Assembly (NCBI GenBank): GCA_002841395.1
Contig: PGZM01000005.1
Span: forward strand, 1-64,000
DNA: 64,000 bases
Direction: 5' to 3'
DNA from: Firmicutes bacterium HGW-Firmicutes-9
GTDB lineage: Bacteria; Bacillota; Clostridia; Christensenellales; CAG-138
The position numbers and the translations under genes are program-made. Position 1 is the stretch's first letter; the number at the start of each line of letters is the position of its first letter. Under the pieces are notes generated by a model. That model saw only the letters and a program-made list of their open reading frames with translations, had not been told where the DNA came from and did not search any database. Positions 1 through 64,000 of the stretch are shown here, in pieces.

Positions 1-782
1 AACCCGGCGTGCTGACGGGCAAAGGCCTGAGCTTCGGCGGCAGCCTGATTCGTCCCGAAGCGACCGGCTTCGGCGCGGTCTACTATGTCAACGAAGTCTT
101 CAAGCACGAAGGCGACAAGATGGAAGGCAAGACCTTCGCCCTCTCCGGCTTCGGTAACGTGACCTGGGGCGTGGCAAGGAAGCTCGAAGAGCTGGGAGCC
201 GTCGCCATCACGCTGTCCGGCCCGGATGGCTACGTTTACGATCCCAAGGGCGTGACGGGCAAGAAGATTGATTACCTCGTCGAAATGCGCAACAGCGGCA
301 GAGACAAGGTGAAGGATTACGCGGACCGTTACGGCTGCGCGTTCTATCCTGGTGAAAAACCCTGGGGTGTGCAGGCGGATGTGTACATGCCGTGCGCCAC
401 GCAGAACGATGTGAACATCAACAGCGCGAAGAAGATCGCAGCCAGCGGCTCGAAGTACTACATCGAAGTCGCGAACATGCCGACGACGAACGACGCGCTA
501 GGTTTCCTGATGGATCAGAAGCACATGATCGTGGCGCCCAGCAAGGCAGTCAACGCGGGCGGCGTCGCGACCAGCGCGCTGGAGATGAGCCAGAACAGCC
601 AACGGCTGAGCTGGAGCGAGCAGGAAGTGGACGAAAAGCTCCACACTATCATGAAGAACATCCACGACAACTCGGCAAAAGCTGCGGAAGCAAACGGACT
701 GGGTTACAACCTTGTCGCGGGCGCAAACATCGCGGGATTCGCGAAAGTCGCGGATGCGATGATCGCGCAAGGGATTATCTAA
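1..782 (+). CDS. gdhA: NADP-type glutamate dehydrogenase, C-terminal part (5' end outside window)
   Basis: Frame open to the window edge; GDH-like motifs (GLSFGGSLIRPEATGFGAVYY, ALSGFGNVTWG, NAGGVATSALEMSQNSQRLSW). Confidence 0.95.
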   Translation, partial: PGVLTGKGLSFGGSLIRPEATGFGAVYYVNEVFKHEGDKMEGKTFALSGFGNVTWGVARKLEELGAVAITLSGPDGYVYDPKGVTGKKIDYLVEMRNSGRDKVKDYADRYGCAFYPGEKPWGVQADVYMPCATQNDVNINSAKKIAASGSKYYIEVANMPTTNDALGFLMDQKHMIVAPSKAVNAGGVATSALEMSQNSQRLSWSEQEVDEKLHTIMKNIHDNSAKAAEANGLGYNLVAGANIAGFAKVADAMIAQGII

Positions 783-802
783 ATCTAAACGAACAAGCAT
801 AA

Positions 803-840
803 AACAAACCCGCGTTCAAACGACGCGGGTTTGTTGTTAT
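803..840 (+). terminator. Rho-independent terminator after gdhA
   Basis: aacaaacccgcgt-tcaaacg-acgcgggtttgtt inverted repeat then T-rich run. Confidence 0.85.
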
Positions 841-970
841 CTTCCACTTGTACTTCAAACGAACTTAATTCACATAAATGCTGTGCTTTGATGTAAAATC
901 GGCGCAAACATCTATACAACCCGAAGGAGTCTTGTTATACTCAAAGAAATCAGGCTAGGAGGTGACGACG

Positions 971-1165
971 ATGGCAACCGTAGAACAACTGGTCAAGCAG
1001 TATGAAACAGACAAGGCGCTGCAGGCAGAAGTAGCGGCGATTATGGCCGACGGCAAAGTCAGCATGATGGAGTTCATGCAGTTTGCAAAGAAACACGACG
1101 TCGCAATCTCGCTGGAAGACCTGCCCAAATATTTGGAGCAGGCGAAAAAACTCGGCTTTATGTAA
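971..1165 (+). CDS. Small acidic/amphipathic protein (64 aa), vaguely Nif11-like
   Basis: AGGAGG at 957-962, ATG at 971; MATVEQLVKQYETDKALQAEVAAIMADGKVSMMEFMQFAKKHDVAISLEDLPKYLEQAKKLGFM. Confidence 0.65.
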   Translation: MATVEQLVKQYETDKALQAEVAAIMADGKVSMMEFMQFAKKHDVAISLEDLPKYLEQAKKLGFM

Positions 1166-1259
1166 TCATCCCGCGCTTCACATGCGTTTTGCCAGCAAAA
1201 CGACATGCATATCATACCCGGAAGCGAATCAAATTTATTACATGCAGGAGGTAACATTC

Positions 1260-1430
1260 ATGAGAATCAATCCGCCGAAAAAGGTAACTGTTTGGATCTC
1301 GATCTTTGCGTTCGTGGTAGGCATGCTGCTTGCCATTGGCGTCATCCCCGGACTTGCAGCCATCGGCTTCATTGTCGTTGGGTTGAGCTATCTGCTGCTC
1401 GTCGCCGGCCTCTTCATCAAGGGCCTGTAA
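1260..1430 (+). CDS. Small two-TM membrane protein (56 aa), paralog of 1638..1811
   Basis: RBS aggagg upstream; MRINPPKKVTVWISIFAFVVGMLLAIGVIPGLAAIGFIVVGLSYLLLVAGLFIKGL; followed by terminator. Confidence 0.75.
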   Translation: MRINPPKKVTVWISIFAFVVGMLLAIGVIPGLAAIGFIVVGLSYLLLVAGLFIKGL

Positions 1431-1464
1431 GCGATTCACTTGTTTTCACATCGAAAACAAAAAA

Positions 1465-1497
1465 ATCGGGGATTGTCCGTCGGGCGATCCCCCTTTT
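1465..1497 (+). terminator. Terminator
   Basis: ggggat...atcccc hairpin followed by cttttg. Confidence 0.6.
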
Positions 1498-1637
1498 GAT
1501 TCGATTCAATACAACGATACCTATACGCATTATAAAAGATTTGATATACTGGCGATAGCGATTGATGAAGCAAGAGATTGTTTTCATGTATCATCAGGCT
1601 ATCGCATATTATTTACTGACAGGAGGAGATTTCCGTT

Positions 1638-1811
1638 ATGAGGCTCAATCCGCCAAAGAGATTCACATTCTGGTCGTCTCTGGTGATATTCGTGATCGGT
1701 ATCGTCGCCGCATTCGGCGTGATCCCGTTTATTCCCGGCGCATATGGCGCAATCGCAGCCATCGTGGGCTACGGCCTGTTGTTTGCGGGCAACCTGCTCA
1801 AAGGCTTCTAA
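1638..1811 (+). CDS. Small two-TM membrane protein (57 aa), absent from the ORF track
   Basis: aggagg at ~1621-1626; MRLNPPKRFTFWSSLVIFVIGIVAAFGVIPFIPGAYGAIAAIVGYGLLFAGNLLKGF; similar to the protein at 1260..1430; terminator follows. Confidence 0.75.
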   Translation: MRLNPPKRFTFWSSLVIFVIGIVAAFGVIPFIPGAYGAIAAIVGYGLLFAGNLLKGF

Positions 1812-1832
1812 AACTCTGTAGACTCGCGTATC

Positions 1833-1867
1833 AAAGAGTGAAGGTGATTGTGCCTTCACTCTTTTAT
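1833..1867 (+). terminator. Terminator
   Basis: aaagagtgaagg-tgattgt-gccttcactcttttat. Confidence 0.75.
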
Positions 1868-1876
1868 TACACAAAA

Positions 1877-1909
1877 AAACACCCGCAAGGTTTTTCCTCG
1901 CGGGTGTTT
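1877..1909 (-). terminator. Terminator for the sortase operon (probably bidirectional)
   Basis: aaacacccgc...gcgggtgttt inverted repeat between convergent genes. Confidence 0.75.
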
Positions 1910-1918
1910 GTCGTACAC

Positions 1919-2875
1919 TCAGGGCGTTTTGAATGGTGTTACGATAGGTGTTGCTGTCGGTGTTGGCTCCGCTTCTTTCTGCTCACAACGAATGAGCAGT
2001 CGATTGGTGCCGTTGTTCCTGCAGGTCATGAGCGTGAGCCCAGCCGTTCCGTGAAAGGATTTCAGCGCGCTGAACGCGTCCGGCGCGATATGCTTGATCT
2101 GATAGACCTCATACCGCACGCGCTCACCGGTTCTGGTGTTGGTGAGGAAGAGTTCGCTCCCGACTGAGAGCTTGTCCAGATCGCCAAAGTGCGCGCCGCT
2201 TTTGTAGTTATGCCCGATCAATACAAGGTTGCCCTTTTCGTTGGGGTCAGGCCCCTTGTAGCGGCAGATCGAAATCTTGAGCAGGTCGTACGACCATTTG
2301 CCGATAATCGGCAGCTCCTGATTGATCTCCGGTATTTCCAGAATACCGATCATGCCGTCGTCTCCGGTGGCCTTCACGATTCTCTGAATGATCTTGTCGA
2401 GGTTGGATACCTCTGTCGGTGCGTCCGGCTGCACATATTCACCGGACTCCGAGTTGGCATTGACCGAGCCGTCGTTGGCAAGATGCTGGTTGGCGTCTGC
2501 CGCGGCGTTCGCGTCCTCGCTCTCGTTGGTCAGCTCGTAGTTCTCGTCGGTGGGTTCCGGCGTGTCGATGGGTTCCATCGATGCCGTCTGCGTTGCCTCC
2601 GGCGCGGGGCTGACCGTCGGTTGAACGGTCGCCTGCGCTTTATAGGCTTCGAGTAATGCGTTTGCATTGTCGGCCGCAGCTTGCCCTTCAAAGAGTTTTA
2701 TGCCGAGTAAAACCAAGGCTATGATGCCGAGTAGGATCGCGGTGAGCCCGAGCGCGCGGATTGCGCGCAGCTCACGACGGTTCTTCTTACTGGGTTCGTG
2801 ATGTTCCTCACGGATGGATGGTAGTCCGCTCTTGTCTCCCCGCTTATGCGACGGTGCGTTTCTTACGGATGCCAT
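1919..2875 (-). CDS. Sortase family protein with Pro/Thr-rich tail
   Basis: N-terminal TM; sortase-like catalytic motifs VLIGHNYKSGAHFGDL and LTLMTCRNNGTNRLLIRC; C-terminal EPTPTATPIVTPFKTP. Confidence 0.85.
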   Translation of the reverse strand: MASVRNAPSHKRGDKSGLPSIREEHHEPSKKNRRELRAIRALGLTAILLGIIALVLLGIKLFEGQAAADNANALLEAYKAQATVQPTVSPAPEATQTASMEPIDTPEPTDENYELTNESEDANAAADANQHLANDGSVNANSESGEYVQPDAPTEVSNLDKIIQRIVKATGDDGMIGILEIPEINQELPIIGKWSYDLLKISICRYKGPDPNEKGNLVLIGHNYKSGAHFGDLDKLSVGSELFLTNTRTGERVRYEVYQIKHIAPDAFSALKSFHGTAGLTLMTCRNNGTNRLLIRCEQKEAEPTPTATPIVTPFKTP

Positions 2876-4217
2876 ACCATACCCCCGCTGCGGCGAGTAG
2901 CGTCAATGCTGCGCCGCCCATGATATAGACAAGCGTCATATCCTGACCGGTTTGCGGCAAAGAGCTCAGGCCGGAGATCACGATGGTGGTATATACCCGA
3001 TTGCTGGAGTCGTCGTTGATCCAGGCATAGAGGCGTGTACCGCTCGACGTGGTGTTATAACGTGCATACAGCTGAATTCTCGCGACGCCATCGGTCATGA
3101 CCGCGCGGCTCGCGTTGAGCGTTGCGCTGGAAAGTGACAGATAGGACGAAGACCAACTCCAGTGGGCCGTGCTGGTGTCGTCATTGACGACGGAACCATC
3201 GGCTTCGTGGAGGGTCAGCGTGTAATCGCCGTAACGATCGGTGCTGTTCAGCGTCGCGTCGCCCTCAAGGGTGAGGTAACGCATGGTGCGCACGTTCACG
3301 GTCGCGGTTCTTGCAACAGAGTAGGTGCCAGCGCCGGAGATGGTCGCGGTGACGGTGCTCGTGGCGTTCACGCCGGTCGAGTTGGACAGGAAGGTTGCCG
3401 TAGCGACCAGATTGCTGCCGCTCGTGGTGAACGTCGTGGGCGCGACGGTCAGCGTGCCTGCTGTTGCGTTGCTGTTGCCCCAGGAAATCGTAGACGCGGT
3501 GGTGATCAGGTTTCCGCCGTATTGAACGGTGAGCTGAATCGATCCTGCGGTGCTGGCCGCGGTGATGTTCTGCGTCGTGGGCGCGATCGTGATGATCGGG
3601 GAGACCGTAACCGTGCAGGTCTTGGTCTGCGTTTCGCCGCTGGTGGGAACGTTCGTCGCGGTGATGGTCGCCGTACCGCCGCCGACTGCGGTCACAAGGC
3701 CGCTGGAAGCGTCAACCGTTGCAACGGCTGTATCACTGGAAGACCACGTGGTGGTGCTGCCGGAGCTGACATTGCCGACCGTCAGTGTCTGCGTTGCGCC
3801 GCCGTTGAGTGCGAGCGTCGTATTGCTGATGGTCATCGTGGTGACGATGATGTCCACATACGCCGTATAGGGCGTGCCGGGAACCGCATCGTCGACCGCG
3901 GTAACGGTCAATCTGGTGGTGGTGCCGGGTACCAAACCAGTGATGGTCGGGTTGGCGACCCCCGCGTCACTGATGGATACGGCTGTGCCGCTGGTCGAAG
4001 CCCAGCTATAAGTCATCGATCCATCCGGCGTGCCGGTGGGCGTTGCCGTTAGATGCACGACGCCGCCGACGGGGATGGTATAGCTTTCACCCGCACCCGG
4101 TGCGATGGTCACGCCACTGATGGCGGCGAGTGCCGTGCCGGGGACGAAGGTGATGACGAGGGCGAGCGCAATCATGGTGAGCACTGCCGTCGCTTTGTAA
4201 AGCAGGTTTTTCTTCAT
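2844..4217 (-). CDS. LPXTG-type surface protein with bacterial Ig-like (Big) domains
   Basis: Signal peptide; Ig-like repeats (ATVDASSGLVTAVGGGTATITATN); C-terminal LPQTG + TM + RKKRTVA. Confidence 0.88.
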   Translation of the reverse strand: MKKNLLYKATAVLTMIALALVITFVPGTALAAISGVTIAPGAGESYTIPVGGVVHLTATPTGTPDGSMTYSWASTSGTAVSISDAGVANPTITGLVPGTTTRLTVTAVDDAVPGTPYTAYVDIIVTTMTISNTTLALNGGATQTLTVGNVSSGSTTTWSSSDTAVATVDASSGLVTAVGGGTATITATNVPTSGETQTKTCTVTVSPIITIAPTTQNITAASTAGSIQLTVQYGGNLITTASTISWGNSNATAGTLTVAPTTFTTSGSNLVATATFLSNSTGVNATSTVTATISGAGTYSVARTATVNVRTMRYLTLEGDATLNSTDRYGDYTLTLHEADGSVVNDDTSTAHWSWSSSYLSLSSATLNASRAVMTDGVARIQLYARYNTTSSGTRLYAWINDDSSNRVYTTIVISGLSSLPQTGQDMTLVYIMGGAALTLLAAAGVWYGIRKKRTVA

Positions 4218-4442
4218 TTGTCATTCCTCCTAAATTATCGGAGCATCGGTTCAGATGAAACGGGAGTTTCATGGACTGATACCATCATACGAATGTAGCA
4301 AGGCAAAGTCAACAAGCGTATGCTATCGTTTTCTCTTTCTTAACTAGATTGTAACGAAATAGACGATTTTGTGTGAAATTTGTATATATATTTCGCACGG
4401 GAGCAGTTCTTTCTCATCTATATGACGGCAGGACAAAAAACA

Positions 4443-4478
4443 AGCCGCCTGCAAGAACGGCGTTCAAGCGGGCGGCCT
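4443..4478 (-). terminator. Terminator-like hairpin between genes
   Basis: gccgcctgc...gcgggcggc inverted repeat downstream of the minus-strand kinase gene. Confidence 0.5.
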
Positions 4479-4503
4479 TATGTAACAAATCTACGTCTTG
4501 ATC

Positions 4504-6216
4504 TCAGCGGTAGAATGTGTTTCCGCCGATGAACTCGCGCAGGATTGAGGTCGGCGGGATTTCGTCCTCTACATTAGCCTCGACAAAGTAGTTGAGGAAT
4601 TTTACAATCGAGCGCGCCTCGTCGTAATAGATGCTTTCCGGCTGAACGGCGGAAAGCAGCGGGAAAATATGCTTTTTCAGCACCGCTGGTTCATAGATCA
4701 GCGTGGTGTTGAAGATCGCGTCCGCATCCTCCTGGAAGGGGAAGATCCATTTCTCTTCGCCTGCGCGGACGCTGTCCCACATCGAAAGCGTGCGCTCGAC
4801 GGAGGCGCCGCGCGTTTCGTTGTCCCGCACCATGCGGCGAAGGAGCCGCAAGTATGTCGTCGGTAAGCGGTTGTGGTCATCGAGATTCAGCGTCGTCAGC
4901 GCGGAAACGTAGAGCCGGAAGATCATATGCTTGTCCACGGTTTCCGGCAGGAGCATCGGGTTTAACCCGTGTATTCCTTCAATCACCAAAGGCGTATGCT
5001 CATCGATGCGGAGGTTCGTTCCTGTTTTACAACGCTGTTGATGGATGAAATCGTATTTCGGCAGTTCGACCTCCTCACCGCGTAGAAGTCGTGTGAGGTC
5101 TTCCTGAAACTGCGGTACGTCGATGGTTGCGATGTCCTCCAGATCGATCGTTCCATCCGGTCCGGGAACCAGCAGATCGCGGTTGAGATAGTAATTATCG
5201 AGCGATACGAGAACCGGTGTTTTACCGTGGACGCGCAGCTGGGTGCAGAGGCGGTTTGCACTCGTGGTTTTGCCACTGCTGGATGGTCCCGCGATCAAAA
5301 TCGCGCGTGCGCCGCGGGCGATGATCTCGTCTGCAAGCTGTGCAAAACGTTTTTCGTGCAGCGCCTCGTTGACGCGAATGAGCGTTCGGACGTCTCCGCT
5401 GAGCACCATGTCGTTTAGGTCCGCAACCACCGCGCAGTGCATGAGCTTTCCCCATTCCTCGCTCTCGGAAAACACACCGGACAGCCGCGGCAGGGAGACA
5501 TGCTTTGCGGGCTTGTTGGGATCCTGCGCCGAAGGGCGAAGTAACAAAAGGCCGCCCTTTTGCGCCTGCAGATCAAACACGGAGGCATAGCCCGTGCTGG
5601 GCGCCATTTCGCCGTAAAAATAGTCGACATAGTCGTCCTGCCGGTAGACGTCGAAGAACGAGAACTGGCGGTAATTCAACAGCCGGACTTTGTCCTCCTG
5701 GCCGTCTGCCGAGAAGAAATCGATCGCGTCGTCGATGTCCACGCGCTTGCGCTCCAGCGTCAGATCGGCCTCTACGATCTCGCGCATCGCTTTTTTAATG
5801 CGATCGACATCCTGCTGGCTGAGTCGCTGCCCGTCGCCGACGCTGGCAAAAAGACCCGCGCCGACCGCGTAGTTAATTCGCACGCGTGTCTTGGGATAAA
5901 GCTTTCGCATCGCAAGCAGAAACACAAACAGCATCGTGCGCTCATAGACGCGATTGCCGCGCGCGCTGTCATATCGCAGCAGCGAGACCACGCCGTTTGC
6001 CGCGCGCATAGCCCGGCGGAGTGTGACGCGCGGGTTCTCGCTTTCGCCGGATTCGCGAAGCGGAATATAGTTGAGCGTAAATGTCTCTCCCGCGATGTTG
6101 GCTGCAAGAGGACGCGTTTTCAGATCCGCGCTGTCGAGACCCAGCCTGCGGACGATATCCAGCAGGCGCTCGCCCGCGGTGACCTCGGTTGCGATTCCAT
6201 CGATCGTGAGTTGCAT
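4504..6216 (-). CDS. Nucleoside (uridine) kinase with N-terminal TGS/ThrRS-like region
   Basis: Walker A (ILIAGPSSSGKTTSANRL); phosphoribulokinase/uridine-kinase-like VSLDNYYLNRD; TGS-like N-terminus MQLTIDGIATEVTAGERLLDIV. Confidence 0.88.
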   Translation of the reverse strand: MQLTIDGIATEVTAGERLLDIVRRLGLDSADLKTRPLAANIAGETFTLNYIPLRESGESENPRVTLRRAMRAANGVVSLLRYDSARGNRVYERTMLFVFLLAMRKLYPKTRVRINYAVGAGLFASVGDGQRLSQQDVDRIKKAMREIVEADLTLERKRVDIDDAIDFFSADGQEDKVRLLNYRQFSFFDVYRQDDYVDYFYGEMAPSTGYASVFDLQAQKGGLLLLRPSAQDPNKPAKHVSLPRLSGVFSESEEWGKLMHCAVVADLNDMVLSGDVRTLIRVNEALHEKRFAQLADEIIARGARAILIAGPSSSGKTTSANRLCTQLRVHGKTPVLVSLDNYYLNRDLLVPGPDGTIDLEDIATIDVPQFQEDLTRLLRGEEVELPKYDFIHQQRCKTGTNLRIDEHTPLVIEGIHGLNPMLLPETVDKHMIFRLYVSALTTLNLDDHNRLPTTYLRLLRRMVRDNETRGASVERTLSMWDSVRAGEEKWIFPFQEDADAIFNTTLIYEPAVLKKHIFPLLSAVQPESIYYDEARSIVKFLNYFVEANVEDEIPPTSILREFIGGNTFYR

Positions 6217-6281
6217 GATTGGGATACCTCCTGCTTGGCTGCGTGGTTTGCGTGTTGATTGCAGCCGGAATACGGTTGCAC

Positions 6282-7895
6282 TTAGCCCCAGAGGAGCGAG
6301 AGCGCGGGTACGATCTGCTTCTTACGCGAGATGACGCCCGGTAGGAACACTGCGTGGTTTTTGAAGGAGACGTTAAACGCGTGCTCGACGGACTCCAGAT
6401 CGCCGACGGCGATGAGCAGCGTGCCTTCCTTGAGCACGTCGGTGAGCATCAACAGCATCATATCATAGCTGTGCTGCTCTGCTTCGCGCTCCATCAAATC
6501 GATGAAGTCCTGCTTTTGTTCGGAGAGCGTCTCGGTGTCCAGCGACGTAATCTGCGAGATGCCGAGGGAATGTCCCGCGATCTGGAATTGCTTAAAGTCG
6601 GTGAAATACAGCTCCTCAAGATCGTTTCCTTGTGTGGGCGAGACGGAGAAGATCTCCTGACCCAGTTTTTCGAGGGAGAGCCCTGCGATTTTTGCCATGC
6701 GCTCCGCCATCGCGCGATCCACTGGTGTACTCGTCGGAGACTTGAACACGATGGTATCGGTGACGATCGCTGCGGCGAGCAGCCCCGCGAGTTTCTTGCT
6801 CGGCATCACGCCGCGCTCGAAATACATGCTCGTGATGATGGTGCAGGTGCTGCCGACCGGCTCATTGCGCACGTAGACCGGCGCATCCGTCTCCACCTCC
6901 GCGAGGCGGTGGTGGTCGATGATCTCCAGTATCTCCGCCTGCTCCAATCCCGGAATGGACTGATGCAGCTCGTTATGATCCACGAGCACGACGCGCTTGC
7001 GCTTCGGGCGCAGCAGGTGGAAGCGCGAGAGTGTACCGACCACGCGGTCGTCATCGTCGAGAATCGGATAGCTGCGATAGCGGGATTTCAGCGTCAGCTC
7101 CCGCACATCGTCGAGATAGTCCGTCAGATGGAAGGAGACGAGGTTTTCCCGTCGACAAATGCGCGAAACGGGCACGGCGAGAATCACAAGGCGGGAGGCG
7201 GAATACGCGTCAAATGGCGTGGAGATCACGCAGCTTTCGTGCTCTCCTTCGAGTAGAGATTCCGGCACCTCGCTTTCGCAGACGATGATTGCTGCGGCCT
7301 TTTGCTCCAGCGCATGGCGGATCACGTCCGGCTGATTGCCGCAGAGCACGATGCTGTCCGGTGTGATATCCGGCAGACCCGCGTGCGTGGGCAGCGAGAT
7401 GACCAGCGAGCCGGTGAGCACGGTCTGCTCCGCCTTTGCGCGGATCAGGCGGCCATCGAGACTTGCGAGCAGGTTAAAGAGCGGAACGTCCTCGATCCGG
7501 TTGTTTTTGATAAAGCGCATGTCGTAGGTTGCAATTTCTTCCGGCGTGAGCATGCCGAAAAGCTTGCCGTCCTCATCGGTAACCGGCAGCGTCGGCACAC
7601 CGGTGCTGTCCGAAATTATTGTCTGCCACGCGTGATAAACGCTCACGGCGGCAGACAGGATCGGAGGGGTATCATACTCAAGATCCGAAACCTGCGTGCG
7701 CACGGTGTGCAGCAGCTTCGGCGCGGGAAAGTCGAATTTTTGCAGCAGCATCTCAGTCTGGTCGCTGAGCTCGCCGATGCGTGCCGCCGTATAGGCGCGA
7801 TCCCCGAGCGCGTTTTTCAGCATCGCATAGGAGATTGCGGCTACAATAGAGTCCGTGTCCGGATTGCGGTGTCCCGTAATATAGATGGGTTCCAT
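6282..7895 (-). CDS. ppaC: Manganese-dependent inorganic pyrophosphatase with CBS/DRTGG-type insert
   Basis: DHH-family motifs ITGHRNPDTDSIVAAI, LVDHNE, EIIDHHR; long CBS-like insertion. Confidence 0.9.
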   Translation of the reverse strand: MEPIYITGHRNPDTDSIVAAISYAMLKNALGDRAYTAARIGELSDQTEMLLQKFDFPAPKLLHTVRTQVSDLEYDTPPILSAAVSVYHAWQTIISDSTGVPTLPVTDEDGKLFGMLTPEEIATYDMRFIKNNRIEDVPLFNLLASLDGRLIRAKAEQTVLTGSLVISLPTHAGLPDITPDSIVLCGNQPDVIRHALEQKAAAIIVCESEVPESLLEGEHESCVISTPFDAYSASRLVILAVPVSRICRRENLVSFHLTDYLDDVRELTLKSRYRSYPILDDDDRVVGTLSRFHLLRPKRKRVVLVDHNELHQSIPGLEQAEILEIIDHHRLAEVETDAPVYVRNEPVGSTCTIITSMYFERGVMPSKKLAGLLAAAIVTDTIVFKSPTSTPVDRAMAERMAKIAGLSLEKLGQEIFSVSPTQGNDLEELYFTDFKQFQIAGHSLGISQITSLDTETLSEQKQDFIDLMEREAEQHSYDMMLLMLTDVLKEGTLLIAVGDLESVEHAFNVSFKNHAVFLPGVISRKKQIVPALSLLWG

Positions 7896-8115
7896 GCATC
7901 CTCCGTTATTCCGCGCGGAAACGATCGTTTTCGCCTGCGGATGATATGTGGTTTCATTTTATGCCGAACGGCGCAGGTTTACAAGCGCATGCGGCAAGGA
8001 GACAGCGAAATTTTGTCCGTAGAAGGCGGACAAAAACCCGGCAAGTAAAAACGGGCGAGGATATTCCCCACCCGCCGTGTGTTATTTATGTTGTGCTCTG
8101 CGCGTCATCCGCCCG

Positions 8116-8979
8116 TTACCGTTCGCTGCCGATGAAGAACAGCGCGATGGTGCCGGGGCCGCTGTGCGCGCCGACGCTGGTGCCGATGTCGCCGATGTGC
8201 ACCATCATGTCGGGATACGCTTCATGTACCAGCGAGGCAACATATTCCGCATCCGCTTTGGAATCGCAGTGTCCGATGAAGACGGTGTCGGTCTCCTTGG
8301 TGTCCACGGTCTTGACCATGCGATCAAACAGCGAACGAAGGGACTTCTTCCTGCCCTGCACCTTTTCCACCGCGACGAGGTAGCCCTCGTTGTCCACGTG
8401 CATGACGGGTTTGATGTTGAGAATGGTTGCGATGGCAGCCGTGGCGCCGCTGATGCGTCCGCCGCGCTTGAGGTAGACGAGGTCTTCCACCGTGAACCAG
8501 TGGATGAAACGCAGTTTGTTGTCCTCAACCCATTTGGCGAGATCTTCAACCGCCATGTCTTGCTTGCGCGCGGCGTAGTAGACCAGAAGGCCCTCGCCGA
8601 GAGAGGCGCAGCAGGAATCAATCACGAAAATCTTGCGCTCCGGGTACTTTACGCGGAGCTCTTCCGCCGCGGAAGAACCGCTCTGTACGGAGCCGGAGAG
8701 CTTGGAAGATAAGCCGATGTAGAGGATGTCCTCACCGTTTTTCAGCAACGGTTCAAATGCTTCAATGAACGTATAGGCGTTTACCTGCGCTGTGGTGACG
8801 GGCACACCCGCACGCATTTTTTCAAAGAATGTCTCGATCGGCATATCCGATCTGCCAGGGATGTAGAAATACTCCTTGCCCTCCATGGTGAAGCCCATCG
8901 GGAGAACGGTCACGTTCAGCTGCTCGGCAAACTTTGCCGGAAGATCGCTGGTCGCTTCGGTAAAAATACGATAGCTCAT
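8116..8979 (-). CDS. DegV family (fatty acid-binding) protein
   Basis: MSYRIFTEATSDLP..., VTTAQVNAYTF, DSCCASLGEGLLV, KRGGRISG: DegV hallmarks. Confidence 0.92.
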   Translation of the reverse strand: MSYRIFTEATSDLPAKFAEQLNVTVLPMGFTMEGKEYFYIPGRSDMPIETFFEKMRAGVPVTTAQVNAYTFIEAFEPLLKNGEDILYIGLSSKLSGSVQSGSSAAEELRVKYPERKIFVIDSCCASLGEGLLVYYAARKQDMAVEDLAKWVEDNKLRFIHWFTVEDLVYLKRGGRISGATAAIATILNIKPVMHVDNEGYLVAVEKVQGRKKSLRSLFDRMVKTVDTKETDTVFIGHCDSKADAEYVASLVHEAYPDMMVHIGDIGTSVGAHSGPGTIALFFIGSER

Positions 8980-9225
8980 GCGTTACCTCGTTTCCGCGCG
9001 CAGAAAAGCGCGCAAATTTTTTTGCCGGACGTTGCCGATCAGCCAGCGGATCAACGCGAATCCACCGTGTTAGATTTTATTCTATCGTGGTTTTTGGTGA
9101 CTGGCAAGCTTTTCGCGTTTTACCTGATCGGCATTTTGCAACCAGAAAGTCTCGATGTCTGTTATGCATCCAAGTGTTGTGATATAATTCCCCCAGTGCG
9201 GGCATTTTTGCCGAATTTGCGGCAA

Positions 9226-9277
9226 TTCTGCGAAGGAATGTGTTTTTTTCGCAGAACGACGGCTGCTGTGCTATAAT
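9226..9277 (+). promoter_or_regulatory. Putative promoter with overlapping inverted-repeat operator
   Basis: TTCTGCGAA (9226-9234)-N13-TTCGCAGAA (9248-9256) just upstream of TATAAT (9272-9277). Confidence 0.5.
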
Positions 9278-9371
9278 AGCGCTGCGCGTCCATCGCGCAA
9301 AAGATAATAAGAAACAGATGTTTATAATATGCGGCGTAAGCTGCGCACGAATTATGGGAGAGTGTAGAGCA

Positions 9372-10472
9372 ATGAGAAAGATTTTGTCCGTCGGCATGGC
9401 GACCCTGGCGTCTATCCTGCTGATTTTTATCGTGCTGTTTACTTCGATCGGGTTCGTCATCAACGACGAGACGTTCGTGAACAACGAGTTTACCAAGCTC
9501 GCCATCGGTCCCAAGATGGGCATGACCAACACAGACCTTGTGACCTCCTTTAACCGCCTTGTGGATTATATGGAGGGCGACGCACCGGACATCAATGTCA
9601 CCGTCACCATCGACGGGGAAGCAAAGCAGATGTTCGACTATCCGCAGGAAGTCGAGCACATGGCGGATGTGCAGAAGATCTACACATCGATTGCGTCCTA
9701 TCGGGACGTCGGCGTGCTTGTAATGCTCATCCTGTTCCTGTTCGCGGCGGTTATCAACTTCCGTAAAGCGCCGCAGTATATCGCGCAGGGGTATCTGTCC
9801 GGTTCGTTTGTGTTTCTGCTGATCTTCGGGTTTTTGGGCACGTGGGCCGCGCTTGACTTCTCCAATTTCTGGACGTTTTTCCACCAGATGCTCTTCTGGA
9901 ATGACCTCTGGCTCTTTGACGGCACGCAGAGCCGCATGATCAATATGCTGCCGGAGCAGATCTTTGCGGACATCATCGCGCAGATCGGCCTGTATGCCGG
10001 CGCCGTGATTTTCGCGCTGATCGCGCTGAGCGTTGTCGCGCTTGTGCTCTCCTCGGAGGGATACAAACGCCGCAAAGCGATTGCGCTTTCGCGCAAAAAG
10101 GCGCGTGACAACGCAAACACCACGCGCAAAAAAGCGCGGGACGACGCGCGCAAGACACTGGAAGAAGAGAAGAAACTTGCTGAAAAGCGCGCACGCATCG
10201 CGGCGGCAAAGGCGAGAAAAGCTGCTGCTGCGGAAGCATCCGCACAGGAAGCGGCGCAGGAAGCGGAACAGGAGCGTCTTCGCGAAGAAAAGCGCGCGAG
10301 GAAACGGGCAGCAGCAGAAGCAGCTGCGCAAGCGCCTGCACCTGCCGCCCCGCGTGAAGCGCGCCCGCAGCGTGAGCCGTCGGCAAGACCTGCAAGGAGC
10401 GAACGCCCCGCGGAGAAACCCGCGAAGAAAAAGAAGAACGTACACGACGACACCGGGTTTTTGGACGATTGA
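9372..10472 (+). CDS. TIGR01906/DUF1461-like integral membrane protein with long Ala/Arg/Glu-rich C-terminal tail
   Basis: Start MRKILSVGMATLASIL inside ORF 9240..10472; multiple TM segments; QMLFWNDLWLFDGTQSRMINMLPEQIF; charged tail. Confidence 0.7.
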   Translation: MRKILSVGMATLASILLIFIVLFTSIGFVINDETFVNNEFTKLAIGPKMGMTNTDLVTSFNRLVDYMEGDAPDINVTVTIDGEAKQMFDYPQEVEHMADVQKIYTSIASYRDVGVLVMLILFLFAAVINFRKAPQYIAQGYLSGSFVFLLIFGFLGTWAALDFSNFWTFFHQMLFWNDLWLFDGTQSRMINMLPEQIFADIIAQIGLYAGAVIFALIALSVVALVLSSEGYKRRKAIALSRKKARDNANTTRKKARDDARKTLEEEKKLAEKRARIAAAKARKAAAAEASAQEAAQEAEQERLREEKRARKRAAAEAAAQAPAPAAPREARPQREPSARPARSERPAEKPAKKKKNVHDDTGFLDD

Positions 10473-10562
10473 TTTTTGGTTTTTACGGCTGCGCCGCAGG
10501 CCGAATCATTTTAATATTCTGAAGGGATCGGTTTATCCCGCAAAAGTTTTTGGTATTTAGAC

Positions 10563-11648
10563 ATGACGAACTACGAACGCGCCGTCGCGGAAAAGCTGGA
10601 GAAGATTCAGCAGAAACCGCATGTGCGCATCCTCGCAATTGAAACGTCCTGCGACGAAACCGCAGCCGCCGTGGTCGAAAACGGACGGCAGGTTTTGAGC
10701 AACGCTGTTCACACGCAGATTCCGCTGCACGTGCCGTTCGGCGGCGTGGTGCCGGAGATTGCTTCGCGCAGCCACGTGCAGAAGATCGGTGCGGTCGTGC
10801 GCCTTGCGCTGGAGCAGGCGAATCTTTCACTTGCAGAGTTGGACGCCATCGCCGTGACCAACGGGCCGGGGCTCGTCGGCGCGCTGTTGGTGGGCTTGAG
10901 CTATGCAAAAGGTCTTGCGTACGCTGCGGGGCTTCCATTTCTCGGCGTGAACCACATCGCCTCGCACATTGCGGCAAACTACCTGAGCTATCCGGAGTTG
11001 GAGCCGCCGTTTACGTGCCTCGTCGCGTCCGGCGGGCACAGCCATATCATCCTCGTGGAGGACTATGACCGCTATCGCCTAATCGGGCGCACGCGGGACG
11101 ACGCGGCAGGCGAAGCATTTGACAAGGTCGCGCGCGTGCTGGGACTCAGCTATCCCGGCGGGCCGAATCTGGAAAAACTTGCACGGGAGGGCGATCCGAC
11201 CCGCTATCGTTTCCGCTCCGCGTTTAACGAAGGCGAAGGGTACGATTTCAGCTTTTCCGGCATCAAGACCGCCGTGGTTAACCGCCTCCATAACGCCGAA
11301 CAAGCAGGAGAAGTCATCGACCGCGCGGACCTCGCGGCATCGTTTCAAAAGACGGTGGTGGATATCCTCGCGGAGAAATCCGTCCGTGCGGCACGATCGC
11401 AGGAAGGTGAAGCGGGCACAAAGCTCGCGCTCGCGGGCGGCGTTTCGGCAAACCGTGCCCTGCGGGAGGCGATGGAAACGCGTGCGAAAGCCGCCGGCAT
11501 CACATTCTATTGTCCCGATTTCAAATATTGCACCGACAACGCCGCAATGGTCGGCAGCGCAGCCTACGGTAAACTCCTGCGCGGGCAGACAGACGGGCTC
11601 TCGCTCAACGCCGTGCCATATCTTTCGATTGAGGACGATAGGAAGTAG
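10563..11648 (+). CDS. tsaD: tRNA N6-adenosine threonylcarbamoyltransferase
   Basis: ILAIETSCDETAAAVV, GGVVPEIASRSH, NGPGLVGALLVG, GVNHIASHI, ASGGHSHI motifs. Confidence 0.97.
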   Translation: MTNYERAVAEKLEKIQQKPHVRILAIETSCDETAAAVVENGRQVLSNAVHTQIPLHVPFGGVVPEIASRSHVQKIGAVVRLALEQANLSLAELDAIAVTNGPGLVGALLVGLSYAKGLAYAAGLPFLGVNHIASHIAANYLSYPELEPPFTCLVASGGHSHIILVEDYDRYRLIGRTRDDAAGEAFDKVARVLGLSYPGGPNLEKLAREGDPTRYRFRSAFNEGEGYDFSFSGIKTAVVNRLHNAEQAGEVIDRADLAASFQKTVVDILAEKSVRAARSQEGEAGTKLALAGGVSANRALREAMETRAKAAGITFYCPDFKYCTDNAAMVGSAAYGKLLRGQTDGLSLNAVPYLSIEDDRK

Positions 11649-11990
11649 CAGCTATGACGGCCGAACAAACAGAATCACTTTTGATACGCGGGAGACCGCG
11701 TATTTTTTTAGCAAACGGTTAATCAAACGCCGTTCGCGTAACATTGCAACAACAGCACACGGATTTCCCGCAGATCCCGGTTGCGCTCTGGTGGGGAAAA
11801 GCATGTAAAAAAACATAGTTGTTTTGGTAAAATACGCAGCGGATTTACTTGTTACGGCGTAGTTTTGCATGCGCAAACTGCAAAAACGCGAGGACATAGT
11901 TACGCCATAATTGCATATCGAATGAGTGCCGCAGGGTTCATTTTTACAATTTCTTTCCACAGTCAAGTCGCCGTATTCAACGCGGAAAGT

Positions 11991-12061
11991 GTGGAAAACC
12001 ATTAAAAAACGCGCAATCAAGCGGCTCTCTCTGTGGATAAGTATGTGGATGGTGTGGATAG
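11991..12061. promoter_or_regulatory. Cluster of DnaA-box-like 9-mers
   Basis: TGTGGAAAA (11991), TGTGGATAA (12032, exact complement of TTATCCACA), TGTGGATGG (12044), TGTGGATAG (12053), all same orientation. Confidence 0.5.
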
Positions 12062-12304
12062 AACCGTGAATATACACCAAAAAGCGAAGAATATCTATAC
12101 AAGTGCTTTTTACGGATAAAAGCGTCTGCTTGCATGCCAAACATGCCGCAATTGCAAAACGAAGCGACACAATGTCAGTTTTGCGCGCTTTGTTCCGTGG
12201 TAGCTCGTGACCGCAACTACGCGGCCAAACCGTAACATGCACGGCTGTATTCACACGAGAAAAAGCATCATGTAATTTCCCGTCAAGTAACACGATAAAA
12301 TAAC

Positions 12305-12334
12305 AACAAAAACGCCCGCTTTCGCGGGCGCAGC
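12305..12334 (-). terminator. Terminator of the minus-strand VTT gene
   Basis: cgcccgctttcgcgggcg hairpin; T-run on minus strand. Confidence 0.75.
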
Positions 12335-12357
12335 AGATGATTCACTCTGATTTTGTG

Positions 12358-13149
12358 TCACTCGTTCGGTTCCTGACTGTTGGCAGGTTCCTCTACCGGA
12401 TGCTCTGCTAGCGGCTGGCTTGCAAATTCCTGCGCGGCGTGCTCGAGCATGCGCTTTTGATGCAGACGCCTGTAGAGCAGAATGCCGACGCAGGAGACGA
12501 CGGCGGTTGCCACAAACACGCCGATGGCAAGTCCGTATCGTTCCAGTCCGAGCGCGTTGCCGCTGATGGTGCTTGTCACGACGGACGGAATCCGCGCAAT
12601 GCTCGTGAGCAGTACCCACGGTAGCAGGCGGATTTTGGTCAACCCCGCGACATACGAGAGCAGATCCTTCGGCGTGCCGGGAATCAAAAAGAGGATAAAC
12701 GCCGTTGCATTGAGGGCCTTTTCGTTGTTGAGGTATTTGACCGAATCGATCTTTTCACGCGGGAAGAATACCTCGACTGCCTTGACGCCGATTTTGCGCA
12801 CAAACAGGAATACGATCGTGGTACCGATCACGAGCCCCAGCCAGTCAAGCAACGTGCCCCAGACCGCGCCGAACGCGTAACCCGCGGCGATCTCCAGCGG
12901 CTCCGCCGGTATAAACGCGATGATGACCTGTAACACGACGACGCCGACAAAGATCACACGTCCCCAGAAACCGCGCTCCTCTACCCATAGCCGGAAAGAA
13001 GCGGGGTCGCCGAGTGTCTTGATGATCGGGCCGCCGACGAATATCGTCAGCAGCACGAGTACGATAAAAAACGCCGCGATCGAGGCGATAGCGGCGATCT
13101 TTTGCCCTTTGGTGGAGGGGCCTTTTTCAATAGAAACCTTGTTTTGCAT
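12358..13149 (-). CDS. TVP38/TMEM64 (VTT/DedA-like) family membrane protein
   Basis: Start taken at MQNKVSIEKGPS; multiple TMs; AFIPAEPLEIAAGYAFGAVWGTLLDWLGLVIGTTIVFL, LFLIPGTPKDLLSYVAGLT. Confidence 0.85.
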   Translation of the reverse strand: MQNKVSIEKGPSTKGQKIAAIASIAAFFIVLVLLTIFVGGPIIKTLGDPASFRLWVEERGFWGRVIFVGVVVLQVIIAFIPAEPLEIAAGYAFGAVWGTLLDWLGLVIGTTIVFLFVRKIGVKAVEVFFPREKIDSVKYLNNEKALNATAFILFLIPGTPKDLLSYVAGLTKIRLLPWVLLTSIARIPSVVTSTISGNALGLERYGLAIGVFVATAVVSCVGILLYRRLHQKRMLEHAAQEFASQPLAEHPVEEPANSQEPNE

Positions 13150-13321
13150 AGTCAGATTATAGCCGAATCGCGCAGCAAAAACCATCCGACGATGGCAACT
13201 TTTTTGTGAATCAAACTGAACAATTTTACACGATGTTACAATTCCGTCCTTTATGCACAAAATTGCCCCAAACAGGAAGATAGTGCTTTCCAAATAGTGC
13301 AAAACCCGATAGAATACGCGC

Positions 13322-14509
13322 ATGGCTACTATACTGCTTGTCATCATCTATCTTGCGTTCATCAGCCTCGGCCTGCCGGACTCCATGCTCGGCGCGGCGT
13401 GGCCTGTTGCCTACGCGCAGCTTGGCGCGCCCGTTTCTTATGCGGGCTTTGTTTCGATCGCGATCACCGTTGGCACGGTGATCTCTAGCCTCGTCTCCGT
13501 CCGCGTAATCCGCAAGTTCGGCACGGGCTGCGTGACGGCGGCGTGCGTTCTGCTCACCGCGAGCGCGCTGCTGGCGATCTCGTTTACCAAGAGCTTTGTG
13601 GTGCTGATGCTGCTCGCGATTCCGCTTGGTCTCGGCGGCGGCGCAATCGATGCCGCGCTGAACAACTATGTGGCGCTGCACTACAAGGCGAGCCACATGA
13701 GCTTTCTGCATAGCTTCTGGGGTGTGGGTGCGACCATCAGCCCGCTGATCATGTCGCAGTTCCTCAAGCAGAACGGCTACTGGCAGGGCGGCTATCGCTT
13801 TGTCTCGATCATTCAGCTTTCGCTCGCGTTGGTGATGTTCCTAACCCTGCCGCTCTGGCGACGCGTGTCGCATGCCAAGCCGGACGAGTTAATTGAGGAT
13901 CACATCGAGATCGACAACCGCGCGGCGATCAAGAAACGCGGCGCGTTCATGGCCGTGCTGTCGTTTTTCTTCTACTGCGCGGGCGAATCCAGCGTCGGCC
14001 TCTGGGCTGCGACGTATTATGTGACCGTGCGTGGGGTAGCCCCGAGCATCGCCGCGACGTGGGGTTCGCTGTTTTACTTCGGCATCATGGGTGGGCGCAT
14101 GATCTCCGGCCTTTTAGCCATGCGCGTCAAGGAGCGTACGCTGATCAATGTGGGGCTGATCGTCGCCGTGTTCGGCGCGCTGTTGATGATCCTGCCGCTG
14201 CCGCAGTTCTTTTCACTCGCGGGACTCCTGCTCTTCGGCCTTGGCTGCGCGCCGGTGTTCCCGAACCTGATCCACATCACGCCGCAGCGCTTCGGCAAAA
14301 ACTATTCTCAGGCGATCATCGGCCTTCAGATGGCGTCCGCCTATGTGGGCGCAACACTGATGCCGCCGATCGTCGGCTGGATCGGTCAGGCAATCGGGTT
14401 CTCGGGTCTTCCGTACTACCTGCTCGCCTGCCTTGCGCTCTTGTATATGACCATTATCGTTTGCAACCGCAAGACGGGGTTTGGTTTGGCGAAAGAAGAA
14501 GCAGCATAG
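13322..14509 (+). CDS. MFS transporter
   Basis: ~12 hydrophobic segments; FISLGLPDSMLGAAWPVAY, HSFWGVGATISPLI. Confidence 0.9.
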   Translation: MATILLVIIYLAFISLGLPDSMLGAAWPVAYAQLGAPVSYAGFVSIAITVGTVISSLVSVRVIRKFGTGCVTAACVLLTASALLAISFTKSFVVLMLLAIPLGLGGGAIDAALNNYVALHYKASHMSFLHSFWGVGATISPLIMSQFLKQNGYWQGGYRFVSIIQLSLALVMFLTLPLWRRVSHAKPDELIEDHIEIDNRAAIKKRGAFMAVLSFFFYCAGESSVGLWAATYYVTVRGVAPSIAATWGSLFYFGIMGGRMISGLLAMRVKERTLINVGLIVAVFGALLMILPLPQFFSLAGLLLFGLGCAPVFPNLIHITPQRFGKNYSQAIIGLQMASAYVGATLMPPIVGWIGQAIGFSGLPYYLLACLALLYMTIIVCNRKTGFGLAKEEAA

Positions 14510-14530
14510 ATTATCCAACTCAAGACAAAC

Positions 14531-14563
14531 AAACGGCGCGGATTCCTCCGCGCCGTTTTTGTG
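14531..14563. terminator. Bidirectional terminator between convergent MFS and leuS genes
   Basis: aaacggcgcgg-attcct-ccgcgccgttttt. Confidence 0.85.
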
Positions 14564-14577
14564 TTTCTTGTGTGTTG

Positions 14578-16992
14578 TTAGCTGACTACGATATTGACGA
14601 TGTTTTTGACCACGATGACCTTGCGCACCGTCTTGCCCTCCAGATGGGGCTTGATCTCTTCGCTGGCGAGTGCCGCGGCTTCCACCTCGTCCTTGCTCAG
14701 CGTGGCAGGCAGCGTGACTCTGCCGCGCACCTTGCCGTTGACCTGGATGCCGTATTCCACGGCGTCCTCAACCAGCGCGCTCTCGTCATACACGGGCCAC
14801 TGTTGCTCGTTGAGTGGGGCATAACCCAGCGCCTCGTTGATTTCCTCGCTGATGTGCGGGGCAACGGGAGCAAGCAGGATTGCCAGCGTGTGCAGCTCGT
14901 CTTTTGTGAGCTGGCCGCGCGCGTAGAAATCGTTCGTCAGCGCCATCATCGCCGCAATCGCGGTGTTGAACTTCATGCGCTCGTAGTCTTCGCCGACCTT
15001 CTTGATGGTGGCGTGGACTTTCTTTTTCATCTCGGCGTCGGTGTCACCTTCACCCTGCACCATATCCTGCAGTGCCCAGACGCGGTCGAGGAAACGGCGG
15101 CAGCCGCGCGTGCCCTGTTCGTTCCACGGGATCGGCTGGTCAAACGCACCCATGAACATGATGTAGGTGCGGAAGCTGTCCGCGCCATACGACGGGATAT
15201 AGTCGTCGGGATTGACCACGTTGCCGCGGGATTTGCTCATCTTCTCGCCGTTGCTGCCGAGCACCATGCCGTGGCTGGTGCGCTTCATATACGGTTCGCT
15301 CGTGGGTACGAGACCGAGGTCGAAGAGGAACTTGTGCCAGAAGCGGGAGTACAGCAGATGCAGCGTCGTGTGCTCCATGCCGCCGTTATACCAGTCAACC
15401 GGCGTCCAATAGTCCAGCGCCTCTTTGGAGGCGAACTCTTTTTCATTGTGCGCGTCGGTATAGCGCAGGAAATACCAGCTGGAACCCGCCCAGTTGGGCA
15501 TGGTGTCCGCTTCGCGTGTGGCTTCGCCGCCGCACTTGGGGCAGGTGGTGTGGAGCCAGTCTTTCGCGCGGGCAAGACAGCTGCTGCCGTCGTCCGTCGG
15601 CGAAAAATCGTCCAGCATCGGCAGCTCCAGCGGGAGCTGATCGTAGGGGATCGGCACCCAGCCGCAGGTTTCACAATAGACCAGCGGGATGGGTTCGCCC
15701 CAGTAACGTTGGCGCGAGAAGACCCAGTCGCGGAGCTTGAAGTTCACCTTGCGTTCGCCGATGCCCTCTTTGACGAGCCAGTCGATGATCGCGGGAATAG
15801 CCTTGTCCACGTCCATGCCGTCGAGGAAGCCGGAGTTGACCATCTTTCCCTTGGCGCAGTCGGTATATGCTTCTTCTTCAATGCAGCCGCCCGAGACGAC
15901 CTCGATGATCGGAAGCCCGAACACCTTGGCGAATTCGTAATCGCGCTCATCGTGACCCGGAACCGCCATGATCGCGCCGGTGCCGTAGCCCATGAGGACG
16001 TAGTCGCTCGTCCAGATCGGGATTTCCTTGCCGTTGACGGGGTTGACGGCGTAGATGCCTTCCAGCGGAACGCCGGTCTTGTCCTTGGCGAGCTCGCTGC
16101 GCTCAAAATCGCTCTTGATTGCGGCGGCCTTCTGATAGGCGTGCACGGCTTCGATGTTCGTGATACGGTCATGATACGCTTCGATCATCGGATGCTCCGG
16201 TGAGACGACCATGTAGGTCGCGCCAAAGAGCGTGTCCGGTCGCGTGGTGAAGACGGTGAGCTTTTCGTCCGTGCCCTTGATCGGGAAGTTGACGAGCGCG
16301 CCTTCGCTGCGGCCGATCCAGTTGATCTGCTGCGCTTTGATCTTCTCGAGATAGTCCACGGTGTCGAGGTCGTCGATCAGCCGCTGAGCATACGCCGTGA
16401 TCTTCAGCATCCACTGGGAGCGCACCATGCGCACCACTTCGCCGCCGCAGCGTTCGCAAACGCCGTCGACCACCTCTTCGTTGGCGAGGCCGACTTTGCA
16501 ACTCGTGCAGAAGTTGATCGGGATCTCCGCCTTGTAGGCAAGCCCCTGTTCAAAGAACTTGAGGAAAATCCACTGCGTCCATTTATAATAGTCGGGGTCA
16601 GAGGTGTTGACCTCGCGGGAATAGTCAAACGAATAGCCGAGCCGCTGGAGCTGGCTGCGGAAACGGATGATGTTGTCGTGCGTGACCTTCGCGGGGTGAA
16701 TGCCGGTCTTGATGGCATAGTTCTCCGTCGGAAGTCCGAATGCGTCGTAGCCGATGGGATAAAGCACGTTGTAGCCTTCGAGTCGGCGTTTGCGCGCGAT
16801 GACGTCCATGGCGGTAAAAGGCCGCGGATGGCCGACGTGCAGACCCTGCCCGGACGGGTAGGGAAACTCGATCATCGGGAAATATTTGGGTTTTTCCGAG
16901 CCGGTGACGGCTTCAAAACAACCGCTGTCCGCCCAGATTTTCTGCCACTTGGCTTCGATTGCCTGTGGGTCGTATCGCTCCTGCATGAACAA
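14578..16992 (-). CDS. leuS: Leucyl-tRNA synthetase
   Basis: PYPSGQGLHVGHPRPFTAMDV (HIGH-type), KMSKSRGNVVNPDD (KMSKS), full length 804 aa. Confidence 0.98.
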   Translation of the reverse strand: MFMQERYDPQAIEAKWQKIWADSGCFEAVTGSEKPKYFPMIEFPYPSGQGLHVGHPRPFTAMDVIARKRRLEGYNVLYPIGYDAFGLPTENYAIKTGIHPAKVTHDNIIRFRSQLQRLGYSFDYSREVNTSDPDYYKWTQWIFLKFFEQGLAYKAEIPINFCTSCKVGLANEEVVDGVCERCGGEVVRMVRSQWMLKITAYAQRLIDDLDTVDYLEKIKAQQINWIGRSEGALVNFPIKGTDEKLTVFTTRPDTLFGATYMVVSPEHPMIEAYHDRITNIEAVHAYQKAAAIKSDFERSELAKDKTGVPLEGIYAVNPVNGKEIPIWTSDYVLMGYGTGAIMAVPGHDERDYEFAKVFGLPIIEVVSGGCIEEEAYTDCAKGKMVNSGFLDGMDVDKAIPAIIDWLVKEGIGERKVNFKLRDWVFSRQRYWGEPIPLVYCETCGWVPIPYDQLPLELPMLDDFSPTDDGSSCLARAKDWLHTTCPKCGGEATREADTMPNWAGSSWYFLRYTDAHNEKEFASKEALDYWTPVDWYNGGMEHTTLHLLYSRFWHKFLFDLGLVPTSEPYMKRTSHGMVLGSNGEKMSKSRGNVVNPDDYIPSYGADSFRTYIMFMGAFDQPIPWNEQGTRGCRRFLDRVWALQDMVQGEGDTDAEMKKKVHATIKKVGEDYERMKFNTAIAAMMALTNDFYARGQLTKDELHTLAILLAPVAPHISEEINEALGYAPLNEQQWPVYDESALVEDAVEYGIQVNGKVRGRVTLPATLSKDEVEAAALASEEIKPHLEGKTVRKVIVVKNIVNIVVS

Positions 16993-17212
16993 AATCCTCC
17001 AAAGTATCCTAAATATGTAGGATATCCTCTTTGGGTTGGTTTGTCAATTCTTGGGACGGGAGTAAGCCCTTTCGGATTGCGCATTCTTTGCGCGTTTTCA
17101 ATAGTTGAAACCGAACTGTAGTTATTGTATGATCAGCTAGAAACAGTTTTTGCACCGATTTAATCTGTTTTGTTAAAAATGAAGAGAAACCAAAGTTTTT
17201 AATGAGGTGTTT

Positions 17213-17662
17213 ATGACTAACGAAGTTGCAATATATTTGAAACTTCTGCTGAAGATTGGTTTTCACGATAAGTATTTTCAATATTTAGAAAGAATTTTAA
17301 GTGAAGAACCTAAATTATCTGGTATTTTGCAGGAACTTTCCTTCTGTGGTCAAGATGTGAACAAAGCCATTTCTTGCTTATTGAAGCACACGTATTGTGA
17401 GATTATAAATTACGACATTGTTGCCTCAATGATACTTGAGGATTTTAAAGAACTGTATTTAAGCAAGCAAATATCGATGCAAGATTTAATAATTGCGATG
17501 CATATAGTGGCGATCGATTCGGAGCAGGAGCAAGTACAGCCATGGCGAACAATGGAGAAACTATACTTTGATTATGATGACGGGTTAGAAGAAATGTACC
17601 CAAATGACTTTATTGAAGAACTACTAGCAGACTTTCTTTTAAATAGTGAATTGATGGAGTAA
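17213..17662 (+). CDS. Hypothetical protein (possibly DUF2247/immunity-like), AT-rich
   Basis: MTNEVAIYLKLLLKIGFHDKYFQYLERILSEEPKLSG...; base composition much more AT-rich than its neighbours. Confidence 0.55.
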   Translation: MTNEVAIYLKLLLKIGFHDKYFQYLERILSEEPKLSGILQELSFCGQDVNKAISCLLKHTYCEIINYDIVASMILEDFKELYLSKQISMQDLIIAMHIVAIDSEQEQVQPWRTMEKLYFDYDDGLEEMYPNDFIEELLADFLLNSELME

Positions 17663-17870
17663 TTGCTGTGTTATAAAAGAGATGTCATCTTTCTCTACTT
17701 CATAGATCGCCCGCCCCGATCTTCACAAACGGCGTTAGCTCCCCTCGCTTTACGCCACATAAAAATCGTGATACAATTTGTCCGTCCAAAGGGGTTGCGG
17801 GCGATGGTCGTCCAAAGCCTTACCGCGGGCAAGAAATCGTACAAAATAATCATTATTAGGAGGAGCAATT

Positions 17871-18218
17871 ATGGAACAATATACAGCGCCGTTGACTCCT
17901 GAACAGCAATCTCACAACAAGTCTTCCGTCACCGCGATGGTGCTCGGCATCATCAGCCTGGTCGTGACCTGGTTCCCGATCATCGGGCTTGTGCTCGCCA
18001 TCATCGGACTTACCATGAGCCGCTCCAACCGCAAGTTTGCGGAAGCGCACGGCTTCAAGGAAAACAGCATGAACACCGCGGGCTATGTCACAAGCCTCGT
18101 CGGCCTGATCCTCGGCATCATCACGATCGTCGTGACCGTGCTCGTGATCGCATTTGGGTTCGTCGTGCTGGCCGGCGTTATTCAGTACACCGACATGCCG
18201 CGCATGTTCTATTGGTGA
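17871..18218 (+). CDS. DUF4190-like small membrane protein
   Basis: aggaggagc RBS; two TM segments with NKSSVTAMVLGIISLVVTWFPIIGLVLAIIGLTMSRSNRK. Confidence 0.75.
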   Translation: MEQYTAPLTPEQQSHNKSSVTAMVLGIISLVVTWFPIIGLVLAIIGLTMSRSNRKFAEAHGFKENSMNTAGYVTSLVGLILGIITIVVTVLVIAFGFVVLAGVIQYTDMPRMFYW

Positions 18219-18275
18219 TGCAGCCGGAGGGCAACCCCCTCCGCATTCCAACTTTTCTGATTGTTTAGGAGTTTT

Positions 18276-19187
18276 ATGTTACCTTCTTTTCAGGCCTTCG
18301 GGCTGACCATTCCCATGTATGGCGTGATGTCCGCTGTCGGCATGCTTGCGGCGTTCGTCCTTCTCGGCTTCACCAGAAAGCACACCCGCTTTTCGGAAGA
18401 TCAGGCGCTCTCCGCCGCGATCTGGGCGATTCTGGCGGGCTTCATCGGCGCAAAGGTGCTCTACTGGCTGGTGGAGATTGACCAGATCATCGCGGATCCT
18501 TCCTACCTGATTCACACCCTGCGCGAAGGCTTTGTGTTCTACGGCGCGCTGATCGGCGGTCTTGCGGGCGTTGCGATCTATTCGCTGATCCGCAAACTCC
18601 CGTTCTTCTCGCTGACGGACTATTTCATCCCCGCGCTGGTGATCGGTCATGCGTTCGGACGCATCGGCTGCGTGTTCGCTGGCTGCTGCTACGGCATGGA
18701 ATGCGAATCTCCGATTTCGATCGTCTTCCCGGCGGGAAGCGCGGCGCCTGCGGGCATCCCGCTGCTGCCGACGCAGATCATGGAGAGCGTGTTCCTCTTC
18801 CTGTTGTGCGCGTTCCTCGTCTGGCGGCTCGCCAAGCAAAAACCGTTTGGCACCGTCTCCGGTTGGTACATGGTGCTCTACGGCGCGTGGCGCTTTGGCA
18901 TCGAGTTCTTCCGCAATGACGACCGCGGTGCAGTCGGCGTATTGTCCACGAGCCAGTTCATCAGCATCTTCGTGCTGCTTGGCGGCGTGGCGCTGTTGCT
19001 GCTCGTCAAGTTCGGCGTGCTGAAGAAGACTGTGCTCGATCTGCCGATTCCGGTAGAAGAGGAACCGAAGAAGAAAAAGAAAGACAAAGTTGAGGCTTCC
19101 GAAGAACCCGTAAAGGCGGAAGAAGAAGCCAAGCCGGAAGAGATTTCCGAAGAAAAGCCGGAAGCAAAACCGGAAGAAAAAGAGTAA
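18276..19187 (+). CDS. lgt: Prolipoprotein diacylglyceryl transferase, with Lys/Glu-rich C-terminal extension
   Basis: Multi-TM; HAFGRIGCVFAGCCYG signature; acidic/basic tail EEPKKKKKDKVEASEEPVKAEEE. Confidence 0.93.
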   Translation: MLPSFQAFGLTIPMYGVMSAVGMLAAFVLLGFTRKHTRFSEDQALSAAIWAILAGFIGAKVLYWLVEIDQIIADPSYLIHTLREGFVFYGALIGGLAGVAIYSLIRKLPFFSLTDYFIPALVIGHAFGRIGCVFAGCCYGMECESPISIVFPAGSAAPAGIPLLPTQIMESVFLFLLCAFLVWRLAKQKPFGTVSGWYMVLYGAWRFGIEFFRNDDRGAVGVLSTSQFISIFVLLGGVALLLLVKFGVLKKTVLDLPIPVEEEPKKKKKDKVEASEEPVKAEEEAKPEEISEEKPEAKPEEKE

Positions 19188-19200
19188 ACGCAAGTAACAA

Positions 19201-19233
19201 AAAGAACCGCCGGAAACGGCGGTTCTTTTGTTA
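19201..19233 (+). terminator. Terminator after lgt
   Basis: aaagaaccgcc-ggaaac-ggcggttcttttg. Confidence 0.85.
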
Positions 19234-19248
19234 TAAACGTTGCTGCGT

Positions 19249-19959
19249 TTAAAAATAGAATCTCTTTCTTATCTCCTCTTTCACTCGCGCCCTGCGGTTG
19301 AGAATCAACAGCGAGCTACTAAGCACAAGGCAGGGGAACAGCACATAGAGCGACCATGTCGGCCAGGCAATTGCCTGCTTGTAGAGGCCGATGAAGAACT
19401 CGATGGCGACGACCAGAAGGCCGACGCACGTCAACGCAAACGAGAAGCGGATCAATACCGGGATGCGGCACTTTGGCGACGCCATCAGCGAGAAAAACCA
19501 GCACATCAGCGCGGTGAGCACCGTGATCGGCAAGCCGAGCAGCAGCAGCCAGTCCCACTTGCTCTGCGTCAGGATGCGGATTAATAGCAATAGTATGCAG
19601 ACCGCGACGGTGTCGATGACCATATACAGCACTTTCGGCATGCGCGCGATCATCGGCAGCAGAAACACGGTAAACGCGACCAGCTCGCCACCGATCACGA
19701 GATAGCTCCAGGTCAGCTGCTTGCTGACCAGAATGTTGGCCAGCATCGTGGTGAACAGCGGAATGAGCAGCAACAGCGAGATGAACGACGCGATATAGCG
19801 GCGATCTACCGTTTTATCGAGGTGTTCCACATGCGCCGGATACGGGCGAATGGGCTTTTCCTCGTGCAGCTCGTTGGGGTTTAACACTTCTGTTCCGCAA
19901 AGCGGGCACCTAGGCTCGCTCTTTTGCAGCTCTACGCCGCAGTTTACGCAATAACTCAT
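19249..19959 (-). CDS. Zinc-ribbon multi-TM protein (DUF6320-like)
   Basis: N-terminal MSYCVNCGVELQKSEPRCPLCGTEV then several TM segments. Confidence 0.75.
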   Translation of the reverse strand: MSYCVNCGVELQKSEPRCPLCGTEVLNPNELHEEKPIRPYPAHVEHLDKTVDRRYIASFISLLLLIPLFTTMLANILVSKQLTWSYLVIGGELVAFTVFLLPMIARMPKVLYMVIDTVAVCILLLLIRILTQSKWDWLLLLGLPITVLTALMCWFFSLMASPKCRIPVLIRFSFALTCVGLLVVAIEFFIGLYKQAIAWPTWSLYVLFPCLVLSSSLLILNRRARVKEEIRKRFYF

Positions 19960-20072
19960 ATGCTTGATTCCTCTGCAATCTGTGCTAAAAGTTTGATATC
20001 GTCCGGCGGTCTTGTCCGCGGCTATTCCTGCTGGTTAGTTTAAAGTATCTTGCTATATTCAAATGCTGGCTT

Positions 20073-21362
20073 TTATTCCTGCTGATTGCTTTCGATCTTG
20101 ACGGGAATGCCGAGCTTGACGAGACGCGTGAAAAACTCCCGCTCTAGCCAGGGCTCCTGTATCGTACGGGTGAAGTTGATGCGCAGTCTTCCGTTATACG
20201 TCAGCGCAGCGCAGCAAACGCGGTTGTCCGCGAGCGGGCCGAGGATGAAATCCATCCTGCGGACGTATTTTCCCATCTCCTCGGGCAGTTTGGACACGCC
20301 GAGGTTGCTGATGGTCGTGGAGGAGAGCACGTCGCCCACCTGCGAATAGACGTATTTCAGCGCCATGTTCTTGATGAACAACGGCGTCAGGCGAAGCAGT
20401 TTATTCTGCTCGGAGCGAACGTTTGTGGTGATCTTCACGTTGAGCAGCTTTTCGGTGACCTCCATCGCGAGCGTATGATGCACGATGTTGAGCACCTCGT
20501 CAAACGTGTATTCGCCGAGCCGCGGGTCGATGCCGGGGTTGATGTAGTTGGCGAAGTTTCGCAGCGTCTTGCTCTTGAATACGTTGCGCAGGTTGACCGG
20601 CACCGAAATCTTGACCGGCTTGTATTTGTGGATATTCGGCACCCGTCTGCGCTGGATGGCGTCCACAGAGAGTATCAGCGCCGCGGTGAGATACACCGTC
20701 GCGCTCACGCCCTTTTCCTTCGCTTTGGCGAGCACGTCGGCCGCGTTCATAGAGCCGGTGATGATGTGCACAAACCCGCTGCGCTCGTCGGTGCCTTTGA
20801 TGTGGTAGGCCTTGACTTCCTTGCGCGTCTGGGTGATCCGGCCGGAATGCACGGCGAAGCTATCCTCCGCCTCCTCCGGCTTGGGTTCTTCGGAGCAGTC
20901 GAGAATCTTCTCGCCGCGGGGAATATTCGCGCCATATTTTAAACGCAGATACTCGGCGACCAGCGTCTGTAAAAACACCTGCCCGCCCGTGCCGTCGGTC
21001 AATACGTGGAAAAACTCCACCGCGATGCGGTTGTGATAATAGCGCACGCGCATGCAAAAACCGTCGTTTTCGTTGAGGCGCATGCGTACGCACGGGTTTG
21101 CGACGTCTTCTTCGATCTTTGGCAGATCGTCGCTGTGTTCCAGGAAAAACCAGAACAGCCCGCGCTTGAGCTTGTAGGCAAACCAAGGCAGGCGGCGCAG
21201 GGTGCGCTTTTGCGCGACTTCCAAAATATCCTCGTCGATGGGTTCCGTCAGCGTGGCGGACAGGCGAAACAGCGCCGTCCAGGTACGGTTCATCGTCGCG
21301 GGGTAGATGAGCGCCGCGTTGTCCAGCTTCATCCATTTGGTCGGTTTTTTGTTCTTTGACAT
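20073..21362 (-). CDS. Alcohol acetyltransferase/condensation-fold (CoA-dependent acyltransferase-like) protein
   Basis: HVLTDGTGGQVFLQTL resembles the HHxxxDG-type active site; PVNLRNVF, NFANYINPG. Confidence 0.65.
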   Translation of the reverse strand: MSKNKKPTKWMKLDNAALIYPATMNRTWTALFRLSATLTEPIDEDILEVAQKRTLRRLPWFAYKLKRGLFWFFLEHSDDLPKIEEDVANPCVRMRLNENDGFCMRVRYYHNRIAVEFFHVLTDGTGGQVFLQTLVAEYLRLKYGANIPRGEKILDCSEEPKPEEAEDSFAVHSGRITQTRKEVKAYHIKGTDERSGFVHIITGSMNAADVLAKAKEKGVSATVYLTAALILSVDAIQRRRVPNIHKYKPVKISVPVNLRNVFKSKTLRNFANYINPGIDPRLGEYTFDEVLNIVHHTLAMEVTEKLLNVKITTNVRSEQNKLLRLTPLFIKNMALKYVYSQVGDVLSSTTISNLGVSKLPEEMGKYVRRMDFILGPLADNRVCCAALTYNGRLRINFTRTIQEPWLEREFFTRLVKLGIPVKIESNQQE

Positions 21363-21422
21363 AGCGTGTCCTTTGTTTACACGGGATTTATGCGCCGGAA
21401 AGGGGCAGGACTGCCCGATCCG

Positions 21423-22382
21423 TTACGCAGGATTTGTGCTTGTGTCTGCAATCGCAGCGTCTTTGTGCGCGGGGAGCGCATCCAGCCCAAGCCGGGTGCG
21501 AAGAAAAAGAGACATTTCCTCGACCGCTTTCTTTCCTTCGGGCGTGCCGTAGAGCGGGTAGACGTGCCACATGCCCTCTTCTACGATGAACTTGCTCTCG
21601 ACGCCAGCCTTCTTCATCTTCTTGTAGACGGTCTTTGCGTCCGAAAGCAAAATTTCGTCACTTCCCGCGAACAACAGCGTTGGCGGAAAGCCCGTGAAGT
21701 CGCCCTGCGCGGGGGAAACATATGCTTCGTCCTCGTGTCCAGCCGCATACGCGATCACGTAATACGCGAGCGATTCGCGGATCAGCGTCGGATCGAGGCG
21801 GACGTTGTTGTTGTAGGAAGAGCCGGAGAGGGTCAAATCCGCCCACGGCGAAATCGCAACAATGCAAGCGGGCAGGGGCTTTCCCTCATCCCGCAGCCGG
21901 AGTACCAAACTCAGCGCAAGGCCGCCACCCGCGCTCTCGCCTGCGATGGCGATTTTCTCGGGATTGTAGCCCGCGTCCAGCAAATACTGATACGCATCCA
22001 TCGCGTCGTCCTGTGCGGCGGGGAACTTGTGTTCCGGCGCAAGGCGATAGGCGATGCAGAGCACGGAGACATTCGTTTGCGCCGCAAGCAGCGCGCCGAA
22101 GCCTTTTGCGTAGTCCAATCCGCCTGCGGTATAGCCGCCGCCGTGCAGGTAAAGAATCACCTGATCGCAAGGCTCTGCGCAGTTATTGGACTCGGCAAAG
22201 CAAGCAGTGAAGCGGTCGAACGGGACCTGGTCAAAGCTGACCTTGGTTCTTAATATCTCGGCTGTCATACGGCCGAGCTGATCCTGCGCCCTTCTTGCGT
22301 CCTCAATGGTCGCAAAGCGCGCGATGGGTTTCGTCAGCCGCAGCTGCATGCGCAATAAGCGCGTACCGAGGGTGAGTGCCAT
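21423..22382 (-). CDS. Alpha/beta hydrolase (HSL/acetyl-esterase family)
   Basis: LYLHGGGYTAGG (HGG oxyanion motif), AGESAGGGLAL (GxSxG), Asp/His region DEILLSDA...GMWHVYP. Confidence 0.9.
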   Translation of the reverse strand: MALTLGTRLLRMQLRLTKPIARFATIEDARRAQDQLGRMTAEILRTKVSFDQVPFDRFTACFAESNNCAEPCDQVILYLHGGGYTAGGLDYAKGFGALLAAQTNVSVLCIAYRLAPEHKFPAAQDDAMDAYQYLLDAGYNPEKIAIAGESAGGGLALSLVLRLRDEGKPLPACIVAISPWADLTLSGSSYNNNVRLDPTLIRESLAYYVIAYAAGHEDEAYVSPAQGDFTGFPPTLLFAGSDEILLSDAKTVYKKMKKAGVESKFIVEEGMWHVYPLYGTPEGKKAVEEMSLFLRTRLGLDALPAHKDAAIADTSTNPA

Positions 22383-22529
22383 GCGGGAGTGTTTCCTCTC
22401 GTGTGATAAATATATCATATCGTATCATACTTTGAGATTTGCTGCCCTGTTTTCTTTTCTGTGCCGCATGATTTCGCGCTCTTGTCATATTTTAAGAAGT
22501 TTTCCTCAACTACGAGTTAATTATAACAA

Positions 22530-22554
22530 AAGAGAAGGGTAACCCCTTCTCTGA
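22530..22554 (-). terminator. Terminator after hinT-like gene
   Basis: agagaagggtaaccccttctct. Confidence 0.6.
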
Positions 22555-22575
22555 TTTGGAAAGCCGTGTATGGAA

Positions 22576-22920
22576 TCAGCCCGGAGGCCAGGCAAGAAGC
22601 CTTCCGCCGAGAATATGAAAATGCAGGTGCGGCACGCTTTGCTGCCCATCCTTGCCGCTGTTGACGACAACGCGATAACCGGTCTCGTCCACCTTCAGCT
22701 CCTTGACGAGCTTGCTGATCACGCCGTATGCGTGGCCGACGATGGCTTCGTCCTCCTTTGTCAGCTCGTTGACGCCGACGATGTGTTTCTTCGGCACCAC
22801 GAGCACATGCACGGGAGACTGCGGTTCGATGTCGTGGATGGCTACCACAACCTCGTCCTCATACACTTTGCGGGAGGGGATTTCCCCTGCGACGATTTTA
22901 CAAAAGATGCAGTTGCTCAT
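22576..22920 (-). CDS. HIT family (histidine triad) nucleotide-binding protein
   Basis: CIFCKIVAGEIPSRKVYEDE...; triad VPHLHFHILGG. Confidence 0.95.
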   Translation of the reverse strand: MSNCIFCKIVAGEIPSRKVYEDEVVVAIHDIEPQSPVHVLVVPKKHIVGVNELTKEDEAIVGHAYGVISKLVKELKVDETGYRVVVNSGKDGQQSVPHLHFHILGGRLLAWPPG

Positions 22921-22989
22921 TTTCTCAACTCCTTTGTCCTATTTTACTCCGCGCGCGTTGTGGAAAGCAATCGATTTCAACGCGCAATA

Positions 22990-24264
22990 TCATTCAACCT
23001 GCGTGCCAAATGCGGTTTCATCCTCAAATCCCTCGATGCGGATGCGGACGATCTCGCCCTCCGGCGCACTTGTCTTCACGCGGATATAATTGCCGCTGTA
23101 GCCCGCACCGCCGCTCTCGGCGAGCACTTCGACCACGCTTCCGATCTGCTCGTTTAGATACGCGTGCGTGAGCTCTTTTCCGAGATGGATGAGCTGTTTT
23201 GCGCGCGCGTCTTTGACCGACTTTGGCAGATGATTCGATAGTGCTTCCGCCTTGGTGCCCTTGCGCAGAGAGAACGGGAATACGTGCATCCGCGCGAACC
23301 TTGCCTCTTTGCAGAACGCGAGCGTCTCCGCGTGTTCTTCGTCCGTCTCGCCGGGGAATCCTGCGATGACATCCGTTGTGATCGCGCAGTCCGGCATGTA
23401 TTTCCGCATCAGTGCGATCGCTGACAGATATTCTTCCGCGGTGTACTTGCGGTTCATGCGCTTCAACACGGTGTTCGACCCGCTCTGGAGCGAAAGATGA
23501 AACTGGCGGCAGATCTTTGGATTTTCCGCGAGCGCTTTTGCCACGGGTTCCGTCACAAACAACGGCTCCAGAGAACCCAGCCGAATGCGGCGGATGCCGT
23601 CGGGTTCGCTCGCGCGGGCAATTGCATCGAGCAGCGTCGCGCCTTGATCCAGTAAATCGCGCCCGTAGCTCGCAAGATGGATGCCCGTGAGCACGATCTC
23701 CTGATAGCCCTCGCGCGCGAGTAGTTTTACTTCAGTCGAAATTTCCTCCAGTGGGCGGGAACGCAGCGGCCCGCGCGCATAGGGAATGATGCAGTAGGAG
23801 CAGAAGTTGACGCAGCCGTCCTGAATTTTGAGCGTCGCTCTGGTGCGCGAATCGCGCACGGCGGAGAGCGGCTCAAACTCCCGCATCTCATACAACGGCG
23901 AGATATACGCCTCGTTGGACTTGGACTGCAGCGCGTCGTTGACGCGGAGTACGATCTCTTTTCGTCCGCTGGTGCCGACGACCAGACCCACGCCCTCTAA
24001 GCTTGCGACAGCTTCCGGCGCGGTCTGCGCATAGCAGCCGACGGCGACGACGAGCGCGTCCGGATTCATCCGGTGCGCGCGTGCGATCATTTGGCGGGAT
24101 TTTGTGTCGCTCGTCTGCGTGACGGTGCAGGTGTTGATCACATACACGTCCGCAAGACTGGAAAACTCCGCGATCTCCCAGCCATCCTGCACGAAGAGTT
24201 CCCGCATGGCTTCGGTTTCGTAGTGGTTGACCTTGCAGCCAAGCGTTGTCAGAGCTACTTTCAT
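22990..24264 (-). CDS. mtaB: tRNA (N6-L-threonylcarbamoyladenosine(37)-C2)-methylthiotransferase
   Basis: TLGCKVNHYETEAM; radical SAM CVNFCSYCIIPYARGPLRSR. Confidence 0.94.
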   Translation of the reverse strand: MKVALTTLGCKVNHYETEAMRELFVQDGWEIAEFSSLADVYVINTCTVTQTSDTKSRQMIARAHRMNPDALVVAVGCYAQTAPEAVASLEGVGLVVGTSGRKEIVLRVNDALQSKSNEAYISPLYEMREFEPLSAVRDSRTRATLKIQDGCVNFCSYCIIPYARGPLRSRPLEEISTEVKLLAREGYQEIVLTGIHLASYGRDLLDQGATLLDAIARASEPDGIRRIRLGSLEPLFVTEPVAKALAENPKICRQFHLSLQSGSNTVLKRMNRKYTAEEYLSAIALMRKYMPDCAITTDVIAGFPGETDEEHAETLAFCKEARFARMHVFPFSLRKGTKAEALSNHLPKSVKDARAKQLIHLGKELTHAYLNEQIGSVVEVLAESGGAGYSGNYIRVKTSAPEGEIVRIRIEGFEDETAFGTQVE

Positions 24265-24310
24265 ATGAATACCTCAAGCTGTTCGTGCGAGAGGAAGTAG
24301 GTTGTTCTTT

Positions 24311-25030
24311 TCATTCTTCGACCTCGTAGAGCGTCTGCGCGAGCATCGCCATGCCGGCGGTCTCCGTGCGCAGGATGCGTTTGCCGAGAGAGACGCTCAC
24401 AGCGCCCGTTTTGACCAACTGCTCCACTTCACCCGCCTCCAGCCCGCCTTCGGGCCCGATCAACAGCGCGATGCTCATGGGGGAATTTGCCGCGCGCAGC
24501 GCCTGCTTGAGGGAGATGGTAGTCTCGTCCTCATATGCCACCAGAAACAGATCGAACGATTTCACGTCGATTTTCTTGAGTTCGATCAGGGGCAACACGG
24601 AGGGAATCATGCCCCGGCGGCTTTGCTTTGCCGCCTCGAGCGCAACGCGATTATACCGATCGCGTTTTTTGTCATAGTCCTTGCCCGGCACGACCACGCA
24701 GCGCGCGGAGTTTACGGGAACGATGGCGTAGACGCCGAGCTCCGTGCATTTTTGCACGATCAGCTCCATCTTGCCTGTCTTGGGCAGGCATTGAAACAGC
24801 GTCACCCGCACGGGGCTTTCGGCTTCGCTCGCGTGCCGCTCGCCGAGCGCGCACCCGACTGTCTCTGGTGAGACGGAGGTGATCACCGCGTCGTATTCAT
24901 TCCCCGCGCCGTCGCAGAGCGAGAGCGCGTCCCCCGCTTTCATGCGGAGCACGCGGGAGATGTGGTGCGCGTCGTCACCCGTGATGACGGCGGCGCTTTG
25001 TGTGATGTTTTCGCAAAAGAATCTACGCAT
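24311..25030 (-). CDS. rsmE: 16S rRNA (uracil(1498)-N(3))-methyltransferase
   Basis: HHISRVLRMKAGD; LLIGPEGGLEAGEVE; LGKRILRTETA. Confidence 0.94.
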   Translation of the reverse strand: MRRFFCENITQSAAVITGDDAHHISRVLRMKAGDALSLCDGAGNEYDAVITSVSPETVGCALGERHASEAESPVRVTLFQCLPKTGKMELIVQKCTELGVYAIVPVNSARCVVVPGKDYDKKRDRYNRVALEAAKQSRRGMIPSVLPLIELKKIDVKSFDLFLVAYEDETTISLKQALRAANSPMSIALLIGPEGGLEAGEVEQLVKTGAVSVSLGKRILRTETAGMAMLAQTLYEVEE

Positions 25031-25065
25031 GAAAAATCCTTATTTGAGAAATCCTTTAATTACGT

Positions 25066-26028
25066 TTACGCGCGAAGGAGCATCGCGACCCAGCCCTCGC
25101 TGCGCAAGATTTCCTCGACCGTGAAGCCCGCACGGATGAGCGCCTGCTTGACCTCGTCCTCGCGCTCGTCGATGATGCCGGAGACGATAAACGGTGCGCC
25201 AGGTTTGCAGCAGGTCTTAGCAAACGGCGCGATGGCTATGATGACGCCCGCGACGATATTCGCGGCGACCACGTCGTAGCCCTTTCGGATGCGGTTCTGC
25301 AAGCTCTCGTCCGAGAGCAGATCGCCGATCAGCACGTCGTATTGCGCGGCGTCTACGCCGTTCATCGCGGCGTTTTCGAGGGCGACATGTTCCGCCACTG
25401 GATCGATGTCCACCGCGACGGCGTGCTTGGCTCCCAGCAGCACGGATGCCACCGAGAGAATCCCGCTGCCGCAGCCGAGGTCGAGCATATCGTCGCCCGG
25501 TTTGACCACGGTTTCAAGAAGTTCAAGGCACATGCGCGTCGTGTGGTGCTCGCCCGTGCCGAACGCCACGCCGGGATCGAGTTTGAGCGTCACGCGGTTT
25601 TCCGGCGCAGGCTCCTCAATCCAGCAGGGCAACACATAAAGCCGCTTGCCGATCTTGAGCGGTTTATAGTAGGCCTTCCAATTGTTCTCCCAGTCCGCGT
25701 CGTCCATGCGGTTGATCACGACGGAAAGAGACCCCGCGTCGTAGCCAAGATCACTTTCGCGCAATTGCGCGATGCCGCGCTTGACATCCTCGACGACGGG
25801 AAGGTTTTCCGGCACGTCCGCAACATACGCCTTCACGCAGGGTTCGTCCACGCCGACCTTGTCCGCGTCCGCATAGTCCCAGAAGACCACACGCTCGTTG
25901 AGAAACGCCATCGCGCGCTCGTGACTCTCCTCAATGCTCACCTGATCGAGTCCCGCATTGGAAAACGCAAACGTCACCGCGTCCAGCCCCGCGTCGGTGG
26001 TATAGACGCAGATTTCCAGCCATTTCAT
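25066..26028 (-). CDS. prmA: Ribosomal protein L11 methyltransferase
   Basis: Start MKWLEICVYTTDAGLD; DPGVAFGTGEHHTTRMCLELLE; DLGCGSGILSVAS; NIVAGVI. Confidence 0.94.
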   Translation of the reverse strand: MKWLEICVYTTDAGLDAVTFAFSNAGLDQVSIEESHERAMAFLNERVVFWDYADADKVGVDEPCVKAYVADVPENLPVVEDVKRGIAQLRESDLGYDAGSLSVVINRMDDADWENNWKAYYKPLKIGKRLYVLPCWIEEPAPENRVTLKLDPGVAFGTGEHHTTRMCLELLETVVKPGDDMLDLGCGSGILSVASVLLGAKHAVAVDIDPVAEHVALENAAMNGVDAAQYDVLIGDLLSDESLQNRIRKGYDVVAANIVAGVIIAIAPFAKTCCKPGAPFIVSGIIDEREDEVKQALIRAGFTVEEILRSEGWVAMLLRA

Positions 26029-26182
26029 GTCGTGTTCATTCCTGTCCGCCCGCAAAATTGTGCGGGAAAATTCTATAACTTAATGATTATATCATCTTCG
26101 GGAACGCGGGTTCAACAAAGGGCGGAAAACGGCATGTAACGCGCGATTGACAAACGTTGGTGGTTATGATTAACTCAACCCG

Positions 26183-27709
26183 ATGCGGCAAGAAAAACTC
26201 TTTCAAAAAACCTATAGTTATGATCAAAATGCGCAAACCGCGGCGGGAAAAGCCTCTCCGTGGTTTCATGCGCGTCCGGTCGCGGTTACAGCCCTTGGGC
26301 TATTGTTCGGGCTCTTGATCGGCGACGGGTTTTCGCTGCTTCGCGCGATGATCGCATGCGTCGTTCTGCTTGTTTGCGCCCTCGCCGCGCGCATTCTCAA
26401 AAAAGCCATGTGGACGGTGTTTCTGGTCTTCATGGCGCTGGGGTTCGTGCGTGTTGCGTGTGCTGCTCCGACGCAGGTACCGACAGGCACGGGTGTCGTG
26501 CAGGGGAGAATCTGCGAAACGCCGGAAGCGCGCGACTTTGGTCAATACCGCGTCTATCTGGACGATGCGACGCTGAACGGCAACCCAATCTCCGGCAGGC
26601 TTCGCCTGTTTACCCGCTTTGCGACCGAACCCGCCTACGGACAGGTCGTTTCCGCTAGCGCAGAGGTTGTCGCCTCCGCCGAAAAATATCGTCTCAACGA
26701 CCGCTATCGGGCTGTCTTCGCGGTCGCGTTTGCACGCGGCGAGACGAAGATTCTTTGGCAATCCCCGCCGGATCTATACGGACACCTGCTTGAACTGCGC
26801 GAAACCATAGCAACACGCATCGCGCTCTTGTTTCCCAATGCACCAGGCGAGGCGAAGGGCATGATCCTCGGTGACACATCGGATATCGACGACGAGATGC
26901 TGACGGCGTTTCGGGATACGGGCATCGCGCATCTTCTCTCGGTGTCGGGCTTGCATGTGTCCATGCTCGCCCTAGCGTTCTCGCTGCTCTTTCGGCGAAA
27001 CGCTTGGGTACGCTTTGCCGCGGTTGCGGTGTTCTGCGCGCTGTACGCCGCAATTACTGCGTTTTCCCCGCCGGTGGTGCGCAGCGGCATCATGCTGCTC
27101 ATCGGTCTTCTCGCGTTTCCGTTGCGTCGCCGGCTTGACGCCATCAGTGCGCTTGCTGCGTCGTTTATCCTGATCCTCTTCTACAACCCCTATTCGCTCT
27201 GGAATGCGGGGTTTCAGCTCTCCTACGTCGCGGTGCTTTCGATGATTCTGCTGGCGCCCGTGTTTCAAAAACCGCTCGCGCGCCTTGGCTCCACCGCGGC
27301 GGGATTGCTCGGCGCCAGCACCGCCGTAGTGATTGGAACCCTTCCCACGAGCGGCTATTTCTTTGGCCAGGCGCAGTTTCTTTCGTTGGTGACGAATCTG
27401 TTCGTGATTCCGATCTCCGGCGTGTTCCTGATTCCCGCGGTGCTCGGCGTGCTGCTCTCGTTTGTGTCCCTGCCGGTCGGAAGCGTCGTCGCGTGGGTGG
27501 CGCGCGCGGCGCTGGACATCATCCTCGGCGTGGCGCGATTCGGCGGCAGCGTCTCGCTGGCTCTACCCGCGCCGAACGTCGTCGCGTATCTTCTGTGGCT
27601 TGCAGCGATGGTGTTTGCCTCGCGGCTGTTCCTCCGGCCTGCGAAAACGCGCGCGCTGATGGCGGCGCTACTTGCGGAAGTCTCTGTTCTGTTTTGGATT
27701 TTGTTTTAA
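26183..27709 (+). CDS. comEC: ComEC/Rec2 family DNA-uptake-like channel protein, apparently lacking the C-terminal metallo-beta-lactamase domain
   Basis: DUF4131-like N-terminal region; HLLSVSGLHVSML motif; ends after TM region at 508 aa. Confidence 0.82.
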   Translation: MRQEKLFQKTYSYDQNAQTAAGKASPWFHARPVAVTALGLLFGLLIGDGFSLLRAMIACVVLLVCALAARILKKAMWTVFLVFMALGFVRVACAAPTQVPTGTGVVQGRICETPEARDFGQYRVYLDDATLNGNPISGRLRLFTRFATEPAYGQVVSASAEVVASAEKYRLNDRYRAVFAVAFARGETKILWQSPPDLYGHLLELRETIATRIALLFPNAPGEAKGMILGDTSDIDDEMLTAFRDTGIAHLLSVSGLHVSMLALAFSLLFRRNAWVRFAAVAVFCALYAAITAFSPPVVRSGIMLLIGLLAFPLRRRLDAISALAASFILILFYNPYSLWNAGFQLSYVAVLSMILLAPVFQKPLARLGSTAAGLLGASTAVVIGTLPTSGYFFGQAQFLSLVTNLFVIPISGVFLIPAVLGVLLSFVSLPVGSVVAWVARAALDIILGVARFGGSVSLALPAPNVVAYLLWLAAMVFASRLFLRPAKTRALMAALLAEVSVLFWILF

Positions 27710-27738
27710 TGTCGATTCCGATGATTTTTTTGCACCAT

Positions 27739-27896
27739 TGTGGATAACTCTGTGCATTTGGTGAACAACCGTTTGGTCTGGCCACAGTCTATTCACCAAA
27801 AAACGGCTTTATTTCGCTGTGAAACCGTTTCTGGTCGGATTTTTTCCACACTTGTCCACAGACTTATCCCCAGCTTGTGGATAACTTTGTGGATGC
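27739..27896. promoter_or_regulatory. Cluster of six DnaA-box-like 9-mers
   Basis: TGTGGATAA (27739), TTTTCCACA (27842), TTGTCCACA (27852), TTATCCCCA (27864), TGTGGATAA (27876), TGTGGATGC (27888), both orientations. Confidence 0.6.
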
Positions 27897-28068
27897 GAAT
27901 TGTAAGATTAACACCATACTTATTCGGATTGAACGAATGTGCAGCGATCACAACGAGAAGTCGTTTGCTTCTTTTCTTCAGAAATGAAGAGGATATCCCG
28001 CGGTTACTTCTTCTAAATAGTAAGAACAATCGTTTGCAAGAAGCGCGGAGAATGGTATAATAACCCCT

Positions 28069-29046
28069 ATGGACGGCATCACATTTGTAAAAGGCCTGAA
28101 CGGCGGAGACCCCGTCGGCGGCGTATACTATTTTTGCGGCGAAGACGCGTACAGCCTCAACAAAGGTGTGCGCGCGGTCATCGAGCGCACCAATCCCGAT
28201 CTGCGGGACATGAACACCACGATTTTGCGCACACCCTCGCCTGCGGATATTCAGGCTGCGGCGGAGTCGATGCCGTTTTTTGACGAGCTTCGCGTGGTGG
28301 TGGTCATGGAGTTTGACGCGGACACCGCAAACGCGCTGGAAGGCTACATCAAGTCCGTGCCGGAGACGACCGCGCTCGTGTTCGTGCGTCCGGGCAAGCC
28401 GCCGCTGACCAATCCGCTCTACAAAGCGATCGCCTCTCTTGATCGCGTGGTCAGCTTTGATCCGCTGACCAACACACAGCTCAATAACTTTTTGCAAAAC
28501 CGCGCGAAGAAGAACAATATCGTGCTGGACGAGTCCGCTGCGAATCGTATGATCGCGTATCTTGGAAGCGACCTCGGCGCGCTGGAAAACACGCTGCTCA
28601 TGCTCGGCGCCTACGTCGGCTTCGGCAACCGCGTCACGGTAAAGACGGTGGATACCCTCGTACAGAAGCCGAGCGAAGCGAAGGTGTTTGACGTGATGAA
28701 CCTGCTCTGGGCGGGCAACAAGCGCGACGGCATGCGCGCGCTGACGGAGCTGGTGAACGACCCGTCCGAGAGCGCGATGGGACTTGCGACCATGTTTTCG
28801 CGAAACGTACGAAACGTGCTGAACGTCAAGCAGCTATTGATGCGCGGCAAGAACGAGGCGCAGATTGCGCAGACGCTGGGCATGAAGCCGTATCCCGTAC
28901 AGAAATCCGTCGTCAGCGCGAAGAAACGCAGCTATGCAAAGCTTGTCGAGATGATGGATGCGTTCATCAATGTGGAGTGGAACCAGAAGCAGGGTCTCGG
29001 CAAGGCGACGGATTCGCTGATTCTCGCGTGTCAGGAGCATTTTTAA
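28069..29046 (+). CDS. holA: DNA polymerase III subunit delta
   Basis: YYFCGEDAYSLNKGV...; HolA-type architecture NPLYKAIASLDRVV, LGSDLGALENTLLML. Confidence 0.88.
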   Translation: MDGITFVKGLNGGDPVGGVYYFCGEDAYSLNKGVRAVIERTNPDLRDMNTTILRTPSPADIQAAAESMPFFDELRVVVVMEFDADTANALEGYIKSVPETTALVFVRPGKPPLTNPLYKAIASLDRVVSFDPLTNTQLNNFLQNRAKKNNIVLDESAANRMIAYLGSDLGALENTLLMLGAYVGFGNRVTVKTVDTLVQKPSEAKVFDVMNLLWAGNKRDGMRALTELVNDPSESAMGLATMFSRNVRNVLNVKQLLMRGKNEAQIAQTLGMKPYPVQKSVVSAKKRSYAKLVEMMDAFINVEWNQKQGLGKATDSLILACQEHF

Positions 29047-29131
29047 ACAAAATAACCGGATATCGCAATTGCGGTCAAGCAATCGATCATCGATCAGATT
29101 AAAATAAACAAGTTACGATAAGGAGCACCAC

Positions 29132-29416
29132 ATGATCAAACACATCGTATTCACCAGGTTCGAGAACGCCGACGAGCAGGCGCCCGTTGCCAGTGAAATG
29201 CTGCTCGCGCTTAAAGACAGCATTCCGCAGATTCGCACCATCGAAACCGGACGCGACTTCAAGCACAGCGAACGCAGCTTTGACCTCGCGCTGATCGTTA
29301 CCTTTGACACGAAGGAAGACCTCGAAATCTACGACCGCCATCCCGAGCACGAGAAAGCACGCGCATACATCAAAGCGCACCGCACGGCAACCGCAACGGT
29401 CGACTTCGAATTCTAA
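29132..29416 (+). CDS. Dabb (stress-responsive A/B barrel) family protein
   Basis: MIKHIVFTRFENADEQ...SFDLALIVTFDTKEDLEIYDRHPEHEKARAYIK. Confidence 0.88.
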   Translation: MIKHIVFTRFENADEQAPVASEMLLALKDSIPQIRTIETGRDFKHSERSFDLALIVTFDTKEDLEIYDRHPEHEKARAYIKAHRTATATVDFEF

Positions 29417-29454
29417 TTCCGATAAACTTACACAACACGAAAGGAGCGTCCGCT

Positions 29455-29745
29455 ATGCTCAAATACATCGTTCTCTTCAAGTTCCGCGATCCGGAAGAGT
29501 GCCTGCCGACCGTCATCGAAAAGCTGCACGGCATGGTCGGCAAGATCCCCGAGATTCTCTCGATGGAGACGGGCGCGGACATATGGCACAACGGCGAGCG
29601 CAGCTATGACCTCGCGCTGACGATACTGTTCAAAGACCTCGACGCCATCGCGGTCTACGACAAGCACCCCGCGCACGAAGAGGCGCGGGAATACATCTAC
29701 GCCCACCGCGTCGACGGCAAGACCGTCGTCTATGAAATATCATGA
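29455..29745 (+). CDS. Dabb family protein, tandem paralog
   Basis: [15 protein letters not shown]...[32 protein letters not shown]. Confidence 0.88.
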
Positions 29746-31769
29746 ATGAGTTTAAACTGGTATCCGAATACGAACCCGCGGGCGACCAGCCGCAGGCGAT
29801 CGATCGTCTGTCGGAGGGCATTCTGCGCGGGGACAAGGCGCAGGTGCTGCTCGGCGTTACCGGCAGCGGCAAAACCTACACCATGGCGAAGGTGATCGAG
29901 CGTGTGCAAAAGCCCACGCTGGTCATCGCGCACAATAAAACCCTCGCGGCACAGCTCTGCTCCGAGTTTCGGGAGTTTTTCCCGGACAGCGCGGTGGAGT
30001 ATTTCGTGAGTTATTACGACTACTATCAGCCGGAGGCGTATATCCCCGCGTCCGATACCTACATCGAAAAGACCACGGACATCAACGAGGAGATCGACCG
30101 CCTCAGATACAGCGCGACAAGCTCGCTCAACGAGCGGCGCGATGTCATCATCGTCTCCTCCGTCTCCTGCATCTACGCGCTGGGCGATCCGGAAGAGTAT
30201 ATGCGCATGTCCGTTTCGCTCAGAAAAGGCGCGCTGATTTCGCGCGAAGAAGTCGTGCGAAAGCTCGTGGACATCCAGTTCCAGCGCAACGACATCGACT
30301 TTTCGCGTGGCACCTTCCGCGTCCGCGGAGATGTGCTGGATATCTATCCGATCTCCAGCGCAGGCACCGCCATCCGCGTGGAATTCTTCGGCGACGAGAT
30401 CGAGCGCATTATGGACGTCAACTCGCTTACGGGCGAATTGCTCGGTGAGCGCGCGCATGTCGCGGTGTTTCCCGCGACGCACTATGCCACAAGCCGCGAA
30501 AAGCTGGAGGGCGCAATCGACCAGATTTGGAGCGACGCGCTCGAGCGGCGGGACGAGTTCCAGCGGATGGACCGCCTGATCGAGGCGCAGAGAATCGAGC
30601 AGCGCACGCAGTACGACATCGAGATGATGCGCGAAATCGGCTACTGTAACGGCATCGAGAACTATTCGCGCTACTTCGACGGCAGAAAACCCGGCCAGCC
30701 GCCGTTTACGCTGATCGACTATTTTCCCAAGGATTTTCTCCTGATCGTGGACGAAAGCCACGTAACCATCCCGCAGATCGGCGCAATGTATCGCGGAGAC
30801 CTCGCGCGCAAAACGTCGCTCGTTGACTACGGCTTCCGCATTCCAAGCGCATACGACAACCGTCCGCTGAAATTTCCGGAGTTTGAGGCGAGGATTCCGC
30901 AGATGATCTGCGTTTCCGCCACGCCCGCCGAATACGAGATGAAGCGATCCACACAGGTTGTGGAGCAGATCATTCGTCCAACGGGATTAATCGACCCGGA
31001 AGTGGAGGTTCGACCCGTCAAAGGACAGATCGACGACCTGCTCGGGGAGGTTCGCCTTCAGGCGCAGAAGGGCTACCGTACGCTGGTGACCACGCTGACC
31101 AAGCGCATGGCGGAGGATTTAACCGAGTATCTCGACGGCATGAAGGTGCGCGTGCGGTATATGCATGCGGACATCGAGACCATCGAGCGCATGGAGATCA
31201 TCCGCGATCTGCGGTTGGGTGATTTTGACGTGCTTGTGGGGATCAATCTGCTCCGCGAAGGATTGGACTTGCCGGAAGTGGGGCTTGTTGCGATTCTGGA
31301 CGCGGATAAAGAGGGGTTTTTGCGCTCGTCCACGAGCCTTGTGCAGACGATCGGCAGAGCCGCGCGCAACGTCGAAGGCAAGGTCATCCTCTACGCGGAC
31401 GTGATTACGCCGAGCATGAAGTTCGCGATGGACGAGACCGACCGCAGGCGCACGATTCAGAAAGCGTTCAACGAGGAGCACAACATCACGCCGCAGAGCA
31501 TCAAGAAGGCGATCCGTGCACCGTTGCTCATCACCAGCAAAGTGGCGGACATGAACGACGATATGGATGCGGATGAGAAAGCCGCGCGCGTGAAGGTGCT
31601 CACCGAGGAGATGCGGGCAGCCGCGCGGGAACTGGAGTTTGAGCACGCGGCAAAGCTCCGCGACGAGATCCGCAAGCTCTCCGGCGAGGAAGCACTGGAG
31701 CGCGCATCCGAACCCAGACCCGGCACCATCGGCGCCAAGAAGCGCAACAAGGGCAGGTCGAGAAAATAA
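29742..31769 (+). CDS. uvrB: Excinuclease ABC subunit B
   Basis: [42 protein letters not shown]-terminal UVR motif; overlaps the stop of the preceding gene (ATGA). Confidence 0.98.
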
Positions 31770-31791
31770 AAATAAATAATCGGAACGTTCT

Positions 31792-31821
31792 GAGCTGCAC
31801 CAAACAGGGTGCAGCTTTTTT
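31792..31821 (+). terminator. Terminator after uvrB
   Basis: gctgcacc-aaacag-ggtgcagcttttttc. Confidence 0.85.
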
Positions 31822-31936
31822 CATGCTCCGTTTTCTTTACAATATTGTCACGTGAAGTCGGAACGTTTGTTCGGTATAATGGAAGAAAACGAAGTTCTAC
31901 AAAAATCCAGCACACACCATCAAGCGAGGACACACC

Positions 31937-33243
31937 GTGAAGCTGCTGAAACGTATAGTCCTGACCATGCTCATCTTGCTGGTGTTAACAACACCTTCTC
32001 TTTCCCTTGCCGAAAGCGACTATGAAACAGGCGACGGGTGGATTTATCAGGATGGTGAGCTGAAGATTGTAACCAATAACGGGCTCATCAACTTCCTCTA
32101 TCATGAGTTTGATATGCGTGGAGATCCGCAGCATATGTCACGGATATCATAATCGACTATTTTATCGGTGATATTAATCCGTCCATCACTTCTGTTGAAG
32201 AGGGAAATGATACATTCATCATTGATAATGGATGGGTGATCAATCAGCAAACAAAAACGCTGTTTGGCGCGGCGAACGTGAAAGAGAACAAAACACGGGC
32301 AGTCATCGATGATCTTCCGAGCTACATTGAGCATATCGGTATGTATGCTTTTAGTGATTGCAGAGCGTTAAGACAGATTACGATACCTGATCTTGTTATC
32401 AGTATTGGAGAATTTTCGTTTAGCGGTTGCGATAGCATGGAAAGCATCACTTTGCCACGCAATGCAACAACAATAGACGCCTGTGCATTCATTCATTGCA
32501 CAAAATTGAAACGGATTAATTTAGAAGCTGCAATTAATAGTATAGGAGTTGCAGCCTTTGATGCATGTGTTAATCTTGAAACGCCGTCTATATATAATAC
32601 AAAGATCGAGGTTGTGCATGGCAACAGCTTCTGGGGGTGTGATCAATTTCAAACCGTTGAGTTCCCATCAACATTGAAGAGAATTGAGAATATAGCCTTT
32701 ATGCTTTGTGAGAGACTGAGTACTCTTATTTTTAACTCAGATCAGCTAACCATTGAAGACGGCGCATTCGCGAATTGCGAGAATGTGAGGAAGCTGATTT
32801 TCACAAAAGGCAAACCGGTTTCCATCAGTAGCAAGATGTTTAACGAAGACGGAAGGACGCCGGACGGTAAGAGTTTCATCACCTACTTCTATGATACAAA
32901 CGGTGAAATTTTCCCCTACCCCACCCTCTACTATACCGCCGCCTACGCCGATGAGTGGGCGCCCAACGGCGAAACGGAATGTAACGGTTACACGATCCAG
33001 CAGATTTCGCAGGAGGAGCTGGACGCGATTCTCGCGGAAGCGAGGGGAGAGGAAACGCCGGAGATCAATAATTCTCCCACGCCAGCAACCGACCAACAGA
33101 TCTAGGCAACTGTCGCGGAAGTGACAAAGGCAGACTCCTCATTTGCAGCAGGATACGAAGGAATCTTGTTTGCTGCAATTGGGATTGCTGTGATAACGGT
33201 TGTTGTGATTATGATTGTGCGCGTTAGAAAATCAAAACAATAA
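31937..33243 (+). pseudogene. Decayed BspA-like leucine-rich-repeat surface protein (copy 1)
   Basis: N-terminal ORF 31937..32152 frameshifted relative to 32236..33105; in-frame TAG at 33103-33105 followed by readable TM + basic tail (LFAAIGIAVITVVVIMIVRVRKSKQ*) to 33243. Confidence 0.85.
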
Positions 33244-33423
33244 GAGAATATCGTATTTGATAATCTTATGACGAATTACTTCGAGGGATTCATCAAGCGG
33301 AGCCAACCAGGCTCCGTTTTCTTTACAATATTGTCACGTGAAGTTGGAACGTTTGTTCGGTATAATGAGGGAAACACGAATCGCTAAAAAAATCTAACAC
33401 ACACCGTCAAGCGAGGACACACC

Positions 33424-34689
33424 GTGAAGCTGCTGAAACGTATAGCCCTGACCATGCTCATCTTGCTGGTGTTAATAACACCTTCTCTTTCCCTTGCCGA
33501 AAGCGACTATGAAACAGGCGACGGGTGGATTTATCAGGATGGCGAGCTGAAGATTGTAACCAATAACGGGCTCATCAACTTCCTCTATCATGAGTTTGAT
33601 ATGCGTGGAGATCCGCAGCATACTTCGGTTGAAGAGGGAAACGAATCATTCATCATTGATAATGGGTGGGTGATCAATCAGCAAACAAAAACGCTGTTTG
33701 GCGCGGCAAACGTGAAAGAGAACAAAACGCGGGCAATCATCGATGATCTGCCAACCTACATTGAGCATATCGGTATGTATGCATTTAGTGATTGCAGAGC
33801 GTTAAGACAGATTACGATACCTGATCTTGTTATCAGTATTGGAGAGTTTTCTTTTAGCGGATGCGATGGCCTAGAAAACATCACGTTACCAAGCAAAGTA
33901 ATCACTATAGATAATTTTGCGTTCAGCGAATGCACTAAATTGAAACGGATTAATTTAGAAGCAGCAATAAATAGTATCGGTGCTGCCGCCTTTCATGTAT
34001 GTATTAATCTTGGAACGCCGTCTATATATAATACAACGATCGAGGTTGTGCAAAGCAACAGCTTCTTAGGTTGTATTCTATTTCAAACGGTGGAGGTTCC
34101 TTCGTCTGTAAAATTAGTTGAAGATCAAGCATTCGGTCACTGTACGGCCCTTAGTGTGTTGATATTTAACTCAGATCAGCTAACAATTAAAGACGGCGCA
34201 TTCGATCATTGCGAAAATGTGAGGAAGCTGATTTTCACAAAAGGCAAACCGACTTCCATTGGCAATGCGCTGTTTGGCGAAACAGAGAGAACGTCAGACG
34301 GGAAGGGTTTTATCGTGCATTATTATGAGGAGAGCGATAAAACCATCCCCTACCCCACCCTCTACTATACCGCTGCCTACGCCGACGAGTGGGCGCCCAA
34401 CGGCGAAGCGGAATGGAACGGCTACACGATCCAGCAGATTTCACAGGAGGAACTGGACGCGATCCTCGCGGAAGCGAGGGGAGAGACAACCCCTGTGTTA
34501 ACGGGTCCCCCCACACAGACGCCATCCCCGACAACCGCGCCGGAACTAACAGCAACCTCGCCGGACAAGTATAAGCCGGATCAAGCGACATCGCCCGTGG
34601 TTGAGATTCTTCTTGTTTCCGCGATTGCGGGGGTTGCGGCGGGAATTGTGGTCATTGTGTGGGCGCGAAAACGCAAATCAATGAAATGA
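33424..34689 (+). CDS. BspA-like LRR membrane-anchored surface protein (copy 2, intact)
   Basis: Signal peptide; LRR_5-type repeats (LRQITIPDLVISIGEFSFSGCDGLENITLPSKVITIDNFAFSECTKLKRINL); Pro/Thr linker; C-terminal TM + ARKRKSMK. Confidence 0.85.
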   Translation: MKLLKRIALTMLILLVLITPSLSLAESDYETGDGWIYQDGELKIVTNNGLINFLYHEFDMRGDPQHTSVEEGNESFIIDNGWVINQQTKTLFGAANVKENKTRAIIDDLPTYIEHIGMYAFSDCRALRQITIPDLVISIGEFSFSGCDGLENITLPSKVITIDNFAFSECTKLKRINLEAAINSIGAAAFHVCINLGTPSIYNTTIEVVQSNSFLGCILFQTVEVPSSVKLVEDQAFGHCTALSVLIFNSDQLTIKDGAFDHCENVRKLIFTKGKPTSIGNALFGETERTSDGKGFIVHYYEESDKTIPYPTLYYTAAYADEWAPNGEAEWNGYTIQQISQEELDAILAEARGETTPVLTGPPTQTPSPTTAPELTATSPDKYKPDQATSPVVEILLVSAIAGVAAGIVVIVWARKRKSMK

Positions 34690-34756
34690 CGATATAGTTA
34701 GTTTTAGAAAAAATTGCAGTTCAAGTACGCGGGTCTTCTTGCGACTCTCAATAGAA

Positions 34757-34795
34757 AAACAGGCACTATCAATCTGATAATGCCTGTTTTTTGTT
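34757..34795. terminator. Terminator between convergent LRR and M15 genes
   Basis: caggcactatc-aatct-gataatgcctgttttttg. Confidence 0.65.
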
Positions 34796-34831
34796 GAATG
34801 TTCTCTTGCGTTTGGGATATTCGTACAAACG

Positions 34832-36982
34832 CTATTTCGTCGGCGTCGGCGTCGGTGTGGGCGCGGGCGTTGCCGCGGGCGAGGGCGTCGCGCTCAGCTT
34901 CGGCGTACGCTCTGGCGCGGGAGAAGGCGACGGTGTCGGCACATAGACCCAATCCGGCTCGATGTACTCATAAACTTTTCTTAGCCCGATGTCCGTGTGC
35001 ATATGGCGGTTCTTGTCATTTTCCGTGAGCATAAAGTGCATCGCGTCGCATGTGGTTTCGTAATAGAACCCCCACTCAAACCCGGCGCGGAAGAACGCAA
35101 GCTCGAAGACGAGATAGTTCACGATCGTCTTGGGTACCTTCTTATACTTGGCAGAGTACGTTCCGTCATAGGTAAAATCGTAATACTGTATCCCGTTCTC
35201 GTCAGTCTTGATGCCGTTGTAGACCAGGTGATTCCGCACTTCGCCGCCGATGAGGTCGTGATTGCGCCGGATGTTCTGGTTGGGATACATGTTGTCGTTG
35301 ACATCGATGGCGGTGCCCAGCGTATGATGGCTCAGGTACTCGAGGTTGGACTGGAACCGCGGCACATAGGCGCAGTATTTGTCCACAAGCTCGTCGAGCA
35401 GCATGGTTATGCCCTCCGTCGTCTTGCCGGTGCGGAGGTTGAGCAGATTCACACGCAGATAGGTGTTCTTGAGGTAATGATCCGCGGTCTCAAAATTCGG
35501 CACAGCGGATACATTCACGCGGCCAAGGCTGGAAGGCACGATGTGCGCGTCCCGCCATACGGCGTCGGTACCGATGCCGCGCCCATCGCCCATATAGTAC
35601 GGGAAGAGAAACTCCTGCGGATCGCGGAAGAATTCCAGCGCGTCCAGATAGTTATCGTCAAACTTGTTCTGCGTGAGTGTGTGCCGCTTGAGCTGCACGA
35701 TATCGCAGTTCACGGAAACCAGCGTGACAGGCTCCGGATGCGCGACACTCGTCGCCGTGAGCGTAAAATGATACTGTCCTGCGCGGAGTTTGCTGATATC
35801 AAACTGCTTGTCCAGCGGATCGAGGTCTCTGGAGGTCAGCGAATATGCGGTAACGTTGAGCTCCGGCAAAAACTCGACGGCTTTGCGGATCGCGGCGCCT
35901 TCGCCGGAGACGGGAACCATCTCGGCACGCACGCTCGTGATCGGGCTGTTGGAATACAGCGAGCCGTGGAGGTTGAAATCCAGCCCGCGTTGGAGTGTTT
36001 CGCCATCCTGCAGCATCGGCACCTCCGGGCAAGAACGGAACTGAATGCCATCGTAGCCAACGGGCGTCGTTTCGCTGCCCGTGGCGACAGAGAGCATGGC
36101 GATGACCGCCTTTTTTAAAAAGCCCTGCTGTGCAACGTGCGCCTCCGCGGTGGTCCAATAGTGTACCGCCGCGCTGTCCGCGCCCGCGCGGAGCATCTTC
36201 GCGGCGTTTGCCGCGCCGCCCTCCGCGAGCATGTCGTTCATGGTCTCAAGTACGGCGGGCGTTTCCGCCAGAGCAAGCCGTTCATTCAGCTCGGCTTCGG
36301 TGATGCGCGTCACCTGCGAAGGCAGCACATAGCCGAAATTGCCGGATTCGGTGATCACATAATAATATCCGCCGAGTTCGCCGAGAATGCGCACCAGATG
36401 CTCGCACTCAGTGGTGAGCACCGCCACGCGTTCCGCAGGCTCGGTCAAAAGCTCGCACTTTGCGGCTTCAATCTTCGCATAGCCCGGCTCGCCTTTGCCC
36501 GCGAGGCGGCTTTCGTGCGCATCTTTGACGAGCACATAGCCTACGTCGCTGCTGAAGGCCGAGCGCACATGATAAAACGCGGCGCCCTCGGGCGAGGTCA
36601 CTTCGTCGAGCACGATCAACTCGTTCAGTCGGCGTACGTTTTCGTTTTTCAGCTTGATCTTGGTCGATTTCGTCGTGGGTTCGGGGTAAAGATAGATCGC
36701 GCTGCCCATCGCGATGAGGCGCAGTTCTTTATAATCCGTCAGTAGGTTTTCACGGATGCGCGCGGCGACGTCGATGACTTTAAACTCACTTGTGACGACT
36801 GCGGGCGTCGGCGTTGCGGTTTCCTCAAGTGAGGGTGTTGCTTCCGGCGTTGCGGTTGCCTCCGGCGCGGAGGTTTCAGCGCATAGGGCAGGAGGGGCTG
36901 CGATCGCGAGCGGCGCGGAAAACGTGGTGCCTGCAAGGAACAGAATCATGATGCAGTTGGGTATAAACCGGGAAAGCTTCAT
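34832..36982 (-). CDS. Exported M15-family (D-Ala-D-Ala carboxypeptidase-like) peptidase with Pro/Thr-rich tail
   Basis: HHTLGTAIDVNDNMYPN and CDAMHFMLTE zinc-ligand motifs; signal peptide; tail PTPSPSPAPERTPKLSATPSPAATPAPTPTPTPTK. Confidence 0.8.
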   Translation of the reverse strand: MKLSRFIPNCIMILFLAGTTFSAPLAIAAPPALCAETSAPEATATPEATPSLEETATPTPAVVTSEFKVIDVAARIRENLLTDYKELRLIAMGSAIYLYPEPTTKSTKIKLKNENVRRLNELIVLDEVTSPEGAAFYHVRSAFSSDVGYVLVKDAHESRLAGKGEPGYAKIEAAKCELLTEPAERVAVLTTECEHLVRILGELGGYYYVITESGNFGYVLPSQVTRITEAELNERLALAETPAVLETMNDMLAEGGAANAAKMLRAGADSAAVHYWTTAEAHVAQQGFLKKAVIAMLSVATGSETTPVGYDGIQFRSCPEVPMLQDGETLQRGLDFNLHGSLYSNSPITSVRAEMVPVSGEGAAIRKAVEFLPELNVTAYSLTSRDLDPLDKQFDISKLRAGQYHFTLTATSVAHPEPVTLVSVNCDIVQLKRHTLTQNKFDDNYLDALEFFRDPQEFLFPYYMGDGRGIGTDAVWRDAHIVPSSLGRVNVSAVPNFETADHYLKNTYLRVNLLNLRTGKTTEGITMLLDELVDKYCAYVPRFQSNLEYLSHHTLGTAIDVNDNMYPNQNIRRNHDLIGGEVRNHLVYNGIKTDENGIQYYDFTYDGTYSAKYKKVPKTIVNYLVFELAFFRAGFEWGFYYETTCDAMHFMLTENDKNRHMHTDIGLRKVYEYIEPDWVYVPTPSPSPAPERTPKLSATPSPAATPAPTPTPTPTK

Positions 36983-37175
36983 AATACTCCTGAGATACGC
37001 ATCCGCTCCGGCGCGATTCGCGCCGGGTGTGCGTGGTGGTCCGTTCGATGCTATCTAGTATACACGAGCCCGAGAAAAACGCAAAGCTCCAACTTGTATC
37101 ATGCCAGTAAAAAACTTATATCGCAGCAGTAAAAAACAGGAGCGAGCGCTCCTGTTTTGTCGGGTCGATCTGTTG

Positions 37176-39302
37176 TTACGGTGCAGTTGCCGCGGGCGAT
37201 GCGGAAGGCGTGTACGTCCATTCCGGATCGATATAAGTATAAATCTTTCTCAGCCCGATGTCGGAATGCATGTGACGATTGATGTCGTTTTCCGTGAGCA
37301 TGAAGTGCATGCCGTCGCACGCGGTCTCGTAATAATACCCCCACTGGAACCCTGCGCGGAAGAACGCGAGCTCGTAGAGCAGGTAGTTGATGATGGTCTT
37401 GGGCACGCGGTTAAACCGCGCGGAATAGCTGCCATCGTAGGAAAAATCATAATACTGACGTCCGTCGTCCGCGGTTTTGATGCCGTTGTAAGCGAGGTGG
37501 TGTTTCACGTCGCTGCCCACGAGATCGTGATTGCTGAGGATGTTGAAATTCGGATACATGTTGTCGTTGACGTCGATCGCAGTGCCCAGCGTATGGTGGC
37601 TGACATACTCCAGATTGGACTGGAACCTTGGCACGTAGGTGGTCTCCTTGTCGATCAGGTCTTTCAGCAGCGTGACCCGTCCGTTTGTGACGTTGCCCGT
37701 GCGGGGGCTGATGATCGTCACGCACACATAGGTGTTTTCCAGATAGTGGTTCGCCGCCTCAAAATACGGCACGGCATCGCTGTGCACGCGGCCAAGACTC
37801 GACTCCACGATATATTTGTTACGCCAGTCGTTCTCGGTTGAGATGCCTCTGTCGTCCGTGAGCGAATAATGGAACAGGAATTTATCCGTGTCCCCGCCGA
37901 AAAACTTGCTGGCCTCGATATAGTTATCGTCAAACTTGTTGCGCGTAAGCACAATGCGTTTTGTATCAACAATCTTGCATTCTGTCGACTGGAGCGTGAT
38001 CCCCTCCGGATGTGCAACGGTCTTTGCAGAGAGCGTATAGCGGTAGCGTCCCGCGCGCAGCATGCTGATGTCAAACAGCGTATCGAGCGCTTTTTCCTCG
38101 ACCGTCTCTTTGCTTGAGCAGATGGAATAGTTGCGCACCGCGTCTTCGGGATTGAAGGTGACGGTAACGTCGATGGAAGAACTCTCACCCAGCGAAACAA
38201 ACGAGGCGGAAACGCTGGTCAGCGGGCTGTCGGTAAAGATTGAACCGTGGATATTGAAATCCAGTCCCTGCTGGAGCTCTTCACCCTCGGCAAGCGGCGG
38301 CACTTCCAGACACGGCTGGTATTTGATTCCCTCGCGCCCAACAGGCAATAAGCCCGTTCCGACGGCGTTGGAAAGCATCGCGACAGTGGCTTTTTTCAGC
38401 TGTCCCTGCTGCGTGGTGTGATCCTGCGCGGTGTTCCAGTAGTCGAGTGCGGCGCTCTTGACGCCGGCGCGGAGCATCTTGGCGGCATTCGCAGCAGAGG
38501 CCTCCGTTAGCGGATCGCTCATGGTCGCGAGCACGCCCGGCGCGCTTGCGAGCGCAAGCCGCTGCTCCAGATCGTCCCGCTCAATCAACGTGAGCTGCGC
38601 GGGTTCCACAAAGCCCAGCTTGCCGTTCTCCGTTAAAATATAGTAGAAATCGTGATACTCGCCGAGAATACGGACGGCCTGGTCGCTCTCGGTTGCCAGC
38701 ACATCGGACTTTTTGTTTGCGTCGGCAAGGATGAAACAGCCGTTGGACTCGATCTGCGCAAATCCGGATACACCGCTTCTGGCGAGTTGGCTGTAACGCG
38801 TGTCTTTCTCCAGCACATAGCCGGTGTCGTTGGAAAACACGGCGCGCACCTGAAAAAACAAGTCGCCTCTTTCGGATGTGACTTCGGAGAGTACAATCAG
38901 TTCATCCGGCACTTTTAACGGGGTGTCGTTTTCGAGCTTGATATGCTCGGCGTCTTTGCTCGGCTCCGTGTAAAGGAAGATAGCGCCTTTGAACCCGACG
39001 AGCTGCAACGAATCTCGATCAAGATAGAGCGTGTCGCGGATTGCTTGAACCGCGGGATCGATCGCGACCTCCTCGGCAACGGGTTCCGGCGTGATTTCTG
39101 CAGTGGGTTGGGGTGTATCGGCAGTAAACGAGATGACATATGGCGTAACCTCCGCTGTCATCACGGGTGTTGGCGTAGGGGTAGGACTCGGCGCCTGCAG
39201 GACGGAACAACCCGCCAGCAGCAGGGAGCTAAGCCCGATCAGGCAGCCTAATGGCAATAGGAGAGAACGCTTCATAAAGCCTCCGGGTTCAAATGAAAGC
39301 AA
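37176..39302 (-). CDS. M15-family peptidase-like lipoprotein, tandem paralog of 34832..36982
   Basis: Lipobox LLLAGC; HHTLGTAIDVNDNMYPNFN, CDGMHFMLTE; strong similarity to its neighbour. Confidence 0.8.
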   Translation of the reverse strand: MLSFEPGGFMKRSLLLPLGCLIGLSSLLLAGCSVLQAPSPTPTPTPVMTAEVTPYVISFTADTPQPTAEITPEPVAEEVAIDPAVQAIRDTLYLDRDSLQLVGFKGAIFLYTEPSKDAEHIKLENDTPLKVPDELIVLSEVTSERGDLFFQVRAVFSNDTGYVLEKDTRYSQLARSGVSGFAQIESNGCFILADANKKSDVLATESDQAVRILGEYHDFYYILTENGKLGFVEPAQLTLIERDDLEQRLALASAPGVLATMSDPLTEASAANAAKMLRAGVKSAALDYWNTAQDHTTQQGQLKKATVAMLSNAVGTGLLPVGREGIKYQPCLEVPPLAEGEELQQGLDFNIHGSIFTDSPLTSVSASFVSLGESSSIDVTVTFNPEDAVRNYSICSSKETVEEKALDTLFDISMLRAGRYRYTLSAKTVAHPEGITLQSTECKIVDTKRIVLTRNKFDDNYIEASKFFGGDTDKFLFHYSLTDDRGISTENDWRNKYIVESSLGRVHSDAVPYFEAANHYLENTYVCVTIISPRTGNVTNGRVTLLKDLIDKETTYVPRFQSNLEYVSHHTLGTAIDVNDNMYPNFNILSNHDLVGSDVKHHLAYNGIKTADDGRQYYDFSYDGSYSARFNRVPKTIINYLLYELAFFRAGFQWGYYYETACDGMHFMLTENDINRHMHSDIGLRKIYTYIDPEWTYTPSASPAATAP

Positions 39303-39740
39303 TTATCGCAATGGCAGCCGCGCGGCATAATCCGTGCGTTTCTTGCGGTACGAATCAGTATACAGGAAAATGCGGGAAAACACAAAGTGCGGCGGCTTGG
39401 TGGATTTGGGTACTGCTTGAAACCGTTACATAACAGTTGTTGATTTGTTACATTTTTTGGAACCCATGAAACAAACGCAGTATCGTTTTGCAGGAAATCA
39501 TGCGACAAGACGATTAATCCATTTGCGAAAGGTTCTTAAAAACTGCTGTCATGCAAGATTTTATTTATAAATGAACGCGGGATTTGATGGATCATTTTTG
39601 CCGGATTACGGTATATGCCCTGCATTTGCGAAGCATTTCGAACCGCACAACTTTACCTGAATTTGACAAAAATGTAACATCGCCTGAAAAACCGCGCTTC
39701 TTCCGCGCAGGCGCTGGCGAAATAACGTGCTGCCGCTTTG

Positions 39741-39850
39741 CTATACCACCGATGCAATTGCGCTGACGGAGATGCAAAGTCCCCGACCTTCGTCGTTCAT
39801 GCCCTCGGTCGTCGTGGCCTTGATGGAGACGTCCGGATCAGGTTTATGTG
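39741..39850 (-). pseudogene. Remnant of an ispF 3' end
   Basis: Minus-strand translation DPDVSIKATTTEGMNDEGRGLCISVSAIASVV* matches the C-terminus of ispDF at 42484 (DVSIKATTTEGMNDEGRGLCISASAIASVV*); an in-frame stop lies upstream. Confidence 0.88.
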
Positions 39851-39941
39851 CATTGCTCTACATGTCTTGCCACATTGCGTTCGGCGATACATGCCCGACT
39901 TTAAACGCTAGTCCGACATCAGATCGGCTATAGCTGAAGAA

Positions 39942-40862
39942 TCAATTCTCCGGCTTCTCACCCGAAAACAGCAGCTCCGTGAAATAGTATCCACCTGTGT
40001 CGTTTAAATGATCGCTGTTGAGGAAGAAATCATAGCGATCCTGGAACCGTATGTCGCGGGAGAAATCCAGATACTCAATCTGGTGCTCCTGCGCAAAGCT
40101 GTTCAGGAACGATTGCTGAACCCTAAGAAACTCGGCGGGCACAAGATCGTTGTACTCGCGCAGAAACGGCGTTGTGACCAGTATCGGCGTAACGGAATGC
40201 TCTTTGCAGAGCGTTACCATTTGCTCTAGGCTTGCGATCATATCCGGATTGAGTTCATACGTTCCACCATTCTCATGTTTGAGAACGTGCCGCTCAACGG
40301 CGTTTCTCGCATCGGCCGATACGTCAATGGCATCTGCTGTTTGCTCTCCTAAATCGACAAATTCGTCGCGTCTCCAGTTTTCGGCGCGCCAACTGGGAAT
40401 AAAGAGCCCCGGGACTTTCACGCTAATCCACTCTCTCCACGAAAAATTGAGGATCAGATGCGGCGGTAAAATATAGTAGTAGCGCCGGTTGAGAGAAAGA
40501 AAATCGCTTCGTTCCGTTGCGCTGTTGAGGAGTGAAGGGTACGTTACAGAAATATAAAGCACGGAGTTGTCTGTGAAGCGATCGATATAGTACTCCAAAA
40601 GGCACGCATCCTGCGGCAGAGACTGCGACCCGTTCGCAAAATTGGTGCAGGAAAGCTCCGGGTGTCCGCCATATTTAAATGCGCCCTGGCCGTGACTGTT
40701 TCCAAGGTTTGCAACATCGATTTTATCCGGTGCGTTCAGGAAACGATCGATATTCGTCGGCACCGTGCCGCCTTTAACCATAACAAAAAGCCAATTGGAA
40801 ACACCGGCGAGTACGGCGCACACAAGCATCAAGATCAGGATTTTCTTTAAAAACAGTTTCAT
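39942..40862 (-). CDS. SGNH-hydrolase-like (DltD/AlgX-type) exported or anchored protein
   Basis: N-terminal TM; LGNSHGQG and DHLNDTGGYYF motifs; adjacent to MBOAT gene. Confidence 0.72.
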   Translation of the reverse strand: MKLFLKKILILMLVCAVLAGVSNWLFVMVKGGTVPTNIDRFLNAPDKIDVANLGNSHGQGAFKYGGHPELSCTNFANGSQSLPQDACLLEYYIDRFTDNSVLYISVTYPSLLNSATERSDFLSLNRRYYYILPPHLILNFSWREWISVKVPGLFIPSWRAENWRRDEFVDLGEQTADAIDVSADARNAVERHVLKHENGGTYELNPDMIASLEQMVTLCKEHSVTPILVTTPFLREYNDLVPAEFLRVQQSFLNSFAQEHQIEYLDFSRDIRFQDRYDFFLNSDHLNDTGGYYFTELLFSGEKPEN

Positions 40863-40871
40863 GTGCGCTCC

Positions 40872-42353
40872 TTAAAACTGGAAGTAAATGAACTCTCCGC
40901 CGCCGCCGGTACCCGGAAAGAACAGGATAAACCAAATCATGGTCAGATAGATTGCCCAGCGGAACACCGGTTTCCAACGTGATAAGGACAGGAACACATC
41001 TTCGCGCTTGTTAAAGATGTCAAAGACCGCAAGCAGCGCAACCGGAAGCAATCGAACGAGAAGATCGTATCGATCCAGCTTCATGATGCGCGCGGCGTAT
41101 TCGACATATTGAATCGGCGATCCAATCCCGTCAAACATATGGCTCAGACCATAGAACGCGTCGGACATTGAGTTTGCGCGGAAAAAAACCCAGGCAAAGC
41201 AGACAAGCGTGAAGGTGAGCAGCATTTGCCCAGCGGAACGAAGCGCAAGCACGGCTTTGTTTTTCTGCGGCAGAGAAGCGGCATTCTTTTTGCTTCTATG
41301 AATGAGTGTTTCGACAATGACATAGCAGCCGTGCAAAGCACCCCACAGCACAAACGTCCAGTTTGCGCCATGCCAGAGGCCGCTTAGCAAAAACGTGATC
41401 ATCAGATTGATGAGTACGCGCGGCAGCTTTCTGCGATTGCCGCCAAGCGGGATGTAAACATAGTCGCGAAACCATGTTGAGAGCGAAATGTGCCAACGGC
41501 TCCAGAATTCTCGAATCGATTTGGAAAAATAAGGACTATCGAAATTCTTCATCAAACGGATGCCAAGCAGCTTTGCAGAGCCGATTGCAATGTCGGAATA
41601 ACCCGAAAAATCGCAATAGATCTGGAACGCAAAGAAGATTGTTGCGACGATGAACGACAAGCCCTGATATGCCTCAAGGTTTCCATAGACACTGTTGACG
41701 TAAACAGAGAGCGTGTCCGCGATGACGATCTTTTTAAATAACCCGATCGCGATCCATTTCAGACCGTCGCTGCCCTGCGTATAATCAAAAGTTCTTTCCT
41801 GACGCAGCTGCGGGATGAGATTATCGGATCGCTCAATCGGTCCCGCAACCAACTGCGGGAAAAAGGAGACGTAAAGCGAAAAATACCCGAGGTGTTTCTC
41901 GACGGGGATTTTCTCGCGATAGACGTCTATCACATAGCTCAGCGTTTGGAACGTGTAGAAAGATATGCCGACAGGCAGAACGAGCTTGAGTGTCCACTCC
42001 TGCACCGGAAGCGAGAATGCGCGCAGAATGGAAGTCACAGACTCGCTGAAAAAGTCGAAGTACTTATAGAAGAAGAGTACGCCGAAGCAGATGACCAGCG
42101 CCAGGACCAAGAACAGCTTTGGCAGTTTTGCCTTTTTGCCCCGCGCATGGCGAAAATGATCGATCAATAGTCCGCTGGAATAGGAAACGAGCGTGGTGAG
42201 CGCAATCAACACAACTAGCTCCGGGTTCCAGCTCATATAAAAATAATAGCTGGCGATCAAAAGCATGATCCAGCGGAAGCGGTGAGGCAATAGCCAATGA
42301 AGCAGAAAAACGATCGTTAGAAAAATTGCATAAGGTAACGAGTTAAACAGCAT
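40872..42353 (-). CDS. MBOAT family O-acyltransferase (AlgI/DltB-like)
   Basis: Multi-TM; FFPQLVAGPIER, GLWHGANWTFVLWGALHG with conserved His. Confidence 0.92.
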   Translation of the reverse strand: MLFNSLPYAIFLTIVFLLHWLLPHRFRWIMLLIASYYFYMSWNPELVVLIALTTLVSYSSGLLIDHFRHARGKKAKLPKLFLVLALVICFGVLFFYKYFDFFSESVTSILRAFSLPVQEWTLKLVLPVGISFYTFQTLSYVIDVYREKIPVEKHLGYFSLYVSFFPQLVAGPIERSDNLIPQLRQERTFDYTQGSDGLKWIAIGLFKKIVIADTLSVYVNSVYGNLEAYQGLSFIVATIFFAFQIYCDFSGYSDIAIGSAKLLGIRLMKNFDSPYFSKSIREFWSRWHISLSTWFRDYVYIPLGGNRRKLPRVLINLMITFLLSGLWHGANWTFVLWGALHGCYVIVETLIHRSKKNAASLPQKNKAVLALRSAGQMLLTFTLVCFAWVFFRANSMSDAFYGLSHMFDGIGSPIQYVEYAARIMKLDRYDLLVRLLPVALLAVFDIFNKREDVFLSLSRWKPVFRWAIYLTMIWFILFFPGTGGGGEFIYFQF

Positions 42354-42483
42354 GCGCGCAAATCCTCCAACGCATCAAAACAGTATTGATTTTGATCATA
42401 TCGGTTCGACCGGTAAAATGCAAGCAGAAACGATTGAGCCTGTAGAATGTTATAGAAATGATTGATTGAAAAACAAAATCCGA

Positions 42484-43596
42484 TTATACCACCGACGCGA
42501 TTGCGCTGGCGGAGATGCACAATCCCCGTCCTTCGTCGTTCATGCCCTCAGTCGTCGTGGCCTTGATTGAGACATCTTCCGGCAGGACGTGCAGCGCTTG
42601 CGCAAGCCGCGCCTGCATCGCCGCCGCGTGCGGCTTGATCTTCGGCAGCTCGCAGATGATCGTCGCGTCCACGTGCGAAACGTGCAGGCGGTTTTCTTCG
42701 ATCCTGCGGACGACTTCCTGTAGCAGCGCGATGCTGTCGGCGTTTTTGTAGGCCGCGTCTGCGTCGGGGAACAGTCTGCCGATGTCGCCGAGTCCCGCCG
42801 CGCCCAGCAGCGCGTCGATGATCGCGTGCGTGAGCACATCTGCATCGGAATGCCCCAGCAATCCCTTTTCAAACGGAATCTCCACGCCGCCGAGGATCAG
42901 CTTTCGCCCTTCCACGAGACGGTGCGTATCATAGCCCGTGCCGAAGCGCGCATAGCTCGCCAGCGCGAGCTGCCAGTCCGCGCCCGTGGTGAGTTTCTGG
43001 TTTGCGGCCTCGCCTTCGGTGAAGACAAACCGCGGCTCGTAGCCTTCCGCGATATACAGCGCGCAATCGTCGGTGACGACCGAAAGATCGCCCGTATCGT
43101 AGGCGTGGCGGATTTGGTCAAAGCGGAACGTCTGCGGCGTCTGCATACGGATGAGTTGGCTGCGGTCGAGCGGGGTTACACTGTTTCCGTTGAGCTGCAC
43201 AATCGTGTCCGTGACCTTGCCCGCGACAACGCCACTGCCGAATTCTTTCGCACTAAGGATGCTCTCGCGCACCGTCTCGGGCGAGACCATGCAGCGCGCC
43301 GCGTCGTGAATCGCGACGATGTCCGCGCGATCGATACTGTCCAGCGCGCGCTTGACCGACTCCGCGCGGGTCTGCCCGCCGTCTACGATCCGATTCGGTA
43401 CGGGGCAGGTCAGAGATTCGACAAACTCTCGCGTCGCTGGTGATACGGTGAAGACGATCTCTTCCGCTCCGCCTGCGATCAGCGCGGCAAGCGAACGCTC
43501 GATGGCGGTCTTGCCCGCAATGGGCGTGAGCAGCTTATCAAACCCCATTCGCGTGGAGCCGCCCGCGCAGAGCAGGATGCCGACCACGGCGCTCAT
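42484..43596 (-). CDS. ispDF: Bifunctional IspD/IspF (MEP pathway)
   Basis: IspD: LCAGGSTRMGFDKLL, IHDAARCMVSPE; IspF: GTGYDTHRLVEGRKLILGGVEIPFEKGLLGHSDADVLTHAIIDALLGA. Confidence 0.96.
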   Translation of the reverse strand: MSAVVGILLCAGGSTRMGFDKLLTPIAGKTAIERSLAALIAGGAEEIVFTVSPATREFVESLTCPVPNRIVDGGQTRAESVKRALDSIDRADIVAIHDAARCMVSPETVRESILSAKEFGSGVVAGKVTDTIVQLNGNSVTPLDRSQLIRMQTPQTFRFDQIRHAYDTGDLSVVTDDCALYIAEGYEPRFVFTEGEAANQKLTTGADWQLALASYARFGTGYDTHRLVEGRKLILGGVEIPFEKGLLGHSDADVLTHAIIDALLGAAGLGDIGRLFPDADAAYKNADSIALLQEVVRRIEENRLHVSHVDATIICELPKIKPHAAAMQARLAQALHVLPEDVSIKATTTEGMNDEGRGLCISASAIASVV

Positions 43597-43850
43597 TTGC
43601 CTGCGTCTCCGCTGAGTACGGTATACATGCCCGCGGCGTCCTCTTTGTGTACGCTTTCCTTGAGGCTTTCGACGCGCACGAGCATATGCCGCCCGCCGAG
43701 CAGCAGATCCAGCGTGTCGCCTTCCTTCACCTCCGAGGAGGGCTTGGCGACCTTGCCGTTGATGCTGACGCGGCCCGCGTCCGCGGCTTCGTTCGCGACG
43801 GTGCGCCGTTTGATGATGCGGGAGACCTTCAAATATTTATCCAAACGCAT
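43593..43850 (-). CDS. rqcP: S4-domain RNA-binding protein (RqcP/YabO-like)
   Basis: MRLDKYLKVSRIIKRRTVANEAADAGRVSINGKVAKPSSEVKEGD; 4-nt overlap with ispDF. Confidence 0.9.
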   Translation of the reverse strand: MRLDKYLKVSRIIKRRTVANEAADAGRVSINGKVAKPSSEVKEGDTLDLLLGGRHMLVRVESLKESVHKEDAAGMYTVLSGDAGK

Positions 43851-44117
43851 AGTTGTTTCTCTCTTCTATCGATTCCATCGATGTTTTTGCTTCAAATTTC
43901 CCGCGCGCGGGAGCACGAGATCATGTTACGTTGGAAGACTGTCTTTGTCAAGGGAGCGCTGATTCATGAAGACGATCATCTTTGCGGTCAATTATTCCGT
44001 CCTTTATTGTCGCGAAAACCTTGAAATAGCGCTGCTATTCCTGCGGTTTTGCTTCGCAAAGAACGAAAAATTCCCTCGCAAATCTGACCACCTTCATAGA
44101 AACAGCGCTTCCCCAGG

Positions 44118-44146
44118 TTGACAGACCTTGTAAAAGCGTGTATTCT
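44118..44146 (+). promoter_or_regulatory. SigA-type promoter of TPP riboswitch/thiT
   Basis: TTGACA (44118-44123), 17-nt spacer, TATTCT (44141-44146). Confidence 0.8.
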
Positions 44147-44154
44147 AATTCGCA

Positions 44155-44232
44155 TCACGGGGGCGTCCGGAGAACAGCCGGACTGAGAAGTACCCTTGGA
44201 ACCTGTTGGGTCATGCCATCGAAGGAAAGTGA
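44155..44232 (+). ncRNA. TPP riboswitch (THI element)
   Basis: tcac...CTGAGAagtACCCttggAACCTGttgGGTcatgCCatcGaAGGaAagtga; P1 ends tcac/gtga; upstream of thiT. Confidence 0.93.
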
Positions 44233-44302
44233 TACATATCGCAGCTTCTTTTTGATGGTCGTCTCACTGGCGACTATTTTTTATTGGGAAAAGGAGACTA
44301 TT

Positions 44303-44989
44303 ATGGAATTCAAACTGTTCAGCAAACTTGGTTCGCTCGAGGGAATCGAGCTGTACATGCTCATCGGTGGGCTTGTCATTCTGGGGCTGCTCATCTGGGC
44401 GGTCGCGTCGTACGCCAAGCGCGCAAAGGCGAAGGCACTCGAAGCGCCCGAAGCCGAGGCGGCAAAACCCAACCGCACGCAGGTGCTCGTCTACGGCGCG
44501 CTGTCGATCACGCTTGCGTTCGTGCTGAGCTACTTCAAGCTCTTCACCCTGCCGTATGAAGGCTCGATCACGCTGCTCTCGATGCTGCCGATATTCGCGT
44601 ATGCCGCATACTTCGGCCCCGCGCGGGGTTTCACCGCGGCGTTTGCGTTTTCGCTGTTGCAGGTGATTCAGGGTGCGTACATCGTGCATCCCATCCAGTT
44701 CATTCTCGACTATTTTGTGGCGTTCACGCTGCTGGGACTTGCGAGCTTCTTCCCGAAGAATCTCCCGCTGGGCGCACTGATCGGCGGCTTTGCGCGCATG
44801 CTCGCGTCTACGGTCTCCGGCGCGGTGTTCTTCGGCTCCTATGCCGCGGATTATGGCTTTACCAACGTCTGGGCGTATTCGCTGATCTACAACTTCTTCT
44901 CGATTGGCGTGGATACGCTGCTGTGCGTCGTCGTCGCCGCTATGCCGCCGGTGCAGAAGCTGTTCAAGCGGGTGTTTAGTAAGGGGTAA
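44303..44989 (+). CDS. thiT: Energy-coupled thiamine transporter S component
   Basis: aaggaga RBS, MEFKLFSKL; multi-TM with GFTAAFAFSLLQVIQGAYIVHPIQFILDY; under TPP riboswitch. Confidence 0.9.
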   Translation: MEFKLFSKLGSLEGIELYMLIGGLVILGLLIWAVASYAKRAKAKALEAPEAEAAKPNRTQVLVYGALSITLAFVLSYFKLFTLPYEGSITLLSMLPIFAYAAYFGPARGFTAAFAFSLLQVIQGAYIVHPIQFILDYFVAFTLLGLASFFPKNLPLGALIGGFARMLASTVSGAVFFGSYAADYGFTNVWAYSLIYNFFSIGVDTLLCVVVAAMPPVQKLFKRVFSKG

Positions 44990-45019
44990 GGGACTGTTCA
45001 ACTGAATTTGGAGTAAAGC

Positions 45020-45049
45020 AAAACCCCGTGGCGTGAGCTGCGGGGTTTA
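45020..45049. terminator. Terminator-like hairpin
   Basis: aaaccccg...cggggttt between convergent genes. Confidence 0.6.
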
Positions 45050-45631
45050 TGCGTTGATAACTGGTAAGCCGATTCTCGAGAGATAATTTGCAAGACGTTG
45101 ACTTATTCTTTCTCGAAAAGGTATATCAATTGATACCTGTTTATGCTCATCCTTTATCTCATACAAGTAGGATAGACTAACTGTAAAAAAATGCTTGAAG
45201 TCAGCAACACAATCTACAATAGCATCTTCCCTTGTAAATCTAAAATAGTGATAACGTGGGACTTCATTATGCTCTAGCGGATCAAGAACACTCCGTTTTT
45301 TTGTCGTGAAGGCTGAAGACATAGAATATCCAAGACTTTCAAGGTGATTACCAGCTTGAAAGTGAGTATAGTTATAAAGCGGAACAGCTAAAGCACTTGC
45401 CAACAGCTTATCTGCATAAAGCATTTGATCTTCATCGCGTTCTGCTGACCGCACTTCAAAATCGGCACGCAGATCGCACTCTTGAGAAAGAATGATAACG
45501 TAGGGATAGGAAATCTTAGAAATTAGAATTTGGCCATTTTTTTCGTCGGCTCGCTCAATACATTCAACATCTCGAAAAATATCACCTTGATGAATCTGAT
45601 CATCTTCATGTCGGATTGTTTTTATCATCAA
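45047..45631 (-). CDS. Hypothetical protein with SQECDL motif (third gene of AT-rich cassette)
   Basis: MMIKTIRHEDDQIHQGDIFRDVECIERADEKNGQILISKISYPYVIILSQECDLRADFEVRSA...; overlaps the preceding ORF by 26 nt. Confidence 0.7.
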   Translation of the reverse strand: MMIKTIRHEDDQIHQGDIFRDVECIERADEKNGQILISKISYPYVIILSQECDLRADFEVRSAERDEDQMLYADKLLASALAVPLYNYTHFQAGNHLESLGYSMSSAFTTKKRSVLDPLEHNEVPRYHYFRFTREDAIVDCVADFKHFFTVSLSYLYEIKDEHKQVSIDIPFRERISQRLANYLSRIGLPVINA

Positions 45632-45812
45632 CTTTTAGTCCTCTAATAACGATGCGATATGGCTTTCTAATTGAAAGTGCGGCTTCACTTTGCGAACCCG
45701 TTGTAGATTGAATCGTTTGAGGTATTAAATCATCAACTATGGTACCTTCGGCTAGAGTGATCTCAGCGGATGCTTTGTCATTCTGAGTCATACCTTTAGG
45801 ATTCATGTGCAT
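45606..45812 (-). CDS. Small hypothetical protein (second gene of AT-rich cassette)
   Basis: ATG at 45812 overlaps the end of the TIGR04255-like gene; MHMNPKGMTQNDKASAEITLAEGTIVDDLIPQTIQSTTGSQSEAALSIRKPYRIVIRGLKVDDKNNPT. Confidence 0.6.
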   Translation of the reverse strand: MHMNPKGMTQNDKASAEITLAEGTIVDDLIPQTIQSTTGSQSEAALSIRKPYRIVIRGLKVDDKNNPT

Positions 45813-46551
45813 TTTCACCCATCTGTTTTCTTTGTGAATCACCAATAATAGCCTCAAACATTGACTCGATACGTGTGTGAAACTCATCTAAATAGCTAGT
45901 TACTTCGGAGATGTTCATTTCTCCAAAAGTAAAGGCATCTAAATCAATCGTAAAAATATGTCTTCTTTGAACGGAGGGCTTATCAGGGTTTAAGAACCCA
46001 TAGTTGAATCGAAGGGTAAAATCATTATATGAAAGTTCCACTGAGTTTACGCTACTTACAAGAGACATTTCGTCAAAGCAAACCATGACAGCATCAAGGT
46101 GCTTTTTGTTTATATATTTTGACCAAACAGAACGACGAATATTTGTTAAATCGATCCTATTAATATAACGCATACCTATACGGTTTATGATAGCGTCTTG
46201 ACTACTCGCCTTAATTGCTTCGACGGCGCTTGTAAAATGCTTTTTTGTATTCGTATAAGAGTCATACTTCTTGATATCAATGTAAATTGAGTTTTGGGAT
46301 ACTGCGAATCTTTTAGTCTTTTGACGATCCCAAAAATAATGATTTATCCATGTACTTCTCTTAATGTTTACTTTTGGGGTACCGTCTTCAGAAATGAAGT
46401 TTGAAATCTCCTGCCCTTGCATTTCTTCCGTTTCGATAATTGGGAAGGATTCGAGCAGAACTTTCTGAACGGGTAATGCATTCACATTGAAGCCGTTAAC
46501 AAAATCAATGCGAAAGATTACATTTTCTAGGCAGTTATCTTTATAAGCCAT
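45796..46551 (-). CDS. TIGR04255 family protein (first gene of AT-rich cassette)
   Basis: MAYKDNCLENVIFRIDFVN...; IINRIGMRYINRIDL; family resemblance by pattern. Confidence 0.72.
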   Translation of the reverse strand: MAYKDNCLENVIFRIDFVNGFNVNALPVQKVLLESFPIIETEEMQGQEISNFISEDGTPKVNIKRSTWINHYFWDRQKTKRFAVSQNSIYIDIKKYDSYTNTKKHFTSAVEAIKASSQDAIINRIGMRYINRIDLTNIRRSVWSKYINKKHLDAVMVCFDEMSLVSSVNSVELSYNDFTLRFNYGFLNPDKPSVQRRHIFTIDLDAFTFGEMNISEVTSYLDEFHTRIESMFEAIIGDSQRKQMGENAHES

Positions 46552-46744
46552 TGCCGCACCTCCATTAGTCGAATTATAAAACCAATATTACTTGTACGTC
46601 AACAATGCAATTATTATAAATTGCTCTAAGCAGTTAAAGATGAATATAAGTCAATACTGGTGGATGATGATATTTGGGGAATGCAGAGCAGTATCATCAT
46701 ATTGATTCTATTAATTATATAACAAATGTGCAAGGAGAATAATA

Positions 46745-46780
46745 AAAAGCGGGCGACACTCACGCGCCGCCCGCTTTTAT
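46745..46780. terminator. Terminator-like hairpin between pgm/pmm and AT-rich cassette
   Basis: aaaaagcgggcg...cgcccgctttta. Confidence 0.75.
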
Positions 46781-46798
46781 CCCAAATTATGTTAGAGT

Positions 46799-48310
46799 TT
46801 ACAACCCCTTCAACCCACTCGTCTCCAGCTTGTCATACCCGCTCAAAAACGCATACAACTTCTGCGCGATCTGGTGGACGCCGCCGACGCTGTTGCTCTC
46901 GATGTTCAGCGGCATGAGCGGATCGTGAAGCGACATGCGTAGCAGGAACCATCCGTCGCCTTCGCCTGCGCCGAACGAAACGCGCAGGCCTTCGTAATTC
47001 TCCTTCGCCACATCCCAGCCCTCTTTGGTGGCATGGTCGGCGAGGTCTTTGAGGATTGCGCTGCCATAGGCCGCAAACTCCGGCACAAGAATGTTCATGC
47101 GCACTTCCGCGCTCTCCGCGGGTTCCGCGAGGGAGTCGATCAATGAAAACAGCGTGCGGTTTTCCCTCTTGAGCTGCGCCATCTTGATGAGCAGTTTCGT
47201 GATCAGATACGCGCCGTCGTCGAGGAAATAGTTCTCCTTGAGCGCGCCGTGTCCGCTGGTTTCAATCGCGAGTTGGCTGTCCTTTCCGCTCTTGTTGATG
47301 CGGATGGATTCGTCGATGACGTTTTTATACCCGCGCTTAAACCGGTGATGCACGCCGCCCTTTTCCGCGATAAACGCGGCAAGACCGCTGGAGGTGATGG
47401 AGTCGGTGACGATGGTCGTGCCGGGATGCTCTTCCAGCAGCACCGCGGAGATCAGCGCGATCAGGCGGTTACGGTTAATCTCCTTGCCGTCGTTGGCAAC
47501 CGCGCCTGCGCGATCCACGTCGGTGTCGAAGATGATGCCCATGTCGGCTTTGTTGTCCAGCACGCACTGCGCGATGGAGTCCATCGCCTCTTTATCCTCG
47601 GGGTTGGGCTGATGGTTGGGGAAATGCCCGTCCGGCTCGAGGAACTGGCTGCCCGTGGTGTCCGCGCCCAGCGGCTGCAGCACGCGATCCACATAAAACC
47701 CGCCTGCGCCGTTGCCGGCGTCCACGACGATGCGGAACCCCTTAAGCGGATGATCGTAATCCTCGGCATTGACCCCGCTGCGGATGCGCTCGACGAGCCC
47801 CTGTGCGTAGACGGAGAGGAAATCGACCTGCGTAAACTTGCCGCGCTCGACCGCGGGGATAAACGCGTCCGCCTGCGCGCTGGCGAGGATATTCGCGATA
47901 TCGCTCTTTTCCAACCCGCCGTTCTTCGTGAAAAACTTCATGCCGTTGCGGTTCCAGGGCAGGTGGCTCGCGGTGAGCATGATCGCGCCGTCGTACTCAT
48001 AGCCCTTGGTGACGGTGCTCATGAACATAGAAGGCGTGCTCGCAAGCCCGAAATCCGCAAGGTCCGCACCCATGGCGAGGATGCCTTCCGCTGCGGCCTT
48101 GAGCAGACTCTCGCCGGAGAGACGGGAATCCCGCCCGATGGAGAGCCGTAGATCGCTCTTGCCCGTGCGCTCCTGTAAAAACAGCACAAACGCTTTGGCG
48201 ATGTTCGTGATGGCTTCCGTGCTGAGTGTGACCGGCTGGCCTTCGACGCCTTCCATCGCAACGCCGCGGATGTCGCTTCCGTTTTGCAGCTTTCTGTACT
48301 CGATACCCAT
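46799..48310 (-). CDS. Phosphomannomutase/phosphoglucomutase
   Basis: Start MGIEYRKLQNGSDIRG; TASHLPWNRNGMKFF (phospho-Ser loop), DTDVDRAGAV metal loop, IETSGHGAL. Confidence 0.93.
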   Translation of the reverse strand: MGIEYRKLQNGSDIRGVAMEGVEGQPVTLSTEAITNIAKAFVLFLQERTGKSDLRLSIGRDSRLSGESLLKAAAEGILAMGADLADFGLASTPSMFMSTVTKGYEYDGAIMLTASHLPWNRNGMKFFTKNGGLEKSDIANILASAQADAFIPAVERGKFTQVDFLSVYAQGLVERIRSGVNAEDYDHPLKGFRIVVDAGNGAGGFYVDRVLQPLGADTTGSQFLEPDGHFPNHQPNPEDKEAMDSIAQCVLDNKADMGIIFDTDVDRAGAVANDGKEINRNRLIALISAVLLEEHPGTTIVTDSITSSGLAAFIAEKGGVHHRFKRGYKNVIDESIRINKSGKDSQLAIETSGHGALKENYFLDDGAYLITKLLIKMAQLKRENRTLFSLIDSLAEPAESAEVRMNILVPEFAAYGSAILKDLADHATKEGWDVAKENYEGLRVSFGAGEGDGWFLLRMSLHDPLMPLNIESNSVGGVHQIAQKLYAFLSGYDKLETSGLKGL

Positions 48311-48589
48311 GATAAACCCCCGCTTTCGATTTGTCGTTCGCCCTGGCATACGCGTCGCAATGCCCTGCCGCGCGCATGCAGGCTTAGCTAATATTTATAC
48401 GCGTTTATTGTCGCATCCAGTCCCGCGTTTGTCAATTCTGCGGCGGCAAAGCGGGTATGCCAAACACGCTCTTTTACCATGCGGCAAAACATGGTATTCT
48501 ATAAGGTAGAAAAGTCTCTTCAACGGCGAGGGCTTGACGGCTCATGTTCGCCGGATTTTTACACACGAGAGGGGTAAAAGGCGGCTACC

Positions 48590-49747
48590 ATGCGAATCGG
48601 ACTGCTCGGCGGCACATTCAACCCCATCCACCGCGCGCATGTGCAGATGGCAGAGATTGCGCGGGATGAAGCCGCGCTGGATCGCGTGATACTCATGGTC
48701 GCGGCCGACCCGCCGCACAAGTCCGTCGACGAAGGCGTGCCCGCCAGCGAACGGTTTCGCCTTGTGGAGATCGCGGTTTGCGGAAAAGAGCGCATCGAAG
48801 CCTCCGATCAGGAGATCGTACGCGGCGGCAAGAGCTATTCGCTGCTCACGCTGCAGGAGCTCTCCGCGCAGTACCCCGATGCGGAACTTTCGATCATCAT
48901 TGGCAGCGATACGCTCGCGGACCTGCCGAACTGGTACCATCCCGACGAGGTGCTCAAGATCGCTAGCGTGCTCTGTGTGCCGCGCGTCGGCATCGAGGAG
49001 AACGACACGGCGACCGCGCAGATGCTGCGGGAGCGATACGGCGCCAGGGTGCGGATACTTTCGGCAAAGGCGGAGATGATCTCGTCCACCGGGATTCGTT
49101 CGCGACTGCTGGCGGGGCTTCCCGTAGAAGGCCTTATGCCGGATGCGGTGGAACAGGCGCTCTACGAAGGCGGGGCATATTTTCCGGAATCATTTCGCTT
49201 GCTACAGGATAAAAGCCGCGCGGAGCTTTCACCAAAGCGATTTACGCATGTTTGCGGCACGATGCGCGCCGCGGCAAAACTCGCCGAATTGTGGAAACAG
49301 GACCCGCAGAAAGCGCGGATTGCAGCCCTATTGCACGACTGCGCAAAGTGTCTCGATCTGCGCAGGCAGGAGGTACTCTCCGGCGACGAGATGGGCATCA
49401 CGCCCGTCTACCACGCGTTTGCGGGCGCGGTGCTTGCGAAGATGGAGTATGGCATCACGGACGAAACCATCCTCCGCGCAATCCGCCTGCATACCACGGG
49501 CGACTGGGGCATGACGGACTTTGACGCGCTGATCTACACCGCGGATCTCATCGAACCCACGCGCGTGTTCTTCGGCGTAGAGGAGTACCGCAACCGCTTA
49601 TCGGAAGATATCGACGTGTACATGAACTACACGCTCAAGCGCATCGCGGCTTTGATTGAGCGAAAAGGCAAGGTGGCGCATCCGGCCTCGGCGCGGGCGG
49701 TGCGGTGGTATGAAGAAAAGCTGCGCCGACGCAGTCCGGCAGAATAG
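48590..49747 (+). CDS. nadD: NadD (nicotinate-nucleotide adenylyltransferase) fused to YqeK-like HD hydrolase
   Basis: N-term GLLGGTFNPIHRAHVQMAE...ISSTGIRSRL; C-term HVCGTMRAAAKLAELW...AALLHDCAKCL...HAFAGAVLAK...AIRLHTTGDWGM. Confidence 0.93.
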   Translation: MRIGLLGGTFNPIHRAHVQMAEIARDEAALDRVILMVAADPPHKSVDEGVPASERFRLVEIAVCGKERIEASDQEIVRGGKSYSLLTLQELSAQYPDAELSIIIGSDTLADLPNWYHPDEVLKIASVLCVPRVGIEENDTATAQMLRERYGARVRILSAKAEMISSTGIRSRLLAGLPVEGLMPDAVEQALYEGGAYFPESFRLLQDKSRAELSPKRFTHVCGTMRAAAKLAELWKQDPQKARIAALLHDCAKCLDLRRQEVLSGDEMGITPVYHAFAGAVLAKMEYGITDETILRAIRLHTTGDWGMTDFDALIYTADLIEPTRVFFGVEEYRNRLSEDIDVYMNYTLKRIAALIERKGKVAHPASARAVRWYEEKLRRRSPAE

Positions 49748-49797
49748 AACAAACATACACTACAAAGTTTTTAAACAGAAAGTACGGAGGAATACAC

Positions 49798-50208
49798 TTG
49801 AACGAATCCATCAAACAAAAGGCGCTCGCCGTCTGCGAAGTACTCTACAATAAGAAAGCCCAGGACATCGTCGCCATCCATGTGGCGGACAAGACCATCG
49901 TCGCCGACTGGTTCATCATCTGCAGCGGCAGAGCGACCCAGCAGGTGAAGTCCCTCGCGGACGAAGTCGATCACAAGGCGTCGGAACTCGGCCTGACACT
50001 GCGCCGCAGCCAGGGATATGGCGACGCGAAGTGGATCGTGCTCGACTTTGCGGACATCCTCGTGCACATTTTCTATCCCGAAGAGCGCAAGTATTACAAT
50101 ATGGAGCGCCTCTGGGACGAGGATGACAGCGCAATCCGTTATTCCGAGCTGAAAGATGAAGAAGCGCGCGAGGCAGCGCGGCTGAAAAAGGAAAAAGCAG
50201 AAAAGTAA
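49798..50208 (+). CDS. rsfS: Ribosomal silencing factor RsfS (TTG start)
   Basis: DIVAIHVADKTIVADWFIICSGRATQQVKSLADEVDHKASELGL...GYGDAKWIVLDFADILVHIFYPEERKYYNMERLW. Confidence 0.95.
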   Translation: MNESIKQKALAVCEVLYNKKAQDIVAIHVADKTIVADWFIICSGRATQQVKSLADEVDHKASELGLTLRRSQGYGDAKWIVLDFADILVHIFYPEERKYYNMERLWDEDDSAIRYSELKDEEAREAARLKKEKAEK

Positions 50209-50276
50209 CATATCATCCTGTGCATGAACCGAAAGTGACTTGTTTCGCACAGGAGCCTGTGGTATCTTAAGAAAGT

Positions 50277-50311
50277 AAGCCTTCATGATTGATTTATGAA
50301 GGCTTTTTTCT
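50277..50311 (+). terminator. Terminator-like hairpin after rsfS
   Basis: aagccttcat-gattgattt-atgaaggctttttt. Confidence 0.75.
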
Positions 50312-50363
50312 CAACAGATGTAAAAAGCCAAACGGAAAATATAACCGCATAACGGGGGAAAGC

Positions 50364-51554
50364 ATGCCACAGGAGACGTTCTTTTTTTCGACCACGCAAC
50401 AGTCTGCCGCGCAAGAAGCAAAGAAACGTAAAAAGCGGGTTTTTGTGATGATTGCGCAAGTGTTCTATCTGCTGATCATCGGGCTTACGATTATTACGCT
50501 GGTCAACAGAAACGCCGCCGTGAAGAGCATCGCCGCGCTCGACTTTCAAGGAGCGGTCACTTCGTTCAATCGCATTCCGCTGCGCGAGGTGATATTCCCC
50601 AAAGACGACGCGTATATCTCCGCGGCGCAGCTGGTGGTGGAACACCAGTATGATGATGCGGTTGCTGCGTTCGAGAAGTTGACGGACGACCCAAGGGCCG
50701 AGATGGCAGCGTCTGAGACAAAGTATCAAAAAGCGGTCTACTATTATACAAGCGGGGATTTCGAGGCGGCTTCCACCGCGTTCAAAGACGCCGGGGAGTA
50801 TCGCAACTCCGTTCAGATGGAACAAGATTCCCGTTGTCAGCTTGCGGCGAAGTTGGTGGCAGAGACGGAATACGACGAAGCGTTTTTGATTCTGCAAAAA
50901 CTGATCCGCGAAAAATATGAACCCGCGACACAGCAGATGTATCTTGCGTATTTGAGCAAGGCGGAATTATTTGCCTCGAAGAATGACTATGCCGAAGGGT
51001 TTGAGTTGCTGATCAAAGCGGAAAAATACGGCGATGTCAGCGCGCAAATGTCGCAATTTCAAGAAAGCGCGTATCAGGAAGCGGTGACCATGTATCGTGA
51101 TGGGGATATCGCCAAGCCAAGGCGCTTATTCACAATTCTCGGAGATTACCTTCAGGCTAAGGATTATCTGATTTTGATCAAAGCCAGAGACCGTGCGATA
51201 TCCTACACTAATCTGACACAAAAGGAAGTCGACAAACTAATATCTCTCGTCGGGTTTGAAGATGCCGCAAAGTTAGTCCTCGAATTTGAGGATGTTGCGG
51301 TTAAGTTTTTAGAAGGAAAATGGATGGGAGACGGATATTACTTTTCGATTACGGATGAAGGCGTCTTGGATTATAATCTTCCGACGTATGATTACGGTGA
51401 CTATTATAAGATCGAAAATGGCCGGATGTTAGTGTTTCCAGAAGATGATTATTCCGCTACGAAACCATTCTTCCGGTTTACAATAGTTTCAGAAGATAAA
51501 ATTATCATTTATGCTTATAGCGAAGGTATCAATTATACGCTTTATAGGAGATAA
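50364..51554 (+). CDS. Single-TM protein with TPR-like region, unknown function
   Basis: MPQETFFFSTTQQSAAQEAKKRKKRVFVMIAQVFYLLIIGLTIITL; repeated YDDAVAAFEKL / GDFEAASTAFKDAGEYRNS units. Confidence 0.75.
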   Translation: MPQETFFFSTTQQSAAQEAKKRKKRVFVMIAQVFYLLIIGLTIITLVNRNAAVKSIAALDFQGAVTSFNRIPLREVIFPKDDAYISAAQLVVEHQYDDAVAAFEKLTDDPRAEMAASETKYQKAVYYYTSGDFEAASTAFKDAGEYRNSVQMEQDSRCQLAAKLVAETEYDEAFLILQKLIREKYEPATQQMYLAYLSKAELFASKNDYAEGFELLIKAEKYGDVSAQMSQFQESAYQEAVTMYRDGDIAKPRRLFTILGDYLQAKDYLILIKARDRAISYTNLTQKEVDKLISLVGFEDAAKLVLEFEDVAVKFLEGKWMGDGYYFSITDEGVLDYNLPTYDYGDYYKIENGRMLVFPEDDYSATKPFFRFTIVSEDKIIIYAYSEGINYTLYRR

Positions 51555-51652
51555 TCAATTCATAAGCAAAGCGCATATTGGCGAACCCTTAAACACAACC
51601 ATTTCCGGCACGTTACCCCCGAACATATTTGTTTGAGAGGAGGCACACGCAG

Positions 51653-51865
51653 ATGGAAGAGCATGAACTTCGAACGATCTTAAAACGCTTTGCGGAATCC
51701 GAATGGGAACTGATCTCCGCTCCCGCAACCGCATATCTGAGCGGAGAGGACTGTAACGACTGGCTGATTGCCGCCGTAGAGCAGGCAAACGAGGAATGCG
51801 GAGATTGCGGCTGCGAATATGACGAGTTGTACCGCAGATTTCTTGCGCTGAAACATGCGCTGTAG
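51653..51865 (+). CDS. Small hypothetical protein (70 aa), Cys-containing
   Basis: gagagga RBS; MEEHELRTILKRFAESEWELISAPATAYLSGEDCNDWLIAAVEQANEECGDCGCEYDELYRRFLALKHAL. Confidence 0.65.
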   Translation: MEEHELRTILKRFAESEWELISAPATAYLSGEDCNDWLIAAVEQANEECGDCGCEYDELYRRFLALKHAL

Positions 51866-52004
51866 TGTGTAAAACGTTTGTATACTACTTGGTTGGACAA
51901 GGATTTCCTGATATTTACTGATGAAACCATTGTTTTCGTTGCCTCATACACATAAAACGAGTATAATTTCTGTGAAGTGATACTCGTGAAAGGATGTAAC
52001 GTGT

Positions 52005-52325
52005 ATGATAGAAACTTTCGTCTGCCCGAAATGCAAAGACGTGTTCAGCAAAGAGACAAAGAAGCCGCTTGATGGACCGGCATGTCCAACCTGTAATCTT
52101 CCAATGCACTACATGGGCATAACAGCAGATACGTGGCAGAATCTAACCCACGACGAAAAGGCCAGCTTAAAAGAAAAAATGCTGGAAGACTATAAAAGCC
52201 CGCAAACCATATATCTGAGTCGAATGTCCAACGACATCCATACGATCCGGAATGTCGTCATCTTCTTTCTTGTCGTTTTCCTTTGCTCAGGGATTCTCCG
52301 CTCGATTTTTGCAAGCCTCAATTGA
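52005..52325 (+). CDS. Zinc-ribbon protein with C-terminal TM
   Basis: FVCPKCKDVFSKETKKPLDGPACPTCN and VVIFFLVVFLCSGIL. Confidence 0.75.
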   Translation: MIETFVCPKCKDVFSKETKKPLDGPACPTCNLPMHYMGITADTWQNLTHDEKASLKEKMLEDYKSPQTIYLSRMSNDIHTIRNVVIFFLVVFLCSGILRSIFASLN

Positions 52326-52730
52326 GATATAGCGAGCGGCATATTACACAATTCGACTACTTTATAATCCTCCCGCCGACGATTGTTGGCGGGTATTTCT
52401 TTGATTTTGAAGAGATTTTTTACAGGCTGAAAAAAGCACTTTTAATAGCGGAAAAAAGATTTCGCTAAGAAATTTGGAAGAAATTGCAAACACTCTGCAA
52501 CGATTTGCGTTTTTGCGCAGTGTTGTATATAGAAGCGCCTTTGGCGGTTTGCAATCGAATTTTGATTGTGGCATACTGAGGCAAAGAGTATGATGTTCGT
52601 CCAGATTTGACAGTTTTCGCGATCTGAGGGACTCCCGCCCGAGGAGCGCACAACACAAGACCAAACTTAAACAGGACCCACTGCGCGCGGCCTATATAAC
52701 CATCTTGCCGCGCTGCGGAAAGGAGCACAT

Positions 52731-55664
52731 ATGAATTGGATCAAAAACAAACGATGGGTGGCGCTGCTGGCCGTGCTTGCCCTCGCGGTGTCTTTGCCCG
52801 CGACTGCACTTGCCGTGGACGACACGACAGCGCCTGTCGCCACGCTGTATTCGCCAACCGTGAACGCGGCGGCTTCGGCGAACCAGAAGATCATTTTCTC
52901 CCTGAGCGAGAAGGTGACGCTGGTCGGCGGAAAAGTCATTACCGTTTCGGATGGCGTCACCACCTATACCGCGGACGCGACCTCCGGCGCAGTGGTCGGC
53001 GACGCGTTGAGCGACAGCTGGTACGCGGTCTATGACCTGACTGATTTTACCAATGGCGGTTCACCGCTCACGCTCGCGCTCAGCACGAACTATAGCGTCA
53101 ACGCGGAAGCAGGCGCGTTTGCAGACCTTGCGACCACGCCGAACACCAGCGCGGCAATGTCTGGCGCGTTTGCGACCACCACGACTGCGGGTCAGTTTGC
53201 GCTGGTCTTCACGCTCTCCGCGGCAGGGCAGGGCGCAACCGCAGGCGGTTCTTCCGCCGTGAGCGGTCAGGCGGTCGCCAGCGGCACAACCGTTGTGTTT
53301 ACCATTCCTTCGCAGACCTACTATACCGTCAACACGCTTGTTAAAGTCGGCGGCGCGTCGGGCAGCTTCACTCTCTCCGGCGATACGCTGACAAACGACC
53401 TTGAGGTTTACATCACCCGCACGCAGGTGACCGCGCTTGCGGGTACGCCCGTCATCTCCGGCAACGCCTACTTTGGCGGTACGCTTTCGGCGGATCTCTC
53501 CGGCATCAACCAGCCGGATCATACCGGCATCACGCTCACCTGGACCCGTGTGCACGGCGTGACCGAAACACAGGTTGCCACGGGCGACAAGAACACGACC
53601 TATACACTCGTTGAAGCGGATATCGGCAAGACCATCCGTCTTGACGTAACCGATACGATGCTTACGGGCACCTTGACGGCCTCGACCGCAGCGATTACCA
53701 AAGCACCGTATGCGGGCAGCGTTACCAAACCTGTCGCGCAGGCGACGGCTGAAACATCTGTCACGCTCACGAGCGTCAGCGGATATGAGTATATGATCTC
53801 CGGCGGCGCCTGGCAGGACAGCACGACGTTCAGCGGTCTCGCCGCGGGCACAAGCTACGACTTCTACCAGCGCGTGAAGGAGACAAGCACCACGCTCGCC
53901 TCTGACACCAGCGAAAAGACCGCGATTTCGACCAGCGCTGGGCTAACCGGTTCGGCGGTCATCAACGGCACCGTGCAGTCCGGTAAGACCCTCACGGGTT
54001 CGCTCTCCGGCTCCAACGCCTCCGGCACGATCAGCTACGTCTGGCAGCGCGGCGGCGCAACCGTCGGCACAGGAGCTACGTATCTGCTGGGCAGCGCGGA
54101 CGTAGGCCAGGTGATCACGCTCGTCGTCACCACCACCGAGCAGACGGGTTCGCTATCCGCCGCCACCGCAACGGTCGCAAAAGCGGAGAACACCACCACA
54201 CCCGCCGCACCGACGATGGCAAGCGCAACCGCGACGAGCATCACGCTCAACGCAATCAGCGGCTATCAATATTCGCTTGGCGGCGTTTACTGGCAGGACA
54301 CGACCACGTTCCATAACCTGACCACGGGCGCTACGTATACCTTCTATCAGCGCGTGGCGGAGACGGCAACGGTACTCGCCTCAGCGCCGAGCACGGGCGC
54401 GAACTTCTCCACCCTGCCGACCCTCACGGGTACCATCGGCTACACGGGCGAAGCGCGCTATGGCATGACCATGACCGCAACGCTGACTGGCAACAACAAC
54501 ACCGGAACGCTGACCTATACATGGAAGCGCGGAAACACGATAGCTGGCACAGGCGTTGCCTATGTGGTCAGCGCCGCGGACATCGGCAACCAGCTCACAC
54601 TCGAAGTCACGAGCTCCGTGCAGGGCGGCGTAGTTTCCAAGAACTTTGGAACGGTCGCGAAAGCATATTATGTCGGCGAAGTGCCCGATGCACCGACGCG
54701 CTATAGCCGCACGACCAGCAAGATCGTACTCAACGCGGTGGAAGGCTGTGAATATTCCCGCGGCGGCACGACCTGGCAGGACAGCACAACCTTCAGCGGT
54801 CTCAGGTCCGGCACGAGCTATACGTTCTATCAGCGCTATAAGGCGACGGCGACCACAGAGGCCTCCGGTCCCAGCGCGGCATACAAGACCTCGACCAACG
54901 CGGCTTCATCCAGCGACGACGAACCGACCGCAACGGCAACGCCGAAACCCACAAGCAGCGCATCGACCGCGTTGTACTCCTACACGCTGACTGCCGACAA
55001 CACCCGCATCCTGTATTCCACAATGAAGAGCCTCGCGGAAGGCAACAAGACGCAGGATGTCACCATCAAGCAGGATGACGTGGAGTTCACCTTCCCCAAA
55101 GGGACGATGACGCAGACCTATACGCAGCTGTGGTATGACTTCGGCGCTTCGATCAACAACTCCATCGCGGTGCAGACCGCGCAGGAGATTGCTGGTGACG
55201 CATATGTTGCAGCGGTACATTACAACTACAGCGGTGAACTGCCGGGCAAAGCGAATATCCGTCTTAATGTCGGAGCCGCGCAAGCGGGCAAAACGCTCTA
55301 CTACTATCTGCTGAACGCGGACAAAACCCTGACCTTCCAGCAGACGGCAGTTGTCGAAAGCACTGGCTGGGCGACCGTCACACAGACGCACGCCTCGGAC
55401 TATGTCTTCCTCAATGCCGACATCAACAGCATCAGCCCGTCGCCGACGCTTTCGCCGACGCCTGATCCTGCGGCGACCCCGCTGCCGTCTCCGAGCACCT
55501 CGCCCGATAAGACGAACAGCTTCACCTCAGATGGCTGGTTCATCGCGGCGATCATCCTCATCGCGGTGGCGCTGATCGTCGGCGGCATCTGGCTCTACAT
55601 CAAAAACCGCGAGGATAAGATGGAAGACGACGAGGACGATTTGGACGACAACAACCTGTTCTAA
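52731..55664 (+). CDS. Large modular cell-surface protein (977 aa) with alternating repeats, Pro/Thr linker, C-terminal TM and acidic tail
   Basis: Signal peptide; three ~50-aa units with GG.xWQD(S/T)TTF...G(T/A)(S/T)Y.FYQR; TM; tail EDKMEDDEDDLDDNNLF; no LPXTG seen. Confidence 0.88.
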   Translation: MNWIKNKRWVALLAVLALAVSLPATALAVDDTTAPVATLYSPTVNAAASANQKIIFSLSEKVTLVGGKVITVSDGVTTYTADATSGAVVGDALSDSWYAVYDLTDFTNGGSPLTLALSTNYSVNAEAGAFADLATTPNTSAAMSGAFATTTTAGQFALVFTLSAAGQGATAGGSSAVSGQAVASGTTVVFTIPSQTYYTVNTLVKVGGASGSFTLSGDTLTNDLEVYITRTQVTALAGTPVISGNAYFGGTLSADLSGINQPDHTGITLTWTRVHGVTETQVATGDKNTTYTLVEADIGKTIRLDVTDTMLTGTLTASTAAITKAPYAGSVTKPVAQATAETSVTLTSVSGYEYMISGGAWQDSTTFSGLAAGTSYDFYQRVKETSTTLASDTSEKTAISTSAGLTGSAVINGTVQSGKTLTGSLSGSNASGTISYVWQRGGATVGTGATYLLGSADVGQVITLVVTTTEQTGSLSAATATVAKAENTTTPAAPTMASATATSITLNAISGYQYSLGGVYWQDTTTFHNLTTGATYTFYQRVAETATVLASAPSTGANFSTLPTLTGTIGYTGEARYGMTMTATLTGNNNTGTLTYTWKRGNTIAGTGVAYVVSAADIGNQLTLEVTSSVQGGVVSKNFGTVAKAYYVGEVPDAPTRYSRTTSKIVLNAVEGCEYSRGGTTWQDSTTFSGLRSGTSYTFYQRYKATATTEASGPSAAYKTSTNAASSSDDEPTATATPKPTSSASTALYSYTLTADNTRILYSTMKSLAEGNKTQDVTIKQDDVEFTFPKGTMTQTYTQLWYDFGASINNSIAVQTAQEIAGDAYVAAVHYNYSGELPGKANIRLNVGAAQAGKTLYYYLLNADKTLTFQQTAVVESTGWATVTQTHASDYVFLNADINSISPSPTLSPTPDPAATPLPSPSTSPDKTNSFTSDGWFIAAIILIAVALIVGGIWLYIKNREDKMEDDEDDLDDNNLF

Positions 55665-55698
55665 ACAGAACATCGCATAACAACCAGCACACTACACA

Positions 55699-55735
55699 AA
55701 CCCGCTCCGAAGCACATTCGGGGCGGGTATTTGTT
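55699..55735 (+). terminator. Terminator after surface protein
   Basis: aacccgctccgaa-gcaca-ttcggggcgggtatttgttt. Confidence 0.65.
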
Positions 55736-56016
55736 TTCGTCTAAAAAAAAGAGATGCTTTTGGATGCGCTCGATCTAACTTTTTATATAACAAGGATGCC
55801 AAAGATATCCATATACGAGTTGTAATTGATAGCATATAATAAACGCGAAAAAAGGATGTGTTGTGTGACTTCGGCTGCATAGACACGCTTTTTCTATTAT
55901 GCATTGATAGCACTAGCGACAACTAATAGCCTCTGAACCAGAATAAAAAGCAAAACAGGCAAGCGACCCGCGCCTGGGGTGCGCGGAGAAACATAAAAAC
56001 ACGGGAGGATGTTTAC

Positions 56017-56658
56017 GTGAAACAGAAAAAACCGCTGATCCAATGGCTTGGGCTACTCGGTCTTGTCAGTCTACTTTCCTATACGGCTGCGGTCGTATTC
56101 TCTCCTCTTGCATATCCGGGGTACGTTTGGACACAACAGGCGGTCAGCGATCTTTCCGCCGCAAACGCGCCTTCCCGCATGCTGTGGAGCCAGCTCTCTA
56201 GCTTATACAGCCTTTGTGGCATTGTGAGCGTGATGATGGTCTGCGTGTTTGTGCAAGGAAAAATGAATCGACTCTTGCGTCTGGGCGTTTATTTGTTTGC
56301 CGCGATGAATTGGGTCTCCGCAGCGGGTTATGCCAGCTTCCCTCTGACGGACAGCGGTTATGCGGGTGCGTTTCAGGACGTGATGCACATGGTTGTTACA
56401 GCGGGTGTGGTTGGGCTTTCGATTCTTTCGCTGGTGATGTTCATCATTGGAGGTTTGCGAAAAAAAGCATATGTTTCGCTTAGCGTGATTGCATTGATCG
56501 CGCTTTTACTGATGTTTGCGGGTCCGGTTGGCATCGGTCTTGCACCGAAGAGTTTGTTTGGCGTATTTGAACGCTTCAGCGTATTTGCCGCGACTGGGTT
56601 TAACGCAATCCTCGGTTTTTATCTGTTTACTGGGTTTCAGAAATACCGGGAAAATTAA
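56017..56658 (+). CDS. DUF998-like multi-TM protein
   Basis: WTQQAVSDLSAANAPSRMLWSQLSSLY; FPLTDSG...DVMHMVVTAGVVGLSIL. Confidence 0.8.
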   Translation: MKQKKPLIQWLGLLGLVSLLSYTAAVVFSPLAYPGYVWTQQAVSDLSAANAPSRMLWSQLSSLYSLCGIVSVMMVCVFVQGKMNRLLRLGVYLFAAMNWVSAAGYASFPLTDSGYAGAFQDVMHMVVTAGVVGLSILSLVMFIIGGLRKKAYVSLSVIALIALLLMFAGPVGIGLAPKSLFGVFERFSVFAATGFNAILGFYLFTGFQKYREN

Positions 56659-56668
56659 CGTATTGCCA

Positions 56669-56701
56669 AAAGAGCCGCGCAATTGCGCGGCTCTTTTTTT
56701 G
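56669..56701 (+). terminator. Terminator
   Basis: aaagagccgcgcaattgcgcggctcttttttt. Confidence 0.9.
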
Positions 56702-56800
56702 CGTAAATCCTGCACAAACAGACTGTATAAATTCTTGTAAATTCACTTGTTTGATCTGTTCACGTATGTTAAAGTGGAGGAAAATCGTCCGGGGGTAACT

Positions 56801-57544
56801 ATGCAGTTTCGAAACAGAATTCTACTGATTTTGCTTTCCGTTCTTGTATGCTTTTCGTTCGTGTCTTGTAAGACCGCGCCGGATGTTCCGGATTTGACGC
56901 CGACGCCGACGGCAACCGCAACGCCTACCCCGAGCCCCACACCCACGCCGGAACCCACGCCGAGCCCGACGCCGTATCGCGAAATTTACCCGATTACATT
57001 CGGTCTGAGCACCGGCAATTCCTATCAAAATGAGTACTTCAATATCAAAGTAGACCTCAACGACAGATGGTTTGCCAACTCGTCTCTGGAGTTGGACATG
57101 GCAAGCGGTTTTCCGATGGAGGTTCCGGACGAACTCCGGCAGACAGAGTATCTGGACGCTCTGCCCAAAGGCGGAGCCGTGCAGGAATACTCTGCGCGCA
57201 TGCATACCGGCCTTCAGGAGATGAGCATTCTGGTCAGCGACGTCAAGACCGCAATGACGGTATATGACAGCGCAGCGGAGTATCACGAAGCGAATATCGA
57301 GCTGATGCGCAGCATGTTCATCGAGGCCGGCGCAACGGTGATACGCGATGAGCACACGACGACGATGTTTGCCGGACGGGAACAGTCCTGCTGGTTCTTC
57401 TCATACGAGCTGGGCGGATATACGACATATAACGCGCAGGTCATTCAGATACAGGGAGACTACGCATTGAATGTTTTCGTCAGTTCCGTCATCGAAGACC
57501 GCACAACGGATATCCTCGCGATGTTCGTGCCGATGAGCGAGTAA
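56801..57544 (+). CDS. Lipoprotein with Pro/Thr linker (array member 1)
   Basis: Start MQFRNRILLILLSVLVCFSFVSCKTAPDV (lipobox VSC) + [26 protein letters not shown]. Confidence 0.82.
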   Translation: MQFRNRILLILLSVLVCFSFVSCKTAPDVPDLTPTPTATATPTPSPTPTPEPTPSPTPYREIYPITFGLSTGNSYQNEYFNIKVDLNDRWFANSSLELDMASGFPMEVPDELRQTEYLDALPKGGAVQEYSARMHTGLQEMSILVSDVKTAMTVYDSAAEYHEANIELMRSMFIEAGATVIRDEHTTTMFAGREQSCWFFSYELGGYTTYNAQVIQIQGDYALNVFVSSVIEDRTTDILAMFVPMSE

Positions 57545-57580
57545 CCGAACAAATCCGGATAAGAAAGATAGAGAAAACGC

Positions 57581-58354
57581 ATGAAACGTTATAGCCGATA
57601 TATCGCATTGCTGCTCGCTATTTTGAGCATACTGACACTCTCCGCCTGCGGCGCTATCATGCAGGCGATTTCGCCCACGCCGTCTCCCTCTCCCACTCCG
57701 ACCGCGACGCCGACGCCAACGCCAACACCTACACCTACGCCGACTCCCACGCCGGAACCCACACCGGTACCAACGCCGACGCCCGCGCCCAGCGTTGACG
57801 AACTGCGGCTGGGAACAGGCGGCGTCTCCGGTTACTATAACAGCTTCTTCCGTTTCGGAATCAAGTTTTCGAGTGACTGGTATATTTGCACGCGCCAGGA
57901 GATGGACGAGGTGAATGGCTTTGATACGCTGGGGAAGTCCGCTTCCGCGACGACGCAGCTGTATATCGATACGCTGAAAGAGGGGCTGCTTGTCTATGAT
58001 ATGAACATCATGCCTTATAACGGCGATGACTATATCATGGTTCTGTTGCTCGACTACTCGGTTAAAAACCCCGGTCAGCACACGGAGCTCACCGTTCTGC
58101 AGGCGATGCAAGATTGGGCGCTGGATTACAACGGCGATCAGAAAGCCGACGCAAAGAATGTGCAGCTAACGACCGTCAACCTGCTGGGCGAAGAACATCC
58201 GATCTATCGCTACGACATGAAGTCCGATGGAAAAGCGATGCATGGCGCGTGCCTCATGCTCAAGCAGGGGACAACGTTTGCGATGATCATCATCGATGCG
58301 ATCGAAACAGAAACGATCGATACCATCTTAAGAGGGTTTTACACGATCAAGTGA
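57581..58354 (+). CDS. Lipoprotein with Pro/Thr linker (array member 2)
   Basis: MKRYSRYIALLLAILSILTLSACGAIMQ + (PT)n linker; SGYYNSFFRFGIKF. Confidence 0.82.
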   Translation: MKRYSRYIALLLAILSILTLSACGAIMQAISPTPSPSPTPTATPTPTPTPTPTPTPTPEPTPVPTPTPAPSVDELRLGTGGVSGYYNSFFRFGIKFSSDWYICTRQEMDEVNGFDTLGKSASATTQLYIDTLKEGLLVYDMNIMPYNGDDYIMVLLLDYSVKNPGQHTELTVLQAMQDWALDYNGDQKADAKNVQLTTVNLLGEEHPIYRYDMKSDGKAMHGACLMLKQGTTFAMIIIDAIETETIDTILRGFYTIK

Positions 58355-58423
58355 AGATGGTAGCATCGGCAATTTTATAATGCGGATCAAGCGTTTCTTT
58401 GCGATGTCATGAAGGAGAGATCC

Positions 58424-59198
58424 ATGAAACATTCTGCCCTATCTACAGCACTTGCCATGCTTTTTGCGCTGCTGATGCTGCTTTCTCTGTCCGGCTGCGC
58501 CGATATCGCGCAGTTCATATCCCCGACGCCAACCCCTACCGCAACGCCGACGGCGACGCCCGTGCCAACGCCGAAACCAACGCCCACACCGGAGCCCACA
58601 CCGGAGCCCACGCCGAGCCCGACACCGGAACCGAGTTTAGAGGATTTTGTGCCGGGAGTGAACGATGAATTGGGCTATCATAGCGATTTCTTCCGGTTTG
58701 GGTTTCCGTTTGCCATTGGGGTATGCAAACTATGATCGCTCCGCCCTCGACGAAGCAAACGGGGTTGACTCTACGAAGATGAGCGATGAGGAGTTTCGGC
58801 GCAGTCTAATCATGCAGCTCAAGATGGACGGCAGCCTCTTGGACTTTGCTTCGTTTTACAACAATACAGATGGCTATGTGCTTGTGTTTGTCGCGGATTT
58901 TAGCAACCCAGAATGGGAAATCGAAACAGAGGCGGATTTGTTAGCGTCCTTTGAGGAGGAGTTGACAACGCCGGAAAAAGAGGAACGCAAGGAAAATCTT
59001 GTGGAGTCCGTTGTCGAGATTGGTGCTGAACAGCACACGGTATTTCTCTACGATGTCATCATCGGCAAGGTGCAGAAAAAGGGAGCAACCTTTGCAATCA
59101 GGCGGGGAACGACATTTTCAATCGTACAGGTTTTAGCCCTCTATGAAGGCGAGATCAATTATTTTCTCGACACGCTGTATTCGCTGGATGAATCTTAA
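58424..59198 (+). pseudogene. Frameshifted lipoprotein (array member 3)
   Basis: 58409..58735 and 58665..59198 are consecutive parts of one family protein; removing one C at 58706/58707 restores [25 protein letters not shown]. Confidence 0.8.
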
Positions 59199-59349
59199 GA
59201 GAACCTCCGGCAAATATTGATACGAAACCATGCGGAACGCAACAAGCCGAAATGTCGCTTTAGTTCTGGGCGAGCTGCTTTTTTAAGCGCATCGCTTGTT
59301 GAGGTCGTTCGGCTATGGTACATTGGAAGAAAATCACCTGGGGGTATCC

Positions 59350-60099
59350 ATGCAAACTCGGAATAAAGTGCTGTCCGTTTTGTTATCTGTTCTGTTCTGC
59401 TTCTCACTTGTGTCTTGCAAGACCGCGCCCGATGTTTCGGAGTTGACGCCAACCCCTACCGCAACGCCGACGGCGACGCCCGTGCCAACGCCGGAACCAA
59501 CGCCCACAACGGAGCCCACGCCGAGCCCGACGCCGGAGCCGAGCATAGAGGACTTTGTGCCAGGAGTGAACGATGAACAAGGATATCACAGCGATTTCTT
59601 CCGGTTTGGGTTCCTTCTTCCAACGGATTTTAAAATTGAGAGCCGTTCGTTTGTAAATCGGAAGAATGAAGTTGATTCCTTATTAACGGATCCGGAAACG
59701 ATACGAAAAGCGTTGATCATGCAACTGAAGATGCAGAACATTCTATTTGATTTTCTCGCAGGCAATATGGATAAACAATGCTATGCACAGATATTAGTCC
59801 GGGACTATGAACCGAATGACATTGTATTTGAATCCGAAGCTGATTTCCTAGAGTATCTTGAGCCGTGGCTGGTTTCTACAGAGGAGAAAGATCGAAACGA
59901 GAACCTGGTAAGGACTGCAGTAGATTTGGCAGGCGAACAGCACCCGCTTTACAGATATGATGTTATCCAAAATAATGTCCGTTTGAGAGGTATGATGTTT
60001 ACTATCAAGCGAGGGACGACATTCGCTGTCATACAAATGACGATGAGAAGCGATGAAGAGCTAGATTATGTGCTCGAATCCTTTTATTGGTTGGACTAG
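59350..60099 (+). CDS. Mosaic lipoprotein with Pro/Thr linker (array member 4)
   Basis: N-terminus like member 1 (MQTRNKVLSVLLSVLFCFSLVSCKTAPDV), linker and C-terminal domain like member 3 ([22 protein letters not shown]). Confidence 0.85.
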   Translation: MQTRNKVLSVLLSVLFCFSLVSCKTAPDVSELTPTPTATPTATPVPTPEPTPTTEPTPSPTPEPSIEDFVPGVNDEQGYHSDFFRFGFLLPTDFKIESRSFVNRKNEVDSLLTDPETIRKALIMQLKMQNILFDFLAGNMDKQCYAQILVRDYEPNDIVFESEADFLEYLEPWLVSTEEKDRNENLVRTAVDLAGEQHPLYRYDVIQNNVRLRGMMFTIKRGTTFAVIQMTMRSDEELDYVLESFYWLD

Positions 60100-60228
60100 A
60101 TTTGCGGAATCGTAGTTATGTGTGCTTGGGAAAATGCCCCTTGTATGAATGCATTGACAACCCAGCCCAACAGGCCTAGAATGAACTCGAAATCATACCA
60201 AATCTTACCGGAACGGAAGTGACAGGTT

Positions 60229-60456
60229 GTGTCCCACAATGGCGCCCGATCCGGCGCGCCGGTCGACTGGAGCGACCCGGAACAGGCCGCGGCGCAGGCG
60301 AGAATCGACGCGCTTCGCAACATGATCTCACAAAACCCGATGTCGTATTCCGAGAAAGAGGAGATTGTTCGCCACAGAATGGCGGACGAGACCAAGCGCG
60401 TGGAGGAGACCTCCCGCGCAAAACGCGACAACCCAAGAAGGAACTGGGATATCTGA
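60229..60456 (+). CDS. Small hypothetical protein (75 aa, GTG start)
   Basis: MSHNGARSGAPVDWSDPEQAAAQARIDALRNMISQNPMSYSEKEEIVRHRMADETKR... Confidence 0.5.
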   Translation: MSHNGARSGAPVDWSDPEQAAAQARIDALRNMISQNPMSYSEKEEIVRHRMADETKRVEETSRAKRDNPRRNWDI

Positions 60457-60473
60457 TCAAATTACACGCAGCA

Positions 60474-60508
60474 AAAAAGACGCTCTCTTGCGGGAGCGTC
60501 TTTTGTTT
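60474..60508. terminator. Bidirectional terminator between small ORF and pepT
   Basis: aaaagacgctctcttgcgggagcgtctttt. Confidence 0.8.
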
Positions 60509-60518
60509 GGTTTGTTTC

Positions 60519-61730
60519 TTACTTCACAAACGACGGAACGAGCGCTTCGAGAATCTGAACCACCTTCTCCATCGCCTCTGTGCTGATGAACTCATACCGG
60601 CCGTGGAAGTTGTGTCCGCCGGTGCAGAGGTTCGGGCAAGGCAGACCCATGTAGCTCAGGCGCGAGCCGTCCGTGCCGCCGCGGATGGGCGCACAGTAAG
60701 GTGTCACGCCGACGGCTTCCATAGCTTGCATTGCCGCCTCGACAATATGCATCGGCACCTTCGACTTCATGTTGTAGTAGGTATCCGATAGATCCAGCGA
60801 AACGGTACCGGCGCCGTATTTATCGTTCATATAGGCACAAGCCTTTTGCATCAGGACTTTCTTCTGCTCAAACTTCTCCATGTCGTGGTCGCGCAGAATA
60901 TAGGTCATGTCGGCGTGATCGACGCAGCCTTCGAGCTTGTCGAGATGGAAGAATCCCTCGTATTCGTCTGTGCAGGCGGGGTTTTCGAAACGGGGCAGCA
61001 GGTCGTGCAACTCCATGGCGACAAGTAGCGCGTTGATCATCTTGCCTTTTGCGCTGCCGGTGTGTGCGCTGACGCCCTGAATGTGAATCTCCGCGCCGGC
61101 TGCGTTGAAGCACTCGTAGTTGATCTCGCCCAGCGTTCCGCCATCGACGGTGTAGCCAAAGTCCGCGCCGAACGCCTTTACGTCAAATAAGTCCACTCCG
61201 CGTCCAACCTCTTCGTCTGGCGTGAAACCGATGCGAATCTTGCCGTGCTCCGGTGCGTCCGCGCGCAGCATCCGCTCGGCGAACGTCATGATCTCGGCTA
61301 CGCCCGCCTTGTCGTCCGCGCCCAGCAGCGTCGTGCCGTCGGTGCAGATGATCTCCTCGCCGATGTGTCCAAGCAACGCGGGATAGCTTACTGGCGAGAG
61401 CGTGTAACCGTTGCCCATGTCGATGTCGCCGCCCGCGTAGTTCGGCGTGAGCAGGGGCTTGACGTTTGCGCCGGTGACCGCATCCGCGGTGTCCACGTGC
61501 GCAAGCAGGCCGATGACCGGCGCGTTCTTTTTCGTGTTGGCGGGGATGGTCGCGGTCACGTAGCCGTGCGGGTCGAGCTGCACATCAGCGGCTCCGATGG
61601 CGATGAGTTCGTCGCGCAAAAGCCGGCTCAGGTCGAGCTGCTTGTCGGTGCTGGGGATTTTGTCCACCTGATGCTCGGATTGGGTGTCGATTTTGACATA
61701 CCGCAGGAAGCGGTCTTTGACGGATTCCAT
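60519..61730 (-). CDS. pepT: Peptidase T (tripeptide aminopeptidase)
   Basis: Start MESVKDRFLRYVKIDTQSE; GLLAHVDTADAVTG, LGADDKAGVAEIM, GFTPDEEVGRG, RGGTDGSRLS. Confidence 0.97.
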   Translation of the reverse strand: MESVKDRFLRYVKIDTQSEHQVDKIPSTDKQLDLSRLLRDELIAIGAADVQLDPHGYVTATIPANTKKNAPVIGLLAHVDTADAVTGANVKPLLTPNYAGGDIDMGNGYTLSPVSYPALLGHIGEEIICTDGTTLLGADDKAGVAEIMTFAERMLRADAPEHGKIRIGFTPDEEVGRGVDLFDVKAFGADFGYTVDGGTLGEINYECFNAAGAEIHIQGVSAHTGSAKGKMINALLVAMELHDLLPRFENPACTDEYEGFFHLDKLEGCVDHADMTYILRDHDMEKFEQKKVLMQKACAYMNDKYGAGTVSLDLSDTYYNMKSKVPMHIVEAAMQAMEAVGVTPYCAPIRGGTDGSRLSYMGLPCPNLCTGGHNFHGRYEFISTEAMEKVVQILEALVPSFVK

Positions 61731-61804
61731 GTGTTTATCTTCCTCGATTTCTTCGATTGTTTGCAGGATAAGCATACCATGCGCGCCATTTGCTGGCAAG
61801 ATTA

Positions 61805-61876
61805 GGTAAGCTTGCCAATATAGATAAGCTTGCAAATACAAATAAGCTTACAAGTAAAGATAAGCTTCCCAAAATC
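61805..61876. repeat. Four phased 18-bp repeats
   Basis: AAGCTT cores at 61808, 61826, 61844, 61862 (exactly 18 bp apart) within taagcttgcaaataca-like units. Confidence 0.85.
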
Positions 61877-61908
61877 GGAAAAGGCGTTTCCCGCTTGGGG
61901 AAACGCCT
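61872..61908 (-). terminator. Terminator-like hairpin after zinc-ribbon gene
   Basis: aggcgtttcc-cgctt-ggggaaacgcct; minus strand continues ttttccgatttt. Confidence 0.65.
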
Positions 61909-61971
61909 CTCAGGTCGTCTTGGTAAACTACTGATTCCGATTATATCCGAGAACGGAATAAGGGGAATGCG

Positions 61972-62244
61972 TTAGCGCTTGTGGTTCTGGAAGCAGTTGC
62001 TGCAATACACGGGACGGTCGTTTCTCGGTTGGAACGGGATCTTGGTGGGCGATCCGCACTCCGCACAGACCGCATCGAACATCTCGCGATCGTTGCTGCG
62101 CGTGGTCTTCCGGCTGGAACGGCAGTCCTTGCAGCGGACAGGCTCGTTCTGGAACCCTTTCTCCGCGTAAAACTCCTGCTCGCCGGCCGTGAAAACGAAT
62201 TCCTTACCACAATCCTTGCATACCAGTGTTTTGTCTTGGAACAT
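61972..62244 (-). CDS. Zinc-ribbon protein with several CxxC pairs
   Basis: MFQDKTLVCKDCGKEFVFTAGEQEFYAEKGFQNEPVRCKDCRSSRK...CAECGSPTKIPFQPRNDRPVYCSNCFQNHKR; RBS agggga upstream. Confidence 0.88.
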   Translation of the reverse strand: MFQDKTLVCKDCGKEFVFTAGEQEFYAEKGFQNEPVRCKDCRSSRKTTRSNDREMFDAVCAECGSPTKIPFQPRNDRPVYCSNCFQNHKR

Positions 62245-62281
62245 TTGGATTTTTCCCCTTTTCGGTTCGTGAAAATTTTTT

Positions 62282-62513
62282 GATATCCGAGTGCCGGCTG
62301 ACCTGGTTTTTGCCCCCACACCCGCCAACTGGAAGTGTCGCTACCCGGCGATGTGCCTCTCACTACTGCCTCTCTCGAAATGCATGTTTAGAAATGCTTC
62401 GGTTGGACTTACTTCTAGACCGCACCATGCTCACGGGGCTTTGCCCGCTTACGTGGATCGTTTTGCCTGCGACTGGCATCGATTTTCAACCACAGACCCG
62501 ATACACGGATACC
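62282..62513 (-). ncRNA. Candidate structured RNA or structured 5' leader (~232 nt), unidentified
   Basis: 8-bp end pairing GGUAUCCG/CGGAUAUC; internal hairpins; possible pseudoknot; start position matches promoter TTGCAA-18-TATACT (62549..62520). Confidence 0.65.
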
Positions 62514-62519
62514 AAAGTT

Positions 62520-62549
62520 AGTATATTACACACGGTTGTAAAATTGCAA
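62520..62549 (-). promoter_or_regulatory. SigA-type promoter for the structured RNA
   Basis: Minus strand TTGCAA-N18-TATACT, predicted +1 about 62513. Confidence 0.65.
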
Positions 62550-62691
62550 TGTATTTTTTTGTATCATATGTCCGAACAAATCCAATGATTGGGCGTTTTT
62601 ACTGTATTTTATGCGTTTGTTCGAACACTTTATACTGTATTTGCGCGGACACATGACACTATATTTTGTGTATTTTTCGGTTAAAAACGAC

Positions 62692-63261
62692 TCATTTGTG
62701 TGCCGGTTCGTGGTCGCCGTATTGTGCGCGGGGACCGCCAACATATTTTGGACGCGTCTTTGCGAGGATGAAGGAAGCCTCGCCGATCCTGCGCTGCTCC
62801 GTATGGACGGGCACCACGACGGGATGCAGATGCATGCCGATCAGCGTGCCGCCGATGTCCATGCCGAGCGCGGCAAGGCCCGCTACGTTCTCCACCATCA
62901 CCCGGTCGGGGATGCGGGAATATGCTTCGGTTGCGAATGCGCCGCCTGCGTGCAGCCACGGGCGCACCCAGACTTCCTGCAGGTGATATTGCTCCATGCA
63001 GGCGCGGCTTGTGCAGATTGCGCGGTTGATGTGCTCGCAGCCCTGCACGGCAAGATATAACCCCGCCGCGGTCACCTTCGGCAGAATCGCGTCCATGACG
63101 GCCTTCGCGGCCTCCTCGCTGGAAGCGGAGCCGATGCGCTTGCCAACGATCTCGCTCGTCGAGCAGCCAATGATGAAGATATCGCCCTTGCGATACTCCG
63201 CGCTGCTCAGAATCAAATCGACGGCCTCCGCCGCCTGGCGGGTTAGTTCTGTGTAATCCAT
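62692..63261 (-). CDS. TIGR01440/UPF0340 family protein
   Basis: Start MDYTELTRQAAEAVDLIL; IIGCSTSEIVGKRIGS, VQGCEHINRA, GMHLHPVVVPVH. Confidence 0.9.
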   Translation of the reverse strand: MDYTELTRQAAEAVDLILSSAEYRKGDIFIIGCSTSEIVGKRIGSASSEEAAKAVMDAILPKVTAAGLYLAVQGCEHINRAICTSRACMEQYHLQEVWVRPWLHAGGAFATEAYSRIPDRVMVENVAGLAALGMDIGGTLIGMHLHPVVVPVHTEQRRIGEASFILAKTRPKYVGGPRAQYGDHEPAHK

Positions 63262-63407
63262 GTTTTTCACCTCTATGGTTTGGTCAGGTCTCTTCCACAG
63301 CTGCGAAAGAAACCGTATGCTCAGAAACACAGTATAGCACAATTTTCTCACTATTTCCGCGCATTTTTCACGTAAGTTGCGCGAATATTGTGTGTTATAC
63401 TTGCTCT

Positions 63408-64000
63408 ATGAACTGGATTTTACCGTTACGCAATTGGTATCAACAAAACGCGCGGGACCTGCCCTGGCGCAGAACGCAGGATGGTTACGCCGTCTGGATC
63501 AGCGAGATCATGCTGCAGCAGACGCGGGTTGCCGCCGTGATTCCGTATTATGAGCGGTTCATGCGCGCGCTGCCGGATATCGACGCGCTTGCAAATGTGG
63601 ATGACGACCGCCTGCACAAGCTCTGGGAGGGATTGGGCTACTATAGCCGTGCGCGCAATCTCAAGTGCGCGGCGGGCGAGATCGTTTCTCGCTTCAGCGG
63701 CGGCATGCCGCAAAGCTACGAGACGCTGCTGACTCTGCCCGGCATCGGAGAATACACCGCGGGCGCGATCGCGTCGATTGCGTTTGGCGAAGCGGTGCCT
63801 GCCGTGGACGGAAACGTGCTGCGCGTTTACGCGCGGCTCTTTGGTGCGGCGCGGGATATCCGCGATCCAGCGTTCAAAAAAGAAGTGCGCGCGTTTCTGC
63901 AGCCGCTCATTCCGAAGGATCAGCCGGGCGTATTTAACGCCGCGCTGATGGAACTCGGCGCGACTGTGTGCCTGCCGAATGGGCAACCGAAGTGCGGAGA
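63408..64000 (+). CDS. mutY: A/G-specific adenine DNA glycosylase, N-terminal part (3' end outside window)
   Basis: Start MNWILPLRNWYQQNARDLPWRRTQDGYAVWISEIMLQQTRV; HhH LPGIGEYTAGAIASIAF; open to window end, so absent from ORF track. Confidence 0.96.
   Translation, partial: MNWILPLRNWYQQNARDLPWRRTQDGYAVWISEIMLQQTRVAAVIPYYERFMRALPDIDALANVDDDRLHKLWEGLGYYSRARNLKCAAGEIVSRFSGGMPQSYETLLTLPGIGEYTAGAIASIAFGEAVPAVDGNVLRVYARLFGAARDIRDPAFKKEVRAFLQPLIPKDQPGVFNAALMELGATVCLPNGQPKCG

Follow-up and report, generated by a model that had tools for sequence, protein, structure and literature searches.

A raiA (ModT) RNA immediately preceding a zinc-finger gene in Firmicutes bacterium HGW-Firmicutes-9

The raiA (ModT) RNAs are a described class of bacterial noncoding RNAs with solved structures yet no known biochemical mechanism. 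In Clostridioides difficile, a sigma-A promoter drives ModT, which ranks with the most abundant transcripts, works in trans and influences the growth transition, c-di-GMP and sporulation (PMC11706538). The raiA RNA of C. acetobutylicum has been resolved by cryo-EM at about 3 Å, with helices P1-P8 and the pseudoknots pk-1 and pk-2 (PMC11751092). Published work on the class points to a trans-acting RNA (PMC11706538, PMC11477304), while the corresponding Rfam entry, RF03072, is filed under the type 'Cis-reg; riboswitch'. Reported neighbours are comFC and raiA (PMC11706538), as well as raiA and periplasmic-binding-protein genes (PMC11477304). Here, we describe a further example of this class.

The window analysed is a 64,000-nt stretch of contig PGZM01000005.1. 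A covariance-model search with Rfam returned a full-length match to RF03072 (model positions 1-209) at 62289-62506 on the minus strand, with a score of 183.7 bits, nearly twice the gathering cut-off of 101.3, and an E-value of about 1e-48. Together with an 8-bp extension of P1 the RNA spans 62282-62513 (-). An earlier note, made from the letters of the window alone, had described this segment as a promoter-driven structured RNA of unknown class, named raiA as a possible match and proposed an Rfam search. That search identified the RNA as raiA, so that its novelty is refuted and its existence is not. The reading as a new class had the initial failure to recognize the RNA as its sole support and is contradicted by the full-length match and the conserved core described below, leaving it a practically negligible probability. 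The segment is a real structured RNA of the raiA (ModT) class; what is less familiar is the zinc-finger gene directly downstream. No other Rfam family was significant at the segment, and the Pfam search found no supported open reading frame (ORF) covering it, in agreement with the earlier assessment of its coding potential. The 3.17-Mb genome carries one copy as judged by an RF03072 search. Elsewhere in the window, Rfam matched only a TPP riboswitch, located at 44149-44245 (+) and scoring 55.1 bits against a cut-off of 54.3.

To characterize the fold, an alignment of 51 homologs was evaluated against a structure in which the Rfam helices were combined with P3 and pk-1, as the nested Rfam structure omits P3 and shows pk-1 as an ordinary stem. 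In the combined structure 86.6% of cells were paired and 35 of 59 pairs carried changes on both sides, in line with the covariation anticipated in the earlier note. None of 500 shuffles showed covariation as high, although kinship alone can lift sequences above shuffles without any structure, and more weight is therefore given to the published structure and to a control in which the combined structure was slid by 1 to 3 columns, whereupon pairing dropped to 26-46%. The hairpin AUCG..GCC(AGUCGCA)GGC..CGAU at 62457-62483 (-) was paired in 100% of the 51 sequences, showed compensatory changes and corresponds to P3 of the cryo-EM structure (PMC11751092). Its loop, AGUCGCA at 62468-62474 (-), forms the 5' half of pk-1 and pairs with UGCGGUC at 62418-62424 (-), with 97% of cells paired and three of seven pairs changed on both sides. 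Further, the ends GGUAUCCG and CGGAUAUC pair as previously proposed and lengthen P1 past the Rfam model. The published raiA core of P1, P3 and pk-1 is present. The fold energy was unremarkable (z = -0.48), a value that is uninformative on its own.

Other elements drawn by eye in the earlier note held up to different degrees. Its H-type pseudoknot was correct in one half: CCAAC at 62402-62406 (-) and GUUGG at 62325-62329 (-) were 100% paired with compensatory changes in three of five pairs, whereas GAAGU/ACUUC reached 71%, the partner of ACUUC being the GAGA/GAGG side of a different helix that is 97.5% paired. The hairpin UCGC(cggguA)GCGA was paired in 56% and was likewise rejected, since together with GAAGU/ACUUC it performed no better than column shuffles. 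The variable hairpin CGAA-GCAU...AUGC-AU-UUCG at 62376-62401 (-) was retained, with 94-97% pairing and covariation at the stem base and 97% pairing with compensatory changes for CGAA/UUCG. In case of the CACG/CGUG and GGGC/GCCC element, a variable hairpin is real while its exact register is not conserved, the Rfam register of GGGC/GCCC being 47.7% paired in a gapped part of the alignment.

A predicted sigma-A-type promoter, TTGCAA-N18-TATACT, precedes the RNA at 62549-62520 (-) with a 9/12 match. It consists of a -35 element at 62544-62549 (-), whose position is conserved in homologs, and a -10 element at 62520-62525 (-), conserved as TATAAT or TATACT. Taken alone such a site is close to chance expectation (two found versus 1.4 expected in 1.2 kb). 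At the corresponding position, however, a promoter matching at least 9/12 was present in 98% of 59 homologous loci versus 17% in dinucleotide shuffles, and the TTGCAATTT stretch of the promoter region is itself conserved within the same genus. On these grounds the promoter proposed in the earlier note is retained, as judged from sequence.

The gene downstream of the RNA (61972-62244, minus strand, ATG at 62244) encodes a 90-aa protein of the zf_Tbcl plus zf_Tbcl_2 / CxxC-x17-CxxC type. Its matches to PF13451 (91.7 bits), PF23477 (78.8 bits) and TIGR04272 (77.1 bits) place both domains well above their cut-offs. The literature found on this family gives no function, and the texts searched report no linkage to raiA RNA. 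A Shine-Dalgarno (SD) sequence, AAGGGG, lies at 62255-62260 (-), and its placement 7-14 nt from the ATG is conserved in relatives. RNA end and gene start are separated by 44 nt, a gap in which no terminator was found. Past the gene, a terminator-like hairpin, AGGCGTTTCCCC-AAGC-GGGAAACGCCTTTT, is indicated by sequence and fold at 61880-61909 (-); it is GC-rich, falls below the threshold of the terminator scan as it has a T4 tail only, and is the probable end of the transcription unit. The short gap, the missing terminator between RNA and gene and the hairpin after the gene argue for a single transcription unit, so that RNA and zinc-finger gene are probably co-transcribed. The earlier view that a structured RNA with its own promoter lies just before this gene is borne out.

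Peptidase T follows next, downstream of the zinc-finger gene; between it and the terminator-like hairpin, at 61800-61880, an ATAAGCTTrC-like repeat occurs several times at intervals of about 19 nt. Upstream of the RNA lie a gene for a 189-aa protein (62695-63262, minus strand), of which the stretch tested matched nothing in Pfam or NCBIfam at E 0.001, and then a mutY-like gene. Three further zf_Tbcl paralogs are encoded in the same genome (contigs C1, C5 and C6), none of them preceded by a raiA RNA. Farther away, 57581-60099 (+) is occupied by a row of three lipoprotein-like ORFs that resemble one another and carry proline/threonine (PTPTP) repeats; the two stretches scanned gave no Pfam match.

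Compared with the RNAs of C. difficile (PMC11706538) and C. acetobutylicum (PMC11751092), this locus shares the full-length covariance-model match, P1, P3 and pk-1, CCAAC/GUUGG and the downstream helices, invariant core nucleotides, a sigma-A-type promoter and one copy per genome. It differs in the extended outer part of P1 and in its context, which is a zinc-finger gene at 44 nt without a terminator rather than comFC, raiA or PTS genes. Neither comFC nor raiA was found beside this RNA, a context that is common in the class and does not define it, and the sole raiA/HPF gene of the genome is located on another contig. We consider it very likely that this is a canonical raiA/ModT RNA of about 232 nt, co-transcribed with the zinc-finger gene and with a trans function transferred by homology. 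Transcription would proceed leftward from the sigma-A-type promoter to give an RNA closed by the long P1 stem, in which the P3 hairpin loop forms pk-1. The mature RNA would be released by processing and, by analogy with the published class, would be very abundant and stable and would influence, in trans, both the entry into stationary phase and sporulation. The same transcript would supply the zinc-finger mRNA via read-through, probably with processing, here and in many related families.

The arrangement with the zinc-finger gene is not local to this genome. Among 61 relatives, 36 carried a raiA RNA above the cut-off, as did 57 of the 291 genomes examined from the class, and a phylum-wide sample of 300 genomes gave a raiA match in 35, of which 26 were above the cut-off. 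Of these 35 RNAs, 24 were directly followed by a zinc-finger gene on the same strand, as counted from coordinates. Over the class and phylum samples, about 20 families show the RNA directly before a zf_Tbcl/CxxC gene. Of 54 linked loci, 47 have a spacing of 29-46 nt between RNA and gene, and the remaining seven one of 113-120 nt. Further, among named genome records, the 80 closest to the protein included 27 with a raiA signature upstream of the gene, these 27 being Clostridia-type or Bacillota assemblies. In unlinked raiA loci the RNA is followed by HPF/raiA, by a cold-shock or substrate-binding protein gene or by others, and most of these loci show a terminator-like site within 110 nt past the RNA. 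The apparent contrast in terminators (7/47 linked versus 24/33 unlinked loci) was counted over spans of unequal length and is not significant for equal 30-nt spans. In two families, a cold-shock-protein-like gene follows the raiA RNA after about 92-119 nt (four loci). Hidden RNAs before unlinked zinc-finger genes were also considered and rejected, as no raiA signature was found upstream of the copies tested; an apparent partial RNA in one relative (G003) proved to be a contig end. In the literature searched, which excluded the primary papers of the class (Weinberg 2017; Soares 2024, PMC10861870), 'raiA motif' was not mentioned together with 'zinc', nor 'raiA' together with 'ncRNA' and 'zinc-ribbon'. 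The linkage may already have been reported, and we do not claim its novelty.

The position of the RNA raises the question of control in cis, the earlier note having suggested a riboswitch-like leader. Here, the RNA would act as a leader of the zinc-finger gene in the linked lineages and sense a ligand, a metal or a protein, perhaps the zinc-finger protein itself by way of autoregulation. Like riboswitches, such as the TPP riboswitch of this window, the raiA RNA is structured and sits in a 5' leader position near an ORF. The near-constant, short same-strand spacing in about 20 families and the Rfam type of the family speak for this reading, and the distance argument raised against a riboswitch, namely that ORFs are often hundreds of nucleotides away (PMC11477304), is inapplicable at this spacing. 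Unlike riboswitches, however, no expression platform was found between RNA and gene, neither a terminator/antiterminator nor SD sequestration, and no conserved terminator or anti-SD element was detected. The SD pairing probability was 0.40-0.52 at this locus and mostly 0.2-0.5 in relatives, values at which the SD is not sequestered, so that this type of platform was rejected. Further, the same RNA core stands before unrelated genes elsewhere, often with a terminator after it, and the class acts in trans in C. difficile (PMC11706538). The riboswitch-like leader is thus not supported, and although the short spacing in many families keeps cis-control in consideration, we regard it as quite improbable.

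The zinc-finger protein as a partner of the RNA may be the most interesting open reading of the locus. In its direct form, the protein would be a dedicated RNA-binding partner, forming a ribonucleoprotein (RNP) with raiA RNA in the linked lineages. This is in line with its two-zinc-finger architecture and with initial evidence of protein association for ModT (PMC11706538). Within the bacterium's own family, the gene was present in 28 of 29 genomes with the RNA and in two of eight without it (p about 8e-5, calculated by hand and uncorrected for relatedness). On the protein tree, linkage to the RNA required eight changes compared with 20.1 in shuffles (0 of 500 as low), the tree resting on few columns with weak deep branches. 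In the wider class, however, the gene is common without the RNA and the RNA common without the gene: the zinc-finger family occurs in 163 of 291 genomes, and the gene was found in 39 of 57 genomes with the RNA and 124 of 234 without it. The protein is therefore not specific to the RNA, nor does the RNA require it, and its wide occurrence without the RNA together with its absence from 18 of 57 RNA-bearing genomes argues against an obligate partner. Neither a solved relative nor a significant fold match of the protein was found, and synteny alone may mirror shared transcription. We therefore treat a dedicated RNP as a tentative proposal that is considerably more likely wrong than right, and would say only that the protein may work with the RNA. 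With similar reserve we put forward the broader idea that raiA RNA and the zf_Tbcl/CxxC protein constitute an old functional pair across much of the phylum, either as an RNP or as an autoregulated unit.

In two families the raiA-like RNAs are compact, with a length of about 113-123 nt, and score 42-59 bits, below the Rfam cut-off (eight loci in family f137 and three in f189). P1, P3 and a pk-1-like pairing are preserved in these RNAs and the P4-P8 half is lost; they are possibly a minimal raiA core. They retain a sigma-A-type promoter and a zinc-finger gene about 40 nt downstream. As the linkage persists in RNAs reduced to a P1, P3 and pk-1 core of about 115 nt, the protein, if it does form an old functional pair with the RNA, would offer a missing way into the workings of raiA RNA; its occurrence next to the RNA in many families, those with compact RNAs included, makes it a concrete candidate partner or target.
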